Position numbers and translations under genes: made by a program. A stretch of 63,580 nt of DNA. Source: an uncultured Bacteroidaceae bacterium (lineage in GTDB: Bacteria; Bacteroidota; Bacteroidia; Bacteroidales; Bacteroidaceae). Below, one piece after another: positions 1-63,580 of this stretch. Position 1 is the first letter of the stretch. Every line of letters starts with the position of its first letter. A model generated the notes under the pieces. It did no database searches and was not told the DNA's origin. It was given only the letters and a program-made list of their open reading frames with translations. The stretch covers positions 1 through 63,580 of the forward strand of contig CAJONZ010000121.1 of the NCBI GenBank assembly GCA_905236065.1, given 5' to 3'.

Positions 1-11
1 GGGGTGCTCGC

Positions 12-75
12 TGTGCTCGTACCCTCGGTTACGGAGCGGTGACCGCGTTGCGGTCTTGCTGATGGTACAATAGCG
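12..75. repeat. Possible compact multi-hairpin element
   Basis: GTACC (19-23) can pair with GGTAC (64-68). Inside lies a perfect hairpin, GACCGC-GTT-GCGGTC (41-55), and a weaker CTC/GAG stem. The layout, an outer stem enclosing short hairpins, resembles the larger elements at 58.2-58.53 kb, but no primary sequence is shared. The base pairing is seen directly; any function or kinship is inference. Confidence 0.3.
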
Positions 76-94
76 GATAATCATTTTATTTGTT

Positions 95-162
95 AATTCT
101 TCATTCTTCACTCTTCATTCTTCATTCTTCACTCTTCATTCTTCACTCTTCATTCTTCATTT
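95..162. repeat. ATTCTTC-type simple repeat
   Basis: Runs of ATTCTTCATTCTTCA-like units fill the stretch just 3' of the minus-strand symporter gene. The same units recur at 9246-9305, 15167-15215, 18834-18864, 20407-20432, 22434-22466 and 48713-48745. Confidence 0.8.
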
Positions 163-1554
163 TTACTTGTTTCTCGCTTCTATTTCCTTGTTGATTTTGT
201 CGATTACGTCATCGGTGAGTTCATACTTGCTGATAATCCAGATGGCGAGCATGAGAAGGGCGGCGGGAATGACGCAGACGAGCCAGAGGATGCCTTCCTC
301 GGCATCGGGACTCTGTTCGATGGATTCGGGATTGTAGGCTACGTAGGCAAGGATGGCAGGGGCAACGACGCTACCCAAGGTCATGCCGGCCTTGAAGAAG
401 ATGCCTGTCAGGGCATTAACGATGCCTGCGATGCGCTTGCCGCTGATGTATTCACCGTAGGAGATGACTTCGGGTACCAATGCCCACATGTAGCCGGTGG
501 CAACGATGACACCGGTTGATTTCACGAACTGGGCTGCATAGACGAGATTCATGCTGGGGTTTTCCATCTTTGCGACGCTGTAGAGGATGGCCATACCCGT
601 GATGGCGATGCCGAGGAAGATGTAGAACATGTTCTTCTTACCCACCCACTTCTTGATGATGGGCACCAGGGGCATGAAGATGAAGGACGGAGCCGAGCCG
701 AGTCCCATGAAGATGGAGAGCTGGTCGGCAGAACCGTGCATGTTGCAGTTGATGAAGTAGGCTCCGGCTGCGTTGCCGATGGACATCATGGCGAAGGCGG
801 TGATGAAGAAGAAGGCGATGATGCGCAGGGGACGGTTGGTGAAGAATTCCATCCACAGGTCGCTGACCTTGACGTTGGCAGCCTCGCTGGCGTCCATCAC
901 GACGCGCTCCTTACACTGGGTAAAGCAGAAAAAGAGGAGGGCCAGACCGACCAGGGCGTAAATGGTCATCGTGGTGAACCAAGCTGCGGGATCCTTTGGC
1001 AAGCCCTCAGCCTCCTGCTCCGTGAAGTGGGCAATGAGCAGGGGGAGACCTGAGCCAACGGCCAGTCCACCGCAGTTGGCCATGAACATACGCACGGAGG
1101 TGAGAATGGTGATTTCGTCTGTGTCACGGGTAAGCGAGGAGTTGAGTGCTCCGTAGGGCACATTGATAAAGGTGTAAAGCAGCGTCATTGCGATGTAGGT
1201 CACGTAGGCATAGAGCAATGAGGGGGCAAAGCCGTTCCAGAAGCAGAGGATGGCAAAGCCCGTGAGGGGGATGCCGACAAAGACCAGGTAGGAGCGGTAC
1301 TTGCCCAAGCTGGGATTGTGCTTGTCGATGAGGGCACCGACAATGGGGTCCCAGATAACGTTTGCAACGTTACCCACCGTGAACATTACGGACACATCGA
1401 CGGCATCCAATCCGTAGATGTCTGTGTAGAAGAACAACAGGTACATGCAGGTGGTCTGGAAGATGAGGTTCTGGGCCAGGTCGCCCGAACCAAATCCCAC
1501 GCGCTGCAACCAACTCAATTTGTAAAAGCCTGAAGAGGCAGCATTCGATTCCAT
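163..1554 (-). CDS. GPH-family sugar:cation symporter
   Basis: A 463-residue polytopic inner-membrane protein with about 12 hydrophobic segments. It fits the glycoside-pentoside-hexuronide:cation symporter family (MelB/XynP type). The family signature after the second segment is visible: DPIVGALIDKHNPSLGKYRS, with conserved Asp, Gly and GK-Y-R. The family couples uptake of oligosaccharides or glycosides to Na+ or H+. The ATG at 1554 was chosen because the protein aligns from MESNAASSGFYKLSW; the open frame extends 44 codons further upstream without family similarity. It diverges from the GH98-like gene, which suggests linked use of released sugars. The substrate cannot be read from sequence. 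Confidence 0.85.
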   Translation of the reverse strand: MESNAASSGFYKLSWLQRVGFGSGDLAQNLIFQTTCMYLLFFYTDIYGLDAVDVSVMFTVGNVANVIWDPIVGALIDKHNPSLGKYRSYLVFVGIPLTGFAILCFWNGFAPSLLYAYVTYIAMTLLYTFINVPYGALNSSLTRDTDEITILTSVRMFMANCGGLAVGSGLPLLIAHFTEQEAEGLPKDPAAWFTTMTIYALVGLALLFFCFTQCKERVVMDASEAANVKVSDLWMEFFTNRPLRIIAFFFITAFAMMSIGNAAGAYFINCNMHGSADQLSIFMGLGSAPSFIFMPLVPIIKKWVGKKNMFYIFLGIAITGMAILYSVAKMENPSMNLVYAAQFVKSTGVIVATGYMWALVPEVISYGEYISGKRIAGIVNALTGIFFKAGMTLGSVVAPAILAYVAYNPESIEQSPDAEEGILWLVCVIPAALLMLAIWIISKYELTDDVIDKINKEIEARNK

Positions 1555-1560
1555 TTTGAA

Positions 1561-1592
1561 AGTGATATAATAAAAAAAGTGATATAATAAAA
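1561..1592. repeat. Tandem 17-nt-period duplication upstream of symporter
   Basis: AGTGATATAATAAAA occurs twice (1561-1575 and 1578-1592), immediately upstream of the symporter ATG at 1554. It lies in the divergent intergenic region 1555-1838. It could be a duplicated regulator site or simple slippage; the sequence does not say which. Confidence 0.6.
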
Positions 1593-1798
1593 TTAAACAT
1601 GACTCACGAAAAACGAGTGCAAAATAACAAAAAAAAAAATCCAAGCGCTTTTTTTCGCGTTTCATATCCTTTTCTGAGTGAAACATTACAAACGAATCGT
1701 ATGCCTTGCCCCGTGTATCCCGTACAATTATTTCAAATTTGGAAACACAGGAAAAAGGATTGGGTACATATAGGAATCGGGAACGGCAAAAAAGACCT

Positions 1799-1806
1799 TA
1801 CCTTTG
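1799..1806 (+). promoter_or_regulatory. Putative -7 box TACCTTTG
   Basis: Matches the Bacteroidetes primary sigma -7 consensus TAnnTTTG and lies 33 nt before the ATG at 1839. No convincing -33 TTTG box was seen at the expected distance. Confidence 0.55.
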
Positions 1807-1838
1807 CCACATTATTTAATAGTAAACAACCATTACTT

Positions 1839-4800
1839 ATGAGAAAACTATCTTTTTCACTTTTCAGCCGACTGGTTTGCCTCTTCCTTTTCCTGGCAAC
1901 CGTCCAGGGCACAATGGCACAAAGCCGACGCCCCATTGACTCCAAACATCCCCTCTGGCTCGTACACATCGACGTGTGGAACAAGGCCGACCCACAGAAA
2001 ATCATCGACCTCATCCCTGCCGACGTGCGTCCCTATGTCTGCATGAACCTTTCGCTTTCCTGCCAGTACGACACGGAGAAGAATGTCTATAAGATGCCGC
2101 AGAATGCCGTGCGTACTTATAAGTCGTGGGCTACCGTCTGCCAGGCCAACGGCCTCTGGTTCACCTGCCAGCCTGCCAGTGGTGGACACACCCACATTCA
2201 GGACGACGACCTGGAGACGTTTGAGTACTTCTACCAACACTACCCCAACTTCCTCGGTTGGAACTACGCCGAACAGTTCTGGGGATTCGACGAGCCCAAC
2301 GACAAGAGCTCCAGCACACAGAGTTCCCGCATCGCCCTCTTTGCCAAGCTTGTACCCATGGCACACAAATACGGTGGTTTCCTGACCGTCAGCTTCTGCG
2401 GCAACATCTGGTCGCACCCGCTGAACCCCATCGGCATGATGAAGCGTAACAATGACCTCCTGAACGCTTGCCAGCAATATCCCGAGGCCATCCTTTGGCT
2501 CTACAAATACACCACGTCTTCCTGCTTCTACAACAACGAGAGCGTCACCTTCGGCCCCTTCATTTCCGGACTGGCCAATAACTACGGTGTGCGTTACGAC
2601 AACTGCGGATGGAACGGTGCCCTCGGTGCCTTGCTGGGTGAAAACCACGGCAAGAAATACCCCATTGCCGCCGGCATCGGCACCGTCATGGAGCAAAGCT
2701 GTGTCAACGGTGGGGCGGTATGGGACGGCCCTGAGCTCATCTGGACCGAGGATTTCCAAAACCTCAGCAACACCCAGTCCGGCGGTTACGCCGTCCGTCA
2801 GTGGGGCACCTTCCCCGGTTTCCCCAACGCCTGGATTGACATGTTCCAGAAAATCACCGACGGCAGCCTCTACATTCCCACTCGTGAGGAAGTGGTTGAA
2901 AAGACCAAGATTGTCGTAATCAACGATGTAGCCCAGGGCAACGACGAGCAGAAGTACGCCGCCTGGGGTGACCTCTACGATGGTCTGTACAAGCAGACCG
3001 ACCCCTTCAACCGAAATAACGGACAGTGGATGGACAATTTCTGCTACTTCAAGAAGACGGGCCGCTACGGTGCCATCCCCATCACCACGGGACTCTACGA
3101 CGACGCGGCCAAGGCCATTCCCGTACAGGTCAAGAAATCGGTCTATACCTCCCGTTGGTCAACCCAGGCCCGCAAGCAGCAGGATTTCAACAAGCAATAC
3201 CCCGTTGTCAGCACAGGCGACCTCTACGTCAACCGCTACCGCAATCAACTCATTACCTACACGCCTTATACGTATCTCAACAGCAAGCGGACGGCCACGG
3301 CCACCATTCCTTTGGCCTACAACACTTGTGAAAATCTGAAACTCACCTACGACCTGCTCAGTAGCGGTGCCATCCGGGAGTATGCCGACCACATCGACTT
3401 CTATCTGAACAACTTCCGCACCGACACCACCACACTGCGCACCGACCAGATTTGCATCACGGGGGCCACTTCCGAGCCGGCCTACACACTGGAAACACGT
3501 AAGCAGGCACAGGCCGAAGCCAACAGCGAATGGGATGCCGAGACTGGAACCTACACCCTCAACGTCTGTCATATGGGCCCCGTTGACCTTCGCATCAGCT
3601 GTAGCGGAACGGCCACCGACCGTGCCACCGACTATCTCAGTGCAGAGCCACTCAGCCTCGACCTGCCCCTTCAGCCAGAGCCTTACCACGGAGAAATCAT
3701 CATCGAGGCCGAGGACATGGACTACAAGAACATCCGCAGTTGCGTCACCGACCCCTACACCTGGTATCCCAGCGTCCGTGGACATGCTGGCAACGGTTTC
3801 GTCGATATGGGCACAAACACCGCCGCAGCATTGCGCCACAACCTCAACCTCAAAGAGGGTGGCACCTACAACATCTATTTCCGCTACACCTCGCCGCAGA
3901 AAGCCGGCACCACCGTTGCCACGGTCAACAGTTCACGCAAGGCTGTTCGCATCAACAAAACCAATGAAAACCAATGGGTAAAAGCCAAGCTGACCGTCGC
4001 CCTCAAGGCTGGCCAGAACACGCTCGTCTTCACCAACACCGGCGGTACGGGCTTCTACCTCGACAACGTGACCTACGCACCGGCTGACCTTCCCGAAGAG
4101 ACGTTCAACATTACGTTCCGTCCTGCGGCTCACGGTACGGTCTCTGCCGACTATACCGAAGCCACCGAGGGTACGACCGTACACCTCACCGCTGAACCCG
4201 AACCCGGCTATGCACTCGTCGGCTGGAACATCCTCCATGGCGACGTCGTCCTCAATGCCGACGACAGTTTCCAGATGCCCGACGACAACGTCACCCTGCA
4301 ACCCATCTTCCAGGACCAGACCCTTGCCTACAGCCTCGACTTCACCGACGTTTTGGCCGGAACGATGCCCGAAGGCTGGAAAGTCACACAGGACAACGGT
4401 GAGGTTCACCAATATCCCAGTAGCTACACCTCCGGCTCACGCACATTCAGCGGCTTCAGTGGCTATCAGGGCAAAGCTCTCTACTGGCGCGTCGGCAAAG
4501 CAGAATACGGCAATCAGGCTGGCTATCCTCTCCATCTTGCACCAGGCTGCTACATCTTGAGCTATGCCAACGCTGGTTGGAAGGCCACTCCAAACTACAA
4601 AGTCGAGGTGCTCGGTGCCAACGATGCCGTCATCGCCACTTCCGGCACTCAGCAGGCCGCACCGAACGCCAACGGCAACAGTGCCGCCAACCTCAGCAGT
4701 GCCGTGCTCCGCGAACTGCCCTTCACCGTGGAGGAGGAAGGCAACTACGTCATCCGTTTCAGCAACTTAGGCAGTGGCTTCGACGAATTCCTCCTGCTGG

Positions 4801-4976
4801 CTTGCAACATCAACATCGATATCATTGCCACCGACATTGCCACTACACCCAACGAAGAGGCTGCATCCGTCGTTGCCATCTACAATCTCGCTGGCGTAAA
4901 GATTCCAACCCTGCAACGCGGTTATAACCTCGTGGAATACAGCAACGGAATCACACGAAAAGTATTTATCAAGTAG
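1839..4976 (+). CDS. Secreted GH98-like glycoside hydrolase, multidomain
   Basis: 1045 residues. The signal peptide ends near MAQ (about residue 24). Residues 30 to about 600 resemble the GH98 catalytic region (HPLWLVHIDVW start, many aromatic residues). GH98 enzymes are endo-acting on blood-group glycans or xylan. A jelly-roll starting IIIEAEDMD (about 617-745) looks like a CBM6/35-type module. Residues about 753-800 resemble a divergent InlB B-repeat (GTVSADYTEATEGTTVHLTA). A second beta-sandwich follows (about 830-990). The tail IYNLAGVKIPTLQRGYN...RKVFIK matches tails of other secreted proteins here. The start at 1839 gives a clean signal peptide; the frame is open from 1599. The family assignment is by eye and the substrate is unknown. 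Confidence 0.62.
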   Translation: MRKLSFSLFSRLVCLFLFLATVQGTMAQSRRPIDSKHPLWLVHIDVWNKADPQKIIDLIPADVRPYVCMNLSLSCQYDTEKNVYKMPQNAVRTYKSWATVCQANGLWFTCQPASGGHTHIQDDDLETFEYFYQHYPNFLGWNYAEQFWGFDEPNDKSSSTQSSRIALFAKLVPMAHKYGGFLTVSFCGNIWSHPLNPIGMMKRNNDLLNACQQYPEAILWLYKYTTSSCFYNNESVTFGPFISGLANNYGVRYDNCGWNGALGALLGENHGKKYPIAAGIGTVMEQSCVNGGAVWDGPELIWTEDFQNLSNTQSGGYAVRQWGTFPGFPNAWIDMFQKITDGSLYIPTREEVVEKTKIVVINDVAQGNDEQKYAAWGDLYDGLYKQTDPFNRNNGQWMDNFCYFKKTGRYGAIPITTGLYDDAAKAIPVQVKKSVYTSRWSTQARKQQDFNKQYPVVSTGDLYVNRYRNQLITYTPYTYLNSKRTATATIPLAYNTCENLKLTYDLLSSGAIREYADHIDFYLNNFRTDTTTLRTDQICITGATSEPAYTLETRKQAQAEANSEWDAETGTYTLNVCHMGPVDLRISCSGTATDRATDYLSAEPLSLDLPLQPEPYHGEIIIEAEDMDYKNIRSCVTDPYTWYPSVRGHAGNGFVDMGTNTAAALRHNLNLKEGGTYNIYFRYTSPQKAGTTVATVNSSRKAVRINKTNENQWVKAKLTVALKAGQNTLVFTNTGGTGFYLDNVTYAPADLPEETFNITFRPAAHGTVSADYTEATEGTTVHLTAEPEPGYALVGWNILHGDVVLNADDSFQMPDDNVTLQPIFQDQTLAYSLDFTDVLAGTMPEGWKVTQDNGEVHQYPSSYTSGSRTFSGFSGYQGKALYWRVGKAEYGNQAGYPLHLAPGCYILSYANAGWKATPNYKVEVLGANDAVIATSGTQQAAPNANGNSAANLSSAVLRELPFTVEEEGNYVIRFSNLGSGFDEFLLLACNINIDIIATDIATTPNEEAASVVAIYNLAGVKIPTLQRGYNLVEYSNGITRKVFIK

Positions 4977-4998
4977 TACAAAAAAGTTAAAAGTTAAA

Positions 4999-5033
4999 AT
5001 GGGCTGGCACATTTGAACATTGCGCCAGCCCAT
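4999..5033 (+). terminator. Rho-independent-type terminator after GH98-like gene
   Basis: ATGGGCTGGC (4999-5008) pairs perfectly with GCCAGCCCAT (5024-5033) across a 15-nt loop, 22 nt after the stop. The downstream T-run is weak (CTTAATT). Confidence 0.7.
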
Positions 5034-5063
5034 CTTAATTGTTAATTGTTAATTCTTCATTGT

Positions 5064-5098
5064 TCCTCCCCTACAGGGGGGGAGGTTAGGAGGGGGCT
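5064..5098. repeat. G/C-rich composite repeat, copy 1
   Basis: A CCTCCCC...GGGGGAGG hairpin followed by GTTAGGAGGGGGCT. It lies between two convergent genes and follows a short ATTCTTCATT run. Related copies lie at 9223-9246, 14130-14189, 19282-19349, 22388-22434, 48743-48818 and 56072-56150. Confidence 0.75.
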
Positions 5099-5100
5099 CT

Positions 5101-8049
5101 TTATCTCACCAGCACTTTCACCCCATTCAGCATGTAAATGCCGGCAGGTAGTGCCTCAAGTGCCTTGGTGCGACTGTCTGTCTCACGCAACAAGCGTCCC
5201 ATCAAGTCATAGACACGCCACAGGCCGTCGCCGTCGGCTTGGATAAGACCCAATGCACTGGCCAAGCCCATACCGTCGATAGGAATGCGTTCCTTGGCAC
5301 CCGAAGAACCTGTTGCCTGGATGTAAGCCTCGAACGGATGCACCGTGCGGTAACTGCGTACAAAGGCATCGCCCGCGCCGTCCCGCTCTGCCACCTGGTT
5401 CGTGGCGTTCAGTTCATAGAGGCCCTCGCCCTCCATCTGCTGGAAGGATGGTGTCAGCACCAAGTCATTCCACGTACCAGCATAGAGCTGCATCGAGGCA
5501 GCCACCTCTACACTCTGGGCCGAGAACGTCACACTGCCGTCCAGGTTGTAATCCGGGTCGTAAATCTCGTTGTTCGGCATACAGATAATGTAGGGAGTAT
5601 TGGCCCTCAGGTTTTCAACCTCATAGAAGCCATCGCTGCCCATTGCTGCCAGCCAGAACGGACGTTCACCCGTCAATTCGCCTTCCACAGCCATCACGGT
5701 GGCCATCGGCAGGATGTTGCCTTTCGTCTCATGGGTAAACAGCTGTACGTCAAACGGCAGGGCGATACTCTCCCAACCGTGGGCCGTACCCACGCCCGAA
5801 GTCTGTCCGTAATGGTGCGTGTAGGAAATCTCCTCCGCATGGAACGGCTTCGGACTGTAGAAGTTATTGCCCATCGGCGCATCGTACAGTCGGATGCTCT
5901 CGGCATTTCCATCCACGACGAGGTTTGCCACGTTGTTCGGTGCATACTGACGGTCTTTCACGAATACCAACAGATTCGGATTCCCCGTCACGCCCTCCAT
6001 GATGCTGTCGGACATTGCAACAGGCTGCGGCCATTCGATGGCAGCCAGTTGCTCCGAGCCACGGAACAGGCCATCGCCCACATGGACAGCCGTCTCCGGC
6101 AGGATGACCGCCAACAGTCCTTGCTGGTTGGCAAAGGCACCGCGCTCAATGCCTGTCACCGTCCACGTGTGGCCGTCGTACTCTACCTGCGACGGTACTT
6201 CCAACTCGTTCTGGAACGTACCCGTGTTGACCACCGTCACTTGCCAGTCGTCGCCGCTTTGTGCCGTGGCGATGTAAGGAATACCGTTCACCGTGAAGCG
6301 GTCATAGACAATGGGGCCGACGGGCTCGGTGAAGCGTGCCGTCACGCTGACATCTTGCACAAGGAGGGTGTCGCCCGGATTTTGTACCACGACGTTATCG
6401 ACTGTATGGACTGCCACCCAGTACGTACCTGTCGGCAGGCCGTTGGCAATGCCCGTGTATTCGGTGGTTCCCCCACCGATAATCTTATGGATGCGTTCAC
6501 CCGCCGGGCTGAACACCTCGATCGTGCTGGGCAGCGAAGTCTTCACCTCCAGCCCGCTCCCCTCGTCCAGGGTCAGGGCATACCAAAGGATGGAGTCAGC
6601 CGCCGGACAGGCCTTCGTGTCGGCCTCCTCGGGGTGCAGCGTCGTCAGGTTGGTCACCTCGCCGCCACTGCTCAGGTCGATGTAGCTGGCCGTCGTATCG
6701 ACGGAGGCATCAAACTCGTTGTAGAAACGCATCGTCAGGTCGGTGACGGCGTATGCATACGGTCTTTCGTCCTGCACCTCAAAGTGGAAGTTGCTGGGAC
6801 GCAGTGGCTTGCTGTCGAGCGAAAGCATCGTAGTAATCTGCGTCGGGTTACCCGGATTCTCCACCAGCACCGTCTTGGCCGAGGCCGTGTCGCCGTTCAG
6901 CCAATACTGGTAACGAGTGGCCGAACTCATGCTCTCCTTCACGAAGAACACGTTGCGGGTCTCGCCGTGCGTATTGGAACCGTCGGCAAACATGAACGTG
7001 GCATGGTGCAGGCCGGCAGGCAGTTTCGACACGTCGGGCGCAAAGTGGTAGCCCTTCTCCGTCCGCTGTCCACGGATGACGCCGCGCTGGCCGCTGTCAA
7101 ACCGATAGTAGAGTTTCATTTCCTCGTCAGCCAACTGCGAGGCCGTGGCCATGCGCAGGAAGAAGGCATTATACACCGAGGTTGTCCGTCCGTTCAGGGT
7201 CTGTGCACTCACGTGGAGATGGTGCAAGCCCTTGGTCAGTCTGTTGACATCGAGGTCGATATGGTGTACGCCCGTACCCGTGTTGATGGTCTCACGCGAG
7301 TACTGCACACCGTCGATGTAGGTGGTGCAGACCAGTCCGCCCAACTCCTCGCTGGTGGCATTCCGCACAAAGAAACGGCTGTAGGCAGCCACCGGGGCCG
7401 AGCCCTCCGTCTGCAACGTCACATCCACGCGGTGAATGCCCAGGGACGTATTCGTCAGGTCTAAGTCAATCGTTTTCACGCCGTCGTTCACATCCACGGC
7501 CTCCACCTTCTGCAACAGGCCATCGACATAGCAGCGGGCCGTCAGCCCGCCCAGCTCCGTCGTCGTCGCCATGCGCACAAAGTCGGTCGTATAGGTTGCC
7601 ACAGGCGTTCCGCCGGGGGTCGTCGCCATCAGGTGCAGCTGATGGATGCCCGTCGGCACGTTGCTCACATCCACGTTCAGGTGCTTCAGGCCGTCGCTGC
7701 CACTCTCCACAGCCTCCGTGGAATGCAGCAAGCCATCCACATAGCTGCGCACCAGCATCTGCTCGGTCTGGGCTTTCAGGAAGTAGGCGTTTTCCACACG
7801 CACCACCGTCCCCTGTCCGTCATCCACAGCCACATGCAGCGTGTGGAAGCCGTCCGACAGCCCCGACACGTCGGCATGGATGTTCAGGGCCACCGTCTCC
7901 GGCGCTCCCGTCACCGACGGCGGCAACTCCGCCGTATCCGTTTGCCGTCCCTCCAGGTCGTTGTCGAACCAGTAGGCGTAGCCAAACGTCTGACCGCGAG
8001 CTGCGTAGTGGAAGCAGAGCAACAATAGGATGAACCAATATTTTTTCAT
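5101..8049 (-). CDS. Secreted repeat protein, partly LRR-like, sorting-type tail
   Basis: 982 residues with a signal peptide (MKKYWFILLLLCFHYAARG). Residues about 25-430 hold roughly six copies of a 65-70-residue beta-rich repeat. Each copy has a Y-V-D-G-L-type strand, a G-[IV]-H-x-[LIV]-[DN] segment and an aromatic FFVR/FFLR end. Residues about 600-700 contain a short BspA-like segment (VTGIERGAFANQQGLLAVIL). The C terminus (VYDLMGRLLRET...GIYMLNGVKVLVR) resembles type A C-terminal sorting domains. The start lies 24 nt after the upstream gene's stop, so the two are probably one operon. I do not recognise the N-terminal repeat family. The role is unknown; surface binding or adhesion is only inference. 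Confidence 0.75.
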   Translation of the reverse strand: MKKYWFILLLLCFHYAARGQTFGYAYWFDNDLEGRQTDTAELPPSVTGAPETVALNIHADVSGLSDGFHTLHVAVDDGQGTVVRVENAYFLKAQTEQMLVRSYVDGLLHSTEAVESGSDGLKHLNVDVSNVPTGIHQLHLMATTPGGTPVATYTTDFVRMATTTELGGLTARCYVDGLLQKVEAVDVNDGVKTIDLDLTNTSLGIHRVDVTLQTEGSAPVAAYSRFFVRNATSEELGGLVCTTYIDGVQYSRETINTGTGVHHIDLDVNRLTKGLHHLHVSAQTLNGRTTSVYNAFFLRMATASQLADEEMKLYYRFDSGQRGVIRGQRTEKGYHFAPDVSKLPAGLHHATFMFADGSNTHGETRNVFFVKESMSSATRYQYWLNGDTASAKTVLVENPGNPTQITTMLSLDSKPLRPSNFHFEVQDERPYAYAVTDLTMRFYNEFDASVDTTASYIDLSSGGEVTNLTTLHPEEADTKACPAADSILWYALTLDEGSGLEVKTSLPSTIEVFSPAGERIHKIIGGGTTEYTGIANGLPTGTYWVAVHTVDNVVVQNPGDTLLVQDVSVTARFTEPVGPIVYDRFTVNGIPYIATAQSGDDWQVTVVNTGTFQNELEVPSQVEYDGHTWTVTGIERGAFANQQGLLAVILPETAVHVGDGLFRGSEQLAAIEWPQPVAMSDSIMEGVTGNPNLLVFVKDRQYAPNNVANLVVDGNAESIRLYDAPMGNNFYSPKPFHAEEISYTHHYGQTSGVGTAHGWESIALPFDVQLFTHETKGNILPMATVMAVEGELTGERPFWLAAMGSDGFYEVENLRANTPYIICMPNNEIYDPDYNLDGSVTFSAQSVEVAASMQLYAGTWNDLVLTPSFQQMEGEGLYELNATNQVAERDGAGDAFVRSYRTVHPFEAYIQATGSSGAKERIPIDGMGLASALGLIQADGDGLWRVYDLMGRLLRETDSRTKALEALPAGIYMLNGVKVLVR

Positions 8050-8073
8050 AGTTCTCGCGCTTGTTTGGGGTGA

Positions 8074-9129
8074 TTACTCCGCAGTCTTCACTTCGATGTC
8101 GATGCTCAGCCTACCCTCGCTGTCGCTCTTCGGTGCAACCTGGAACTTCGTCACCTGCAAGCCCGAAACGCTCGGTGTAGCCGTGTAGGGTGTGGAGCCG
8201 CCGTACATGCCCACCTGGGTGCCGTCGCTGCCGATGTAAGTTGCCGCAGCCGACTCGGTTAGCTCAAACGTCTCGTAGTTGTCATACGTACCCGTGTACG
8301 TCTTGAAGATACTCGACACATCTGCCTGAGCGAACGTCCAGCTGGTAGAAGTCGTACTGTTTGCCAGCGGATTGACACCATTTTTATCCGTAAACGCACT
8401 GGCCAACGTATAGGAAACGGTATTGGTTTCGGGCAGACGATACCCATCCCCCGTGTAACCTAAATATACACCGTCTATGAATACACAATTATTCAAAATG
8501 GAAGTATAGAGTTTGTTCGCCGCCGTCGTATAGATGACACAGTTCGTAAACTCAAAATTCGACGACGACTCGTTGTAACTGCGAGGATTGCGCACAAAAC
8601 AGTTCCTGCAAATCGCATTTCCATTGTTGCCGATAGACAACTCTCCCCATATCCTGCAATGGATAAACGAAAGATTGTTCATCGTACTGTTGCCATAAGA
8701 ATTTTCATAAGTAAGCGTGTGAAGAATGCACTTGTTGAACGTCACGTTATTGGCATAGGCAGCTACCATCTTATCGTTGTTGAACTGAATACCTTCAAAC
8801 GAAGTCGCAGCATCGTCTCCAGCCTCGGCCATGTTGAACGTAAAGTCTCCCGAAACCACCGTCGGCTCCGTGCCCATCAGCGTGTCGGGCAGCATACCCG
8901 CGCCACGCACGGTGACACCCTTCGTAATATCCACCGAATGGAACGTGCCCGAAGAAAGCGTAATCACGTCGCCGTTCACCGCAGCCTCATGCGCCTTCTG
9001 CAAGGCAGTCGCACCGTTAAACGTCGTCACATTGCCCTCATGGCTCAACAGGGCAATCACGGAACTCTGTGCCTGTGCCTGCAACACGGCAAACACGGCA
9101 ACAACCCATGTCATCAGAATCTTTTTCAT
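8074..9129 (-). CDS. Secreted parallel beta-helix protein
   Basis: 351 residues. The signal peptide is MKKILMTWVVAVFAVLQAQAQ. The body begins with the pattern typical of right-handed beta-helix proteins (LQKAHEAAVNGDVITLSSGTF, then VDITKGVTVRGAG). It continues with short strands separated by Asn/Gly turns (NNVTFNKCILHTL, NNLSFIHCRIWG, NCVFIDG). Such proteins are often polysaccharide lyases or adhesins. No catalytic pattern is clear here, so no activity is assigned. The ATG at 9129 was chosen; an in-frame TTG two codons upstream is less likely. It is probably cotranscribed with the 982-residue protein downstream. Confidence 0.75.
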   Translation of the reverse strand: MKKILMTWVVAVFAVLQAQAQSSVIALLSHEGNVTTFNGATALQKAHEAAVNGDVITLSSGTFHSVDITKGVTVRGAGMLPDTLMGTEPTVVSGDFTFNMAEAGDDAATSFEGIQFNNDKMVAAYANNVTFNKCILHTLTYENSYGNSTMNNLSFIHCRIWGELSIGNNGNAICRNCFVRNPRSYNESSSNFEFTNCVIYTTAANKLYTSILNNCVFIDGVYLGYTGDGYRLPETNTVSYTLASAFTDKNGVNPLANSTTSTSWTFAQADVSSIFKTYTGTYDNYETFELTESAAATYIGSDGTQVGMYGGSTPYTATPSVSGLQVTKFQVAPKSDSEGRLSIDIEVKTAE

Positions 9130-9173
9130 AGTCAAAAAGGTTTTAAAAGGTTACAAATATCCAATATACGCCG

Positions 9174-9181
9174 CAAAGATA
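9174..9181 (-). promoter_or_regulatory. Putative -7 box TATCTTTG (minus)
   Basis: The plus strand reads CAAAGATA, so the minus strand reads TATCTTTG, a match to TAnnTTTG. It lies 45 nt upstream of the beta-helix gene start at 9129 and would drive the two-gene operon. Confidence 0.65.
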
Positions 9182-9222
9182 GACCAAAATAGTTAAAAGA
9201 CAAAGTTTTCCGCAAAAAAAAA

Positions 9223-9305
9223 TAGCCCCCTCCCCCTTCGGGGCCATTCTTCATTCTTCATTCTACATTTCCCGATTCTTCATTCTTCATTCTTAATTCT
9301 TCATT
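9223..9305. repeat. Degenerate G/C-rich repeat plus ATTCTTC run
   Basis: AGCCCCCTCCCCCTTCGGGG (9224-9243) is followed directly by ATTCTTCATTCTTC-type repeats to about 9305. The same pairing of the two repeat types is seen at 22388-22466 and 48713-48818. Confidence 0.65.
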
Positions 9306-9312
9306 TAAAAAA

Positions 9313-9397
9313 TCACGCAGAACTCTATCGGAGATGACGCAGTACTCTATTCGATTTCACGCAGTACTCTATTCGTCAGTAGAGTTCAGCGTGAAAA
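9313..9397 (+). repeat. 22-nt triple repeat with inverted end, copy 1
   Basis: Three direct units at exact 22-nt spacing (9313, 9335, 9357), each with the core ACGCAG[A/T]ACTCTAT. A fourth, inverted unit (AGAGTTCAGCGTGA, about 9381-9394) follows. It sits between the minus-strand beta-helix gene and the btu riboswitch. About 58 nt match the reverse complement of copy 4 at 58615-58700. Confidence 0.85.
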
Positions 9398-9522
9398 CAG
9401 AACGTGCAGGGCATGGTAAAAAAAGGAGTGAAAACGTAGCAACACCACCCCTGCAACCTGCTTTTTTCGCCCTTCCCCCTCCAAATTTCCACATTTCCCT
9501 TCCAACTTCCAACTTTTATCCG

Positions 9523-9530
9523 TACCTTCG
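9523..9530 (+). promoter_or_regulatory. Putative -7 box TACCTTCG for btu operon
   Basis: A near match to TAnnTTTG (one mismatch), just 5' of the riboswitch. This is a sensible start for a riboswitch-led mRNA. Confidence 0.5.
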
Positions 9531-9540
9531 CGCCGCAATT

Positions 9541-9755
9541 GGTTCTTACAGAGATAAAAAGGGAACATGGGTGGAAGTCCCAGACAGTCCCGCTGCGGTA
9601 ATTTCCAAGAATCCAAGCCACATTATTGCCACTGGATGCCATGTACAACGTGCCATTGATCTGGCACAATTATCCGGGAAGGCTTTGTGGGGAGGAGGAA
9701 TGAGTCCGAAGACCTGCCAAACTGCATTTCAGGTGAAGTCTCCACTCGCGGGTTA
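9541..9755 (+). promoter_or_regulatory. Cobalamin (AdoCbl-type) riboswitch
   Basis: The conserved blocks of the B12 aptamer appear in order: GGGAACATGGGTGGAAGTCC (9571-9590, with the preceding A-rich strand), CAGTCCCGCTGCGGTAA, GCCACTGG, GGGAAGGC, and the B12 box GAGTCCGAAGACCTGCC (9702-9718). It lies directly upstream of btuB. In this class, cobalamin binding normally represses the downstream transport genes by hiding the ribosome site or ending transcription. A later G/C-rich stretch (9735-9765) may form the expression platform. Confidence 0.95.
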
Positions 9756-9792
9756 GGGGGACGAAAGCAAACACAGACATGTAACACTTACC

Positions 9793-11844
9793 ATGTACGA
9801 TGTACGGATTAGGGGAAGACGAATGCTTTCCGCTTCATTGTGTCTGTTGACGTGTGCAATGGCCACGGCACGGCAGACGGCTGAGACTGACAGCGTTGTC
9901 AGTCTGGACGACGTCGTGGTGTGGGGTAGTCAGAACGGCAAGGAGATTGTACCCAGCCAACGCCTGTCGGGCAAGCAACTGGAAGGACTGAGCAGCCTGT
10001 CGGTGGCCGATGCCATCCGCTATTTCGCCGGCGTACAACTGAAGGACTACGGCGGCGTGGGTGGTCTGAAGACCGTGGATTTGCGCAGTATGGGCACCAA
10101 CCATACGGGCGTGTTCTACGACGGGGTGCAACTGAGCAATGCCCAGAACGGACAAATAGACCTGGGCAAGTTCTCGCTCGACAATGTGGAAAGCATTTCG
10201 CTCTACTACGGACAAAAGAGCGACATCTGCCAGCCGGCCAAGGACTACGGTGCCTCAGGCACCATCTACATCCGTACACGCAGGCCCCGCTTCAAGCCGG
10301 GAAAACGTACCAACGTGCAGGTGGGGCTAAAGGCAGGTTCCTTCGGACTGATAGACCCCTCGCTGCGGTGGGAGCAGCAACTTTCGGAGCACGTGAGCAG
10401 CACCCTGAGCGCGGAGTATATGCATGCCACGGGCAAGTACAAGTTCCGCTACCGCCGCGTGTTGCACGACGGCACGACGGCATGGGACACGACGGCCACC
10501 CGTCAGAACGGCGACATCGGTGCGGTGCGCGTGGAGGGCGGCCTGTTCGGACGAATGACGGACGGACAGTGGAACGCCAAGGTGTATTTCTACAACTCGG
10601 AACGCGGCATCCCCGGTGCCATCGTCAACAACGTATGGACGCACGGCCAGCGGCAATGGGACCGAAACTTCTTCACGCAGGGAAGCCTCAAGAAGGCATG
10701 GGGACGTTACGAACTGATGGTACACGGGAAATACACCTGCGACTACCTGCACTACCTGGACCCCGACACGACCCGCCTCTACATCGACAATGTATTCACC
10801 CAACAGGAGGCATACCTCTCGGTGGCCAACCACTACAGCCTGACGGAGGGCTGGGACGTGGCCCTGTCGGTGGATTATCAATATAATACGCTGGATGCCG
10901 ACCTGGCCAACTTCGTCTATCCCAAACGCCACACCCTGCTATGGGCTATAGCTACGACCTATGAGTGGGGACGGTTGCGGGCAATGGCCAGCCTGTTAGG
11001 AACCTACGTGACCGACAAGGAGAGTCGCCACCCCGGCAGAATGAACGAAACGGCGGACTGCACAAACCGCCTGACACCTGCTGTTTACCTCTCGCTCCAC
11101 CCCCTGCGAGACCGGGCCCTGAGTGTGCGGGCGTTCTACAAGAAAGCCTTTCGGATGCCAACGTTCAACGACCTCTACTACACGGACATCGGCAACACAG
11201 CCCTGAAGCCGGAGTTTGCCACGCAATACAACCTCGGCCTGCACTACACGAAGGATTTCCGCCGCAGTTGGCTGAAACACCTGGAAGCCAAGGCCGATGG
11301 CTACTACAACGAGATTGACAACAAAATCGTAGCCATTCCGAAAGGCAGCGGTCAGTACCGCTGGATGATGATGAATATCGGACGGGTGAAAATCAAGGGA
11401 CTGGACGTAAGCACACAGACGGTGTGGATGCCCGCCAAGGACTGGATGCTGGCACTGACCGTGAACTACACCTACCAACGGGCACAGGACTACAGCGACC
11501 CCACGGACAACGACCCGGAGGCGGGGACATGGGGCGGACAGATTGCCTACATCCCTTGGCACAGCGGTTCGGCCATCGCAGGCATAACTCACCGAGGCTG
11601 GGGTTTGAACTATTCGTTCATCTACGTGGGCGAACGATACCATAACTCATCGAACATCCGGGCCAACCACGAGGAGCCTTGGTACACGCACGACCTCTCG
11701 CTGATGCGGGACTTCAACGTGGGTGGGACGAAAGCCACGGTGGCCATAGAGTGTAACAACGTGTTGAACCAGCAGTACGACGTGGTGTTGAACTACCCGA
11801 TGCCCGGAAGGAACTGGAAAATGAAACTGAAATGGGAGTTTTGA
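9793..11844 (+). CDS. btuB: TonB-dependent cobalamin receptor BtuB
   Basis: 683-residue outer-membrane receptor. A signal peptide (from MLSASLCLLTCAMATA) is followed by a TonB-box-like VVSLDDVVVWG, a plug domain (GVQLKDYGGVGGLKTVDLRSM, with NAQNGQIDLGKFSLDNVE) and a 22-strand-type barrel ending ...NWKMKLKWEF with terminal Phe. BtuB imports corrinoids across the outer membrane using TonB energy. The riboswitch 5' of the gene and the btuG, btuF and btuC neighbours make the corrinoid substrate very likely. An in-frame ATG at 9823 is an equally plausible start. The stop overlaps the next start by 13 nt. Confidence 0.93.
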   Translation: MYDVRIRGRRMLSASLCLLTCAMATARQTAETDSVVSLDDVVVWGSQNGKEIVPSQRLSGKQLEGLSSLSVADAIRYFAGVQLKDYGGVGGLKTVDLRSMGTNHTGVFYDGVQLSNAQNGQIDLGKFSLDNVESISLYYGQKSDICQPAKDYGASGTIYIRTRRPRFKPGKRTNVQVGLKAGSFGLIDPSLRWEQQLSEHVSSTLSAEYMHATGKYKFRYRRVLHDGTTAWDTTATRQNGDIGAVRVEGGLFGRMTDGQWNAKVYFYNSERGIPGAIVNNVWTHGQRQWDRNFFTQGSLKKAWGRYELMVHGKYTCDYLHYLDPDTTRLYIDNVFTQQEAYLSVANHYSLTEGWDVALSVDYQYNTLDADLANFVYPKRHTLLWAIATTYEWGRLRAMASLLGTYVTDKESRHPGRMNETADCTNRLTPAVYLSLHPLRDRALSVRAFYKKAFRMPTFNDLYYTDIGNTALKPEFATQYNLGLHYTKDFRRSWLKHLEAKADGYYNEIDNKIVAIPKGSGQYRWMMMNIGRVKIKGLDVSTQTVWMPAKDWMLALTVNYTYQRAQDYSDPTDNDPEAGTWGGQIAYIPWHSGSAIAGITHRGWGLNYSFIYVGERYHNSSNIRANHEEPWYTHDLSLMRDFNVGGTKATVAIECNNVLNQQYDVVLNYPMPGRNWKMKLKWEF

Positions 11845-13049
11845 AGATAGATACAAGGCATCCTTTGGCATGTGTCCTTGTGATGATAGCCATGCTGACA
11901 TTAGTGGCGTGCCGGAAGGACGTGGAGGTGTTCCTGCCCGAAACGGTACAGGTGGGGCCGCAGGAGGTGATTGTGCAGCCAGACGACGAGCGGGAGGAAG
12001 GCAGCGAAGCCGGATTCAAGAGCATTCAGGGCTTCTACCTGCTGAACGAGGGAAACATGGGCAGCAACAAGGCGACGCTGGACTATTACGACTATGCAAC
12101 CGGCACTTACACAAGGAACATCTACGGAAATGCCAACCCGAACGTGCCGAAGGAGATGGGCGACGTGGGCAATGCACTGGCCATCTACGGCGAAAGGCTG
12201 TATGCGGTCATCAACTGCTCGAACAAGATAGAGGTGATGGATCGTCGGACTGCCCGACGCATCGGACAGGTAGAGATTCCGAACTGCCGCTACATTCGGT
12301 TCCACGAGGGGTATATGTACGTGACGAGCTATGCAGGCCCCGTAGCCGTGGGTACCGAGCACAAACAACTGGGCTACGTGGCAAAGGTGGACACCGCCAC
12401 CCTGCAAGTGGTGGCAACCTGCCTGACGGGCTATCAGCCGGACGAATTGGAAATTGCGAACGGAAAAATCTACGTAGCCAACTCCGGCGGTTACCTGACA
12501 CCCAATTACGAAAACACGGTCTCGGTGATTGACTTGCAGACGTTCACCGAGGAAAAACGCATCACCGTGGCCAAAAACCTGCACCACCTGCGGGCCGACC
12601 GCCACGGACAACTGTGGGTGAATAGCCGGGGCGACTACTACACGGAGCCGTCGAAGCTGTATTGCATCGACCTGCGGACGGAACAGGTGGCGGACTCAAT
12701 AGACGTGGCCGTGAGCAACTTTCACCTGGACGGCGACTCGCTCTACATCTATGGGGCCAGCTGGAGCTACCTGACGATGGAAGACGAGGTGACGTATGGC
12801 ATCGTGGATGTGAAGAAACGGCAACTGGTGACCACGAACTTCATTACGGACGGCACGGAGCAAAGCATCCAGAAGCCATACGGAGTGACCGTGAATCCAC
12901 TGACAAAAGACATCTACGTGACGGATGCCAAGAACTACGTGAATCCGGGAACGCTATACTGCTTCGACAAAGAAGGACGGAAGAAGTGGAGCGTGAGGAC
13001 GGGAGACATCCCTGCGCACATCGTTTTTTTAGGAGAAAAATATGAATAG
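11832..13049 (+). CDS. btuG: BtuG-like surface lipoprotein, beta-propeller
   Basis: 405 residues. A lipoprotein signal ends at Cys27 (MLTLVAC). The rest is a YncE/DUF5074-type beta-propeller with repeated blades such as GNALAIYGERLYAVINCSNK, GYVAKVDTATLQVVATC and NTVSVIDLQTFTEEKRITV. In Bacteroides, BtuG lipoproteins are seven-bladed propellers that sit on BtuB and bind B12 extremely tightly. Position directly after btuB, with overlapping reading frames, and the shared riboswitch support the same role. The start overlaps btuB by 13 nt and the end overlaps the next gene by 8 nt, consistent with translational coupling. The assignment is by family and context; ligand contacts were not checked. 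Confidence 0.85.
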   Translation: MGVLKIDTRHPLACVLVMIAMLTLVACRKDVEVFLPETVQVGPQEVIVQPDDEREEGSEAGFKSIQGFYLLNEGNMGSNKATLDYYDYATGTYTRNIYGNANPNVPKEMGDVGNALAIYGERLYAVINCSNKIEVMDRRTARRIGQVEIPNCRYIRFHEGYMYVTSYAGPVAVGTEHKQLGYVAKVDTATLQVVATCLTGYQPDELEIANGKIYVANSGGYLTPNYENTVSVIDLQTFTEEKRITVAKNLHHLRADRHGQLWVNSRGDYYTEPSKLYCIDLRTEQVADSIDVAVSNFHLDGDSLYIYGASWSYLTMEDEVTYGIVDVKKRQLVTTNFITDGTEQSIQKPYGVTVNPLTKDIYVTDAKNYVNPGTLYCFDKEGRKKWSVRTGDIPAHIVFLGEKYE

Positions 13050-14142
13050 ACTACAACTTATCATTTCATGGGTTTTCGCCGTGCAAGGCATCATGGCGCA
13101 AAGTCCTTACATCAGCCGGGTGTTTGAGTATGTACCTGCACCGGGACAGTTCGTCAACGTGGCTCCCGAATGGGAGGAGGGCGACGATGCGGAGGCCATG
13201 AGGCGGAAGGCTGAGGAAAACCTGGCCAACCATAACAACCAGATGATTACGCTGGGCGGTTGGGGCGGCTACGTGACGTTCGGCTTTGACCACATGGTGA
13301 AGAACCTGCGGGGCCGATATGATTTCAAGATTGTGGGCAACGCCATTTATTCCACCTCGGATTGGAACGACAATAGCCGAATGGGCGGAAGTGCGGAACC
13401 GGGCATCGTACTGGTGAGTCACGACGACAACGGAAACGGACTGCCCGACGACCCGTGGTATGAATTGGCGGGCAGTGAGTACAGAAACCCATTGACAAAA
13501 CACGACTATGTGTGTACGTACTACCGACCGGCAGCAGACCATGTGGCCGTGCGTGACCCGGAGGATAAATTCATCACCGACACGGCATACGTAAGGTGGA
13601 AAGACAATTACGGCGGTGAGGGACACGTGAAGAAGGTGTCGTTCAACCGACAAAACTACTACCCGAACTGGGTGACGGCAGACTCGCTGACTTTCAGCGG
13701 AGAGCGACTGCCCGACAACGGAGTGGACGAGCGGGCGCAGGGGAACAACTACGTGCTTTACTGCTACGACTGGGGCTATGCGGACAACCACCCGAATGAC
13801 CCGAAATTCGGGACGGACGACGAAAGCGTGCCGGAGCACCTGCGCCACGTGTCGGAATTCAAGATTGACTGGGCAGTGGATGGCGAGGGCAAGCGGGTTT
13901 GGCTGCCGGGCATCCACTTCGTCAAGGTCTATACGGGTGTGAATCAGTTTAACGGCTGGATTGGCGAGGTGAGTACGGAGGTGCAGGATGCCTGGGACTT
14001 GCACTTGCTGGATGCCAACGGCAAGGCTGTGACGGAAGAGGAAGAAGAGGACGAGCCTTCGCCCTACGACCTGGACGGTGACGGCTGGCTGACCATAGAC
14101 GACATCATGGAACTGATAAGGATTTATTTAGCCCCCTCCTAA
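13042..14142 (+). CDS. Surface protein of B12 operon with dockerin-like end
   Basis: 366 residues with a cleavable signal peptide (MNRLQLIISWVFAVQGIMAQ). The body (about 25-330) matches the uncharacterised cell-surface proteins that accompany btuB/btuG in Bacteroidetes: ITLGGWGGYVTFGFDHMV, then HDDNGNGLPDDPWYELAGSE, then the aromatic-rich WDLHLLDANG. After a Glu-rich linker (EEEEEDEP) comes one calcium-loop dockerin-type repeat, DLDGDGWLTIDDIMELIRIY. The final residues APS and the stop codon fall inside a dispersed G/C-rich repeat beginning at 14130. A corrinoid-related surface role is inferred from the operon. Confidence 0.75.
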   Translation: MNRLQLIISWVFAVQGIMAQSPYISRVFEYVPAPGQFVNVAPEWEEGDDAEAMRRKAEENLANHNNQMITLGGWGGYVTFGFDHMVKNLRGRYDFKIVGNAIYSTSDWNDNSRMGGSAEPGIVLVSHDDNGNGLPDDPWYELAGSEYRNPLTKHDYVCTYYRPAADHVAVRDPEDKFITDTAYVRWKDNYGGEGHVKKVSFNRQNYYPNWVTADSLTFSGERLPDNGVDERAQGNNYVLYCYDWGYADNHPNDPKFGTDDESVPEHLRHVSEFKIDWAVDGEGKRVWLPGIHFVKVYTGVNQFNGWIGEVSTEVQDAWDLHLLDANGKAVTEEEEEDEPSPYDLDGDGWLTIDDIMELIRIYLAPS

Positions 14143-14189
14143 CCTCCCCCCCCACAGGGGAGGAACGCCATCCGGATGGATGTTCCTTT
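14130..14189. repeat. G/C-rich composite repeat, copy at btu operon
   Basis: AGCCCCCTCCTAACC, then CCCCCACAGGGGAGG, then the palindrome CCATCCGGATGG. The stop codon of the preceding gene lies within its first unit (GCC CCC TCC TAA). Confidence 0.8.
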
Positions 14190-14251
14190 TGGGGATGAGA
14201 CTATGAAACTAAATGAACAATTATATTAACCCTTTAAAAATTAGAAACAGT

Positions 14252-15169
14252 ATGAGAAAAGATTTACACAAACTGATGATTGCAGTGGGAACGCTCTTGC
14301 TGATGCCTGCAATGACATGGGCAGACGAGCCGGCAAAGACTGCCACGTTTGAGGATTTGACCTTGGCTGAGAACAGCCACTGGAACGGCCCGGACATGAA
14401 CGGCGTAGAGGAAGAAGGTCTGTATGGCGACACCCAGAAGCAGGGCGGTTTCGTCAGCGGAGGTTTCCGCTTTGCCAACAACTACAGCCTCGACTGGGGT
14501 TCATGGTCGGGGTTCTCCTATTCGAACAGCACGGCCACCACGGGCGTTAGCTACACCGACGACCAGTGGAACTCCTGTGTGGGCCACGGCGTGAATGGCT
14601 CCAGCAACTATGCCGTTTTCTACGAGGATGCCTACGCTCCGATGACTGTCACCGTGCTGAACAGCTCGGAGGGAGAGGTTGTCAGTGGCTTCTACATCAC
14701 CAATGCGGCGATGACGGTGAATGCCTTCCTGAATGGCGACGGCATGACTGCGGGTGCCTTCGGACAGGGTGACTTCTTCCTGTTGACCATCACGGGCGAC
14801 AACGACGAGGAGGTGGAGTTCTACCTGGCCGACTACCGTTCGGAGAATGCCGCAGAGCACTATTACGTGAGAGACTGGCGTTGGGTTGACCTCACTTCGT
14901 TGGGCAGGGTGAAGGAGCTGACGTTCAGTCTGAAGAGCAGCCGCGCAAACAGCTGGGGCTACACGACGCCGCTGTATTTCTGCATGGACGACATGGGCGG
15001 CGTAAAACCAGACCACGAAGGACCCATCACGACGGCTATCGCAGGGACCGGCATGGAGGTGGCTCCCGTGGCTGTCTATGGCCTGGACGGTGCGAAGCGG
15101 AACGGCCTGCAAAGGGGTGTGAATGTCGTGAGGTATGCTGACGGCTCAACCCGAACCATTCTGAAATGA
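14252..15169 (+). CDS. DUF4465 corrinoid-locus surface protein (BtuH-like position)
   Basis: 305 residues. The start MRKDLHKLMIAVGTLLLMPAMTWA gives a normal signal peptide; an in-frame ATG at 14213 adds only 13 unlikely residues. The body fits DUF4465: TATFEDLTLAENSHWNG, FVSGGFRFANNYS, GFYITNAAMTVNAF, VRDWRWVDLTSLG. DUF4465 proteins recur in riboswitch-controlled corrinoid loci of Bacteroidetes, so a B12-related surface function is probable but unproved. There is no lipobox Cys. Instead the C terminus (VYGLDGAKRNGLQRGVNVVRY then TILK) matches the tails of the GH98-like and 987-residue proteins. The stop codon abuts an ATTCTTC-type repeat. Confidence 0.75.
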   Translation: MRKDLHKLMIAVGTLLLMPAMTWADEPAKTATFEDLTLAENSHWNGPDMNGVEEEGLYGDTQKQGGFVSGGFRFANNYSLDWGSWSGFSYSNSTATTGVSYTDDQWNSCVGHGVNGSSNYAVFYEDAYAPMTVTVLNSSEGEVVSGFYITNAAMTVNAFLNGDGMTAGAFGQGDFFLLTITGDNDEEVEFYLADYRSENAAEHYYVRDWRWVDLTSLGRVKELTFSLKSSRANSWGYTTPLYFCMDDMGGVKPDHEGPITTAIAGTGMEVAPVAVYGLDGAKRNGLQRGVNVVRYADGSTRTILK

Positions 15170-15215
15170 AGAATCGGGAAATGAAGAATGAAGAATTAAG
15201 AATGAAGAATCGGGA
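15167..15215. repeat. GAAGAAT-type repeat between DUF4465 gene and btuF
   Basis: TGAAGAAT-type units occupy the whole gap. The TGA of the upstream gene is the first TGA of the repeat, and btuF begins at the base after it. Confidence 0.8.
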
Positions 15216-16355
15216 ATGATGAAGACGTTCGTTCGTTTTTATATCGTTGTTGTTGTTGCATTTGCCATCCTCACGGCGTGTGGGGGTGGTCCTGCACTGG
15301 CTGTCGATGCGGAGGGGGAGGAACTGGAGATGCAGTATGCCAGTCTGCTCACGCTCAGACAGTGCGACGGGTATGTCTATGTGCAAATCCGCAACCCGTG
15401 GGACTCGACGGCGGTGCTGCATTCCTACGTCTTGGTTGACAGGGAGGAGGAACTGCCCAGACGGTTGCCGCAGGGCGACGTGGTCAGAACGCCCTTGGAG
15501 AACAGTGTGGTCTATACGATGGTACACTGCGGGCTGATTGACGAGTTGGGTGCCTTCGAGGGCATCAGGGGCGTGTGCGATTTGCGATACAACGACATCG
15601 ACAAGGTGCGGAACGGCGTGAGAAGCGGGCGCATCAGGGATTTGGGCGAGGGCCTGAACCCGAACATCGAGGACATCATCGACATGGGGCCCGATGCCAT
15701 CCTGCTTTCCCCGTTCCAGAACGACGGCGGCTATGGGCGGCTGGGAAAGCTGGGCATCCCCATCGTGGAGTGCGCCGACTACATGGAGACTTCGGCCCTG
15801 GGCAGGGCGGAATGGATGAAGTTCTATGGCCGGCTGTACGGCAGGGGTGACTTTGCCGACAGCCTGTTCAACCAGGTTGCCCTGCGGTACGACAGCCTCA
15901 GACGGATGGCCGCCACGGTGGAGGAACGCCCGTCGGTAGTGACCGACCTGAAATACGGTGCCGTGTGGTATGTGCCGGGTGGTAACAGCACCACGGGGCA
16001 TCTGTTAGTCGATGCCGGGGCGGACTATGTCTTCAAGGAGACACCCGAAAGCGGCAACCTCGCACTGGCTCCGGAGGCGGTGTTCGACCGGGCCATCGAT
16101 GCCCAGTTCTGGCTGATTCGCTACAACCAGGCCACGGAGAAGACTTACGACGAGTTAGCGCAGGAGTATGCCAACTATGCCAACCTGAGGGCCTTCCAGC
16201 ATCGCAATGTGTATGCCTGCAACACGGAAAGCACTCCCTTCTACCGGGAAGCTCCGTTCCATCCCGACCGCCTGCTGGAGGATTACATCGAAATCTTTCA
16301 CCCCGGTTTGCTGAAGGGGCATAAAAATCGTTATTATAAGAAAATCGAGCCATGA
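15216..16355 (+). CDS. btuF: Cobalamin ABC transporter substrate-binding lipoprotein BtuF
   Basis: 379 residues. Lipobox AILTAC with Cys22, then Gly-rich. The fold matches periplasmic Fe-complex/cobalamin binding proteins: a first lobe with VVYTMVHCGLIDELGAF, NPNIEDIIDMGPDAILLSPF and GIPIVECADYMETSALGRAEW, a long linking helix (about 205-235), then a second lobe with GHLLVDAGADYVFKE. It delivers corrinoid from the periplasm to BtuC. The stop overlaps the btuC start (ATGA). Members of this family also bind haem or siderophores; the riboswitch-led operon favours cobalamin. Confidence 0.88.
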   Translation: MMKTFVRFYIVVVVAFAILTACGGGPALAVDAEGEELEMQYASLLTLRQCDGYVYVQIRNPWDSTAVLHSYVLVDREEELPRRLPQGDVVRTPLENSVVYTMVHCGLIDELGAFEGIRGVCDLRYNDIDKVRNGVRSGRIRDLGEGLNPNIEDIIDMGPDAILLSPFQNDGGYGRLGKLGIPIVECADYMETSALGRAEWMKFYGRLYGRGDFADSLFNQVALRYDSLRRMAATVEERPSVVTDLKYGAVWYVPGGNSTTGHLLVDAGADYVFKETPESGNLALAPEAVFDRAIDAQFWLIRYNQATEKTYDELAQEYANYANLRAFQHRNVYACNTESTPFYREAPFHPDRLLEDYIEIFHPGLLKGHKNRYYKKIEP

Positions 16356-17362
16356 GGATTCTGTTCATCGTTCTGACCATCATCGTGCTGTTTGCCCTGA
16401 ACCTGTTCATAGGCACCGTCCACATTCCCGCTGCCGAGGTGGTGGGTGCGCTGACGGGAGGGGAGGTGTCAAAGGCTTCCTGGGAGTACATCATCGTGGG
16501 TGCCCGTTTGCCAGGGGCAGTGACGGCCTTGCTCTGCGGGGCTTCGCTGGCTGCCAGCGGACTCATGCTGCAGACTTCGTTCCGCAATCCGTTGGCCGGC
16601 CCCTCCATCTTGGGCATTACGAACGGGGCTTCGCTCGGTGTGGCCCTCGTCATGCTGGCCATGGGCGGCGTGGTGGGAACAAACGTACTTGGGGCTGACA
16701 TCGAGATGGCGGGGGTCGTGGCCGTCATCTTTGCCGCCTTTGTCGGTTCCCTGCTCGTCATGGCCGTTTTGCTCCTGTTCGGCAACCTGGTTCACAGCAA
16801 CACGATGCTGCTCATTGTGGGCATCATGTTCGGCTACCTCACGGGCTCGGTCATCTCGCTCCTCAATGTCTTTGCCTCGGTGGATAACGTGTTTGCCTAC
16901 GTCGTTTGGGGCATGGGCAGTTTCTCCAGTGTGTCGCTGGAACAACTGCCCTGGTTCACAGTCTGCTCGCTGGTGGGTTTGACGTTGTCTGTCTTGCTCG
17001 TCAAACCGCTGAATGCATTGCTGTTGGGTGACCAATACGCTCGGAACTTAGGTTTCAATATTCGGAAAACACGCACGCTGTTGCTGCTCGCCACAGGGTT
17101 GCTCACGGCTGTGGCCACGGCCTTCTGTGGCCCCGTGGCTTTCCTCGGCCTTGCCACGCCACACGTTGCCCGCATGGTGGTGGGGACGGAAAACCACAAG
17201 CTCCTGCTGCCTGCGACCATCCTGAGCGGAGCGGCCATCGCCCTGCTCTGCAACCTGCTCTGCATCTTGCCGGAGGGGGTTGTGCTGCCCCTCAACGCGG
17301 TCACGCCGATGATTGGAGCTCCCGTCATCCTCTACGTCGTGCTATGTCGCAGAAAGGCTTGA
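16352..17362 (+). CDS. btuC: Cobalamin ABC transporter permease BtuC
   Basis: 336-residue FecCD/BtuC permease with about ten membrane segments. Family motifs are visible: ARLPGAVTALLCGASLAASG, then QTSFRNPLAGPSILGITNGA, and near the end CGPVAFLGLATPHVARM, the cytoplasmic coupling region that contacts the ATPase. It should form the inner-membrane channel with BtuF. The ATPase gene btuD would normally be next but is absent; the last 21 nt overlap tail-to-tail with the opposite-strand PncC/CinA-like gene, so the operon ends here. Confidence 0.9.
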   Translation: MRILFIVLTIIVLFALNLFIGTVHIPAAEVVGALTGGEVSKASWEYIIVGARLPGAVTALLCGASLAASGLMLQTSFRNPLAGPSILGITNGASLGVALVMLAMGGVVGTNVLGADIEMAGVVAVIFAAFVGSLLVMAVLLLFGNLVHSNTMLLIVGIMFGYLTGSVISLLNVFASVDNVFAYVVWGMGSFSSVSLEQLPWFTVCSLVGLTLSVLLVKPLNALLLGDQYARNLGFNIRKTRTLLLLATGLLTAVATAFCGPVAFLGLATPHVARMVVGTENHKLLLPATILSGAAIALLCNLLCILPEGVVLPLNAVTPMIGAPVILYVVLCRRKA

Positions 17363-17815
17363 CAGAAATTCCTGCAAAACCTGTTCCACGGCGTTTTCCG
17401 TGTTCCATTCCCGCCCACGGTCGGTGGTCAGCACGGAGGAATGCACCTCGTCCCGACTGCCCCAGGCTATCCAAATGGTTCCGCTGGCTATGCCGTGATG
17501 GCTCCCTTCGGCATAGCCCGTGGAAGCCAAGGCGTAGTCCGTGTGGAACAACTCACACGCTCCCCGCACCATCTGCTCCACGACTTGTCGGCTGACGACG
17601 TCGTATTGCTCAATGTCGGCCTGCTTCACACCGAGGAAACGCACTTTCACCGCATCCTGGTAGGCCACCAATCCACCTTGGAAGTAGTCCGACGCACCGC
17701 TCACACTGGTCAGCGTGGCGGCAATCTTTCCACCCGTACATGACTCCGCTACCGAGAGGGTCTTTCCGCAACGAGTCAATGCCTCCTTGATTTTCTCTGC
17801 CAAGTCTTTGCGCAT
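17342..17815 (-). CDS. PncC/CinA C-terminal-type amidohydrolase
   Basis: 157 residues, the usual length of stand-alone CinA C-terminal proteins. These deamidate nicotinamide mononucleotide in NAD salvage. The motif VAESCTGGKIAATLT and the strand SDYFQGGLVAYQDAVKVRFLGV are present. The usual TGIAGP block reads TGYAEGSHHG here, with Ile to Tyr and Gly-Pro to Glu-Gly changes, so activity may differ. The start ATG at 17815 is the first good one. It converges on btuC with a 21-nt overlap. Confidence 0.8.
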   Translation of the reverse strand: MRKDLAEKIKEALTRCGKTLSVAESCTGGKIAATLTSVSGASDYFQGGLVAYQDAVKVRFLGVKQADIEQYDVVSRQVVEQMVRGACELFHTDYALASTGYAEGSHHGIASGTIWIAWGSRDEVHSSVLTTDRGREWNTENAVEQVLQEFLSSLSAT

Positions 17816-17840
17816 GGTATAATTATTGAGGGAAGTAATA

Positions 17841-17951
17841 GGGAAGTTAAAGGGGAGTTATCGCTTCGCTTGGAAGTTAAAGGGACGTATGTAATGCTGG
17901 TCAAGTAAATGTATTGTCCTTTTAACTTCCCTTTAACTTCCCTTCCATTCC
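17841..17951. repeat. GGAAGTTAAAG hairpin repeat, copy A
   Basis: About 110 nt with several GGAAGTTAAAG units on the left, CGCTTCGCTTGG in the middle and CTTTAACTTCC units on the right, so it can fold as a long hairpin. A close relative lies between sufC and sufB at 50848-50975. It sits between the PncC/CinA-like gene and the SpmAB-like gene. Confidence 0.8.
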
Positions 17952-17971
17952 TTTTTATTCAAGTTAGTTTA

Positions 17972-19258
17972 TCAAAAAAACAGGTACGCTACGCCAATTG
18001 CTGCCAAAATGCCTGCCAAATCGGCCAGCAGACCGCAACTGACGGCGTGGCGGGTGTTACGGATGCCTACGCTGCCAAAATACACGGCCAGGATGTAGAA
18101 CGTCGTGTCTGTAGAGCCTTGGAAGATGCACGAAAGTCTGCCGGCAAACGAGTCGGCACCATACTGCGTCATCGCATCGACCATCATTCCCCGTGCGCCA
18201 CTGCCTGAAAGCGGTTTCATCAAGGCTGTCGGCAGGGCTGGCACAAAATCGCTGTCCAAACCCACGGCCTGCACAATCCACTCGATACCGCCAATCAGGA
18301 GGTTCATGCCACCACTGGCACGGAAGACGCCGATTGCCACCAAAATGGCCACCAGATAGGGAATCACGCGCACCGCTGTCGTGAATCCGTCTTTCGCCCC
18401 TTCAATGAAGGCATCATAAACGTTCACTTTCTTCCGCATTCCCGCCAGAATGAAACATAGGATGATGGCAAACAACAAGACGTTGGCAATCAACGAGCTC
18501 ACCACGTCCATTGTCTCCTTTCCCATCTGCGAGAAGGCCCAAATGACTCCGGCCACCAACGCACAAAGCCCCCCCAGCGTACCCAGCAACACGGGTTGCA
18601 AAAGGTTAATCCGCTGATGGAGCGACACGACGATGATGCCTGCCAAGGTGGCTGCAAACGTTGCCAACAGAATCGGCACAAACACATCCGTCGGCTGCGC
18701 TGCTCCCAACTGAGCCCGATACACCATGATGCTCACAGGAATAATCGTCAGTCCCGACGTGTTCAGTACCAGGAACATAATCATCGGATTCGAAGCCGTC
18801 GCATTCCGCTCGGCCACCTCGGCCTCCGACAATCCATTCTTCATTCTTAATTCTTCATTCTTCGTTTTGTTCAGCTCCTGCATACTCTCCATCGCCTTCA
18901 GTCCCAACGGCGTGGCGGCATTATCCAGCCCCAGCATGTTCGCTGCAATGTTCATGAAGATGTGCCCCGTGGCCGGATGTCCCTTCGGAATGTCAGGGAA
19001 CAGCCTTGTAAACAAGGGACTCAGCACCCTTGACAACACAGCAACCACACCACCCTTCTCACCAATCTTCATCACTCCCATCCACAACGACAACACGCCC
19101 GTCAGACCCAGAGAAATCTCAAAGCCCGTCTTCGCATTGTCAAACGTAGAACTAATGATGTCGGCAAACACACCCGTCTGACCAAAACCGACGGCCTGCA
19201 CCAATGCACACACCGCCGCCAATAGGAAAAAACCAATCCAAATGTAATTCAGTACCAT
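17972..19258 (-). CDS. SpmA-SpmB-like fused nucleoside-recognition membrane protein
   Basis: 428 residues, polytopic. The N-terminal half matches SpmA (SLWMGVMKIGEKGG, then HIFMNIAANMLGLDNAATPL). The C-terminal half matches SpmB (IPYLVAILVAIGVFRASGG, then STDTTFYILAVYFGSVGIRN). Both halves belong to the nucleoside-recognition (Gate) family, found in Bacteroidetes as one fused gene of unknown substrate. Residues about 130-142 (KTKNEELRMKNGL) are encoded by an in-frame copy of the dispersed GAAGAAT-type repeat (18834-18864). This lies in the loop before SEAEVAERNATASNP. Confidence 0.85.
   Translation of the reverse strand: MVLNYIWIGFFLLAAVCALVQAVGFGQTGVFADIISSTFDNAKTGFEISLGLTGVLSLWMGVMKIGEKGGVVAVLSRVLSPLFTRLFPDIPKGHPATGHIFMNIAANMLGLDNAATPLGLKAMESMQELNKTKNEELRMKNGLSEAEVAERNATASNPMIMFLVLNTSGLTIIPVSIMVYRAQLGAAQPTDVFVPILLATFAATLAGIIVVSLHQRINLLQPVLLGTLGGLCALVAGVIWAFSQMGKETMDVVSSLIANVLLFAIILCFILAGMRKKVNVYDAFIEGAKDGFTTAVRVIPYLVAILVAIGVFRASGGMNLLIGGIEWIVQAVGLDSDFVPALPTALMKPLSGSGARGMMVDAMTQYGADSFAGRLSCIFQGSTDTTFYILAVYFGSVGIRNTRHAVSCGLLADLAGILAAIGVAYLFF
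18834..18864. repeat. ATTCTTC-type repeat inside a coding gene
   Basis: CCATTCTTCATTCTTAATTC and its continuation lie inside the SpmAB-like gene and are read in frame on the minus strand as K-N-E-E-L-R-M-K-N. All the other runs noted lie between genes. Confidence 0.85.
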
Positions 19259-19281
19259 ATATTATTACTTTTATTTCAACC

Positions 19282-19349
19282 ATCCTCCTCCTAACCTCCC
19301 CCCATAGGGGAGGGACGCCATTCGGATGGAGACCCTCCCTGTGGGGGAC
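19282..19349. repeat. G/C-rich composite repeat between cysK and SpmAB-like gene
   Basis: CCTCCTAACCTCCCCCCATA, then GGGGAGGG, then a CCATTCGGATGG near-palindrome and CCCTCCCTGTGGGGG. Same family as 48743-48818. Confidence 0.75.
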
Positions 19350-19373
19350 TATATTGGGGCTATTTAAACTTTT

Positions 19374-20321
19374 TCAAAGTGGGTAATCCTCAAATGCATA
19401 CAGCACCGTACTCAGATACCTTTCTCCCGTATCGGGCAACAAAGCCACAATCTTCTTGCCTCGGTTCTCCGGGCGTTTGGCAATCTCCGTGGCGGCGTAT
19501 GCAGCGGCTCCCGAAGAAATTCCCACCAATACGCCCTCCAAGCGTGCCAACTCACGGCCTGTACGGATGGCATCATCATTCTCCACGTCAAAAACCTCAT
19601 CAATCACACCGGCATCGTAGGTCTGAGGAACGAAACCCGCACCGATACCCTGAATCTTGTGCGAACCGCTCTTTCCGCCATTCAGTACCGGCGAAGCCTT
19701 TGGCTCCACGGCAATCACCTTCACACCGGGCTTCTTCTCCTTCAGATAACGGCCAACGCCCGACACTGTGCCGCCCGTACCTACGCCGGCCACGAAAATG
19801 TCAATCTCACCGTCGGTCTGCTCCCAGATTTCAGGGCCCGTCGTCGCATAGTGACGTGCCGGGTTCGCCTTATTCTCAAACTGTTGCAGAATCACACTGC
19901 CAGGAATACTATCACGCAATTCCTCCGCCGCACGGATGGCACCCGGCATTCCGTCCTTACCTGGAGTCAGACGCACCTCCGCACCATAAGCCTTCACCAG
20001 GTTCCGTCGCTCCACACTCATCGTCTCAGGCATGGTCAGAATCAAGTGGTAACCCTTCACTGCCGAAACCAACGCCAAGCCTACACCTGTGTTTCCGCTC
20101 GTCGGCTCAATAATCGTTGCGCCTGGCTTCAGGACACCCTTTGCCTCCGCATCCTCAATCATCGCCAACGCAATGCGGTCCTTCACACTGCCACCAGGAT
20201 TGAAAAACTCCACCTTGGCAATCACGGGCGTCTCCAGCCCTTTTGCCGTTGATAATTTGTTGAGCTCTAATAAAGGAGTGTTGCCGACGAGCTCAGTCAG
20301 CCGTTTTGCTATCTGTGCCAT
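19374..20321 (-). CDS. cysK: Cysteine synthase A (O-acetylserine sulfhydrylase)
   Basis: 315 residues, full length. It makes cysteine from O-acetylserine and sulfide using PLP. Visible features: NPGGSVKDR with the PLP lysine at 47, the phosphate/substrate loop TSGNTG (74-79), GTGGTVSGVGRYLKEK, and the C-terminal SSGAAAYAA. It lies on the same strand as metY, 110 nt downstream of it, so the two sulfur-assimilation genes may share control by the divergent Lrp-type regulator. Confidence 0.95.
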   Translation of the reverse strand: MAQIAKRLTELVGNTPLLELNKLSTAKGLETPVIAKVEFFNPGGSVKDRIALAMIEDAEAKGVLKPGATIIEPTSGNTGVGLALVSAVKGYHLILTMPETMSVERRNLVKAYGAEVRLTPGKDGMPGAIRAAEELRDSIPGSVILQQFENKANPARHYATTGPEIWEQTDGEIDIFVAGVGTGGTVSGVGRYLKEKKPGVKVIAVEPKASPVLNGGKSGSHKIQGIGAGFVPQTYDAGVIDEVFDVENDDAIRTGRELARLEGVLVGISSGAAAYAATEIAKRPENRGKKIVALLPDTGERYLSTVLYAFEDYPL

Positions 20322-20406
20322 AAATTATGTTATTTACAATATTCTTAATTCAGCCCCTTCCTAACCTCACGGGAAAACCGTGAATGGCTAACGCGGTCGG
20401 AAGCAA

Positions 20407-20432
20407 ATTCTTCATTATTAATTCTTCATTTT
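20407..20432. repeat. ATTCTTCATTATTAATTCTTC run
   Basis: A short copy of the dispersed simple repeat touching the 3' end of metY. Just before it, CACGG-GAAAA-CCGTG (20368-20382) can form a hairpin. Confidence 0.6.
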
Positions 20433-21724
20433 TATATCTTTTCCAATGCCTGGCTCAGGTCTTCGATGATGTCGTCGATATGCTCCGTACCGATGCTCAG
20501 TCGAATCGTCGCCGGCGTAATATGCTGCTCGGCCAATTCCTTCGGCGACAGCTGCGAGTGCGTCGTCGTGTAAGGATGAATCACCAGACTCTTCACGTCG
20601 GCCACATTTGCCAGCAGCGAGAAAATCTGCAACGAGTCGATGAACTTCCAAGCTGCCTCCTGACCACCCTTCACTTCAAACGTGAAGATACTGCCGCCAC
20701 CGTTCGGGAAATACTTCTGGTAAAGCGCGTGGTCGTGATGACTCTCCAAAGCCGGATGGTGTACCTTCACCACCTTTGGATGGTTCGCCAGAAACTCCAC
20801 TACCTTCAGCGCATTCTCCACGTGACGCTCCACACGCAGGCTCAACGTCTCCACACCCTGCAACAGGATGAAAGCATTGAACGGCGAGATGGCAGCACCC
20901 GTATCACGCAGGATGACGGCACGAATGCGGGTGACGTAAGCCGCTGCACCCACCGCGTCGGCAAACACGATGCCGTGATAGCTTGGGTCTGGCTTTGCCA
21001 GCGTCGGGAACTTCTCAGGGTCAGCCTTCCAGTCAAACTTGCCACCGTCAATGATGACACCGCCCAGGCTCGTACCGTGACCACCCAGGAACTTCGTGGC
21101 CGAGTGTACCACTACGTCAGCCCCATGCTCCAGCGGACGAATCAGGTAAGGTGTACCAAACGTGTTATCCACAATGAATGGAATACCATGCCTGTGAGCC
21201 ACGGCAGCCACACCTTCCAGGTCAAGCACGTCGCTGTTCGGATTGCCAAACGTCTCTGCATAGACCACCTTCGTATTCGGCTGAATCGCAGCCTCCAACG
21301 CCTCCAAGTCATTCACATTGAGAATCGTGTTCGTGATACCCTGTGTCGAAAGCGTGTGGGTAATCAAGTTATAGCTGCCACCATACAGATTGTCTGCAGC
21401 CACGATATGGTCACCTGCCTGCACGATGTTCTGCAGCGCATACGTAATGGCAGCGGCTCCACTGGCCACAGCCAAGCCGGCCACACCACCCTCAAGGGCT
21501 GCCACACGCTCCTCAAACACAGACTGCGTCGTGTTCGTCAAGCGACCATAGATGTTACCTGCATCCCTCAGACCGAAACGATCGGCAGCGTGCTGACTAT
21601 TGTGAAACACATAACTCGTCGTCTGGTAAATAGGCACTGCCCGTGAATCCGTTGCCGGGTCAGCCTGCTCCTGACCAACATGAAGCTGCAAAGTCTCAAA
21701 ACGATAATTCTTCTTGTTACACAT
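20432..21724 (-). CDS. metY: O-acetylhomoserine sulfhydrylase (Cys/Met metabolism PLP enzyme)
   Basis: 430 residues, the usual length for MetY rather than the roughly 380-400 of MetB/MetC. It forms homocysteine from O-acetylhomoserine and sulfide. Visible: YQTTSYVF near the N terminus, YGRLTNTTQSVFEERVAALE, the PLP lysine 211 in VVHSATKFLGGHG, and LRVERHVENAL. The start ATG at 21724 is preceded by a -7 box at 21782-21789. O-acetylserine activity cannot be excluded from sequence. Confidence 0.92.
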   Translation of the reverse strand: MCNKKNYRFETLQLHVGQEQADPATDSRAVPIYQTTSYVFHNSQHAADRFGLRDAGNIYGRLTNTTQSVFEERVAALEGGVAGLAVASGAAAITYALQNIVQAGDHIVAADNLYGGSYNLITHTLSTQGITNTILNVNDLEALEAAIQPNTKVVYAETFGNPNSDVLDLEGVAAVAHRHGIPFIVDNTFGTPYLIRPLEHGADVVVHSATKFLGGHGTSLGGVIIDGGKFDWKADPEKFPTLAKPDPSYHGIVFADAVGAAAYVTRIRAVILRDTGAAISPFNAFILLQGVETLSLRVERHVENALKVVEFLANHPKVVKVHHPALESHHDHALYQKYFPNGGGSIFTFEVKGGQEAAWKFIDSLQIFSLLANVADVKSLVIHPYTTTHSQLSPKELAEQHITPATIRLSIGTEHIDDIIEDLSQALEKI

Positions 21725-21781
21725 AACTCTTTTTCCTTTCTTTTATTATATTGTTAATGAATTTTCTTGATTTTTTCGCTG

Positions 21782-21789
21782 CAAAGTTA
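21782..21789 (-). promoter_or_regulatory. Putative -7 box TAACTTTG for metY
   Basis: The plus strand reads CAAAGTTA. Consensus TAnnTTTG on the minus strand, 58 nt from the metY start. Confidence 0.7.
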
Positions 21790-21840
21790 CGCGATTTGGA
21801 AATATCCACCAAAATTCTTGATAAAATCAGAAAATACCAC

Positions 21841-21848
21841 TAATTTTG
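21841..21848 (+). promoter_or_regulatory. Putative -7 box TAATTTTG for Lrp-type gene
   Basis: Consensus TAnnTTTG, with TTG at 21818-21820 about 20 nt upstream as a -33 element. The metY and Lrp promoters are back to back, so one bound regulator could affect both. Confidence 0.7.
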
Positions 21849-21918
21849 CGCCTCAAACAGTGTTTTCCACCAAAACACAAAGAAAAAGAAACTCCAAACA
21901 GAAAAATCTTCCAAAAAC

Positions 21919-22383
21919 ATGGCAACAACACTCGACGAAACCGACCTCCAAATCCTCAAAACCCTCCAAAAAAACGCAAAACTCACCACCAAAGAGCTGG
22001 CCGATGCCCTAAATCTCACCCCCACACCCGTTTTTGAGCGCCAAAGACGCCTCGAAAAGAAAGGCTACATCAAGAAATACGTAGCCATCCTCGACCCCGA
22101 AAAACTGGACCGCAGTCTCCTCGTCTTCTGCAAGGTGAAGCTTCAGCAAATCAACCACGACATGGCCGATGCCTTCACCCGCCACATCCAGCGCATCCCC
22201 GAAGTCACCGAATGCTACAATACCTCCGGTGCCTACGACTATTTATTAAAGGTACGCGCCCGCGACATGAAGCAATATCAGGAATTCGTCCTCACCAAAC
22301 TCGGCGACATCGAGAACATCAGTGCCATCGAAAGCACCTTCGTCATGAGCGAAGTGAAACAAATCCACGGCATCAATTTGTAA
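21919..22383 (+). CDS. Lrp/AsnC-family transcriptional regulator
   Basis: 154 residues. N-terminal winged helix-turn-helix (DETDLQILKTLQKNAKLTTK, then VFERQRRLEKKGYI), then a RAM/AsnC ligand domain (about 68-145) with VTECYNTSGAYDYLLKV. Such proteins sense amino acids and act as dimers and octamers. Divergent placement next to metY-cysK suggests control of sulfur amino-acid genes; this is inference from position. The ATG at 21919 begins the family-conserved LDETDLQIL. Confidence 0.9.
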   Translation: MATTLDETDLQILKTLQKNAKLTTKELADALNLTPTPVFERQRRLEKKGYIKKYVAILDPEKLDRSLLVFCKVKLQQINHDMADAFTRHIQRIPEVTECYNTSGAYDYLLKVRARDMKQYQEFVLTKLGDIENISAIESTFVMSEVKQIHGINL

Positions 22384-22387
22384 CCAA

Positions 22388-22466
22388 AGCCCCCTCCTAC
22401 CCCCCCTATAGGGGAGGAACTCCATTTGGATGGCATTCTTCATTTCCCCCGATTCTTCATTCTTCA
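22388..22466. repeat. G/C-rich composite repeat plus ATTCTTC units
   Basis: AGCCCCCTCCTACCCCCC, TATAGGGGAGG and CCATTTGGATGG, followed by ATTCTTC units (22434-22466). It lies between two convergent genes. Confidence 0.7.
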
Positions 22467-22469
22467 GAA

Positions 22470-22502
22470 AAGGCTCAGGACACATTGAGTGACCTGAGCC
22501 TT
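22470..22502. terminator. Bidirectional terminator hairpin
   Basis: AAGGCTCAGG (22470-22479) pairs perfectly with CCTGAGCCTT (22493-22502). It sits between the convergent Lrp-type gene and the 987-residue protein gene. On the minus strand the stem is followed by TTTCT. Confidence 0.75.
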
Positions 22503-22535
22503 CGCATTGTTTAACTAAACTCTGAATTATCTTCG

Positions 22536-25499
22536 TTATTTGATGAAGATCTTGCGGACGGTGCCATCGGCGTAACGCACGAGGTTGACACCCTGCTGGG
22601 GAGCCTGGAGCGGTGTGCCTCCGATGGTGTAGAAGGCAACGGGCTGGCAGGCAGCAGCGTCAAGGGTCTGCACGTCGGTAGCCAGTGCGTCAATGTCGGC
22701 ACCTGTGGGAATTTCTGCGGAGTCGTAGGTGAGGCGCCAGTTGTCGAGTTTGAACCAGCCCTTGCCACTGCCCTGAGCTACGCCGTCGCGGTCGATGTTG
22801 TTGGTGCGGAAACCAATCTTGATGTCTCCGGCCTCGGCCAGACCAAAGGTGAGGCTGACGGTGTGGGAGTAGTCGGAACGTGGAGCCTCGCACTCATAAC
22901 CCGCATAGACAAGGTGGGGAACGTCGGTGGCTGCGGAGAGTTCGTCAATCTCAGCTGCAATCTGTGCGTCGCCCGGCAGGTTGTTCTCGTAGTTGCCTTC
23001 ATAGGAATACATGGCCACGTAGTCGTTGGCAAAAATGCGCTGGGTCGTGATGCAGTAGCCTGCCCAGTTGTACTGTACCAATACGTCGCAGGTCAGGGTG
23101 TAGGTACCGGCTGGCATGTTGCCGAGGGTCTGAGAGAGTTCCACTTCGGGGATGCTGCCAGTCCAGATGCCCCAGAGGTTGTCGCCGTCGCTGGGCTGAC
23201 GGGTAACGGTGGTGCCGTTCTCCAGTTCAACGCTGATGTTGTCGCCCGTGTTGATGGCACACCAGTTTTCGACGCCGGCACGGCTGATTTCGGCTGCGGT
23301 GTTGGTCTGTTCACCGTTGATGTAGAGGTTCCAGCCTTTAGGAGCGTTGGCAACGCCGCCTGAGCCAGAGTTACCCTGAGCAGAGAGGTCTTCGAACGAT
23401 GGGTTCTGGATGTAGTCGGTCAGGTCGGAACCTTCCTCAATCTCGTCGCTCTGGATGCAAGCCTGGAGGGCTGCGTCGAGTCCGGCGATGATGGAGTCGA
23501 TGGCTGCCTCGTCGGCTGCGGTTCCATCGGTATAAGCCTCTTCTGCCTCAGCGATGACGTCGCTATACTCGCCAGCTCCCATCTTGGTGCTGTACTGTTC
23601 GAGATAGCCATAGTGCTGCTCGATGGCGTCATTCAGTTTCTGATAAGCTTTCACGCTGTTATCAACGGTAACAAGGAAGTCCTTGGCAGAAAGGATGGCA
23701 GCAGCAAACTCCTCAACGGTGTTGGTTTCGGTCAGTTCCTGCATGTTGTCAACGCGGTCGTTGAGTTCCTCCATCAGGGTTGCAGACATGGGCTCGTTGG
23801 CTGCACTGTACTCGCCAAGGATGTTGGTGTAGTGCTCATAGACGGCGATGGCGTCCTCGGGTACGTAGCCCACCTTCTGAATGCGGAAGTTGTCAAGTTT
23901 GAACCAGCCGTCGCCACCTGCTCCGTTGGAACTTGTACGGTTGGCTGCAGCAATGTTACCGTCGGTGCGGAGGCCGAAGGTAAGGGTTCCGTCATAAACG
24001 AAGGCGCTCACCTCAATCGGTTGCAATTCCGTGTCGGTCTGAGGCTCGAAGTTACCGGCGAAAGCATAGGCCTCACTGTTGTCGAGCAGGCTGGTATTAT
24101 AGTCTTCCTCGAAGCCGAAGTAGGTGGAGTTGAGGTTACCGAAGACGCGCTGCGTAGTGCGACGGCTACCGCTTCCGTTGGCGCCGACCATAAGTCCGGC
24201 AGTGATGATGTAGGTACCATTGTCAAGACCCGTGATGGTTTGGCTGATTTCGTACTGTGGAACTGAGCCAACCCAAAGACCGAAGCCGTAGTTGCCGTCC
24301 TTCACGTCGCCGTTGCAGTCGGCGTTGACACCATGCCAAGCACTGATGCCGGCATTGCGGACATCGTCGGCTGTAACACACAGCTCTCCATTGACATACA
24401 CATTCCAACCGGCAGGAGCGCCAGCAACGCCTGTGGTCGTAGAACCACCCTGTGCGGAAAGGTCTTCGAACGACATGTTCTTACCGAGGCTGGTCACGTC
24501 GCCATTGCCCATGCTGTAGTTGAGTTCTGCCTGTTTCAGGGTCTCAACAGCGCTTGCCAGTGCGTTGGTGTCAGTGTTTTTATTGAAAAGGTCGAGTGCG
24601 GTCTCCACGGCTGCGGCCAGCACAGCGTCGTCAGTCTCATTGAGCAGCATAGCGGCCTCAATCTCTTCGTAGAGGGTGATTTTAGTCGTCAGCATGGCAC
24701 TGATAATCTCTGCGTCATCCTCGTTGTAATCTACAGAATTGTAGAGAGCAGCCGCTGCATCGGCGGTCAGGGAGAAGCCTGCTTCGTAGCCTGCATAGTC
24801 GCAATAATTTTCATAGAAGTCGTTGATGGTCTTGGAAACCTTCATGTCGGCCATATAGGCAGGGATGTTCTCCACGGAAACGAAACCCCAGTTGAAAGAG
24901 GTGGAGTCGTTGGCTGAGAAATAGAGGTCGCCCGTTGACTCGTCCTCAACTTCCGTAACACCACCGACACAGTCGGGGTACCAAGGTCCTGTGTAATAGG
25001 TGGCCACGAAATACTGGCTGCCGTTGTTGAGGTGAAGACGGATGTCCTTGGTCGGCGTGAAAGGTGCCTGTGCCAAAGCGCTTCCGTTGTTACCCTCGCC
25101 GAGGATGAGGTTGTAGAAGTTACCTTCCTTCGGATCGAGCGTCCACAGAACCGGCTCCGTCGAAGTAACGTTCAGGTTGGGACTGCCGCCAGGAACACCC
25201 ATGTAAAGGGTCTCCTCTGGGTTGTCAGCGTTGGGAAGGCTGAACGCCCAAGTGCCGTCTGCATTCTGGATGGCCGTCAGGGCATAGTCGGCATAGTGGG
25301 AGTCGGATTCTCCGAGGAAGTAGAGAGCACCGTCCCAGCTGGTGCGGGACATGTACTGCGTTGGGGTTTGTGCTTTGTTGACAAGTACATATTTGTTGCC
25401 AGAAACGGGACGCTCCGGCTGCACTTTGGGAGTGACTTGGGCATTAGCGACCAAAGTCGATACCAAAAGCGAAGAAAGAAGTAAAAATTTCTTCATCAT
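22536..25499 (-). CDS. Large secreted protein with duplicated beta-sandwich domain
   Basis: 987 residues. Signal peptide MMKKFLLLSSLLVSTLVANA. Residues about 25-190 form a first beta domain. Two homologous regions of about 200 residues follow: one from SFEDLSAQGGSTTTG (about 341-540) and one from SFEDLSAQGNSGSGG (about 698-936). Both contain WNVYVNGE/WNLYINGE, [LF]W[VI]GS[VI]P, TTQR[VI]F and GWFKLDNFRI/GWFKLDNWRL. They resemble carbohydrate-binding jelly-rolls. Helical linkers separate them. The tail FYTIGGTPLQAPQQGVNLVR then KIFIK matches other secreted proteins here. No catalytic domain was recognised. Function unknown; polysaccharide binding is a guess from fold. Confidence 0.75.
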   Translation of the reverse strand: MMKKFLLLSSLLVSTLVANAQVTPKVQPERPVSGNKYVLVNKAQTPTQYMSRTSWDGALYFLGESDSHYADYALTAIQNADGTWAFSLPNADNPEETLYMGVPGGSPNLNVTSTEPVLWTLDPKEGNFYNLILGEGNNGSALAQAPFTPTKDIRLHLNNGSQYFVATYYTGPWYPDCVGGVTEVEDESTGDLYFSANDSTSFNWGFVSVENIPAYMADMKVSKTINDFYENYCDYAGYEAGFSLTADAAAALYNSVDYNEDDAEIISAMLTTKITLYEEIEAAMLLNETDDAVLAAAVETALDLFNKNTDTNALASAVETLKQAELNYSMGNGDVTSLGKNMSFEDLSAQGGSTTTGVAGAPAGWNVYVNGELCVTADDVRNAGISAWHGVNADCNGDVKDGNYGFGLWVGSVPQYEISQTITGLDNGTYIITAGLMVGANGSGSRRTTQRVFGNLNSTYFGFEEDYNTSLLDNSEAYAFAGNFEPQTDTELQPIEVSAFVYDGTLTFGLRTDGNIAAANRTSSNGAGGDGWFKLDNFRIQKVGYVPEDAIAVYEHYTNILGEYSAANEPMSATLMEELNDRVDNMQELTETNTVEEFAAAILSAKDFLVTVDNSVKAYQKLNDAIEQHYGYLEQYSTKMGAGEYSDVIAEAEEAYTDGTAADEAAIDSIIAGLDAALQACIQSDEIEEGSDLTDYIQNPSFEDLSAQGNSGSGGVANAPKGWNLYINGEQTNTAAEISRAGVENWCAINTGDNISVELENGTTVTRQPSDGDNLWGIWTGSIPEVELSQTLGNMPAGTYTLTCDVLVQYNWAGYCITTQRIFANDYVAMYSYEGNYENNLPGDAQIAAEIDELSAATDVPHLVYAGYECEAPRSDYSHTVSLTFGLAEAGDIKIGFRTNNIDRDGVAQGSGKGWFKLDNWRLTYDSAEIPTGADIDALATDVQTLDAAACQPVAFYTIGGTPLQAPQQGVNLVRYADGTVRKIFIK

Positions 25500-25793
25500 A
25501 GGATTTGGAGTTGTTAGTTAAAAAATGGTGAAATTAGGATTCTAATATTATAAATGAGTAACAGGCGTGATTTCCGACTGATGCGTCCTGTCTTTTTGTG
25601 CTTTTGTGGCAACAGAATATGGAAACCATTGCAAATTTAAGGTGTTAAAAAGAGTCTAAAACAAAGATTCCGTATCAAAAAATAAAACAAATGTAACAAT
25701 TTGTTTCCATCTTTGTTGTTCAGAAGAAAAACTATCGCTACTTTTACGGCGTTAAGCCTTTTATATTCATAAATTTTATACCCCAATAGCCCG
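25500..25793. promoter_or_regulatory. Divergent promoter region
   Basis: A+T-rich gap between the 987-residue gene and the AraC regulator. The minus-strand -7 box TAAATTTG is at 25632-25639. A weaker plus-strand box, TACTTTTA (25739-25746), has TTTG at 25712-25715. No repeat or RNA motif was seen. Confidence 0.55.
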
Positions 25794-28703
25794 ATGTGTC
25801 GCACTGCCTTTAAATCTTTCATATTTGTTACTTTTGTGATAGTATATCAGGTATGTTATGCTCAGAACATCATTGTCAAGAACCTCCCGACACAACGTTT
25901 GCTGCCTTCTGCCAACCTGCACCATATCGTAAAGGATCAGGAAGGATACATGTGGTATGCCACCGAGGATGGCCTGTGTCGTGACAATGGCTACCAAGTG
26001 GATGTGTTCCGCAGCGACTATGATTGCCCGGACTTCTGGCCGTCCAACGACATTGTGGATTTGGCCGTTGGAAAAGACCGCAAGATATGGGCGGCAACGA
26101 GGGCGGGACTCTACTATCTTGACAAGGCGGATTACCAGCTGAGGCAAGTGACGGACGACAGGATTCCCCATCGCAGGATTAATTATATAGATGTGACAAG
26201 CGACGGAACCGTGTGGGTCGTGGGCGGAAAGCGTATCGTCCGACTGACAGCGGAAGGGACGGTGAAGAAAGTGTATCAGCTAAACAATCCCGGCGACGGA
26301 AAGAAGTTTGTGACCAGTATTCAGGAAGACAGCCAAGGACGCTACTGGATATTTGAGTGTCGGGGTGGCATCCGCCGGTACGACGTTGGCTCCGACTCGT
26401 TTGTTCCCTGCCGCTGGGACTGCCCCTACGAACCGCATGGGGGATTCTACGAGGACGTGGCACATGGGTGTTTCTGGGTGAGTACCTGGGGCATGGGAGT
26501 CGTGAAGTATGTGTTGGGAGCCAGGGACGATGCGCACCGTGTGGAGTATCAGCCATGCACGTATGAAGGCCGGACGTTGGACGAGAGCAAGGGAAAAATC
26601 ATTGCGATGGAATGTGACGGACGGACGTTGTGGTGCTCGGCCATGGATGGCTTTTACGCATACGACATTCAGGAGGATGGGACGCTCCAGCCGCATCCGA
26701 CGGAAAGTTTGGTTCCGCAGGGCAAGAAGGTGTTTGCCGCCATCTATGTGGATGCAGGAAAGAACGTGTGGGTAGCCAGCTATTCGCCTCGCACATTCAT
26801 CCTGTGCCGTCAGGGCGATGGGGGCAGACGTTTCACCTTCCCGTCGATGGAGACGCAGACAGGGATGGAGATGATTGCCGAGCATGTAGTGGAGGATGTA
26901 GATGGCTGGGTATGGATGTGGCACCTGCGTTTTGGTCTTGTGGTGTGGAATCCCCAGACCGATGAAAGCCACGTTGTGTTGGAGACACAGCGGGAACTGG
27001 AAGCGTCGAAGGTGATGAGTGGCAGAAGGGCCGGAGGCGTCTGGATGGCTGCGGGAACAACGGTACGGGCAATGGAATGGGAAGGCGGACAGGTGTATGG
27101 CAAGGAAGTGATAGACGTGAAGCAGGAAGTGAGATGCTTGCTCGATGACGGGAAAGGGCATCTGTGGATTGGTACTTCCGATGCGATTTTTTGCTACGAC
27201 ATGAAGAATGCCAAGGCCGTAAACCGTGCCAAAGCCGTAGGCAGTGTCGATAAGATGGAACTGTCGGACGATGCCCGGAAACTCTACTTTGTCTCTCCCC
27301 AATACGGATTGGGCGTGGTGGATGTAGCGCGGGGCGGGGTACGGAGGTTGTCTGCCGGTCTGGAAGGCGGGTTCACAACACTGGCGGTTTCTTCTCAGGG
27401 AAAGGTGTGGACGGCATCGGGACAGGGCGGTGTGTTCTGCTATGATGTGGCGACCGATTCGTTGGAACGGGACGCCGACGTAAGCCTGTTGGACGGAGGA
27501 GCCGTGATGGATTTGACAACCGACCGTTTAGGCCATGTCTGGGTGATGGCCAGCAAATGCCTGAAAGAGTATAGCCCGCGCTGGAAGACTTGCCGAATGT
27601 TCTATGCAGAAGACGGAGGCATCGATTTGGACTACTTTCTATGCATGGGCAACCTGAAGGGGCAGGTGTGCGTGGGAGGTGCTGGTGGATTGTGCTTGCT
27701 GACTCCGACGGTGGAACTCGACCGCCATTCGGTCGTTCGAAAGCCTTTGTTCTCGTCGGTGACCGTCGATGGGAAGGAGCATCTTTTCGGGCAGGAGGAA
27801 ACGGAGTGGGTCATTGCGCCGGGCGATGTAAGCGTGGCGGTGAATTTCAGTACGTTGGACCACCTGAATGCCGACCGCATCGGGTATGCCTACTGTCTGC
27901 ACCGTCGCGGAGAGGAGGCTGCAGGCTGGACATACCTGCCCATCGGACAGAACACGGCCTATTTCGGTGCCTTGGAAAAGGGGGATTATGTGCTGGAGGT
28001 GAAGGCGACGGATGCCTATGGAAACTGGGGTGAGGAAGTGGCTTGCCTCCCCATCGTGAGGGAACCGGCTTGGTGGGAAACGTGGTGGATGTATGCGTTG
28101 TATGTCCTGTCGGGAGCTACTGTCCTGGCCTGCATCTTCTATTTCTACTTCCGCAACAAGATGCAGCGCATGGAGATTGAAAAACTGGTGGCGTTGGCAC
28201 AAAAGATGAGGGGACAACGGGAAGGCCCGGCAAGAGAAGCGACAACCGCAGAAGGCGTTGAGCTGTCACCCGAGGAAGGAGCAAGGACGGAATGCGACGA
28301 AAGGACACTCTCCAAGGAGGAGCGGAGCTTCCTGCTGAAAGCAAAGGAAAAAGTGGAAAAGAATCTGGGCAACCCCAATTACACGACGGAGCAGTTTGCC
28401 AGCGACATGTGTATGAGCCGCATGAGCCTTTACCGCAAGCTGCAACATACCACGGGACAGGCACCTACGGAGTTCATCCGCATGGTTCGCCTGAAGGAGG
28501 CGGCACGGTTGCTCAGGGCAGAGGGCTACACCGTGACAGAAGCAGCAAGGCGCACAGGCTTTGCCACTTCTTCCTATTTCACGAAATGTTTCAAGGAGGC
28601 ATTCGGCGTGTTGCCAGCCGAATACCGAAAAAAGCAGAAGAATGGGCGAGGAACGGTCAATAGCCAAAATATTGCTCCAGACGCTGCCGCTCCTTCCGAG
28701 TGA
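25794..28703 (+). CDS. Membrane-spanning sensor-regulator: propeller, Y_Y_Y, AraC HTH
   Basis: 969 residues. A signal/anchor segment (FIFVTFVIVYQVCYAQ) precedes a two-bladed-type sensory propeller array (YMWYATEDGLCRDNG, IWAATRAGLYYLD, LWIGTSDAIFCYD, VWVMASKCLKEYSP). A Y_Y_Y domain (about 670-755) and one membrane segment (WWMYALYVLSGATVLACIFY, about 765-785) follow. The cytoplasmic C terminus is an AraC-type helix-turn-helix (about 870-955). It resembles SusR-like hybrid two-component regulators but has no histidine kinase or receiver domain: the region between membrane and HTH is only about 80 residues. It probably senses glycans and regulates nearby CAZyme genes. The 3' end overlaps the convergent GH43 gene by 47 nt. 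Confidence 0.85.
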   Translation: MCRTAFKSFIFVTFVIVYQVCYAQNIIVKNLPTQRLLPSANLHHIVKDQEGYMWYATEDGLCRDNGYQVDVFRSDYDCPDFWPSNDIVDLAVGKDRKIWAATRAGLYYLDKADYQLRQVTDDRIPHRRINYIDVTSDGTVWVVGGKRIVRLTAEGTVKKVYQLNNPGDGKKFVTSIQEDSQGRYWIFECRGGIRRYDVGSDSFVPCRWDCPYEPHGGFYEDVAHGCFWVSTWGMGVVKYVLGARDDAHRVEYQPCTYEGRTLDESKGKIIAMECDGRTLWCSAMDGFYAYDIQEDGTLQPHPTESLVPQGKKVFAAIYVDAGKNVWVASYSPRTFILCRQGDGGRRFTFPSMETQTGMEMIAEHVVEDVDGWVWMWHLRFGLVVWNPQTDESHVVLETQRELEASKVMSGRRAGGVWMAAGTTVRAMEWEGGQVYGKEVIDVKQEVRCLLDDGKGHLWIGTSDAIFCYDMKNAKAVNRAKAVGSVDKMELSDDARKLYFVSPQYGLGVVDVARGGVRRLSAGLEGGFTTLAVSSQGKVWTASGQGGVFCYDVATDSLERDADVSLLDGGAVMDLTTDRLGHVWVMASKCLKEYSPRWKTCRMFYAEDGGIDLDYFLCMGNLKGQVCVGGAGGLCLLTPTVELDRHSVVRKPLFSSVTVDGKEHLFGQEETEWVIAPGDVSVAVNFSTLDHLNADRIGYAYCLHRRGEEAAGWTYLPIGQNTAYFGALEKGDYVLEVKATDAYGNWGEEVACLPIVREPAWWETWWMYALYVLSGATVLACIFYFYFRNKMQRMEIEKLVALAQKMRGQREGPAREATTAEGVELSPEEGARTECDERTLSKEERSFLLKAKEKVEKNLGNPNYTTEQFASDMCMSRMSLYRKLQHTTGQAPTEFIRMVRLKEAARLLRAEGYTVTEAARRTGFATSSYFTKCFKEAFGVLPAEYRKKQKNGRGTVNSQNIAPDAAAPSE

Positions 28704-29727
28704 TTTGGATGACGCTGCCGTGCCGAGGCGTGAAATTGCCCTTTGTGGGTGTGTCTTTCACGTATTGGAACGTCTTCAGGTCGCCGCGACAGAACTGGTA
28801 ATGACCGTTGGCATAACAGTCATACATTAATATATAGTCCTTGCTGCCGATGAGCGGGAACACGCTGCTGCCCTCCACGGGATATTGCCCCGCCTTTTGC
28901 AGATGCCGCCACTCGACGGTGTAGGGGCCTGTCAGCTGTTTGCTGGTGGCCCGCATCACGCCCTGCCGGGTACGCCAGCCGCCGTCGGGCCCTGCCGGGT
29001 TGATGACGCTACGGCCCTCGTCCTTGAAGAAAAGCACGTACTCCTTGTTCTGCTTGTCATAGACGATGTCGCCGTCGATGGCAGCCTTGCCGAAGTCGAA
29101 CAGCAGACGTGGCTCGGTGATGTCGGTAAAGTCCTCATTCACGTAGGAATAGAACAGCTTGAAGTGAGGCTGGTAGAAGCGCTTCTTCTCGCCCGTCTTT
29201 CGGTTGGTTTCCCAGTCGTCGGTCTCGTATTCCCAGTCATGGCGGCCAATGCTATAGTAAATCATGTATTTTCCCTCCACGGGATCCCAGATGGTCTGCG
29301 GTGCCCAGACGGCATGAAGGTTCTGACGGTCAAAGCCTTCCAGGTTGGGGAAGCGTGTTGGAAAGTCTATGGCCGTGTGCTGCCAGTGAATCAGGTCGGT
29401 GGATTTCATCAGGATAAGTCCGTCGTTCGACTGCCAACCCAGGCTGGAACGCATGTCGGTCAGCACCATGTAGAAGGTCTTGCCGTCCCTGCCCCGCAGG
29501 ATGTGGGGGTCACGGATGCTCCGTGTCAGGGCAATGCTGTCCGAACCGACGACGGGTTTTCCGTCGTTCAGACTACGGTAGTTGAAGCCGTCGTCACTGA
29601 TGGCAAAACGGATTTGCTCCCCTTCCGGCGTGTTGTTCGAGAAGAAGGCAAACAGGTAGGAAGAATACTTCTTTGCCTGCATCGACAGGCAAAGAAGGGC
29701 GAGCACAAGGCTCAGGACTTTTTTCAT
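28657..29727 (-). CDS. Secreted GH43-like glycoside hydrolase
   Basis: 356 residues. Short signal peptide (MKKVLSLVLALLCLSMQA). Five-bladed propeller pattern of GH43/clan GH-F: the catalytic-type Asp73 in SIRDPHILRG, SSLGWQSNDGLILMKSTDLI, VWAPQTIWDPVEGKYMIYYS, IDGDIVYDKQNKEYVLFFKD and GQYPVEGSSVFPL. GH43 enzymes are mostly arabinofuranosidases or xylosidases; the subfamily and linkage are not assigned. The start overlaps the preceding gene's stop by 4 nt, so the two enzymes are made from one mRNA. Confidence 0.85.
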   Translation of the reverse strand: MKKVLSLVLALLCLSMQAKKYSSYLFAFFSNNTPEGEQIRFAISDDGFNYRSLNDGKPVVGSDSIALTRSIRDPHILRGRDGKTFYMVLTDMRSSLGWQSNDGLILMKSTDLIHWQHTAIDFPTRFPNLEGFDRQNLHAVWAPQTIWDPVEGKYMIYYSIGRHDWEYETDDWETNRKTGEKKRFYQPHFKLFYSYVNEDFTDITEPRLLFDFGKAAIDGDIVYDKQNKEYVLFFKDEGRSVINPAGPDGGWRTRQGVMRATSKQLTGPYTVEWRHLQKAGQYPVEGSSVFPLIGSKDYILMYDCYANGHYQFCRGDLKTFQYVKDTPTKGNFTPRHGSVIQITRKERQRLEQYFGY

Positions 29728-32498
29728 TTTTGGTTAAGGTATTGGTTGACAAGGTTTGTAATCTCGCTCATCGTCACCGTGCTGCCCGGTTGGAAGTACT
29801 GCTGGATGAGCGTGGTGATGTCCTCGACCGTGACGCCGTCCTCACCCACTACCGGGGCGTTCAGGTGGGCCGATGCGCCTGCCTCTGTGTCGTTCATGAC
29901 AAGGGCCACCTCTTCGGCTGAGAGGGCATAGTTGTAGATACGGAAATCGTCCAGATAACCCTTGAACAGCGGGTCGCTGGCAAACTGACTGCGACCGATG
30001 TAGCAGAGCGAAGGCATGATGTCGCTGGGCTTCAGCGTAAATTCGTCACTGCTTGCGGCCAGCTCACCGTCGTTGTACAGTTTCACGCTGACCGTGCCGT
30101 CCTGATTCGGTTGCAGGGTCACGGCGATGTGCTTCCACGTGGTTGCCCGCAATCGGGCACCCGTCGAGAGAATCTGCTCCTCACCGCCGTTCTTCATCAC
30201 AAAGCGCATTTCCGAACCGTTCGACGGCGTCAGGAACATATACTGGTCGGTACTGTTGCCAAAGTCAAACACACGTTCCCAGCTGTTCGAACCGCTCCAA
30301 CGCACCCAGCAGGCAATAGTCATGGCATCCTGCGTCACGGCGGCATAGGGCAGTTGCATGTAACCGTTTTGCGACGACAGGTTCAGGGCATTCGTTCCCG
30401 ACTTCTTCATCGTGTTGACCGAGTACTTCTCCGTACCGTAGAAGGCTGCGTCAAAGTGGTTCTGGCTCTTGTCCGACATATCACCGTCAAACTGCTGTTG
30501 CAGAACCAGGCGTTTCTTTGTCAACATCTTGGCCGTCACCTCCTCCGAAGGCACCGAGCGGTTGCCTGGATAATCCACGGCCACCACCTTGTAGCTGTAG
30601 GTATGTCCTTCCAGGGCAGAGTTGTCCAGGAACGTACAAACGGTGTCGTTGCGTCCAATCGTATTCCACACGCCGTTTTCGCCACGCAGGATGTTGTAGC
30701 AAATCGTGTCGGCATCCACCACGGCTTCCCAGTCCAAACGGATGCTGCCCGTTTGTGGCGTGGCCATCAGGCCGGTCGGAGCCTTGGGTGCCGTCACCTC
30801 ACCCTTCGAGTAAATCGACTGGAAACGCCACATGGCTTTTTTCTTCGTCGAAGCCAAGGCGGTGGGAGCAGGCACATCCACCAGGTTCACGGGATTCACG
30901 GCACTGCCCGTATAGTTCAGGCACTTGCCGCTCAGACGGCTGATGATATACCAGCAGCCTTCACCCGCATATTTCAGGTACCACTGCTCGTTGGCACCGT
31001 GTCCGGCGTTGTAGCAAATGGCCTGGGCACCTGTATTGAGGTTGTTGTTCAGCACGTTCAGGTGCCACGTGTCGTTGCCCGCATTGTCAATGAACCAATA
31101 GGAGCAGTCGCCGTCGGTATAGCTCGGATAGACTTTCCATTGCTGCGTCGTACCGCTCGTCTTACGGCCCGTACAGCTCACGGCGTTCGTACCATTGGCC
31201 GTCAGCATGTTCTTCTTGCTGTAATAGTTACATATCATGTACGTGCCGTTGACAGGAGCCTGTGGCACATCCTCGCCCCACGTCACGTCGAACGAGTATT
31301 CGGCATTGATTTGCCCTTTCTGGTAGCCCGTGCCGCCCGGCAAGTCGTAGGTGAACTGCCGAGTAGGACCATAGCCATTGAAATACACGTCCTTCGTCGT
31401 CGATACAAATCGGTAGCTGGAGTTGTTGGCCTGTCGCTCCGAAGAACCGATGTAGCCATGCACCTCGCCTGTCTCGTCGTTGCGATACACGGCACCCGAC
31501 GTCCAGTGGCTGCGGTCTTCACCGTAGCCGATGCGCACACCCTCGTTTGAGTCAATGCAGAACTGGCCTCTGGCACGGCTGTCAAAGCCCCACCAAATAC
31601 CGTTCTCCATGCCATACTGCACTCCGACGATGGCCTCGCCCACATTGTGCAACTCGTCTGCCGTGGCAGCCTTTCCGTCGGCTTTCACCTGGGCAAAGAA
31701 GTTCGCATAATTATCGAACGAACCAGCCAGCTGGTGCGTGTTACCCTCGTCCAAGTATTCCTTTAGGTAGTTATACCAGGGCATGGCGCGGTCATCGTTC
31801 AGCGTATTGCCGCCGCACACACGGATGTTGTCGAAATAGGGGTCGGCCTTAATCAACTTGGCTATCTCCAGGAAATCCTTCATGGCCTGTGTCTCGCTGG
31901 TGGCTTGCTGCCACACATAGTCCGGCTCGTTGAAGGGCGACACGCTTACCACCGTCAATCCCTGCGTCAGCACGTAAGCCACACTGGCCTTGATGAGACG
32001 ATACCATTCCTCGGGCTTTCCCTGATAGTTCGTCCGGCCCGTGAAATCCTCTATTTTTTCCCCGTCCTTCATCGGGTATTCGCCGTTGGCATCCACCTTG
32101 AAGAACAGGGCTTCATGGTCGCAGTTCAGGTTGACCACCGTCGTTCCCGTCCGCTTAATCAGGTCGCAACGTCCTTTCAGTTTCTTCTGCTGCCGGGTCG
32201 TCAGGGTATAAGTGCCGTCACCATTGTCCGTCACCAGGTCGATGGGTTGGAACGACACACGTCCCGTGGCAAAATTACCCTTGCCAATCCAGTTCACGCC
32301 CCGGTTCACGTTGAAATCCCAGTCCCAGGCCGCATCCATACCCCAGTTCACTCTGTACTCCTCCCCTTTGGCATCCACGTCAAACGCAATGGTGCAATCC
32401 GTCATTTTGTACGCATTCAGGAAGTCGGAAGCCTTCTGTCCCATTATCGGGACAGCCCAACCTAATTGCATCAAAAAGAAAAAACAGAAACTTTTCAT
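29724..32498 (-). CDS. Secreted clan GH-A glycosidase with ricin, FN3, LamG and dockerin-like parts
   Basis: 924 residues from MKSFCFFFLMQLGWAVPIMG; ATGs at 32504 and 32555 are alternatives. The catalytic region (about 25-400) has a GH-A style acid/base in SVSPFNEPDYVW (Glu near 188) and may be GH30-related. It is followed by a ricin-type beta-trefoil (about 414-556, repeated NEQWYLKYAGEG, GKCLNYTG), a fibronectin type III domain (about 570-660), a LamG-like sandwich (about 670-865) and a dockerin-like helix pair (VTVEDITTLIQQYF, VTMSEITNLVNQYL). It is the first gene of an operon with GH43. An arabinan or galactan side-chain target is plausible but not shown. Confidence 0.75.
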   Translation of the reverse strand: MKSFCFFFLMQLGWAVPIMGQKASDFLNAYKMTDCTIAFDVDAKGEEYRVNWGMDAAWDWDFNVNRGVNWIGKGNFATGRVSFQPIDLVTDNGDGTYTLTTRQQKKLKGRCDLIKRTGTTVVNLNCDHEALFFKVDANGEYPMKDGEKIEDFTGRTNYQGKPEEWYRLIKASVAYVLTQGLTVVSVSPFNEPDYVWQQATSETQAMKDFLEIAKLIKADPYFDNIRVCGGNTLNDDRAMPWYNYLKEYLDEGNTHQLAGSFDNYANFFAQVKADGKAATADELHNVGEAIVGVQYGMENGIWWGFDSRARGQFCIDSNEGVRIGYGEDRSHWTSGAVYRNDETGEVHGYIGSSERQANNSSYRFVSTTKDVYFNGYGPTRQFTYDLPGGTGYQKGQINAEYSFDVTWGEDVPQAPVNGTYMICNYYSKKNMLTANGTNAVSCTGRKTSGTTQQWKVYPSYTDGDCSYWFIDNAGNDTWHLNVLNNNLNTGAQAICYNAGHGANEQWYLKYAGEGCWYIISRLSGKCLNYTGSAVNPVNLVDVPAPTALASTKKKAMWRFQSIYSKGEVTAPKAPTGLMATPQTGSIRLDWEAVVDADTICYNILRGENGVWNTIGRNDTVCTFLDNSALEGHTYSYKVVAVDYPGNRSVPSEEVTAKMLTKKRLVLQQQFDGDMSDKSQNHFDAAFYGTEKYSVNTMKKSGTNALNLSSQNGYMQLPYAAVTQDAMTIACWVRWSGSNSWERVFDFGNSTDQYMFLTPSNGSEMRFVMKNGGEEQILSTGARLRATTWKHIAVTLQPNQDGTVSVKLYNDGELAASSDEFTLKPSDIMPSLCYIGRSQFASDPLFKGYLDDFRIYNYALSAEEVALVMNDTEAGASAHLNAPVVGEDGVTVEDITTLIQQYFQPGSTVTMSEITNLVNQYLNQK

Positions 32499-32579
32499 AT
32501 TCATGTACGATTTATAATTTATAATGCCTGGTTTTCCGGGGAGTATCACAGCCATCCGGGAGGGGAGAAAGAGATTGTC

Positions 32580-33299
32580 TTACTTTCTACCGCCCATGAA
32601 ACGAAGAAGATGCAGGAACAGGTTGACGAAATCGAGATACAGGCTCAGGGCACCCAGCAGGGCTATCTTCTCTGTGGTCTCGCCTGCCTCGGCATCAGCC
32701 AACATCAGCTTGATTTTCTGCGTATCATAGGCCGTCAGACCCACAAATACCAGTACACCGATGCCAGAAACAACCATATCCAGCAGGCCGTTCTTCAGGA
32801 ACAGGTTCACCACGGTGGCGATAATCACACCAATCAGTGCCATCACCAAGATGTTGCCTAATTTGCTCAGGTCTTGCTTTGTCACCGCACCGTACAAGGC
32901 CATCACGCCGAACGTGCCAGCGGTCACAAAGAAGGTCGTCGCAATCGAGTCCACCGAATAGATCAAGAAGATGGATGACAGCGTCGCACCGTTCAGCACC
33001 GAATACAGCAGAAACAACAACGTCGCCGTCATCGACGAAATCTTGTTGATGGCTGCCGACAGCCCGAATACCAGTGCCAACTCAGCTATCAGCAGACCGT
33101 AAAACACCACCCGGCTACCAAAGATAAGCTCCTGAATTGCAAAATTCGTAGCCACGTAATAGGCCGTCAGACCCGTTACGGCCAGCGCACCGCACATCCA
33201 CAGAAACACACTACGCATCAGCGTTCGTTCTGCCACAGCCGTTTCAGTATCGCTATATCCGGCCACACTATAATTCCGATTGTAATTGAATTCACTCAT
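32580..33299 (-). CDS. Bax inhibitor-1/YccA-family membrane protein
   Basis: 239 residues with seven membrane segments. The BI-1 pattern is clear: an N-terminal soluble stretch with MRSVFLWMCGALAVTGLTAY, LFLLYSVLNGATLSSIFLIY, FFVTAGTFGVMALYGAVTKQDLSKLG, and the C-terminal half with GLTAYDTQKIK and LGALSLYLDFVNLFLHLLR. BI-1 homologues are proton-sensitive calcium-leak channels in some bacteria; the role here is unknown. A -7 box lies at 33369-33376. Confidence 0.93.
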   Translation of the reverse strand: MSEFNYNRNYSVAGYSDTETAVAERTLMRSVFLWMCGALAVTGLTAYYVATNFAIQELIFGSRVVFYGLLIAELALVFGLSAAINKISSMTATLLFLLYSVLNGATLSSIFLIYSVDSIATTFFVTAGTFGVMALYGAVTKQDLSKLGNILVMALIGVIIATVVNLFLKNGLLDMVVSGIGVLVFVGLTAYDTQKIKLMLADAEAGETTEKIALLGALSLYLDFVNLFLHLLRFMGGRK

Positions 33300-33368
33300 A
33301 GTCTTTTTCCTTTACATTTAACATTTTACATATCTTTCACTTTTTCCTTCCAAGAGGAAACAAGTGCG

Positions 33369-33376
33369 CAAATGTA
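33369..33376 (-). promoter_or_regulatory. Putative -7 box TACATTTG for BI-1 gene
   Basis: The plus strand reads CAAATGTA. Consensus match on the minus strand, 70 nt upstream of the start. Confidence 0.6.
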
Positions 33377-33486
33377 ACGTTTTTCCATGTTTCCACAAAG
33401 AAAAAAATCTTAATAATTGAAAACACGCACCTTTTTTACCTCTATTTTTCAACCCTCGCTAACCCCTTCCCACTCACTTCATTACA

Positions 33487-33570
33487 ACGCAGTACTCTTT
33501 CCGAGATGACGCAGTACTCTATTCGACGTGACGCAGAACTCTATTCACGAAAAGAGTACTGCGTTGTGAC
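33487..33570 (+). repeat. 22-nt triple repeat with inverted end, copy 2
   Basis: Units begin at 33487, 33509 and 33531 (exact 22-nt period; cores ACGCAGTACTCT, ACGCAGTACTCT, ACGCAGAACTCT). The inverted unit AGAGTACTGCGTTGTGAC follows at 33553-33570. It lies in the 470-nt gap between the divergent BI-1 and GH5 genes. Confidence 0.85.
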
Positions 33571-33733
33571 GGGGTGAGTAAAAGTGCCGTTTTGAAGGAG
33601 TTCGGAGGCTCGGACGAGGGGCTGTTACAAGCAGGTAACAATGCCCCGAAAAGGTGTAACATTTCACAAGATACATGTTACATTATTGAAAAATTATGTT
33701 TCACGTGCAAAATTAATATTGTATAAAAGGCCG

Positions 33734-33741
33734 TAATTTTG
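33734..33741 (+). promoter_or_regulatory. Putative -7 box TAATTTTG for GH5-esterase operon
   Basis: Consensus TAnnTTTG, 29 nt before the ATG at 33771. Confidence 0.6.
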
Positions 33742-33770
33742 CATCGAAGAAACATCTGCACTTGAAAGTG

Positions 33771-35642
33771 ATGAAAAAACATAAAAACCGAATGAATATG
33801 AGAAAAAAGATTTTGGCAGCCTTAGCGGCTTGCCTCCTGACCTTTCCGGCTGCGGCTCAGAGTGAGCTTCCACCCCTGCACGTGGATGGTAACCAGCTGA
33901 AGGATGACCAAGGCAACATTGTGGTGCTCCACGGTGTGATGGACACTCCAAGCCCTTATTTCAACAACTACCGATGGACGACGTGGGCCGAAGGCTGTTC
34001 CGACAGTAAGATTTCAGCCTGCGTGAACTACTTCAACAGACTGTTCACAGCCATTACCGACTCGACGAACGGCGCTTACTGCAACCTGTTCCGTCTGCAC
34101 TTGGACTGCTGCTGGACGAACGACAATTCGGTTTCCTACCCCGTGGATGACCGTGAAAGTGGAACGGGTGAGGCAAACATTTCCCACTACAGCGGCACAC
34201 GACTGACGAGGTACATGTCGCTGCTGTACTGGAAGATTGCCTTGCAGGCTATCCGTCATGGCATGTATGTCATCATGCGTCCGCCAGGCGTATGCCCCGG
34301 CACCATCTACGTGGGCGGCAGCTATCAGAAGTACCTGCTCGACGTGTGGGACCGTGTGACGAAGAATGCCAACGTGAAGAAGTACTCCGGCCAAATCAGC
34401 ATCGAGCTGGCCAACGAGCCGGTGAGCGTAAAGAATGCGGACGGCAGCGAGGGTGACAATACGCTGCACGATTTTTTCCAGCCGATTGTGGATAAGATTC
34501 GTGCAAACGGCTTCGAGGGTATCATCTGGGTGCCAGGCTCTGGTTGGCAGATGAACTACAAGCCGTATGCCAAGGTGCCCATCACTGGCGACCAGATTGG
34601 CTATGCCGTGCATGATTATGTGGGCTGGTACGGCACAAGTGACGCCAACCATGACCACAATGCAGCCATCAAGAACTTCGGCGAGTCTATTCCCATCGTC
34701 CGCACCAACCCCATCGTGATTACGGAGGTCGATTGGAGCCCTGAGAAGGAAGGAACAGGACACTACGATGAGCACGGCAAATGGGTTGTAGCCAACTACG
34801 GCACGTGGGCCACAGGTACGACCCGCAAGTGGGGTCTGGCCTACAAGGCTGTGCTGGACTACTACAAAAACATCTCCATGACACTGTCGGGTACGGCTTG
34901 CTACATCGACATCGACGACTACGAAAACAACAGAAAAGTGACTCCTGCATTCAAGACGGCCATGGAGGCCAACGGACTGGATCCCTACGAGGGATGCGGC
35001 GTGGCTTGCTTTGAGTGGTATGCCGACTATGCAAAGGTGAACTATGCGTCAACGGAGCGCTACCAGCCCAAGCAGGTGGTGCCAGACAACCCATTTGCGA
35101 TAACGAAGGAGTGGTTTAACCCGACGATTCTGTATGAGAACACCTGTACATACGCAAATCCTACCTCCACGAATCCACTGAACACACTGAAGCTGATAAA
35201 GGCAGGCTGTGCCGGATGGCGTTTTGAGAACGAGGAAGGCATTGACCTGACTCCATACAAGTATTTGGTCATCGAAACACAAAGAGCTGCCTCAAAGAAC
35301 ACCCGCTTCTATCTCTACGACACGTCGAACTTCTGGGGAGACCGCTATGTGGCAGACATTGCCTCACAGAAGGTGGTGAAGATTGAGTTGAGTGAGCTGA
35401 AGACGGAGTCGGGCCGCGACCTTGACTTGAGCCACATCCGCCTGGCAGGTTTCTGTTCGGCTGGTGCCGACCAGACGTTCTACTTGAAGAGGGTATTCCT
35501 GAGCAACGACGGTGTAAACCCAGCCGAGACAACGCCAGAGGTAACTTTGCAGGATGTAGTGACCCTCATCGGCAACTACCTGAAGGCCGAATCGACGGTA
35601 AAGATGAACGAGATTACAAAGATGATTGAAAGTTTGAAGTAA
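33771..35642 (+). CDS. Secreted GH5-type glycanase with dockerin-like end
   Basis: 623 residues from the ATG at 33771; ATGs at 33792 and 33798 also give a good signal peptide ending PAAAQ. Cellulase-family GH5 barrel: HGVMDTPSPYFNN near the N terminus, the acid/base Glu in ELANEPV (about 214) and the nucleophile Glu in ITEVDW (about 316), with FEWYAD late in the barrel. Residues about 440-575 form a sandwich (GWRFENEEGIDLTPYKYLVI) similar to that of the next gene. The C terminus is a dockerin-like helix pair (VTLQDVVTLIGNYL, VKMNEITKMI). The two ORFs are one nucleotide apart, so they form an operon. A xylan, mannan or glucan target is possible. Confidence 0.83.
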   Translation: MKKHKNRMNMRKKILAALAACLLTFPAAAQSELPPLHVDGNQLKDDQGNIVVLHGVMDTPSPYFNNYRWTTWAEGCSDSKISACVNYFNRLFTAITDSTNGAYCNLFRLHLDCCWTNDNSVSYPVDDRESGTGEANISHYSGTRLTRYMSLLYWKIALQAIRHGMYVIMRPPGVCPGTIYVGGSYQKYLLDVWDRVTKNANVKKYSGQISIELANEPVSVKNADGSEGDNTLHDFFQPIVDKIRANGFEGIIWVPGSGWQMNYKPYAKVPITGDQIGYAVHDYVGWYGTSDANHDHNAAIKNFGESIPIVRTNPIVITEVDWSPEKEGTGHYDEHGKWVVANYGTWATGTTRKWGLAYKAVLDYYKNISMTLSGTACYIDIDDYENNRKVTPAFKTAMEANGLDPYEGCGVACFEWYADYAKVNYASTERYQPKQVVPDNPFAITKEWFNPTILYENTCTYANPTSTNPLNTLKLIKAGCAGWRFENEEGIDLTPYKYLVIETQRAASKNTRFYLYDTSNFWGDRYVADIASQKVVKIELSELKTESGRDLDLSHIRLAGFCSAGADQTFYLKRVFLSNDGVNPAETTPEVTLQDVVTLIGNYLKAESTVKMNEITKMIESLK

Positions 35643-35643
35643 G

Positions 35644-38016
35644 ATGAAACACTTGAAATTTCTGTGCTCTGCGCTGCTGATGCTCTCTGCTGTGACGCTC
35701 AAGGCATACAAACAGGAGAGCATCAACGTCAATGTGAACGGGCAACAGCGCAACATGGTGGTGTTTACGCCAACCACCACACAAAGCAACATGCCGCTGA
35801 TGATTGTCACTCACGGAATGAACCAAGACCCGGAATACCAGTATGGTGCCGACAAGTTCTACAACCTGATTGACACGGCGAAGTTCGTGGTGACCTATCT
35901 GCGCAGCGATGGCAGAACGTGGGACATCAACGGAACGAAGGATCAGGACTTTGTGCTAAAGAGCATTGACGAAATGGCCAGCCGCTACAGCATCAACACG
36001 AACCGCGTGTATTGGTCGGGCTTCTCGATGGGCTCCATGCTGATGTACCACTGCATGGCCAACGTGCAGGACAAAATTGCCGCCTTCGCCCCGACGAGCG
36101 GCATCCAGTTCAGCGAACAGCCGTGGACGAAGTGCCAGAAACCCGTCAACCTCATTCACTGCCATGCCTACGGCGACGACGTGTTCGGCTATGAGCAATA
36201 TGGCATCCACGACTACGTGCAGCACATGGCCGAGATGAACCAGTTCACCACCTATATTAAATTGGAGAACTACAACCCCGGCAGTTGGTACAACGGCGAC
36301 AAGGAGGTGTGGAGCAGCGACAAGAACGGTAGCGTGGTGGAATTGTTCTCCTACAACAACGGTGGCCACTGGCCCATGGATGGCAATGCGAAGGAAATCT
36401 GGAACTTCTGCCGCCGTTTCAGCCTGCAGACGACCGCCGAACAACTGCAAAGCATCTGGAACAAGGGCAACAACCTCATCATCGAATGGAAGGACACGCC
36501 GGAAATGACGGCCAAGGCAGTATATAAGTCACTGCAAAACGCCCTGGTCAGCTACGAACCGTCCAAGATGGAGACCGAGGCACAGCAGACGAAGGCCATT
36601 GCGAAGCTGGAAACCTTCATCGGCCTGTTTGAGAAGACGGCAGCCACCATGACGAAGAAGGTGAATGCGGGCGAGATGGAACAGCCTACGGCATTCGACC
36701 CAAACTTTCACATCTACCTTTGCTTCGGACAGTCGAACATGGAGGGAAACGCCGCCATTGAAGCACAGGACCGTGCCGAGTTAGACCCGCGTTTTCGCAT
36801 GATGGCGGCAGTCGATATGCCGTCGTCGGGCCGCCAGAAGGGAAACTGGTACGTGGCCTATCCCCCACTCTGCCGCGATTGGACGGGCCTGACCCCAGCC
36901 GACTACTTTGGCCGCGAAATGGTGGAAAACCTGCCTGACAGCATCAAGGTGGGCATCATCAACGTGGCTGTCGGCGGATGTGCCATCGAACTGTTTGACG
37001 AAGACCAGTGCGCCAGCTACATTGCCAGTGCGGCAAGTTGGTTGCAGGGATATTGCGCCGAATACAACAACAACCCATACCGCACACTAATCAACTTGGC
37101 TAAGAAGGCACAGAAGGTGGGTGTCATCAAGGGCATCCTGCTACATCAGGGCTGTTCAAACAACAGTCAGCCAGACTGGCCTGTGAAGGTGAAGCGCGTG
37201 TATATGAGAATGTTGAACGAACTGGGACTGAACGAGGAGGAGACCCCGCTGCTCATTGGCGAGCTGTTGGCTCAGGACATGGGCGGTATCTGCTGGGGAC
37301 ACAACAATATCATTGCGAAGACCAATGCCGTGATTCCCAATGCCCACGTCATTTCGTCGGCAAAATGCCCCGCAGCGTCGGACGGACTCCACTTCACGGC
37401 TGAGGGCTACCGCATGATTGGCAGACGCTACGGACAGAAGATGCTGTCGCTGCTGGGACAGAAACAGACCATCGACTTCGACCGCACGGAGTCGCTTTTC
37501 CCCCTGAAGCCCGAGGCTTTCAACGGCTCGCTCTATCTGCAAGGCACGTTCAAGAAGGTGGGTACAGGTGGTTCCCTCACCTCGACCCAGAGCGGCAACA
37601 TGGGCGGATGGAGATACAGCAAGGGGCTGGACCTGTCGAAGTACAGATATCTCATCTTCAAGTTGATGCGTAGCGGTAGCTGCAAACCAGTCGTAAGGAT
37701 TTATGATACGGACGACTACCTGGCACCCTGCTTCACAGCCTCGATGGGAACGAACAAGGAGGTGGTCATTGACTTGCAGGACATGAAAACGGCAGACGGT
37801 AAGACCGTTGATCCCAGCCACATCTATCTTCTGGGCGTTGAGACGGATGCCAGCCAGGCACTCTACATTGCCAGTCCCGTCCTGAGCAACGACGGTAGAA
37901 CGGCTGTCACCCTTCCGCAGGATGTCAACGCGCTCATCAACAAATACATGAGTGCAAGTTCAACCGTAAAGATGAAAGATATTACAGCGCTGATTGAGAA
38001 GATGGTAGAAGAGTAG
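35644..38016 (+). CDS. Secreted double carbohydrate esterase (CE1-like plus CE6/SASA-like)
   Basis: 790 residues, signal peptide MKHLKFLCSALLMLSAVTLKA. Residues about 25-270 are an alpha/beta hydrolase of the CE1/PHB-depolymerase type with the nucleophile Ser near 126 in SGFSMGSM and His in NNGGHWPMDG. A helical linker (about 275-350) leads to an SGNH esterase of the CE6/SASA type: block I FGQSNMEG (about 361) and the Asp-His pair DGLHFT (about 579). Then come a beta-sandwich (GWRYSKGLDLSKYRYLIF) and a dockerin-like helix pair. Both esterase types remove acetyl or feruloyl groups from xylan-like polymers, so one protein may remove two kinds of ester next to the GH5 glycanase. Confidence 0.83.
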   Translation: MKHLKFLCSALLMLSAVTLKAYKQESINVNVNGQQRNMVVFTPTTTQSNMPLMIVTHGMNQDPEYQYGADKFYNLIDTAKFVVTYLRSDGRTWDINGTKDQDFVLKSIDEMASRYSINTNRVYWSGFSMGSMLMYHCMANVQDKIAAFAPTSGIQFSEQPWTKCQKPVNLIHCHAYGDDVFGYEQYGIHDYVQHMAEMNQFTTYIKLENYNPGSWYNGDKEVWSSDKNGSVVELFSYNNGGHWPMDGNAKEIWNFCRRFSLQTTAEQLQSIWNKGNNLIIEWKDTPEMTAKAVYKSLQNALVSYEPSKMETEAQQTKAIAKLETFIGLFEKTAATMTKKVNAGEMEQPTAFDPNFHIYLCFGQSNMEGNAAIEAQDRAELDPRFRMMAAVDMPSSGRQKGNWYVAYPPLCRDWTGLTPADYFGREMVENLPDSIKVGIINVAVGGCAIELFDEDQCASYIASAASWLQGYCAEYNNNPYRTLINLAKKAQKVGVIKGILLHQGCSNNSQPDWPVKVKRVYMRMLNELGLNEEETPLLIGELLAQDMGGICWGHNNIIAKTNAVIPNAHVISSAKCPAASDGLHFTAEGYRMIGRRYGQKMLSLLGQKQTIDFDRTESLFPLKPEAFNGSLYLQGTFKKVGTGGSLTSTQSGNMGGWRYSKGLDLSKYRYLIFKLMRSGSCKPVVRIYDTDDYLAPCFTASMGTNKEVVIDLQDMKTADGKTVDPSHIYLLGVETDASQALYIASPVLSNDGRTAVTLPQDVNALINKYMSASSTVKMKDITALIEKMVEE

Positions 38017-38043
38017 AAAAAAGCCCTGGTCAGGGGAAAAAGA

Positions 38044-38124
38044 AAAAGTGAAAAGTAAAAAATTTGCTGCTACCTTATGGAGAGAAGACTTTCCGTGGTA
38101 GCAAATTTTTTACTTTTCACTTTT
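38044..38124. terminator. Very long hairpin, likely terminator
   Basis: A 24-nt arm (38044-38067) pairs perfectly with 38101-38124. It is extended by TACC/GGTA after a 3-nt bulge, with a 22-nt loop. The arms are A-rich on the left and T-rich on the right. It lies between the esterase operon and ribF, just before ribF's -7 box. Confidence 0.75.
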
Positions 38125-38143
38125 CCTTTTTCCCTTTATTCCG

Positions 38144-38151
38144 TACCTTTG
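38144..38151 (+). promoter_or_regulatory. Putative -7 box TACCTTTG for ribF
   Basis: Exact TAnnTTTG match, 22 nt before the ribF ATG. Confidence 0.7.
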
Positions 38152-38173
38152 CAACCAAAATTGCAAATTGCAG

Positions 38174-39061
38174 ATGACAAAAAGGCACACATACGTTGCC
38201 AGTATCGGCTTCTTCGACGGCGTCCACACGGGACACCGATTCCTGATTGAGCAGGTGAAGAAAGAGGCTGTGCGAAGGGGAATGCAATCGATGGTGGTAA
38301 CGTTTCCCGTACATCCAAGAAAGGTGTTGCAATCTGACTATCAGCCCAGTCTGCTGACAACAAGAGAAGAAAAGCTAATGTTGCTGAGGGAAACGGGTAT
38401 TGACCGCGTGGCATTACTCGACTTCACAAAGGCCGTGGCAGAGATGTCGGCTTGTGACTTCATGGACGTGTTGCGCAGGGAGTATGACGTGCAAGTGTTG
38501 GTCGTGGGATATGACCATCGATTTGGACATGGTCGCACGGAAGGATTTGAAGATTATGTGAGATATGGCCAAAAGCTTGGCATGGAAGTAGTGAGGGCAC
38601 GGGAGTTGCCAGGCGGTGCTTCTTCGACAGCGGTACGCAGGGCCCTGGAACAGGGTGACGTGCAGACGGCCAACAGCACGTTGGGCTATCCATATTTCCT
38701 GCAAGGCGAAGTGGTGCATGGTTTCGGCAACGGCCAAAAGCTGGGTTATCCGACGGCCAACCTGCGGACGGATACAGAAAAGTTGATTCCTGCGAACGGC
38801 GTCTATTACGTACAAGTAAGCGGCGAGGCATTAGGCACAGCACATTGGCCAGGCGCTTTGAACATTGGCATTCGCCCCACACTGGAAAACGGAACGGAGC
38901 GAAGCATTGAGGTGAATATCCTCGACTTCCAAGGAGATTTGTATGGAAAGCCAATTCGGATTGACATCTTGGATTTTCTGCGGACGGAACGGAAGTTCGA
39001 CTCAGTGGAAGCGTTACGAGAGCAACTGAAAGAGGATGAAAGGAACTGCCGCCAACACTGA
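38174..39061 (+). CDS. ribF: Bifunctional riboflavin kinase/FAD synthetase
   Basis: 295 residues. It phosphorylates riboflavin to FMN and adenylates FMN to FAD. The N-terminal nucleotidyltransferase has GFFDGVHTGHRFLI, GYDHRFGHGR and SSTAVRRAL. The C-terminal flavokinase has GEVVHGFGNGQKLGYPTANL and, near the end, EVNILDFQGDLYGK with FLRTERKF. The ATG at 38174 begins MTKRHTYVASIGFFDG; the TTG two codons upstream is less likely. Confidence 0.95.
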   Translation: MTKRHTYVASIGFFDGVHTGHRFLIEQVKKEAVRRGMQSMVVTFPVHPRKVLQSDYQPSLLTTREEKLMLLRETGIDRVALLDFTKAVAEMSACDFMDVLRREYDVQVLVVGYDHRFGHGRTEGFEDYVRYGQKLGMEVVRARELPGGASSTAVRRALEQGDVQTANSTLGYPYFLQGEVVHGFGNGQKLGYPTANLRTDTEKLIPANGVYYVQVSGEALGTAHWPGALNIGIRPTLENGTERSIEVNILDFQGDLYGKPIRIDILDFLRTERKFDSVEALREQLKEDERNCRQH

Positions 39062-39114
39062 AAGATTAAACACCTATCTAACAATAGCTTAACTAATTTT
39101 ATCGACAAGAAAAA

Positions 39115-42021
39115 ATGCGAAACAAACGATTGATTTATCTACTGGCAACGGTGTGTGTGGCAGTAGGAATGTTCGCCGTACCCTTGACAGTGGTGGACGG
39201 CGACGAGGACGGGAAGGTGACGTTGGCAGACATCACCCGACTGATTGGTTTGTATCAGGAAGACAACACGGGAACCGTCAACGTGGCTAATATTCAAGCT
39301 TTGATTACGGAATACCTATACGGCGCGACGGAAACGGAATTCAACGACACGATTTACGTAACTTACGACGGTGAAAGCGTGAACATGAGCCAGTTACCGA
39401 CGGATGGCAGCATCATGGCCAGTGTAGATGGAGCCAATGTCGTGTTGACCAGTATGGTGACGGATCGGGAAATCTGCTGTGTGTTGGCCGGAACATCAGA
39501 TTGTGGCAGCTTTGTGTGGAACGGCAGCTATAAGATGACGGTACGGCTGAACGGGCTGAGTCTGAAAGGCTCCACCGAAGAGGCCATCAACATCAAATGT
39601 GGCAAGCGCATTGCCCTGGAACTGGCGGACGGCACGGTGAACACGCTGGAAGATGCCACGACGGACGGTACGCAGAAAGGGGCTTTCTACACGAAGGGAC
39701 ACTTGGAAATCAGCGGCGGCGGTACGCTGAACCTGGTGGGCAACGTGAAGCACGGCCTTTCCAGCAAGGAGTACCTGCTCATCAAGAAGACGGCGGGCAC
39801 CATCAACGTGAACCATGCAGCCAAAGACGGCATCCACGCCGGACAGTATTTCAAGATGAACGGAGGAACGGTGACCGTCAGCGACATTGACGGGGACGGC
39901 ATTCAGGCCGAAGCGACCAGCGACGGAACGGATGAGAACAACGGACAGCTCATCATCAACGGCGGAACCATCAACATCACGACGACAGCAGCGGCCAACA
40001 AGGGATTGAAGTCTGACTCGACACTCCATATTGCCGGAGGAACCATCACCATCACACAGACCGGTGACAAGATTGTGGAAGCGGATGACATCAGCTACAC
40101 GACAGGCATCAAGTCGGGTGCCGACATCAACATCACTGGCGGCAGCGTAACCATCGACAATCGGGCTGACGGCGGCAAGGGCATCAGTGCCGACGGCAAC
40201 ATCAGCATTAACGAAACAGCAGGCACAACCGCTGTGAACATTACGGCCAATGGTGCAGGCGATGTGGCCGAATACACAGGCGGAAGTACAACTGAGCCAG
40301 AGGTTACTGCCTCGTATGTGGTCTATGTGGCATTGCCCACCACAGGCAGCGGTGGCGGCGGACGCCCCGGACAGCAGTCGAATGCCTGGACCACATTATA
40401 TATATATAAGAGCGACGGAACGTTGGTGCAGCAACTGACAAACACCGTGACGAAGACCGTGGGCTACACGAGCAAGACGTTCTACTACTACGACTTCAAG
40501 GCGGCAGACAGTGGAACCTACTATTTCAAGAGTGCCAACTACACCAGCAGGGGCAATAATACGACCTACACCATCCGGTCAAGCACTTTCACGGGAGCCA
40601 CATCCGGCGAAGATTACTATTATGAGATTTCCAACAGTTATACCACCAGCGGCAGCACACGCACTTACAGCCTCTCGAACGTGACCAACACGTGGAACGG
40701 CGGCACCAGTGACGTAGGCGAAGATTCAGGTACAAGCTACAACGCTGCAGGCATCAAGGCTGACGGCAACGTAAGCATCAAAGGCGGCACGGTGACTGTG
40801 AAGAACAGCGGTTCCATGTCGAAGTCCATCAAAAGCAAGGCTACCGTCACCATCGACGGTGGCACGGTGACGCTGACCCCGTCGGGTGCCATGAAGGTCA
40901 TCAGCTCCGATGCCTCCTACAGTTCGGGCATAAAAGCGGTTGACTTTGTGCAAAACGGCGGTACACTGACCATCACTGCCAGCGGCGCAGCGGGCAGAGG
41001 CATCTCGGCCACGAACATCACGACAAACGGTGGTGTGCTGAAAATCACCAATAGCGGAGCCGGCCAAAGCGGTACCAACGATAGCTATACGGCCAAGGGC
41101 CTGAAGGCCGACACAAAGATAGCACTGAATGCCGGCACCATCACCATCAGCATGACAGGAACTGGCGGCAAGGGCATCAAGTCTTCCGGCACTTACACCC
41201 AAGGAGTGAGTGGAGGCGACGGCCCCACCCTGACGGTTTCCACCACGGGCTCTTCGTTCGGCAGTAGTGGCAGCAGCGGGGGCTGGGGTGGCATGATGCC
41301 CGGACAACAAAACAGCGGTTCGTCGGCCAAAGCCATCAAAGTGCAAGGTACGGTCACTCTGTACGGCGGTGAGACCGTCATCACCACATCGACCGACGGT
41401 GCGGAAGGCTTAGAGTCAAAGACCGCCATCTACGTCGAAGGCGGCAAGCATTACCTAAAATGCTACGATGACTGCATCAACAGCAGTGGAAACATCTATT
41501 TCAACGGCGGTGTGACAGTGTGCTACAGCAACGGCAACGATGCCATCGACTCCAATGCCGGTCGTTCAGGAGCCATCACCATCGGCAATGGAACGGTCTT
41601 CAGCTACACAACCAAAGGCAGCCCAGAGGAAGGTCTTGACTGCGACAACAATTCCTATATCGTCATCAATGGCACAGGCACGGCCATTTCTGCCGGCGGC
41701 ACCCAAGGCGGTGGCAGCAATTCAAGCATCGGCAGCGCAACCCAAGGCTACACGCTGCGCACCACCAGTACTTCCTACACCACGGGCAACTACTACACGC
41801 TGGCCGACGCTTCGGGCAACAACCTGATTACCTTCAGTTTCGAAGGCAGTCTTACCTCAACCCTCAGCCTCATCACGGCCACGGGCATGAAGTCCGGCAG
41901 TACCTACACCGTGAAATACAATTCCACAGCCCCGACCAATGCCACGACAGCTTGGCACGGTGTCTATCTGGGCAGCACACACACCGGAACAAACAGCCTG
42001 TTCAGTTTTACGGCAAAATAA
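39115..42021 (+). CDS. Cthe_2159/DUF4353-type beta-helix carbohydrate-binding protein
   Basis: 968 residues with a signal peptide (to about 22). A dockerin-like pair directly follows at the N terminus (VDGDEDGKVTLADITRLIGL, loop 28-39, and VNVANIQALITEYL), the reverse of its usual place. The rest is a repetitive Gly/Asn/Thr-rich beta-helix with repeats such as INGGTINITTTAA, IKADGNVSIKGGTVTV and SGNIYFNGGV. This is the pattern of the Cthe_2159 polysaccharide-binding family. Acidic turns (DDCINSSG, DGIQAE) may bind calcium. Location 53 nt after ribF suggests possible readthrough, but function is unrelated. Confidence 0.8.
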   Translation: MRNKRLIYLLATVCVAVGMFAVPLTVVDGDEDGKVTLADITRLIGLYQEDNTGTVNVANIQALITEYLYGATETEFNDTIYVTYDGESVNMSQLPTDGSIMASVDGANVVLTSMVTDREICCVLAGTSDCGSFVWNGSYKMTVRLNGLSLKGSTEEAINIKCGKRIALELADGTVNTLEDATTDGTQKGAFYTKGHLEISGGGTLNLVGNVKHGLSSKEYLLIKKTAGTINVNHAAKDGIHAGQYFKMNGGTVTVSDIDGDGIQAEATSDGTDENNGQLIINGGTINITTTAAANKGLKSDSTLHIAGGTITITQTGDKIVEADDISYTTGIKSGADINITGGSVTIDNRADGGKGISADGNISINETAGTTAVNITANGAGDVAEYTGGSTTEPEVTASYVVYVALPTTGSGGGGRPGQQSNAWTTLYIYKSDGTLVQQLTNTVTKTVGYTSKTFYYYDFKAADSGTYYFKSANYTSRGNNTTYTIRSSTFTGATSGEDYYYEISNSYTTSGSTRTYSLSNVTNTWNGGTSDVGEDSGTSYNAAGIKADGNVSIKGGTVTVKNSGSMSKSIKSKATVTIDGGTVTLTPSGAMKVISSDASYSSGIKAVDFVQNGGTLTITASGAAGRGISATNITTNGGVLKITNSGAGQSGTNDSYTAKGLKADTKIALNAGTITISMTGTGGKGIKSSGTYTQGVSGGDGPTLTVSTTGSSFGSSGSSGGWGGMMPGQQNSGSSAKAIKVQGTVTLYGGETVITTSTDGAEGLESKTAIYVEGGKHYLKCYDDCINSSGNIYFNGGVTVCYSNGNDAIDSNAGRSGAITIGNGTVFSYTTKGSPEEGLDCDNNSYIVINGTGTAISAGGTQGGGSNSSIGSATQGYTLRTTSTSYTTGNYYTLADASGNNLITFSFEGSLTSTLSLITATGMKSGSTYTVKYNSTAPTNATTAWHGVYLGSTHTGTNSLFSFTAK

Positions 42022-42032
42022 AAAATAAAAAG

Positions 42033-42070
42033 AAGGAGGATGAATCAATTGGGACTCATCCTCCTTTTCT
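42033..42070. terminator. Bidirectional terminator between beta-helix gene and hisS
   Basis: AAGGAGGATGA (42033-42043) pairs with TCATCCTCCTT (42056-42066), flanked by A-rich sequence on the left and TTTTCT on the right, between convergent genes. Confidence 0.85.
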
Positions 42071-42089
42071 CTCCATATAAGGCTTGGTC

Positions 42090-43445
42090 TTATTTCAGCT
42101 TTTCCACCAACTCATCCGCCGTGACAAGGCTTTGTTCGCCAGTCTCCATGTTCTTCAATGTCAGTTTTCCGGCAGCCATTTCATTTTCGCCAACGAGGGC
42201 CACAAAGGGGATTTGCTTGGCATTGGCATACGACATCTGCTTCTTCATCTTGGCCGCATCGGGATAAATCTCAGCAGCAACGCCAGCGGCACGAACCTTC
42301 GCAAGGACTGGCAGACAGAAATCCGTCTCTGCTTCGCCAAAGTTGACAAACAGCAACTTCGTGGCGTTAATCGTCTCCTTGGGATAGAGGTCAAGCTGAT
42401 TCAACACGTCGAAGATGCGGTCTGCTCCGAAAGAAATGCCCACACCTGAAAGTCCCGGCATACCGAAAATGCCCGTCAGGTTGTCATAGCGTCCACCGCC
42501 CGTGATGGAGCCAATCTCCACGTCCAGCGCCTTCACCTCAAAGATGGCTCCCGTGTAGTAATTCAGTCCACGCGCCAACGTCAGGTCAAGTTCCATCGGA
42601 TTGTTCAGCGCCGTCAGCTTCGAAAGGATGTACTCACATTCCTCCACGCCCTTCAATCCCGTCTCACTGCCAGCCAACACGCTTCTCATGGTTTGCAGCT
42701 TCTCCGCATTCGTGCCACTCAGCTGGATAATCGGTTGCAGCTTCTCGATAGCCTCGGCGGGGATGCCATCCTCGGCCAATTCAGCATTCACGGCCTCCAG
42801 CCCAATCTTGTCGAGCTTGTCAATCGCCACGGTAATATCCACAATCTTGTCAGCCTGCCCTATCATCTCGGCAATGCCAGAAAGGATTTTTCGGTTGTTG
42901 ATTTTGATGCAGACACGCACTCCGAAACGGGTAAACACCGTGTCGATAATCTGCATGAGCTCCACCTCGTTCAGCAACGACTCAGAACCCACCACGTCGG
43001 CATCGCACTGGTAGAACTCCCGGTAGCGTCCCTTCTGCGGACGGTCGGCACGCCACACAGGCTGAATCTGATAGCGCTTGAACGGCAGGGCCAACTCTTC
43101 GCGGTGCTGTACGACATAACGGGCAAAGGGCACCGTCAGGTCATAGCGGAGTCCCTTCTCACAAAACTTGGCGGCCAGACGCTGGGTGCTGGTCGTAGCC
43201 ACCTCCTCGGCTGTCATGCCGTGCAGGAAGTCGCCAGAGTTCAAAATCTTGAAGAGCAGCTTGTCGCCCTCCTCTCCATACTTGCCCATCAGCGTCGAGA
43301 GGTTCTCCATGGCCGGAGTCTCAATCTGCTGAAAACCATACAGGGCATACACCTCACGGATGGTGTTGAATATATAATTACGCTTCGCCATCTCCACGGG
43401 AGAGAAGTCGCGTGTACCTTTCGGGATGCTTGGTTTCTGTGCCAT
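42090..43445 (-). CDS. hisS: Histidyl-tRNA synthetase
   Basis: 451 residues. Class II synthetase: motif 1 around [13 protein letters not shown], motif 2 in [19 protein letters not shown], the histidine motif [15 protein letters not shown], and motif 3 [16 protein letters not shown], with a C-terminal anticodon domain (about 350-451). It charges tRNA-His. The start ATG 43445 gives the usual [15 protein letters not shown] minus-strand -7 box lies at 43474-43481, back to back with the kinase promoter. Confidence 0.97.
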
Positions 43446-43473
43446 ATTTTATTCTCTTTTTACAAATTTTCCG

Positions 43474-43511
43474 CAAAGGTACGGATTTTTCACTTAAAAT
43501 CTTTATCTTTG
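43474..43511. promoter_or_regulatory. Back-to-back promoters for hisS and dNK
   Basis: Minus strand: TACCTTTG at 43474-43481 (hisS). Plus strand: TATCTTTG at 43504-43511 (deoxynucleoside kinase). Both match TAnnTTTG. Confidence 0.7.
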
Positions 43512-43531
43512 CCCTCAAAAACTATCAGACT

Positions 43532-44152
43532 ATGTATGTAGCAATCGCCGGAAACATTGGCTGTGGCAAGACAACCCTGACCAACATGCTTGCCAAACGC
43601 TATGGCTGGGAGCCCCACTTCGAGCCTGTAGAGAACAACCCCTACCTCTCCGACTACTATGCCGACATGAAGCGGTGGGCCTTCAACATTCAGATTTTCT
43701 TCCTCTCAAAACGGTACAAGGACGTGCTGGAAATTGCCGCATCCCCCAAATCCATCGTGCTCGACCGCACCATCTTCGAGGATGCCTACATCTTCGCCGC
43801 CAACCTGCACGACATGGGAATGATTGACGACCGCGACTACGCCAACTACCTCAGCCTCTTCGAAACCATGATTAGCACCGTGCGCCTGCCCGACCTGCTC
43901 ATCTACATCCGCTCAGGCATTCCCACGCTGGTCAACCAAATCCAGAAGCGGGGCCGCGATTACGAGCAATCCATGCGCATGGACTTCCTGCAAGGGCTCC
44001 ATGAGAAATATGAACGTTGGATACAAAGCTACCCCGGAAAGCACATCGTCGTCAATGGCGACGCGCTGAAGTTCGAGCAGAATCCCGAAGACTTCCAGAA
44101 AATCACCGACCAGATTGACGCTCGCCTCTTCGGCCTCTTCCCCGACATGTAG
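43532..44152 (+). CDS. Deoxynucleoside kinase family protein
   Basis: 206 residues. It phosphorylates deoxynucleosides for salvage. P-loop GNIGCGKTT at 7-15, the substrate region DRTIFEDAYIFA, and the LID region KRGRDYEQSM. The ATG at 43532 begins MYVAIAGNIGCGKTT; the longer frame from 43412 overlaps hisS and lacks similarity. Substrate preference (dA/dG versus dC/T) cannot be read. Confidence 0.92.
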   Translation: MYVAIAGNIGCGKTTLTNMLAKRYGWEPHFEPVENNPYLSDYYADMKRWAFNIQIFFLSKRYKDVLEIAASPKSIVLDRTIFEDAYIFAANLHDMGMIDDRDYANYLSLFETMISTVRLPDLLIYIRSGIPTLVNQIQKRGRDYEQSMRMDFLQGLHEKYERWIQSYPGKHIVVNGDALKFEQNPEDFQKITDQIDARLFGLFPDM

Positions 44153-44154
44153 CG

Positions 44155-45369
44155 TCAAAACATCTTCACCACCCGCTTCACGCCTTCCACCAAGGCATCC
44201 ACTTCCTCCTTCGTGTTGTACAGTCCGAAGGAGGCTCTCACCGTGCCCTCGATGCCCAGACGACGCATCAGTGGCTCGGCACAGTGGTGGCCCGTCCTGA
44301 CGGCGATGCCCAGACGGTCGAGCAGCGTACCCATGTCAAGGTGATGAATGCCCTCCACCAGGAAACTGACCACGGCGTCGTGAGGCTCCTCGGGGCCGAA
44401 GATACGCATTCCCTCCACCTCTCTCAGCCGTTCCATCGCATAGCGGGTAAGCTCCTGCTCATGGCCGTAAATCTGCTCCATGCCCAGTGCCGACACATAG
44501 TCCAAGGCTCGTGCCAGGGCATGGGTGGCCACATAGTCGGGAGTACCCGCCTCAAACTTATAGGGCAGCTCGTTATAGGTGGTGCGCTCAAACGACACAT
44601 TCTTAATCATTTCCCCGCCACCCTGATACGGCGGCAACTTCTCCAGCCACTCTTCCTTTCCATACAGCACACCGACACCCGTCGGGCCGTAAATCTTATG
44701 GCCGGAGAACGCGAAAAAGTCGCAGTCCAGTTCCTGCACATCCACCGGGAAATGCGGCGTTGACTGCGCACCGTCAATCAGCACGGGCACACCCCTGCGG
44801 TGCGCCTCCCCGATTATTTCCTTCACGGGATTCACCGTGCCCAGCACATTGCTCACCTGCGTACAACAGACGATTTTCGTGCGCTCATTGAACAGCGCCC
44901 GGTAGTCCTCCAGCAGCAACGTGCCGTCGTCCGCCATCGGGATGACGCGCAACCGCGCCCCCTTGCGTTCGCAGAGCATCTGCCAGGGCACAATGTTGCT
45001 GTGGTGCTCCATCGTCGAAACGACAATCTCGTCGCCCGTCCGCACAAACGCCTCCCCAAAGCAGAAAGCCAGCAGGTTGATACTTTCCGTCGTGCCACGG
45101 GTAAAGAGAATCTCCGCCGCACTCTGGGCATTGATGAAGGCCCGCACCGTCTCGCGGCTTTGCTCATGCAGGTCGGTAGCCTGTTGCGACAGGAAGTGGA
45201 CGCCCCGGTGTACGTTCGCATTCACATTGTAATACTCATCCACCATGGCCTCCACCACACAGCGGGGTTTCTGCGTCGTCGCCCCATTGTCCAGATAGAC
45301 CAACGGGCGGTTGTATATCTTTCGGCTGAGGATGGGAAAATCCTCACGAACCATTTTTATGTCGTACAT
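44155..45369 (-). CDS. sufS: Cysteine desulfurase SufS
   Basis: 404 residues. It takes sulfur from cysteine for Fe-S assembly. PLP lysine 225 in FFAFSGHKIYGPTG; catalytic Cys363 in VRTGHHCAEPLMRR, the type II (SufS/CsdA) pattern. In related genomes sufS directly follows sufD. Here two plus-strand genes (ompA- and bspA-like, 45.5-48.7 kb) separate it from sufBCD, and it has its own -7 box (45407-45414). No sufE or sufU is visible nearby. Confidence 0.95.
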   Translation of the reverse strand: MYDIKMVREDFPILSRKIYNRPLVYLDNGATTQKPRCVVEAMVDEYYNVNANVHRGVHFLSQQATDLHEQSRETVRAFINAQSAAEILFTRGTTESINLLAFCFGEAFVRTGDEIVVSTMEHHSNIVPWQMLCERKGARLRVIPMADDGTLLLEDYRALFNERTKIVCCTQVSNVLGTVNPVKEIIGEAHRRGVPVLIDGAQSTPHFPVDVQELDCDFFAFSGHKIYGPTGVGVLYGKEEWLEKLPPYQGGGEMIKNVSFERTTYNELPYKFEAGTPDYVATHALARALDYVSALGMEQIYGHEQELTRYAMERLREVEGMRIFGPEEPHDAVVSFLVEGIHHLDMGTLLDRLGIAVRTGHHCAEPLMRRLGIEGTVRASFGLYNTKEEVDALVEGVKRVVKMF

Positions 45370-45406
45370 TTCAGTGCTTTTTGAGGCTAAAAGCCCGTTC
45401 GTGGCG

Positions 45407-45414
45407 CAAATTTA
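45407..45414 (-). promoter_or_regulatory. Putative -7 box TAAATTTG for sufS
   Basis: The plus strand reads CAAATTTA, 38 nt upstream of the sufS start. It suggests sufS is transcribed independently of sufBCD. Confidence 0.6.
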
Positions 45415-45474
45415 CAACAAATTATTTGTTTTTTTACATAAAAATAACGAATTTTGCCACAAATACGTACAGAC

Positions 45475-46587
45475 ATGAAGAAAATACTCACAGCAATGAT
45501 GGGTGCAGTGCTTATGCTGACACCCCTCAGACTCTCGGCGCAGGAGAAATTCTCCCCCTACGGGTTCATTCAGTTGCAGAGCGGTGCGGGCACCACTTTC
45601 ACCAATGTTGACCAGAGCAAACTCATCTCCCCCACCTTCACAGTGGGTGCCGGTGCCATGGTGATTCCCGAACTCGGTCTTCGTCTCAACGTGAACGGCT
45701 GGAAGCAGAAGGGAGGCTTCGCCAGCATCGACGAGAAATACAAATACAACTACCTCAATGCCGACGTGGACATCATCCTCAACGTCTTCAACCTCTTCAC
45801 CAAGCGCTACAACCGCCTCTTCGACGTCAGCCTGCTGGCCGGAATCGGCGTCAACCATGCCTGGAACAACAACATCGGCTCCCTGCCCCTCGGCAAGGTG
45901 GAGGAAAACATCAACAACGTCTGGGGCGACGGCCTGCAGCAGACCAGCTACAACGGCACATCCTTCCGCATGGGCATGATGTTCGACTTCCGCCTGTCGA
46001 AGAACTGGAAACTCGGACTTGAGGCCGACATGAACGCCATGGGCGACGACTGGAACGCAAAGTACCAACAGCATAAGCGCGACTGGATGCTCACCACCCA
46101 GCTCTCGCTCACCTACCGTTTCGGCGGAAAGGGAAAGCCCAAGAACACCCCCGAACTGCCACCACGCACCGACCCCGTGACCACGCCCACCACCTACACG
46201 ACGCTGACACGTACAGGCGACGTGGAGCAGGCGCAGACCAAGACCGTTAAGGCCGTTCCCACGGCAGCCCCCCTCTGCGAAACCATCTTCTATCAGATTC
46301 GGGAGACAGACACCCCTCAGGAGAAAGAGGCCATCATCCGCCGCGTCGCCCAGTGGTGCAAGCAGTTCCCCCACAAGAATGTCAGCATCAACGGCTATGC
46401 CGACAAAGGCACCGGCAACCCCACCATCAACATGCGTTACGCCCAGCAACGCGCCAACAAAGTGGCTCAGGCCCTCCGCGCCCAAGGCGTACCCGACAGC
46501 CAGATGACCGTCCAAGCCTTTGGCGACACCGTCCAGCCCTATCCTGAGAACGACCAAAACCGCTGCGTGGTCATTATAGGCGACTAA
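45475..46587 (+). CDS. OmpA-family outer-membrane protein
   Basis: 370 residues from MKKILTAMMGAVLMLTPLRLSAQ; a TTG seven codons upstream is unlikely. The N-terminal part (about 25-215) is an eight-strand-type barrel rich in aromatic and alternating residues. A Pro/Thr linker (NTPELPPRTDPVTTPTT) leads to an OmpA/MotB peptidoglycan-binding domain (about 270-370) with VSINGYADKGTGNPTINMRY and AQQRANKVAQALRAQGV. It tethers outer membrane to cell wall. A GAATTTTG box (45449-45456) with TTTG at 45425-45428 may be its promoter. Confidence 0.9.
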   Translation: MKKILTAMMGAVLMLTPLRLSAQEKFSPYGFIQLQSGAGTTFTNVDQSKLISPTFTVGAGAMVIPELGLRLNVNGWKQKGGFASIDEKYKYNYLNADVDIILNVFNLFTKRYNRLFDVSLLAGIGVNHAWNNNIGSLPLGKVEENINNVWGDGLQQTSYNGTSFRMGMMFDFRLSKNWKLGLEADMNAMGDDWNAKYQQHKRDWMLTTQLSLTYRFGGKGKPKNTPELPPRTDPVTTPTTYTTLTRTGDVEQAQTKTVKAVPTAAPLCETIFYQIRETDTPQEKEAIIRRVAQWCKQFPHKNVSINGYADKGTGNPTINMRYAQQRANKVAQALRAQGVPDSQMTVQAFGDTVQPYPENDQNRCVVIIGD

Positions 46588-46631
46588 AAGCCCTTTATCC
46601 CCTCGACCGACCGCAAACTTTCAGCATAGAC

Positions 46632-46670
46632 AATCCCTTTTTGTGCCCCATGCATGAAAAGGGATTTTTT
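46632..46670 (+). terminator. Terminator after ompA-like gene
   Basis: AATCCCTTTT (46632-46641) pairs with AAAAGGGATT (46657-46666) and is followed by a T-run. Classic intrinsic terminator, 45 nt after the stop. Confidence 0.85.
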
Positions 46671-46703
46671 GTTTCTTCCCCACCTACCACCCATTCCAAA
46701 ATG

Positions 46704-46790
46704 ACGCAGAACTCTATCCGACTTCACGCAGTACTCTACTCAACTTCACGCAGAACTCTTCAAACGAGTAGAGTTCTGCGTCATTTTCGC
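46704..46790 (+). repeat. 22-nt triple repeat with inverted end, copy 3
   Basis: Units begin at 46704, 46726 and 46748 (exact 22-nt steps). The inverted unit GTAGAGTTCTGCGTCA starts at 46768. The flank CATTTTCGCTTCA (46782-46794) is also next to copy 4. Confidence 0.85.
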
Positions 46791-46848
46791 TTCACTTCGT
46801 CGTACTTAAAAATGTGGCGAATCATTTGGGCTTTTCACCAAAACAACG

Positions 46849-46856
46849 TACTTTTG
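46849..46856 (+). promoter_or_regulatory. Putative promoter of bspA-like gene (TACTTTTG)
   Basis: -7 box TACTTTTG with TTTG at 46825-46828, 20 nt upstream, the expected Bacteroidetes spacing. It lies 31 nt before the ATG. Confidence 0.75.
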
Positions 46857-46887
46857 CGCAGAAATCATCAACCCAAAAGCAAATATT

Positions 46888-48717
46888 ATGAAAAAGTATT
46901 TCTTCCTGCCCTTCTTTTTGCTGTTATCGTTAGCAACCCATGCCGACACCGTAATGATAGACAGCATCTATTACAATTTGATTGAAAAAGGAATGGCCGC
47001 CGAAGTAGTAAAGGGTACTACTGAATATAAAGGCCAAATCGTCATTCCTTCGACCGTAGTTTATAATGGTGCATCGTATGAGGTAAAAGCCATACGCGAG
47101 GGTGCTTTTTACGGTTGTGAAAAATTGGTATCCGTGGAGATACCCAATAGCGTGACAAGCATGGGCAACGAAGTTTTTTATGGTTGCAAGAGCTTGGTTT
47201 CGGTCAACATTCCCACAAAGGTGACGGCCATAGGTGAATGTTGTTTCTTCAATTGCCACAGCCTGAAATCCTTCAATATACCCGACAACGTGACAAGCAT
47301 CGGGAATGATGCCTTTTGGAATTGTGACAGTCTGGAATCGGTCACCATTGCTAACAGTGTAACGAGCATCGGGAATTACGCTTTCTATAATTGTGTTGGA
47401 CTCACTTCCATCTCAATGCCAGAGAGTGTTACGATTATCGGTGAAAACGCTTTCCTTAATTGTAAGGGACTGGCATCGGTCAATATTGGCAATAACGTGA
47501 AAACCATTGGAAAAGGTGCTTTTAAGGATTGCATTAGCCTGACGTCCCTAACCCTTCCTAACAACGTGGAAGCCATTGGGAACTCTGCTTTTCAGGGGTG
47601 CATCGGCTTGAATTTCGTAACGCTGGGTGACGGATTGAAATCCATTGGCGGACATGCTTTCTCCGGCTGTTCCGCATTGACCTCATTAAATCTTGGCAAC
47701 AGTGTAAAGATCATAGAAGAAAACGCTTTTTCTGAATGCAAAAGTCTGGCCAAATTGATCATTCCAAACAGTGTGACAGGTATCGGAAGTGAAGCCTTTT
47801 CCCTGTGTACAGCTTTAACATCCATCACCCTTGGCAATGGTGTGTGGGAGATTGGTTCAACCGCTTTCCATGGATGCACCAGCCTGACATCCATCGTTAT
47901 CCCTGACAATGTCACTTTTCTTGGTACCAATGTGTTCGCCGGATGCACAGGACTCACCGACGTGAAGCTCGGAAACGGTGTGATGACCCTGTTCGACCAA
48001 GCATTCGTTGGGTGCATCAATCTGAAGTCCATCACCATCCCCAACAGCATACAGACCATCAATAAGCGTGCCTTTGCGAACTGTCGCGGGCTGACCTCCA
48101 TCACCATCCCCAATAGTGTAATGTATATCGGCGATGAAGCCTTCAACGGCTGTACAGAACTGACCTCCATAACAATCGGCAGTGGCGTGAAAAACATCCA
48201 TAACTACACATTCTATCAATGTGCTAAACTAACGGATGTCTATTGTTTGGCAGAAGAGTTGCCTCAGGCTGGGTCTGATGTATTCAAGGAAGCTTACATT
48301 GAATATGCGACACTACATGTACCCGACGCTGCGCTCGACTCTTACAGGAACACGGCACCCTGGAGTGGCTTTGGGAATGTTGTTGGGCTATCAGAAGGGG
48401 AATATGTGAAGCCCCAGAAGTGTGCCAAGCCTACGATTGCGTATGAGGGTGGGGTGTTGAAGTTCAGTTGTGAGACGGAGGGGGTACGGTTTGTACCCCA
48501 GGTGACGATAGGGTATAGTGAGTATCGTGGAACGCTACAAGGGGATGAACTGTCTTTGGAGTTTGGGAATACGTGTACTATCAGTGTCTATGCCAAGAAG
48601 GAGGCATACGAGGATTCGGAAAGGGCATTCATTACGATCACTGTTCCGACGCAGGCCGTGGGCGGGAAGCCAAGCCTTGGTGACATCACACGGATGATAG
48701 AAGAGTATTTGAAATGA
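46888..48717 (+). CDS. BspA-type leucine-rich-repeat surface protein
   Basis: 609 residues, signal peptide MKKYFFLPFFLLLSLATHA. Residues about 50-480 hold about 16-18 LRR_5 repeats of 23 residues (pattern VTSIGNYAFYNCVGLTSISM). A short beta domain (about 510-595, KPTIAYEGGVLKFSCETEG) follows, then a single dockerin-like helix, PSLGDITRMIEEYLK. BspA-type proteins mediate adhesion to host or neighbouring cells. The stop codon merges into the GAAGAAT-type repeat. With the ompA-like gene it separates sufS from sufBCD. Confidence 0.9.
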   Translation: MKKYFFLPFFLLLSLATHADTVMIDSIYYNLIEKGMAAEVVKGTTEYKGQIVIPSTVVYNGASYEVKAIREGAFYGCEKLVSVEIPNSVTSMGNEVFYGCKSLVSVNIPTKVTAIGECCFFNCHSLKSFNIPDNVTSIGNDAFWNCDSLESVTIANSVTSIGNYAFYNCVGLTSISMPESVTIIGENAFLNCKGLASVNIGNNVKTIGKGAFKDCISLTSLTLPNNVEAIGNSAFQGCIGLNFVTLGDGLKSIGGHAFSGCSALTSLNLGNSVKIIEENAFSECKSLAKLIIPNSVTGIGSEAFSLCTALTSITLGNGVWEIGSTAFHGCTSLTSIVIPDNVTFLGTNVFAGCTGLTDVKLGNGVMTLFDQAFVGCINLKSITIPNSIQTINKRAFANCRGLTSITIPNSVMYIGDEAFNGCTELTSITIGSGVKNIHNYTFYQCAKLTDVYCLAEELPQAGSDVFKEAYIEYATLHVPDAALDSYRNTAPWSGFGNVVGLSEGEYVKPQKCAKPTIAYEGGVLKFSCETEGVRFVPQVTIGYSEYRGTLQGDELSLEFGNTCTISVYAKKEAYEDSERAFITITVPTQAVGGKPSLGDITRMIEEYLK

Positions 48718-48818
48718 AGAATGAAAAATGAAGAATGAAGAATAGCCCCCCAACCCCCAAAGGGGGTGGCCATCCGGATGGAGTTCCTCCCCTATGGGGG
48801 GAGGTTAGGAAGGGGCTT
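48713..48818. repeat. GAAGAAT run plus full G/C-rich composite repeat
   Basis: TGAAGAATGAAAAATGAAGA (from 48716) is followed by AGCCCCCCAACCCCC, then AAAGGGGGTGG, the palindrome CCATCCGGATGG, CCTCCCCTATGGGGGGAGG and AAGGGGCT. It is the most complete copy in the window and sits between convergent bspA-like and sufD genes. Confidence 0.85.
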
Positions 48819-50038
48819 TACTTGCACAACCGGCATTCCTCGCATTTTTCCAACTCGCCACGGAAACGTTTTTCAACCTTTACGTAGAGTTTGTCGCGGA
48901 GGGGCTGATACTGTATCTGGTCGATGACCTGACCCATGAAGGCGTTTTTCAGCAGGGTGCGGGCCTCGGCTTCGGGAATGCCACGCTGGCGCATGTAGAA
49001 GAGGGCGGACTCGTCGAGCAGGCCGACGGTTGAGCCGTGGTTGCACTGCACGTCGTCGGCATAGATTTCAAGCATGGGCTGGGTGTACATCCGTGCTGTG
49101 GAGGCGGCGACCAGGTTGGCGTTCACTTCCTGCGAGGATGTTTTCTGGGCCTCTTTCCCGACAAAGATTTTTCCGGCGAAGGCACCCACGGAGTGGTCGT
49201 CCAGGACGTACTTGTAGAGTTGCCGGGATTGGCAACACGGCACCTGGTGGGCTATGAGGGTGTTGTTGTCGATGTGCTGGCTGCCACTGCCGATGGCACA
49301 GCCGTTGAGGGTAATCTCGGCGTTCTCGCCCTGCAAATAGACGTCGCAGAGGTTGCGGGTGTGGCCGTTGAAAAGCGTGACGACGTTGTGCTTCACGGAG
49401 CAGTCGCGGCTTTCCTGAATATAGACATTGCTGAAACGGGCGCAAAGCGGGTTGGTGTCTTCTATCTCGTAGAGGTCGAGGCGGGCGTTGGCCTTGCAAA
49501 CGACCTCGATGACCTGGGTGGTGAGAAAGGACACAGGCTGGGCGTCGGCCTTGTCATTGATGACGATGGTGGCGTCGGCCCCTTCCTCCAAGAGGATGAG
49601 GACGCGGCGGTTCATCATGGTCGGTGCCGTGGCACGGAGCCAGTTATCAACCTGGATGGGTGCGGAGGGGCGGTGGTTGCGAGGCACGTAAATCAGCAGT
49701 CCCTCATGGGCAAGGGCGGTGTTGAGCGCCGTAATGCCGTCGGAGGCGTCGGCCACCTTATTATAATAAGGAGTGAGGTCGATGGGGGCATCCTTGAAGG
49801 AGAAAATGAAAGGTGAGGGGTGAGAGGTGAGGGGAAAAAGCGAGAGGCCGTAGTTGGGGGCAAAGGCTGCCGCCACGTCAGTGTATCGGTAGCGTTCCAC
49901 CTTCCGGGAGGGAAAGCCCTGCGAGGCAAACGCCTGAAAAGCGGCGTCGCGGACGGCGTTCATGACGGCACAACTGCGCTGGCGAATCAGGTCGGCAGCG
50001 TCGTGGTAGAGTTCTATGTATTGGCGTTCTGATTCCAT
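48818..50038 (-). CDS. sufD: Fe-S assembly scaffold subunit SufD
   Basis: 406 residues from ATG 50038, 11 nt after sufC. An in-frame TTG at 50053 would overlap sufC by 4 nt. SufD partners SufB and SufC in building Fe-S clusters. The beta-helical core is visible (GENAEITLNGCAIGSGSQHID) with the conserved helical end VQCNHGSTVGLLDESALFYM. Unusual: the C terminus is rich in cysteine (EKCEECRLCK), as is HQVPCCQSRQ near residue 275. A Cys-rich tail is not a standard part of SufD as I know it. Confidence 0.93.
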   Translation of the reverse strand: MESERQYIELYHDAADLIRQRSCAVMNAVRDAAFQAFASQGFPSRKVERYRYTDVAAAFAPNYGLSLFPLTSHPSPFIFSFKDAPIDLTPYYNKVADASDGITALNTALAHEGLLIYVPRNHRPSAPIQVDNWLRATAPTMMNRRVLILLEEGADATIVINDKADAQPVSFLTTQVIEVVCKANARLDLYEIEDTNPLCARFSNVYIQESRDCSVKHNVVTLFNGHTRNLCDVYLQGENAEITLNGCAIGSGSQHIDNNTLIAHQVPCCQSRQLYKYVLDDHSVGAFAGKIFVGKEAQKTSSQEVNANLVAASTARMYTQPMLEIYADDVQCNHGSTVGLLDESALFYMRQRGIPEAEARTLLKNAFMGQVIDQIQYQPLRDKLYVKVEKRFRGELEKCEECRLCK

Positions 50039-50049
50039 CTTGTCAAGCG

Positions 50050-50808
50050 TCAAACGGTTTCCTGCAAGGAGGATTTTATCCAGTCGAATCCTTCGTTCTC
50101 TATCTGCAAGGCGAGCTCAGGGCCAGCCGTCTTGACGATGCGCCCGTCAATCAGCACGTGCACAAGGTCGGGCTTGATGTAGTCGAGCAAACGCTGGTAG
50201 TGGGTGATAATCATGGCGCTGGTCTCAGGGGTGCGTAGTTTGTTGAAGCCTTCGGCCACGATGCGCAGGGCATCGACATCGAGGCCGGAGTCGGTCTCGT
50301 CGAGGATGCAGAAGGTAGGCTCCAGCATGGCCATCTGGAAGATTTCGTTGCGCTTCTTCTCACCACCCGAGAAACCTTCGTTGACGGAGCGCGTCATGAG
50401 TTTCTGGTCTATCTCGACGAGCTTACGCTTCTCGCGCATGATTTTCAGGAAGTCGGTCGATTTCAGCGGTTCCTTTCCCTGTGCCTGACGGCGGGCGTTG
50501 ACGGCGGCCCGCATGAAGTTGGTCATGGACACGCCAGGAATCTCGACAGGCGTCTGAAACGACATGAAGATGCCGGCATGGGCTCGCTGCTCGGTCGTCA
50601 TGGCCAACAGGTCCTGTCCGTTGAAAAGGATGGAGCCTTCGGTCACTTCGTAGGCAGGGTTGCCGACAATGACGTTGCTCAGGGTGCTTTTCCCGGCTCC
50701 GTTGGTTCCCATGATGGCATGAATCTCACCGTCGGCAATGGTGAGGTCGATGCCTTTCAGTATCTCTTTGCCGGCTACGCGGGCATGTAGGTTCTTAATC
50801 TCTAACAT
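50050..50808 (-). CDS. sufC: Fe-S assembly ATPase SufC
   Basis: 252 residues from ATG 50808 (MLEIKNLHARVAGKEILKGI). ABC-type ATPase: Walker A GTNGAGKST, Q-loop FQTPVEIPG, signature FSGGEKKRNEI, Walker B CILDETDSGLD. SufC has no transporter partner; it drives shape changes in SufBD. The gene lies 199 nt downstream of sufB, with a long hairpin repeat in the gap. Confidence 0.97.
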   Translation of the reverse strand: MLEIKNLHARVAGKEILKGIDLTIADGEIHAIMGTNGAGKSTLSNVIVGNPAYEVTEGSILFNGQDLLAMTTEQRAHAGIFMSFQTPVEIPGVSMTNFMRAAVNARRQAQGKEPLKSTDFLKIMREKRKLVEIDQKLMTRSVNEGFSGGEKKRNEIFQMAMLEPTFCILDETDSGLDVDALRIVAEGFNKLRTPETSAMIITHYQRLLDYIKPDLVHVLIDGRIVKTAGPELALQIENEGFDWIKSSLQETV

Positions 50809-50847
50809 AGTTTTATGTACATTTAAGTTTCTCAAGCTCAACTTTTT

Positions 50848-50975
50848 TGGAAGTTAAAGAGAAGTTAAAAGGAAGTTACCGCTTCGCTTGGAAGTTAAAG
50901 GGACGTATGTCATGTTGATGGGACTACGGTATCGTCCCTTTAACTTCCTTTTAACTCCTTTTCCATTCCCTTCCA
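50848..50975. repeat. GGAAGTTAAAG hairpin repeat, copy B, inside suf operon
   Basis: A 16-nt arm (50890-50905) pairs perfectly with 50933-50948. Further GGAAGTTAAAG units lie to the left. It shares CGCTTCGCTTGGAAGTTAAA and the following GGGACGTATGT with copy A at 17841-17951. It occupies most of the sufB-sufC gap, so it is transcribed with the operon. Confidence 0.85.
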
Positions 50976-51007
50976 TCCTTTCCATTCAACTTGCGAAAGT
51001 TGAGTTT

Positions 51008-52495
51008 TTATCCCACCGTTCCCTCAAGGCTGACGCTCAGGAGTTTCTGGGCCTCGACGGCAAACTCCATCGGCAGTTTGTTGATGACATCCTTCGCATA
51101 GCCGTTGACGATGAGTCCGACGGCCTCCTCGGTTGAGATGCCACGCTGGTTGCAGTAGTAGAGCTGGTTTTCGTTAATCTTTGAGGTTGTGGCCTCATGC
51201 TCCACCGTGGCCGTGTTGTTCTGCACGTCGATGTAGGGGAAGGTGTGGGCACCGCATTCACTGCCTAACAGAAGGCTGTCGCAGCTGGAATAGTTGCGGG
51301 CACCGTCGGCATGTTTCCCCACCTTGACCAAGCCTCGGTAGGAATTTTGGGAACGGCCCGCACTGATGCCTTTTGAAATGATGGTCGATTTGGTATTCTT
51401 TCCAAGGTGAATCATCTTGGTGCCTGTGTCGGCCTCCTGATGGTTGTTGGTGACTGCCACGGAATAAAACTCAGCCTGGGAGTTGTCGCCACTGAGTACG
51501 CAGGAGGGATATTTCCACGTAATGGCAGAGCCTGTCTCCACCTGTGTCCATGAGAGTTTGCTGTTCACGCCGCGAAGGTGTCCGCGCTTCGTGACCAGGT
51601 TGAGCACACCGCCACGGCCTTCGCTGTCACCAGGATACCAATTCTGCACGGTGGAGTATTTCACCTCGGCATTGTCCATCACCACAATCTCAACAATGGC
51701 GGCATGGAGCTGGTTCTCGTCACGCATCGGAGCGGTGCAACCTTCCAGATAACTGACGTAGGAGCCTTCGTCGCAGACAATCAGCGTCCGCTCAAACTGC
51801 CCGGTGTTCCTTGCATTGATGCGGAAATAGGTGGAAAGCTCCATGGGGCAGCGCGTGTTTTTGGGGATATAGACAAAGGAACCGTCGCTGAACACGGCTG
51901 AGTTGAGCGCTGCAAAATAATTGTCGCGGTAGGGCACTACCGAGCCTAAGTATTGGCGCACCAGGTCGGGGTATTGCTGTACGGCCTCGGAAATGGAGCA
52001 AAAGATGATGCCTTTCTCCGAAAGCCGCTCCTTGAAGGTGGTCTTCACCGAGACGGAGTCCATCACGGCATCGACGGCCATGCCCGACAGGGCCATACGC
52101 TCCTCCAAGGGGATGCCCAGCTTGTCGAACGTCTTCATCAGCTCCGGGTCAATCTCCTTTTTCTCACCCTCCTTCGATTTGGCCGTCGGGTCGGCATAGT
52201 AGGAGATAGCCTGATAGTCGATTTCCGGCAACGTGACATGTGCCCACGACGGCTGCTGCTGCCCCTGCCAGTAGCGATAGGCTTCCAGCCGGAAATCCAA
52301 CAACCATTCGGGCTCGTTCTTTTTCCGAGAAATCAGCCTGACAACCTCCTCGTTCAGACCTTTCTCTATGATTTCAGTCTCTACGTCTGTGGTGAAGCCG
52401 AACTCGTACTTCTTCTCGGCCACGGCCTTCACAAAAGCGTTGGGCTCTTGTGCGACGGCAGACGCCGTAGAGGGGGTTTGCACACTCACATCCAT
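51008..52495 (-). CDS. sufB: Fe-S assembly scaffold subunit SufB
   Basis: 495 residues from ATG 52495; an in-frame GTG at 52522 would add nine residues. SufB is the main scaffold on which Fe-S clusters form. Typical blocks: [60 protein letters not shown] and [20 protein letters not shown]. Its first 41 codons overlap the end of cvpA in another frame. Confidence 0.96.
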
Positions 52496-53111
52496 CTTTC
52501 CTTGTTTCTTCACTTTCAGCACTCAAAATATTTTTCAATGTCCCTTTTATCGTCCCATCCTTGTCCTCCAAGACACCGTCAACCAAGTCTTTGATGCCCT
52601 TTCGGGGTACTTCGCCATGGGCTATTTCCGTGGAATCCGTCACGATGATGATGTCTGGCACAACGGGTTGGCAGGCATGTTTGACGGCATAGTACAACTC
52701 ACTGCGCACTTCCAGCAATTCGGGGTGATAACCGAATTTGCTCTCGATGAAGTCCATGCCGTTACAGGCAAAGCCCAGCACAAGGCCATAACTCAACACA
52801 CCCAAAGTTGCACCCGCCAATCGGTTCAGAAAACCCAGGTGGACACAGGAAGCAACCTTGGTCAGCAGTGCGGCAATCCAGCCCAAGGCTACCGGCACCA
52901 GAATGACAATGACCACAAAGGCCACCATGTGACCCGTACTGGCACTCGCCCCGCTTTTGTCTGCCAAGAAATCACCACATTGCTGATAAAGCATGGACGC
53001 CAGGATAAGTCCCAGCGCCACGCCTATAAAATTTGCTATCTGCTTGAATGCGCCTTGGCAAAAGCCGATGATGGCTCCCAGCGCAAGCACGGCGATAATC
53101 AGTGTGTCCAT
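52374..53111 (-). CDS. CvpA-family membrane protein with extended, overlapping end
   Basis: 245 residues, but the CvpA family core (four membrane segments, about 1-155) is usually about 160-180 residues in Bacteroidetes. Conserved: [47 protein letters not shown]. The last 41 codons overlap sufB in a different frame and read as Arg/Cys-rich sequence, so they look like readthrough rather than selected protein. A frame loss near 52510-52530 may have removed the original stop. CvpA proteins affect envelope homeostasis and, in enterobacteria, colicin V production. The order infB-cvpA-sufB is common in this phylum. Confidence 0.75.
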
Positions 53112-53129
53112 TCAGTCGTCAAGGGCCAA

Positions 53130-53146
53130 AGCCCCAGGGAGGGGCT
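53130..53146 (-). terminator. Short G/C hairpin between infB and cvpA
   Basis: AGCCCC (53130-53135) pairs with GGGGCT (53141-53146), loop AGGGA. No T-run follows on the minus strand, so it may only slow transcription. Confidence 0.35.
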
Positions 53147-53162
53147 CCGACCGTCCTGTTCT

Positions 53163-56036
53163 TTAGAGTTTTGCCTTCACCTCAACCTCTGTATAGGTCT
53201 CAAAGACATCGCCTTCACGAATGTCGTTGTAGTTCACGATGGAGAGACCGCACTCGAAGTCGCGTCCCACCTCTTTCACGTCGTCCTTGAAACGTTTCAG
53301 GGCAAGGATTTCTCCGGTGTGGACAACAATGCCATCCCGAATCACACGAATCTTGTCTGTACGGTGAACCTTTCCTTCCGTCACCCAACAGCCGGCCACG
53401 GTACCCACTTTGGTAATCTTATATACCTGGCGAACCTCAGCCTGTCCAGTCACCTCTTCCTTCATGGTCGGAGCAAGCATACCTTCCATGGCATCCTTAA
53501 TCTCCTCAATCGTGTCGTAGATGATGGAGTAAAGACGAATATCCACACCTTCCTGCTCTGCCAGTTTACGTGCGGCAGCCGAAGGACGTACCTGGAAACC
53601 AATGATGATGGCATCGGAAGCACTGGCCAGTGTGACATCGCTTTCGCTAATCTGACCCACGGCCTTGTGAATGACGTTCACCTGAATCTTCTCGGTAGAG
53701 AGTTTGATGAGTGAGTCGGACAATGCCTCGATAGAACCGTCCACGTCGCCCTTCACCACAAGGTTCAGTTCCTTGAAGTCGCCCAAGGCAATACGACGGC
53801 CCAGCTCGTTCAAATCCACACGCTTCAATGTGCGCAGACCCTGCTCACGCTTCAGTTGCTCACGCTTGTTGCAGATTTCACGTGCCTCATGCTCTGTCTC
53901 CATCACATGGAACGTGTCACCAGCCGTTGGCGCACCGTTCAATCCAAGGATAACGGCAGGCTCGGCGGGCAAAGCCTTCTCAATGCGCTGTCCGCGCTCG
54001 TTGAACATGGCTTTAATCTTACCATAATGAATACCGGCCAGCACAATGTCGCCCTGGCGCAACGTACCATTCTGGCAAAGCACCGTGGCCACGAATCCGC
54101 GTCCCTTGTCCAACGTCGATTCAATGATGGAGCCCGTCGCTTTGCGGTTCGGGTTAGCCTTCAGGTCGAGTAAGTCGGCCTCCAGCAGCACCTTGTCCAT
54201 CAGTTCCTCCACGCCGATACCTTTCTTGGCCGAGATTTCCTGACTCTGGTACTTACCGCCCCAATCCTCCACAAGCAGGTTCATGGCTGCAAGCTGTTCC
54301 TTGATTTTCTCAGGATTGGCACCCGGCTTGTCAATTTTGTTGATGGCAAACACCATCGGCACGTTGGCAGCCTGGGCATGGGCAATGGCCTCTTTCGTCT
54401 GAGGCATGATGGCATCGTCGGCAGCAATAATGATGATGGCAATGTCCGTCACCTGGGCACCACGGGCACGCATGGCGGTAAACGCCTCGTGGCCTGGCGT
54501 ATCCAAGAAGGTGATATGCCGTCCGCTCTTCATCTTCACATTGTAAGCACCGATGTGCTGAGTGATTCCACCGGCCTCACCGGCAATCACGTTCGTCTTG
54601 CGAATATAGTCAAGCAATGAAGTTTTACCGTGGTCCACATGACCCATGACCGTGATAATCGGGGCACGCTGTTCCAAATCCTCAGCGGCATCGGCTTCCT
54701 CCACGATGGCGTTGCTCACTTCCTCACTCACATAGTGGGTGGTGAAGCCAAACTCCTCGGCCACGATGTTGATGGTCTCGGCATCCAGACGCTGGTTGAT
54801 GCTCACCATCATGCCTATTGACATGCACGTACCAATAACCTTCGTCACAGGCACATCCATCATCGTTGCAAGGTCGCTCACAGTCACGAATTCCGTCAGC
54901 TTCAGCACCTTGCTCTCAGCATTCTCCAGTTCCTCCTCCTCGGCCATGCGGTCGCGGATAGCCTCACGCTTCTCCTTGCGGTACTTCACGCTGCGCTTAT
55001 CCTGCTTTGAGGTCAGGCGGGCCAACGTCTCCTTTACCTGCTTTGCAACTTCCTCATCGCTGAGTTCCTGCAAATTCACAGGCTTGTTCTTCTTGCCCTT
55101 CTTCTTCTTTCCCTGAGCCTGCTGCTGTGCCTGCACACCAGCTGCTCCGGGCTTCTGCGGTTTCTGTGGCTGGGCGGCAGCCTGACCCTTGGCCTTGGCC
55201 TTGGTCTGACCGCTCACCTGCTTGGCAGCAGCCTCCACATCCACACGCTCCTTATTGATGCGGTTACGCTTCTTCTTCGAGTCGCCAGCACCGGCCTGAG
55301 CCTGCTGACGCTTCTCGTTGCGCTCCTTCTTTCGTTCGCTGGCACTCTTGCGGTCGGGACGAGTCTTCGAGTTGATGCTGTTCAGGTCGATAAAGCCCAC
55401 CTGCTTGAACTGCACACCAGCCTCCTGCGGGGCAGCGAGATGATACACACCGTTCTCGTCAGCCTCCAGGCGGTCGGCTGGCGTCTGCGCCTTCACCTTG
55501 GCCTTGGGCTGTGCGGCGGGCTGCTTGGGCTCCTCCTCAACAACGGGGTCAAACACCTCCTCAGCCTCTTCCACGGTCTCCACAACAGGGGCAGGCTCCT
55601 CTACAGGCACTTCAGGTGCCTCCACAACAGGAACAGGCACCTCCACCTCTTCGACCTCAGGCTTTTCTGCGCTCTCCGTGCGCTTCAGCTTCAGGTCGTT
55701 GATATTACCCACAATCTTGATTTGCGGCTTCTTCTCTTGGCGTTCCTTCTCCTGACGCTCTTTCTCCAAACGTTCCTTTTCCAGGCGTTCGCGCTCCTTC
55801 CGCTCCTGACGCTCCTTCTCCTCGCGCTCCTTCCGCTTCTTGATGTCAGCCTTCGCCTCGGCATGGAGATTCTTGTCACTGCCAAACTCCTTCACCAGCA
55901 AATCATACTGATTGTCCGTAAGCTTTGCATTCGGGGTAGCATCCTCCAGCGGGCTCCCCTTCTTTTGCAGGAATTCCGCTACGGTGTTAATTCCCACATT
56001 CAGTTCTTTCAGTGCTTTATTTAGTCTTACTGCCAT
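53163..56036 (-). CDS. infB: Translation initiation factor IF-2
   Basis: 957 residues. Brings initiator tRNA to the 30S subunit as a GTPase. N-terminal subdomain from [20 protein letters not shown], then a long Lys/Glu- and Pro/Val/Glu-rich low-complexity region (about 60-330), a feature common in this phylum. The G domain has [12 protein letters not shown] (about 462), DTPGHE (about 510) and NKIDK (about 565). The C-terminal tRNA-binding part ends near [14 protein letters not shown]. Confidence 0.97.
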
Positions 56037-56070
56037 CTATGTAGTTGAAAGTTAAAAATTAAAAGTTAAA
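56034..56070 (-). promoter_or_regulatory. infB leader, near-copy of nusA leader
   Basis: GCCATCTATGTAGTTGAAAG followed by TTAAAAATTAAAAGTTAAA differs at about three positions from 57424-57462 in front of nusA. Read on the minus strand it is the 5' UTR of infB. Confidence 0.6.
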
Positions 56071-56071
56071 A

Positions 56072-56150
56072 TAGCCCCCACCCCCCAAAGGGGTCATCCG
56101 TCCGGGTGGCGTCCCTCCCCTATGTATGGGGGAGAGGTTAGGAGGGGGCT
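56072..56150. repeat. G/C-rich composite repeat between infB and nusA
   Basis: AGCCCCCACCCCCC, AAAGGGGTCATCCG, GGTGGCGTCCCTCCCC, then TATGGGGGAGAGG and TTAGGAGGGGGCT. It lies within the housekeeping operon. Confidence 0.8.
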
Positions 56151-56165
56151 GGAAGGGAGCCGTCC

Positions 56166-57428
56166 TTACTCCTCAAATTCAGCCCGCAGCGTTTTCAGCA
56201 GCTCGTCCACCGTGTCTTCCTCAAGGTCAGCCTTCTCAATCAGCATCTCACGCGGTGCATTCAGCACAGCCTTGGCGGTGTCGAGGCCAATGCCCTTGAT
56301 GGCATCGATAACCCACTCGTCAATCTCATCCTTGAACTCATCCAGATAGATGTCCTCCTCGGTTGGCTCAGAGCCGTCCAGTTCGCGGAATACGTCGATG
56401 GTATAGCCCGTCAGCATCGAAGCCAACTTGATGTTCTGGCCGTTCTTACCAATGGCCAGGCTCACCTGGTCGGGCTGCAAATAGACCTCAGCCTTCTTTG
56501 TCTCCTCATTCAGCACGATGCTCGACACATGGGCGGGAGCCAACGCACGCTGGATGAACAGCTTCATGTTGCTGGTATAGTTGATGACATCGATATTCTC
56601 ATTGTGCAACTCACGCACGATGCCATGAATACGGCTACCCTTCACACCCACACAGGCACCTACCGGGTCGATGCGCTCGTTGTAGCTCTCCACGGCAATC
56701 TTCGCACGTTCGCCCGGAATGCGGGCAATCTTGCGGATGGTAATCAGGCCATCGTTAATCTCTGGCACCTCATTCTCCAGCAGACGCTGCAAGAACTCAG
56801 GAGCCGTGCGGCTCAGGATAATCTTCGGGTTGTTGTTGGCATTATCTACACGCAACACCACCGCACGGGCCGGTTCACGCTTGCGGAAGAAATCCGTGGG
56901 AATCTGCTCACTCTTCGGCAGCAACAACTCGTTGCCCTCGTCGTCCAGCAGCAGCACCTCGCGCTTCCAAATCTGATAGACCTCCGCACTCACAATCTGC
57001 CCTATCTTCTCCACATACTTATTATAGAGATTATCGTGCTCCAAGTCCAGAATCTTGCTGGCCATCGTCTGGCGCAGCGTCAGAATCGAACGGCGTCCGA
57101 AGTCGGCGAAATTCACCTTCTCCGAAACCTCCTCGCCCAGCTCATAGTCCTCGTCAATCTTACGGGCCTCACTGAGCGAAATCTCAGCATTCGCATTCTT
57201 CACCTCACCGTCGGCCACCACCGTGCGGTTGCGGTAAATCTCAAAGTCACCCTTGTCCGGGTTCACAATCACGTCGAAATTCTCGTCCGAGCCGAATGTC
57301 TTCTGCAACACACTGCGGAACGAGTCCTCAAGCACACTCACCAACGTCGTGCGGTCAATGTTCTTGGTCTCCTTAAAGTCCTTGAAAGTGTCAATAAGGT
57401 TCACCTGTTCAATGTTTTTCTTTGCCAT
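56166..57428 (-). CDS. nusA: Transcription termination/antitermination factor NusA
   Basis: 420 residues. N-terminal RNA-polymerase-binding domain (about 1-125), S1 domain (about 135-200), and two KH domains with GACVGVKGSRIHGIVRELHN and VSLAIGKNGQNIKLAS. The C terminus holds a short acidic helix-hairpin-helix part (KGIGLDTAKAVLNAPREML). Order rimP-nusA-infB is conserved across bacteria. Confidence 0.97.
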   Translation of the reverse strand: MAKKNIEQVNLIDTFKDFKETKNIDRTTLVSVLEDSFRSVLQKTFGSDENFDVIVNPDKGDFEIYRNRTVVADGEVKNANAEISLSEARKIDEDYELGEEVSEKVNFADFGRRSILTLRQTMASKILDLEHDNLYNKYVEKIGQIVSAEVYQIWKREVLLLDDEGNELLLPKSEQIPTDFFRKREPARAVVLRVDNANNNPKIILSRTAPEFLQRLLENEVPEINDGLITIRKIARIPGERAKIAVESYNERIDPVGACVGVKGSRIHGIVRELHNENIDVINYTSNMKLFIQRALAPAHVSSIVLNEETKKAEVYLQPDQVSLAIGKNGQNIKLASMLTGYTIDVFRELDGSEPTEEDIYLDEFKDEIDEWVIDAIKGIGLDTAKAVLNAPREMLIEKADLEEDTVDELLKTLRAEFEE

Positions 57429-57462
57429 CTATGTAGTTAAAAGTTAAAGATTAAAAGTTAAA
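57426..57462 (-). promoter_or_regulatory. nusA leader, near-copy of infB leader
   Basis: CATCTATGTAGTTAAAAGTT continues AAAGATTAAAAGTTAAAG. Nearly identical to the sequence in front of infB; either a recent local duplication or a shared translation signal. Confidence 0.6.
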
Positions 57463-57480
57463 GACGCTCTCCTCCGTGTC

Positions 57481-57948
57481 TCAATCAAAGTCAATAATGC
57501 TCTTCACCCACTTCACGTCGTCATAGCCGAAAGTCTTATCGACCTCCACCATCACGGGGCGTTTCTTCCCCTCCACGCGCTGCTTCTCCAGCACCGTCAC
57601 CGTAAAATGTTCCGGCGTGGCCTCTTTCATGCAGCCCTCCATTTTCTTGCCCTCGGCAGTGAGCAGTTCCACGTCGTAACCCACGGCATTTTCATACTGC
57701 TGCAACACCTTGAACGGCTGTCCGATGCCGGCAGAGCCTACTTCCAGCTCGAAATCCTCCACCTCGCGGTCGAAATGCTCCTCGATAAACTTACTCAACT
57801 CACAACAATCCTCAATCCACACACCGTCCTTATGGTCTATCTCTACAGTGATTTTGTTTTGGTTATCCACCGTGGCCTCCACCAGGAAATACTCCTTGTC
57901 CTTCAGCCACTCAAGCGCAAGTTCCTTTACTTTGTTCTTATCAATCAT
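57481..57948 (-). CDS. rimP: Ribosome maturation factor RimP
   Basis: 155 residues from ATG 57948 (MIDKNKVKELALEWLKDKEY); the frame extends upstream without similarity. RimP helps 30S subunit assembly. Typical features: DHKDGVWIEDCCELSKFIEE, DFELEVGSAGIGQPFK and the C-terminal SH3-like barrel. First gene of the rimP-nusA-infB-cvpA-sufBCD series; -7 box at 58009-58016. Confidence 0.95.
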   Translation of the reverse strand: MIDKNKVKELALEWLKDKEYFLVEATVDNQNKITVEIDHKDGVWIEDCCELSKFIEEHFDREVEDFELEVGSAGIGQPFKVLQQYENAVGYDVELLTAEGKKMEGCMKEATPEHFTVTVLEKQRVEGKKRPVMVEVDKTFGYDDVKWVKSIIDFD

Positions 57949-58008
57949 AAAGTAAAAAATAAAATTAAAAGAGGGAACTTTCAAAGTCCCCTCCGTTCCT
58001 TTCGGCTG

Positions 58009-58016
58009 CAAAAGTA
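58009..58016 (-). promoter_or_regulatory. Putative -7 box TACTTTTG for rimP operon
   Basis: The plus strand reads CAAAAGTA, 61 nt upstream of rimP. Confidence 0.65.
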
Positions 58017-58090
58017 CACATTTTCTTTTTAATGACCAAAAAATCCACCGCTTATTTTAAAATGTATAGCAAATTCCATCCTTCCCCTCT

Positions 58091-58151
58091 ATAAGATGTG
58101 CGTCTTATCTCAACGCAAAGCCACATTTTTCCCCTGAATCGTCAACGATTC
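58091..58151. repeat. Two small perfect hairpins
   Basis: ATAAGA-TGTGCG-TCTTAT (58091-58108) and GAATCGT-CA-ACGATTC (58136-58151). They precede the larger structured elements in the gap between rimP and the defence-type genes. The 2-nt loop of the second suggests DNA inverted repeat rather than RNA hairpin. Confidence 0.5.
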
Positions 58152-58192
58152 AACTTTCGGTAGTTGATAAGATGACAAAAACAATAAAAACA

Positions 58193-58317
58193 CCACTCAT
58201 GACGGCTGTGGCCTTCGGCCCAACGTCCTTTCCTTCCGGCTTTGTGCTTAAGAGCAAGCTCTTGCACAGTCCAGAAGAACAGTACGGTTTTGTTTCAAAA
58301 CACAGCCGTCATGGTGG
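58193..58317 (+). ncRNA. Structured element, unit A
   Basis: Outer stem P1: CATGACGGCTGT (58198-58209) with ACAGCCGTCATG (58302-58313), extended by CCAC/GTGG after a bulged T. Inside: P2 GGCC-TTC-GGCC (58210-58220), P3 (58241-58269) with TGTGC/GCACA and AAGAG/CTCTT around a CAAG loop, and P4 GTTTTG-TTT-CAAAAC (58287-58301). Unit B has the same order and spacing on the other strand with different P1 and P4 bases. Whether it acts as RNA or as folded single-stranded DNA is unknown. I know no named family with this layout. Confidence 0.65.
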
Positions 58318-58403
58318 CAAAAACCCCGCCCTTCGGGCTGAAAAACCGTACAGAGTGCAATGGGCAGCTTTTTTAGTGGAACGTAGTGAACGGTGTTTTT
58401 GCC
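58316..58403. ncRNA. Structured element, middle unit C
   Basis: GGCAAAAAC (58316-58324) pairs perfectly with GTTTTTGCC (58395-58403). Inside are GCCC-TTC-GGGC (58328-58338) and ACCGT (58345-58349) with ACGGT (58390-58394). The P3 sequence of units A and B is missing, so it is at best a diverged relative. GTACGGTTTT in unit A (58282-58291) is also complementary to 58342-58351. Confidence 0.45.
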
Positions 58404-58528
58404 TCTGAAGATGTCTGCGGTTCGTGGAGCGAACCCATTGATGACTCGGACGCTGTGCGAGAGCTTGCTCTCAGGCACAAACGAGCGAGGCAACAATGAG
58501 GGCCGGAGGCCGCAGACAGAAGCAGAGG
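58402..58528 (-). ncRNA. Structured element, unit B (inverted)
   Basis: Outer stem: CCTCTG (58402-58407) with CAGAGG (58523-58528), a symmetric 4x4 internal loop (AAGA/GAAG), then TGTCTGC (58412-58418) with GCAGACA (58512-58518). Read on the minus strand: P2 GGCC-TCC-GGCC (58501-58511), P3 (58453-58481, 26 of 29 bases as in unit A), P4 GGTTCG-CTCCA-CGAACC (58419-58435). P2-P3 and P3-P4 spacings are 19 and 17 nt, against 20 and 17 in unit A. Confidence 0.65.
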
Positions 58529-58610
58529 GATTTTTAAGGTTTTTGTTAAGAACCAAAACGTAAATCAAAACGATTTTCCACGTTTCTATGCACGACGAAA
58601 TGAAGCGAAA

Positions 58611-58700
58611 ATGACGCAGAACTCTATTCGCCTGAAGAGTACTGCGTGAAATCGAATAGAGTACTGCGTCATCTCCGATAGAGTTCTGCGTGAAAATAGG
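58611..58700 (-). repeat. 22-nt triple repeat with inverted end, copy 4
   Basis: Units begin at 58636, 58658 and 58680 (exact 22-nt steps, AGAGTACTGCGT core on the plus strand). The inverted unit ACGCAGAACTCTATTCG lies at 58613-58629. The reverse complement matches copy 1 for about 58 nt, and its flank matches the flank of copy 3. Confidence 0.85.
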
Positions 58701-58831
58701 AAAAATCAAGGTGCTGGTTCCCACAAACTTAACAAAGAGGAAACACAACATATTTCCATAAAACTGGAGCCAATCGTTAAAACTTTGTCACATTTTCCGT
58801 GAGTTTACCGCTTATTTGCGAAAAAAACATG

Positions 58832-58839
58832 TATCTTTG
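58832..58839 (+). promoter_or_regulatory. Putative -7 box TATCTTTG
   Basis: Consensus -7 box 26 nt before the truncated nucleotidyltransferase ATG. It may now drive the DUF1016 gene instead. Confidence 0.55.
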
Positions 58840-58864
58840 TGCCATCATTCAAATTTTAACGCTT

Positions 58865-58966
58865 ATGAGCACCCCGATGAATCAGAAGATTGCCTATTAC
58901 TTCAAGACGCAGCCCGTCGTGAAGGCATGGCTCTTCGGTTCCTTTGCCCGTGCTATACTGACTTGA
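58865..58966 (+). pseudogene. Truncated MNT-type nucleotidyltransferase
   Basis: 33 codons: MSTPMNQKIAYYFKTQPVVK, then AWLFGSFARAILT and stop. The first 29 residues match the start of Bacteroidetes minimal nucleotidyltransferases (MntA-like antitoxins). These normally continue GS[FY]ARGE...SDVD with the catalytic Asp pair. Here the frame is cut right after GSFAR, before any catalytic Asp. The break lies beside an 8-nt inverted repeat (ATACTGAC 58955-58962, GTCAGTAT 58982-58989). Most likely the left remnant of a HEPN-MNT pair displaced by the following island. Confidence 0.75.
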
Positions 58967-59045
58967 ACTAAAATACTGGAGGTCAGTATGGATGATTTGT
59001 TGTGGACAGAAGAAGCGTAATCTTTCTAATAAGCAGTTTAACAAA

Positions 59046-60167
59046 ATGAGGACAATCACGATGAAGACAGAACTGAGCACCATCGATAATAAAGAATATC
59101 AGCATTGGTTTCACCACCTCTGCGAAGAAATTGATAAGCAGCGGCTGAAAGCAGCGATGCAGTTGAATGCCGCTACCCTCCAACACTATTGGTGGCTGGG
59201 AAATGACATCATACAAAAACAAAAAGACAAGGGCTGGGGAGCTAATGTGATTAATCGGTTATCGGCTGACTTACAGGAACGATATGGCAGCGACAGTGGT
59301 TATTCGTCCCGAAATCTTGGATATATGAAGCAGTTTGCCTCTGAATATCCTCATTTCCCGTTTTTGCAAGTACCACTTGCAAAAATGCAGGAAACGCCAA
59401 TTTTGCAAGCGAGACTTGCAAAATTCACGATATCGGCAGATGGTGAATTTGTGCAAGTGCCACTTGCACAAATCACATGGTATCATCATATTTCCATGAT
59501 TCCCAAGATAAAAGACCTATCGTTGCGGGCGTTCTACATAACAGAGGCTGCCATCCAAGGATGGAATCGCGACATCATGATGTTACAAATAGAGAATGAG
59601 TATTACAAGAAAGCACAAGCGCTACCAAACAATTTTGACACAACCCTACCGCCCGTGAACAGCGATTTGGCAAAAGCCACTTTTAAAGATCCCTACAATT
59701 TAGGATTCGTAGATATGACGAAGGTGAAGCAGGAACTGGATTTGGAAGATCAATTAGCCAGTAAGGTAACAGATTTTCTGTTGGAACTTGGCAAAGGCTT
59801 TGCGTATATAGGTCACCAATATCCTTTGAACATCGCTGGTGAGGAAAGCAAAGTGGACTTACTGATGTACCACACCCGTTTGCACTGTTACGTGGCCATT
59901 GAGTTGAAGGTGGTTGACTTTAAGCCTGAGTTCCTAAGCAAACTGAACTACTATATCTCAGCCATTGATGACTTGGTAAAGATGCCCGAAGATAATCCGA
60001 CCATCGGATTATTGCTGTGCCGTTCAAAAAATAACACGAAGGTAGAATATGCCCTTCGAGGTATGACCCAACCTCTGGGCGTAGCAGAGTATCAGACAAA
60101 CAAAATGATAGAGGAACTGAAATCAGAATTACCCTCTATTAGTGATTTGGAACAAACGCTGCAATGA
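59046..60167 (+). CDS. DUF1016 (YhcG-type) PD-(D/E)xK nuclease
   Basis: 373 residues from ATG 59046 (MRTITMKTELSTIDNKEYQHWF); ATGs at 58992 and 59061 are alternatives. The N-terminal helical DUF1016 domain (to about 185) has LQHYWWLGNDIIQKQKDKGW and YSSRNLGYMKQFASEYP. The C-terminal nuclease domain has Asp near 270 (KVDLLMYH) and E-L-K near 285-287 (CYVAIELKV). The family is often found with restriction or toxin genes. Unusual: the variable region (about 106-143) has three LQ[VA]PLAK-like peptides, each encoded by a perfect DNA palindrome. Codon use is A+T-rich relative to the rest of the window. Confidence 0.85.
   Translation: MRTITMKTELSTIDNKEYQHWFHHLCEEIDKQRLKAAMQLNAATLQHYWWLGNDIIQKQKDKGWGANVINRLSADLQERYGSDSGYSSRNLGYMKQFASEYPHFPFLQVPLAKMQETPILQARLAKFTISADGEFVQVPLAQITWYHHISMIPKIKDLSLRAFYITEAAIQGWNRDIMMLQIENEYYKKAQALPNNFDTTLPPVNSDLAKATFKDPYNLGFVDMTKVKQELDLEDQLASKVTDFLLELGKGFAYIGHQYPLNIAGEESKVDLLMYHTRLHCYVAIELKVVDFKPEFLSKLNYYISAIDDLVKMPEDNPTIGLLLCRSKNNTKVEYALRGMTQPLGVAEYQTNKMIEELKSELPSISDLEQTLQ
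59361..59473. repeat. Three perfect palindromes inside DUF1016 gene
   Basis: Arms TTTTTGCAAGT/ACTTGCAAAAA (59361-59385, spacer ACC), AATTTTGCAAG/CTTGCAAAATT (59399-59425, spacer CGAGA) and ATTTGTGCAAGT/ACTTGCACAAAT (59447-59473, spacer GCC). All share TGCAAG/CTTGCA. They encode LQVPLAK, LQARLAK and VQVPLAQ. Confidence 0.9.
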
Positions 60168-60299
60168 CATAAAGACCATTGCAACACCTCTGGTGCCTAT
60201 CAAGGTGCCAAGTATTTCTCGTATAATGGGAAAGCGCTGGATGAGATTACAAAAGAAAAAGAATGTAGTTTTGATTTGCAACTACTAAGCTCCCAATAA
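60168..60299 (+). pseudogene. Open remnant between DUF1016 and MmeI-like genes
   Basis: In the same frame as the DUF1016 gene, after its stop, 43 codons stay open to TAA at 60297-60299. The reading (SGAYQGAKYFSYNGKALDEI, then KEKECSFDLQLL) looks protein-like but has no ATG start. It could be the 3' end of a lost gene. I do not recognise it. Confidence 0.3.
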
Positions 60300-60300
60300 A

Positions 60301-63288
60301 ATGAAAAATGAAACACCTAATATGCGTAAACATTCAGAAATAAGAAAAGCTGCAAATGCTTTTGTAAATAGATGGGCAGGTAAAGGCAAAGAACGTCAAG
60401 ATGATAAGACATTCTGGGAAGATTTGTTGGAAGATGTTTTTGGCGTTTCTAAATCAAGGAACGAGATAGAAGTGCAACGTCCTGTAAAGTTTGGTGGTAC
60501 AACTAAGGCGATAGATGTTTATGTGAAGGATTCTAAGGTTGTTATTGAGCAGAAAAGCTATGACATCAATCTTGATCAAAAAGAAAAACAGAGCGATGGA
60601 GTTATGCTTACACCGCTTGAACAAGGAATACGCTATTTTGAGAAGATGGATAAGCCTGATACAGGGCGTTATGTGATTGCTTGCAATTTTCAGGAGTTTC
60701 GTATATGGGACAGTTACCACAAGAATGCTCCACAACGTATTATACCATTAAAAGATTTTCCTAAACGTTGGAAAGAACTTCTTTTCTTGGTTGAACCATA
60801 CAATGATGCGCCAGTGCAGAAAGATGAAAAGCGTGAGAAAAGGGTTTCAAGTACAGCAAGTGAGTATGTTAGAGATTTGTATAAGGCATTGCTATCTGTC
60901 AATAATAAATATTCTAAGGAAGAACTTCAATCTCTGAATGTTTTTTGTGTTCGGGTGGTGTTTTGTCTATATGCTGAAGATGCAGGTTTGTTTGATGATG
61001 CGCAATTCAGCACTTTTGTGGAAAAATTTTCTGCCAATGATTTGAGTGAGAAATTTGATGCGTTGTTTCAATGGCTTGACACAGATGATAAGGAAAGAGT
61101 GAAATCCGCAAATATGGTGGATAAGATCATACGCCAATTCCCATACGTGAATGGAGGTTTATTCAAATTCACGAAAGAATACAAAACTCCAACCATTAAT
61201 GAAAATGTTCGTAACCAACTCCTTCGTGCTTGGAATTTGGTGGTGAAAGATTCTAAAGAAAAAGAACAATTCACATGGGATGAAATCTCTCCGACAAACT
61301 TTGGCTGTATTTTTGAAAGTACAGTTGCAACAGATGTCCGCAACTCTGGAGGAATGCATTATACCACTCCCACCAATATCCATCGCGTGATAGATCCTTT
61401 GTTTTTGGATGACTTAACTTCTGAATTGGAATGTATTATACAAATGTCGGCAAATGACCCCAAAAAAATTAAAAGAAGGAATGCTGCATTTGAAGATTTC
61501 CGTAAGAAACTGGCAAAAATGCGCTTCCTTGACCCCGCCTGTGGTAGTGGAAATTTCCTTACAGAAGTGTATAAGTCGTTGCATGAATTGGAACTGCGGG
61601 CGATAATACAAGAGTTTGATTTAAACTATTCCACCAAGATAGAAACAACAGATCCGTGCATGGTGAACATCAATCAGTTCTATGGAATAGAAATCGACCA
61701 TTTTGCAGCATCGGTGGCTCGTGCTTCTCTGTGGATAGCGGCTTGCCAAATGTTGCAAGAAACAGAAAAGGTGTTGCACTATGCGCTTGACCCTTTGCCA
61801 TTGGAGAAGAATGACAACATTCTGTGTGCCGATGCACTGCGTGTAAACTGGGGAAACCTTGTGAAGCGCGGGGCTACTTCGCCAACATATATCATCAGTA
61901 ATCCTCCGTTCCAAGGTTATAGTAAAATGACGGAGGCACAGAAATCCTCCATCAATATTGCCATGCCAAGCAAGATTGGAAATAAAAAAGTCTGGAACAA
62001 TCAGGGCAAAATGGATTTCGTGTGCGGGTGGTATGCAAAGGCTGCTGAATATATGAGTAAAAAGTCGAATGTGAAGTGTGCATTGGTATCTACCAACAGC
62101 ATTACGCAAGGTGAGCAGGTGGCTCTTTTATGGAAACCACTAGTGCAATACTACAATCTTCACATCTCATTTGCATGGAAAACATTTCGCTGGTATAATG
62201 AAGCTGACGAAATGGCGCATGTTCATTGCGTGATTATAGGATTTGGTAAACAAAAGAAGGGTGAGAAGTGCCACATCTATCAAGAGAATATTCCGATGGT
62301 TGAAGCGAACAATATCAATGGCTATCTGATGGGGGCTGAGGATATCTTCATAGAGAGTCGTACCAAGCCATTGGGAAATGTGTCTGCTATGATGAAGGGA
62401 AGCATCCCTGTGGATGGGGGTAATCTGATTATGAATGTTGATGAATGTAAAAAACTATTATCTGCGGAACCTCAAGCAGAACAGTATGTGAGGGAATTAA
62501 TGGGGGCAAGGGAGTTTTTACATAACGAGAAACGTTTTTGCTTGTGGATTCCCGATGAACCATCTTCCGACGAACTGGAAAGTATGCCTTTAGTTCTGAA
62601 TCGCATAAGGGCGGTAGAGGAATTCCGATTGAAAAGTAAGAAAGTTGCAACAATAGATTTTTCAGATCAGGGTTACCGATTTATGGAAATCAGACAGCCT
62701 AATCAAAAATACATCCTTATACCAAGCCATTCTTCTGAAAATCGCAAATACATACCAATGGGGTTTATGGAGCCTACCATTATTAGTACAAATGCAAATC
62801 TGGTTATTCCAGCCCCCTCCAAATGGCTGTTTGGCATTTTGCAGTCACGCATTCATATGATATGGGTGAAATATGTCTGTGGAAGATTAAAAAGTGATTT
62901 CCGCTATTCTGCTAACATTGTCTATAACAATTTCCCGTGGAGGAAGTTAGACGAAGAACAGAAGAATGCAATAGAAATTACAGCGACAGAGATACTTGAA
63001 GCAAGAAAGGCAGACTCATCGAGTCTTGCCAGTCAATATGATTTGTTGAAGGGACGGCTTTCTAAAGCACATAAAGAGAATGACAAGGTTGTTGCTAAAG
63101 TATATGACATTGATTTAAACTTGAGTGATGAAGAAATTGCCCTTGAATTGATGCGTCGAAGTATGAAATTGGCAAAATCTAAAGATAAGAAAAAGAAAAA
63201 AAGAAAGATACATATTGAAAAGGAAAAGAAGAATACTGAAGAGAAACAGGATATGGCGAATCTTCCTTTTGTTGAACAAGACGAATAA
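60301..63288 (+). CDS. MmeI-like type IIG restriction endonuclease-methyltransferase
   Basis: 995 residues, similar in size to MmeI. One chain cuts and methylates DNA. The N-terminal nuclease has Asp72 and Glu83-x-Lys85 in AIDVYVKDSKVVIEQKS, so the PD-(D/E)xK site looks intact. A helical linker (about 180-350) is followed by a gamma-class N6-adenine methylase: motif I DPACGSGNF (about 411), YGIEIDHFAASVARASLW and motif IV NPPF (about 534). The target-recognition region (about 620-850) sets DNA specificity. The C terminus is Lys-rich (KDKKKKKRK). The gene is A+T-rich compared with the rest of the window, suggesting horizontal transfer. No separate specificity or methylase gene follows. Confidence 0.9.
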   Translation: MKNETPNMRKHSEIRKAANAFVNRWAGKGKERQDDKTFWEDLLEDVFGVSKSRNEIEVQRPVKFGGTTKAIDVYVKDSKVVIEQKSYDINLDQKEKQSDGVMLTPLEQGIRYFEKMDKPDTGRYVIACNFQEFRIWDSYHKNAPQRIIPLKDFPKRWKELLFLVEPYNDAPVQKDEKREKRVSSTASEYVRDLYKALLSVNNKYSKEELQSLNVFCVRVVFCLYAEDAGLFDDAQFSTFVEKFSANDLSEKFDALFQWLDTDDKERVKSANMVDKIIRQFPYVNGGLFKFTKEYKTPTINENVRNQLLRAWNLVVKDSKEKEQFTWDEISPTNFGCIFESTVATDVRNSGGMHYTTPTNIHRVIDPLFLDDLTSELECIIQMSANDPKKIKRRNAAFEDFRKKLAKMRFLDPACGSGNFLTEVYKSLHELELRAIIQEFDLNYSTKIETTDPCMVNINQFYGIEIDHFAASVARASLWIAACQMLQETEKVLHYALDPLPLEKNDNILCADALRVNWGNLVKRGATSPTYIISNPPFQGYSKMTEAQKSSINIAMPSKIGNKKVWNNQGKMDFVCGWYAKAAEYMSKKSNVKCALVSTNSITQGEQVALLWKPLVQYYNLHISFAWKTFRWYNEADEMAHVHCVIIGFGKQKKGEKCHIYQENIPMVEANNINGYLMGAEDIFIESRTKPLGNVSAMMKGSIPVDGGNLIMNVDECKKLLSAEPQAEQYVRELMGAREFLHNEKRFCLWIPDEPSSDELESMPLVLNRIRAVEEFRLKSKKVATIDFSDQGYRFMEIRQPNQKYILIPSHSSENRKYIPMGFMEPTIISTNANLVIPAPSKWLFGILQSRIHMIWVKYVCGRLKSDFRYSANIVYNNFPWRKLDEEQKNAIEITATEILEARKADSSSLASQYDLLKGRLSKAHKENDKVVAKVYDIDLNLSDEEIALELMRRSMKLAKSKDKKKKKRKIHIEKEKKNTEEKQDMANLPFVEQDE

Positions 63289-63580
63289 AAGGTTAATGGT
63301 TAACTCTCGCTCGTTAGTGGGTAACTACAATATAGATAGTAGGTAACTCCGAGTTCATGGGAACGGTTCTATTGAGTATTTCGAAATAATTGATTAACTT
63401 GGCAAGTGGAGCAGATGATTATTAGAAGAGACAATAGCAACAGCAACGAAACGTTATAAGAATATATGACTCAAGCGATAGACAATGGACAGAGGAAGCG
63501 AAGGGCGGTTGACCTTATGAGGCACCACCGTGAAAACGGATGGGACGTATGAGTATCTGAAAGGTTTAGGAATTAGGGAA
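63289..63580. other. No recognisable gene
   Basis: A+T-rich end of the window. It contains GGTTAACT, GGTAACTA and GGTAACTC within 60 nt (63309-63358). A possible 28-codon frame from 63466 has no recognisable content. Confidence 0.5.

Follow-up and report, generated by a model that had tools for sequence, protein, structure and literature searches.

The window, a stretch of 63,580 nucleotides from an uncultured Bacteroidaceae bacterium (GenBank contig CAJONZ010000121.1), includes a 420-base segment with no recognised gene, overlapped by a mechanically called ORF of 167 aa. The ORF on one side of this segment is presumably rimP-like, and on the other flank (58992-63288) an MmeI-type restriction-methylation protein is encoded behind a DUF1016/YhcG nuclease; these defence-type genes adjoin a housekeeping operon. 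The paired inverted multi-hairpin units that a first-pass annotation had placed at 58193-58528 are indeed present there, but the full feature is larger, extending from 58148 to 58565 as delimited by its conserved ends. Its parts are the following.

58148-58565: whole element, about 420 bp, bounded by conserved ends in the alignments of copies
58148-58167, plus strand: End I (ATTCAACTTTCGGTAGTTGA), outer end with a small hairpin; the homology of 11 copies starts here
58174-58194, plus strand: A-tract arm (GACAAAAACAATAAAAACACC), partner of the T-tract arm at 58527-58549; conserved in 11 copies
58193-58318, plus strand: unit A, from predicted folds and covariation
58193-58209 with 58302-58317, 58210-58220, 58224-58286 and 58287-58301: stems P1, P2, P3 and P4 of unit A, from folds
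58316-58403, no strand assigned: central part, with a stem (58316-58328 with 58391-58403), a small hairpin (58328-58338) and a variable middle
58402-58528, minus strand: unit B, inverted, with the architecture of unit A; its P1 has a 4+4 internal loop in the window copy
58527-58549, plus strand: T-tract arm (GGGATTTTTAAGGTTTTTGTTAA), conserved in most of 10 copies
58545-58565, plus strand: End II (GTTAAGAACCAAAACGTAAAT), an imperfect, inverted counterpart of End I; the homology of 10 copies stops here

From the outside in, the element consists of an end, the A-tract arm, unit A, the central stem with small hairpins and the variable middle, followed by the mirror image with unit B. The ends aligned from 11 copies gave ATTCAACTTTCGGAAGTTGA or near as the consensus of end I, and end II in its inward reading (10 copies) was ATTTAAGTTTCGGTT or near, an imperfect inverted repeat of end I. 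The hairpin of end I has a z-score of -4.52, with 2 of 200 shuffles as good.

Other structured sequences were noted in the window. A further palindromic repeat (ACGCAGAACTCTAT...) adjoins the element at 58591-58701, and a similar sequence adjoins a partial element copy at G000:C62 (L015). The repeat at 50842-51003 (GTTAAAGGGAAGTTAAAGGGACG...CGTCCCTTTAACTT) belongs to a second family of inverted repeats and has the end palindrome TCAACTTTCGCAAGTTGA; the exact sequence CAACTTTCGCAAGTTG occurs in 10 of 21 places examined, four of them near contig starts. The Rfam scan also disclosed a cobalamin riboswitch at 9523-9735 (score 89.2 bits; gathering threshold 31.5).

Fold of the units and its covariation

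In both window units P1 closes three arms, namely P2 (4 bp with a 3-nt loop), a long mismatched P3, and P4. Folding with DNA parameters gave z-scores between -5.15 and -7.98 for both strands of units A and B, with none of 200 shuffles as good, and the inverted arrangement of unit A (plus) and unit B (minus), in the arm order originally described, does fold better than dinucleotide shuffles. A 371-nt stretch folded as RNA had z-scores of -8.35 on the plus and -6.66 on the minus strand (0 of 100 shuffles as good). The spacers of 19-20 and 17 nt in that description are not single-stranded; they pair together and form the lower, imperfect part of P3, an arm which in unit A has a z-score of -3.13 when folded alone (2 of 200 shuffles as good). 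P1 and P4 had been described as differing in their bases between the two units while staying fully paired; they do covary, but P1 of unit B is interrupted in the window by the internal loop (58408-58411 with 58519-58522), and in the same genome the homologous unit at contig C13 folds with a P1 of 16 pairs and no interruption. The change of an A-T to a G-C pair flanking the AGAG/CTCT stem of P3 is real (alignment columns 61-74). What was seen as a third, weaker unit corresponds to the central stem, which recurs in other copies but does not stand out when folded alone (z -1.44 and -1.71, with 16 and 8 of 200 shuffles as good).

Covariance models built from 6 units (R1) and from 28 units (R2) retrieved further copies with covarying P1 and P4 from related genomes, in agreement with the proposal that structure, and not sequence, is selected. 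In the 28-unit alignment, standard pairs fill 85.9% of 1371 cells; the figure is 71.5% in shuffles and falls to 31.6-43.9% when partners are displaced by 1-3 columns. Both-side changes occur in 37 of the 51 pairs and amount to 181 cells against 62.0 (sd 5.7) in shuffles, with little excess of further pair types (68 versus 60.5; 5 of 500 shuffles as high). This alignment and that of the 73/81 units described below were fitted to the model, and those of 14 left-type and 12 right-type units were made from sequence alone. In the 14-unit alignment, tested against a structure derived from one of its rows, 89.6% of cells are paired (34.7-39.7% slid, 85.6% shuffled) and 28 cells are changed on both sides against 8.9 (sd 2.5) in shuffles, with no excess of further pair types (206 of 500 shuffles as high). 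For the right-type units 43 pairs were predicted, 27 of which show a both-side change. The largest set comprised 81 units from 56 loci, some places having been fetched twice, and was reduced to 73 non-redundant units by dropping 8 rows of at least 95% identity; here the paired cells make up 85.6% (58.9% in 200 shuffles) and those with both-side changes number 969 (291 in shuffles), although in this set as in the others the units are related, so that shuffle controls overstate significance and counts across units are not independent. The covariation is strong across the units, which retain their shape although their bases differ.

Adjacent units within 600 nt of each other are arranged plus-then-minus in 19 of 20 cases among the 56 loci, with spacers of 59-335 nt, and the single exception was found by reading to be two separate elements. 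Parts of the element also recur in other combinations. At L111 two tandem elements share the flank, left half, centre and right flank and differ in their right units, the second of which has no R2 match yet also folds as a closing stem with three arms (z -4.82, none of 200 shuffles as good). At L062, L070, L072 and L149 the same kind of unit lies within different ends, as judged by reading, and L072 carries in addition an inserted piece that reads like a gene start.

Strand that folds

On the inward strand of the 73 units, mismatches at paired positions comprise 327 pyrimidine-pyrimidine and 26 purine-purine combinations; 72 of the 73 units lean one way (purine-purine on the outward strand), none leans the other way and one is tied. 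Likewise, inward-strand cells include 166 A-C and 92 G-T combinations, with 43 units leaning to A-C, 15 to G-T and 15 tied. Read on the outward strand, these counts therefore correspond to purine-purine mismatches and G-T wobbles. The outward triloops are GNA in 87 of 107 cases with DNA parameters, none being TNC, and in 65 of 82 cases with RNA parameters, while the outward tetraloops are CNNG in 73 of 99 cases, with 3 GNRA and no UNCG. GNA loops on G-C stems are described as giving very stable DNA mini-hairpins (PMC4686876). With DNA parameters the outward strand was the more stable one in 70 of the 73 units; with RNA parameters it was also favoured (on average -57.2 against -50.3 kcal/mol), and strand preference alone therefore cannot tell DNA from RNA. 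The outward strands run into T-tracts. By its loops and mismatches, the outward-reading strand of each half is the one that folds, that is the minus strand in the left half and the plus strand in the right.

Distribution and insertion sites

The window genome holds several relatives of the element: at C13 (end of A, centre, B and right end), C86 (part of the centre, B and right end), C90 (left end, A and right end, but no B), C17 (left end and centre) and C62 (right end and part of the centre), with left ends alone at C122, C88 and C17. With R1, units were found in at least 4 of 45 genomes of the genus of the window; with R2, they were found in at least 22 of 399 genomes of its family (9 of 30 genera) and, in another genus, in at least 29 of 139 genomes, a single genome giving as many as 12 matches. 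These genome counts are lower bounds from 78, 8 and 25 scored candidates per genome in the 45-, 399- and 139-genome sets, respectively, which overlap, and some matches are opposite-strand echoes. One genome (G049) was matched in the 45-genome search (30.8 bits) and not in the 399-genome search, and another (G058) showed the reverse. The exact pattern of the P3 tip was found in 19 stretches of a collection of 84,980 species genomes, with titles naming Prevotellaceae, Bacteroidaceae, Bacteroidales, Prevotella or Xylanibacter and several with rumen sources; two of these stretches are in Xylanibacter brevis ATCC 19188. A search of viral contigs with one exact pattern returned no stretches. Among Prevotella-type bacteria of gut and rumen, a minority carries the element. 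Rfam, consulted by a gathering scan of the window and a permissive scan of 8 element loci, gave no match at the elements.

Some units (L050, L135, L138) look unrelated in sequence to the window copy. At L135 and L136, from two genomes, the elements adjoin genes which we take to resemble NusG/UpxY antiterminators. A different long inverted repeat with AAAAAC/GTTTTT borders lies upstream of a rimP-like gene at L083 and suggests further foldback families in these genomes. Two contig ends of one genome (L249 and L250, G428) display the same end I followed by unit-like sequence with no model match, which is probably another unit type.

In genome G465 one gene, presumably saccharopine-dehydrogenase-like, lies between two copies that are nearly identical but differ in their flanks, and the homology between the copies stops at the element ends; in both, end II has about 30 extra bases. 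The spacer from this gene to the adjacent one, which we take to be recA-like, measures 483 nt when occupied. In 10 of the 11 relatives in which the same spacer was read, from 131 genomes with any match, it is 28-252 nt long and free of the element, and in the other it is about 1.1 kb of different sequence; element absence was judged by reading and one length comes from a partial match. Several similar to near-identical copies are likewise present in each of genomes G542 and G445, and their flanks mostly differ. Flanks read by eye gave no consistent target-site duplication, the spacers of the relatives not being alignable base by base; direct repeats of 12-14 nt were read at the flanks of L071 and L078 and may be due to chance. 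A called ORF is present on both sides of 28 of 35 context elements, 18 co-directed, 6 convergent and 4 divergent by mechanical ORF calls, with no clear orientation preference.

An empty-site comparison was attempted at the window locus itself and set aside, as the upstream spacer was not alignable in the 11 relatives read; the rimP query matched in 42 of the 45 genus genomes, that of the window included, with a short match outside rimP in G043. A candidate autonomous element in G178, with units 2 kb apart, proved to be two separate elements around one gene, presumably antiterminator-like. No gene was found inside the element copies read, overlapped only by mechanical ORFs, and no autonomous parent with the same ends was found at the 14 end-I places in 6 of 18 draft genomes; of these places 10 were matched by the unit model (13 loci given) and the rest were inspected by reading.

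Nature of the element

Three possibilities had initially been put forward, namely a small RNA, a recombination site and a folded-DNA mobile element. The last is the best fit of the three, given the copies at different places, the near-identical copies within one genome and an orthologous site that lacks the element in relatives; a small RNA survives as an alternative. We favour, with a probability of roughly 0.55, non-autonomous mobile DNA that folds as a single strand and is recognised through this fold by an enzyme supplied in trans. Accordingly worded as a mechanism, the element of about 420 bp, with its two inverted three-armed folds of about 125 nt around a central stem and between short imperfect inverted ends, would spread between intergenic sites; its outward strand would fold as single-stranded DNA when exposed, for example during replication, and the enzyme would recognise the fold more than the sequence. 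The enzyme could be a single-strand (HUH-type) transposase, as in IS200/IS605 and REP/RAYT. That the active form is DNA rather than RNA seems probable, and recognition by fold nearly as much so; the assignment to an HUH enzyme is tentative.

Y1 transposase matches were found in 18 of 34 carriers, a clear unit lay near 1 of the 28 Y1 loci (L165), and no mobilising enzyme was identified for the element. The flanks of 8 large Y1 genes, located at 8 of 9 loci, and of 6 YIHxNP genes were read, and one of the latter (L165) had a unit nearby. A Pfam search of the window genome gave one Y1 protein, of 147 aa, which passes the IS200 cut-off and not that of RAYT. It resembles subclass 1.2, described without flanking structures (PMC6006769). 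A family of large Y1 proteins (query of 434 aa), matched in 89 of the 139 genomes of one genus, is present in 26 of 29 carriers against 63 of 110 non-carriers (Fisher p 0.001, ignoring relatedness), the three carriers with no match being among the less complete genomes (62-71%). As a partner of the element this family was not retained, since relatedness was uncontrolled, no units were matched near its genes and some of the 8 flanks had different hairpins of their own; the association may serve as a lead only. Two of these HUH-like proteins (L168 1261-2565, 434 aa; L171 592-1911, 439 aa) carry, between their HUH-type and tyrosine motifs as read by eye, a peptide repeated in tandem and in frame.

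Among the closest known systems are REPINs, which the element resembles in being non-coding, dispersed and intergenic, with two inverted units around a spacer (PMC3116915, PMC3733652, PMC6006769). Compensatory changes are reported there for REPIN hairpins too, and REP/REPINs are linked to RAYT (TnpA-REP) HUH tyrosine transposases; the inverted pairing and the strand switch are also shared (PMC3116915). The differences are that a unit has about 125 nt and three arms where a REP/REPIN is a single hairpin of 20-40 nt, that the outward 5' foot is, by reading, GTTTTTGCC or similar and not a REP-type GT[AG]G (GTAG, GTGG) or CGTC, and that no RAYT stands consistently beside the units, whereas REP/REPINs have a cognate RAYT flanked by the same repeats. 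Typical REPs exceed 100 copies (PMC2817692), more than the model matches seen here, which reach 12 in a genome and are in part echoes. In Bacteroidetes, genes of TnpA-Y1 subclass 2.6 are flanked by atypical secondary structures that also recur at other places in the genome (PMC6006769); these come from the same phylum, share atypical folds with the element and could be the same thing.

Large branched covarying folds set the element apart from MITEs, BOX, ERIC and Correia elements, small non-autonomous modular intergenic repeats which it resembles in its inverted ends; a consistent target duplication was not read in the flanks, and no parent transposon was seen at the end-I places. MITEs are reportedly present in Porphyromonas. 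Terminal inverted repeats enclosing no gene, as in a MITE, were found here with imperfect ends. Parvovirus-type inverted terminal repeats likewise form branched hairpins with small loops, about 125 nt long and inverted relative to each other; with its bacterial chromosomal location, its three arms and no Rep gene found, the element is related to them by analogy only. It works like a REPIN or a MITE yet does not, as tested, show the full set of features that defines either, and literature searches covering titles and abstract openings gave no published account in which it was recognised.

An intrinsic terminator, a stable hairpin followed by a T-tract, ends transcripts, and the T-tracts at the end of the outward strands are placed as in a terminator. 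Alternatively, a mobile element could have folds acting as RNA, outward or read-through transcripts forming the three-armed unit with its T-tract and serving to terminate transcription from either side or to shield a 3' end, so that an insertion would be tolerated. The excess of G-T over A-C cells on the outward strand (166 versus 92), the purine-rich loops and the greater stability of this strand with RNA parameters agree with such a role, but the triloops are of the GNA type, GNRA and UNCG are represented by only 3 and 0 of the 99 tetraloops, the 6 convergent and 4 divergent among 28 elements show no clear preference and Rfam gave no match, so that we consider an RNA function rather unlikely. 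Still less probable is a MITE of a double-strand (DDE) transposon, whose enzyme would bind the conserved ends and whose folds would be carried for another reason. The conserved imperfect inverted ends, the lack of an inner gene in the copies read and, by reading, the same unit kind within different ends at L062, L070, L072 and L149 would suit it, but it leaves the covariation unexplained, no consistent target-site duplication was read and none of the 14 end-I places in the 18 genomes showed a transposon with the same ends. Finally, the window genome contains other palindromic repeats, such as those at 50842-51003 and 58591-58701, and an accidental pile-up of unrelated repeats, with chance covariation between two sequences, might be imagined; one architecture in 81 units from 56 loci, with covariation and inverted pairing, speaks against it, and the 28-unit alignment and the searches of the family and of the second genus contradict it, which makes it very improbable.

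The reading as fold-recognised mobile DNA may extend further, and here we are speculating: the element could represent a new class of mobile DNA defined by shape, an inverted pair of three-armed single-stranded folds inside different ends, recognised by an enzyme that needs no conserved sequence in it. If so, units could be exchanged between elements. Because several copies are located at contig ends, the elements are also relevant to the assembly of these genomes. The bacterial palindromic mobile repeats used for comparison are short single hairpins, whereas here a large branched fold in mobile DNA is kept by compensatory change across several genera and bears a sign of the strand that folds. 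Owing to this branched covarying fold and its strand sign, it becomes testable whether a transposase can recognise single-stranded DNA by a branched shape, and which agent mobilises these repeats in the Bacteroidales.
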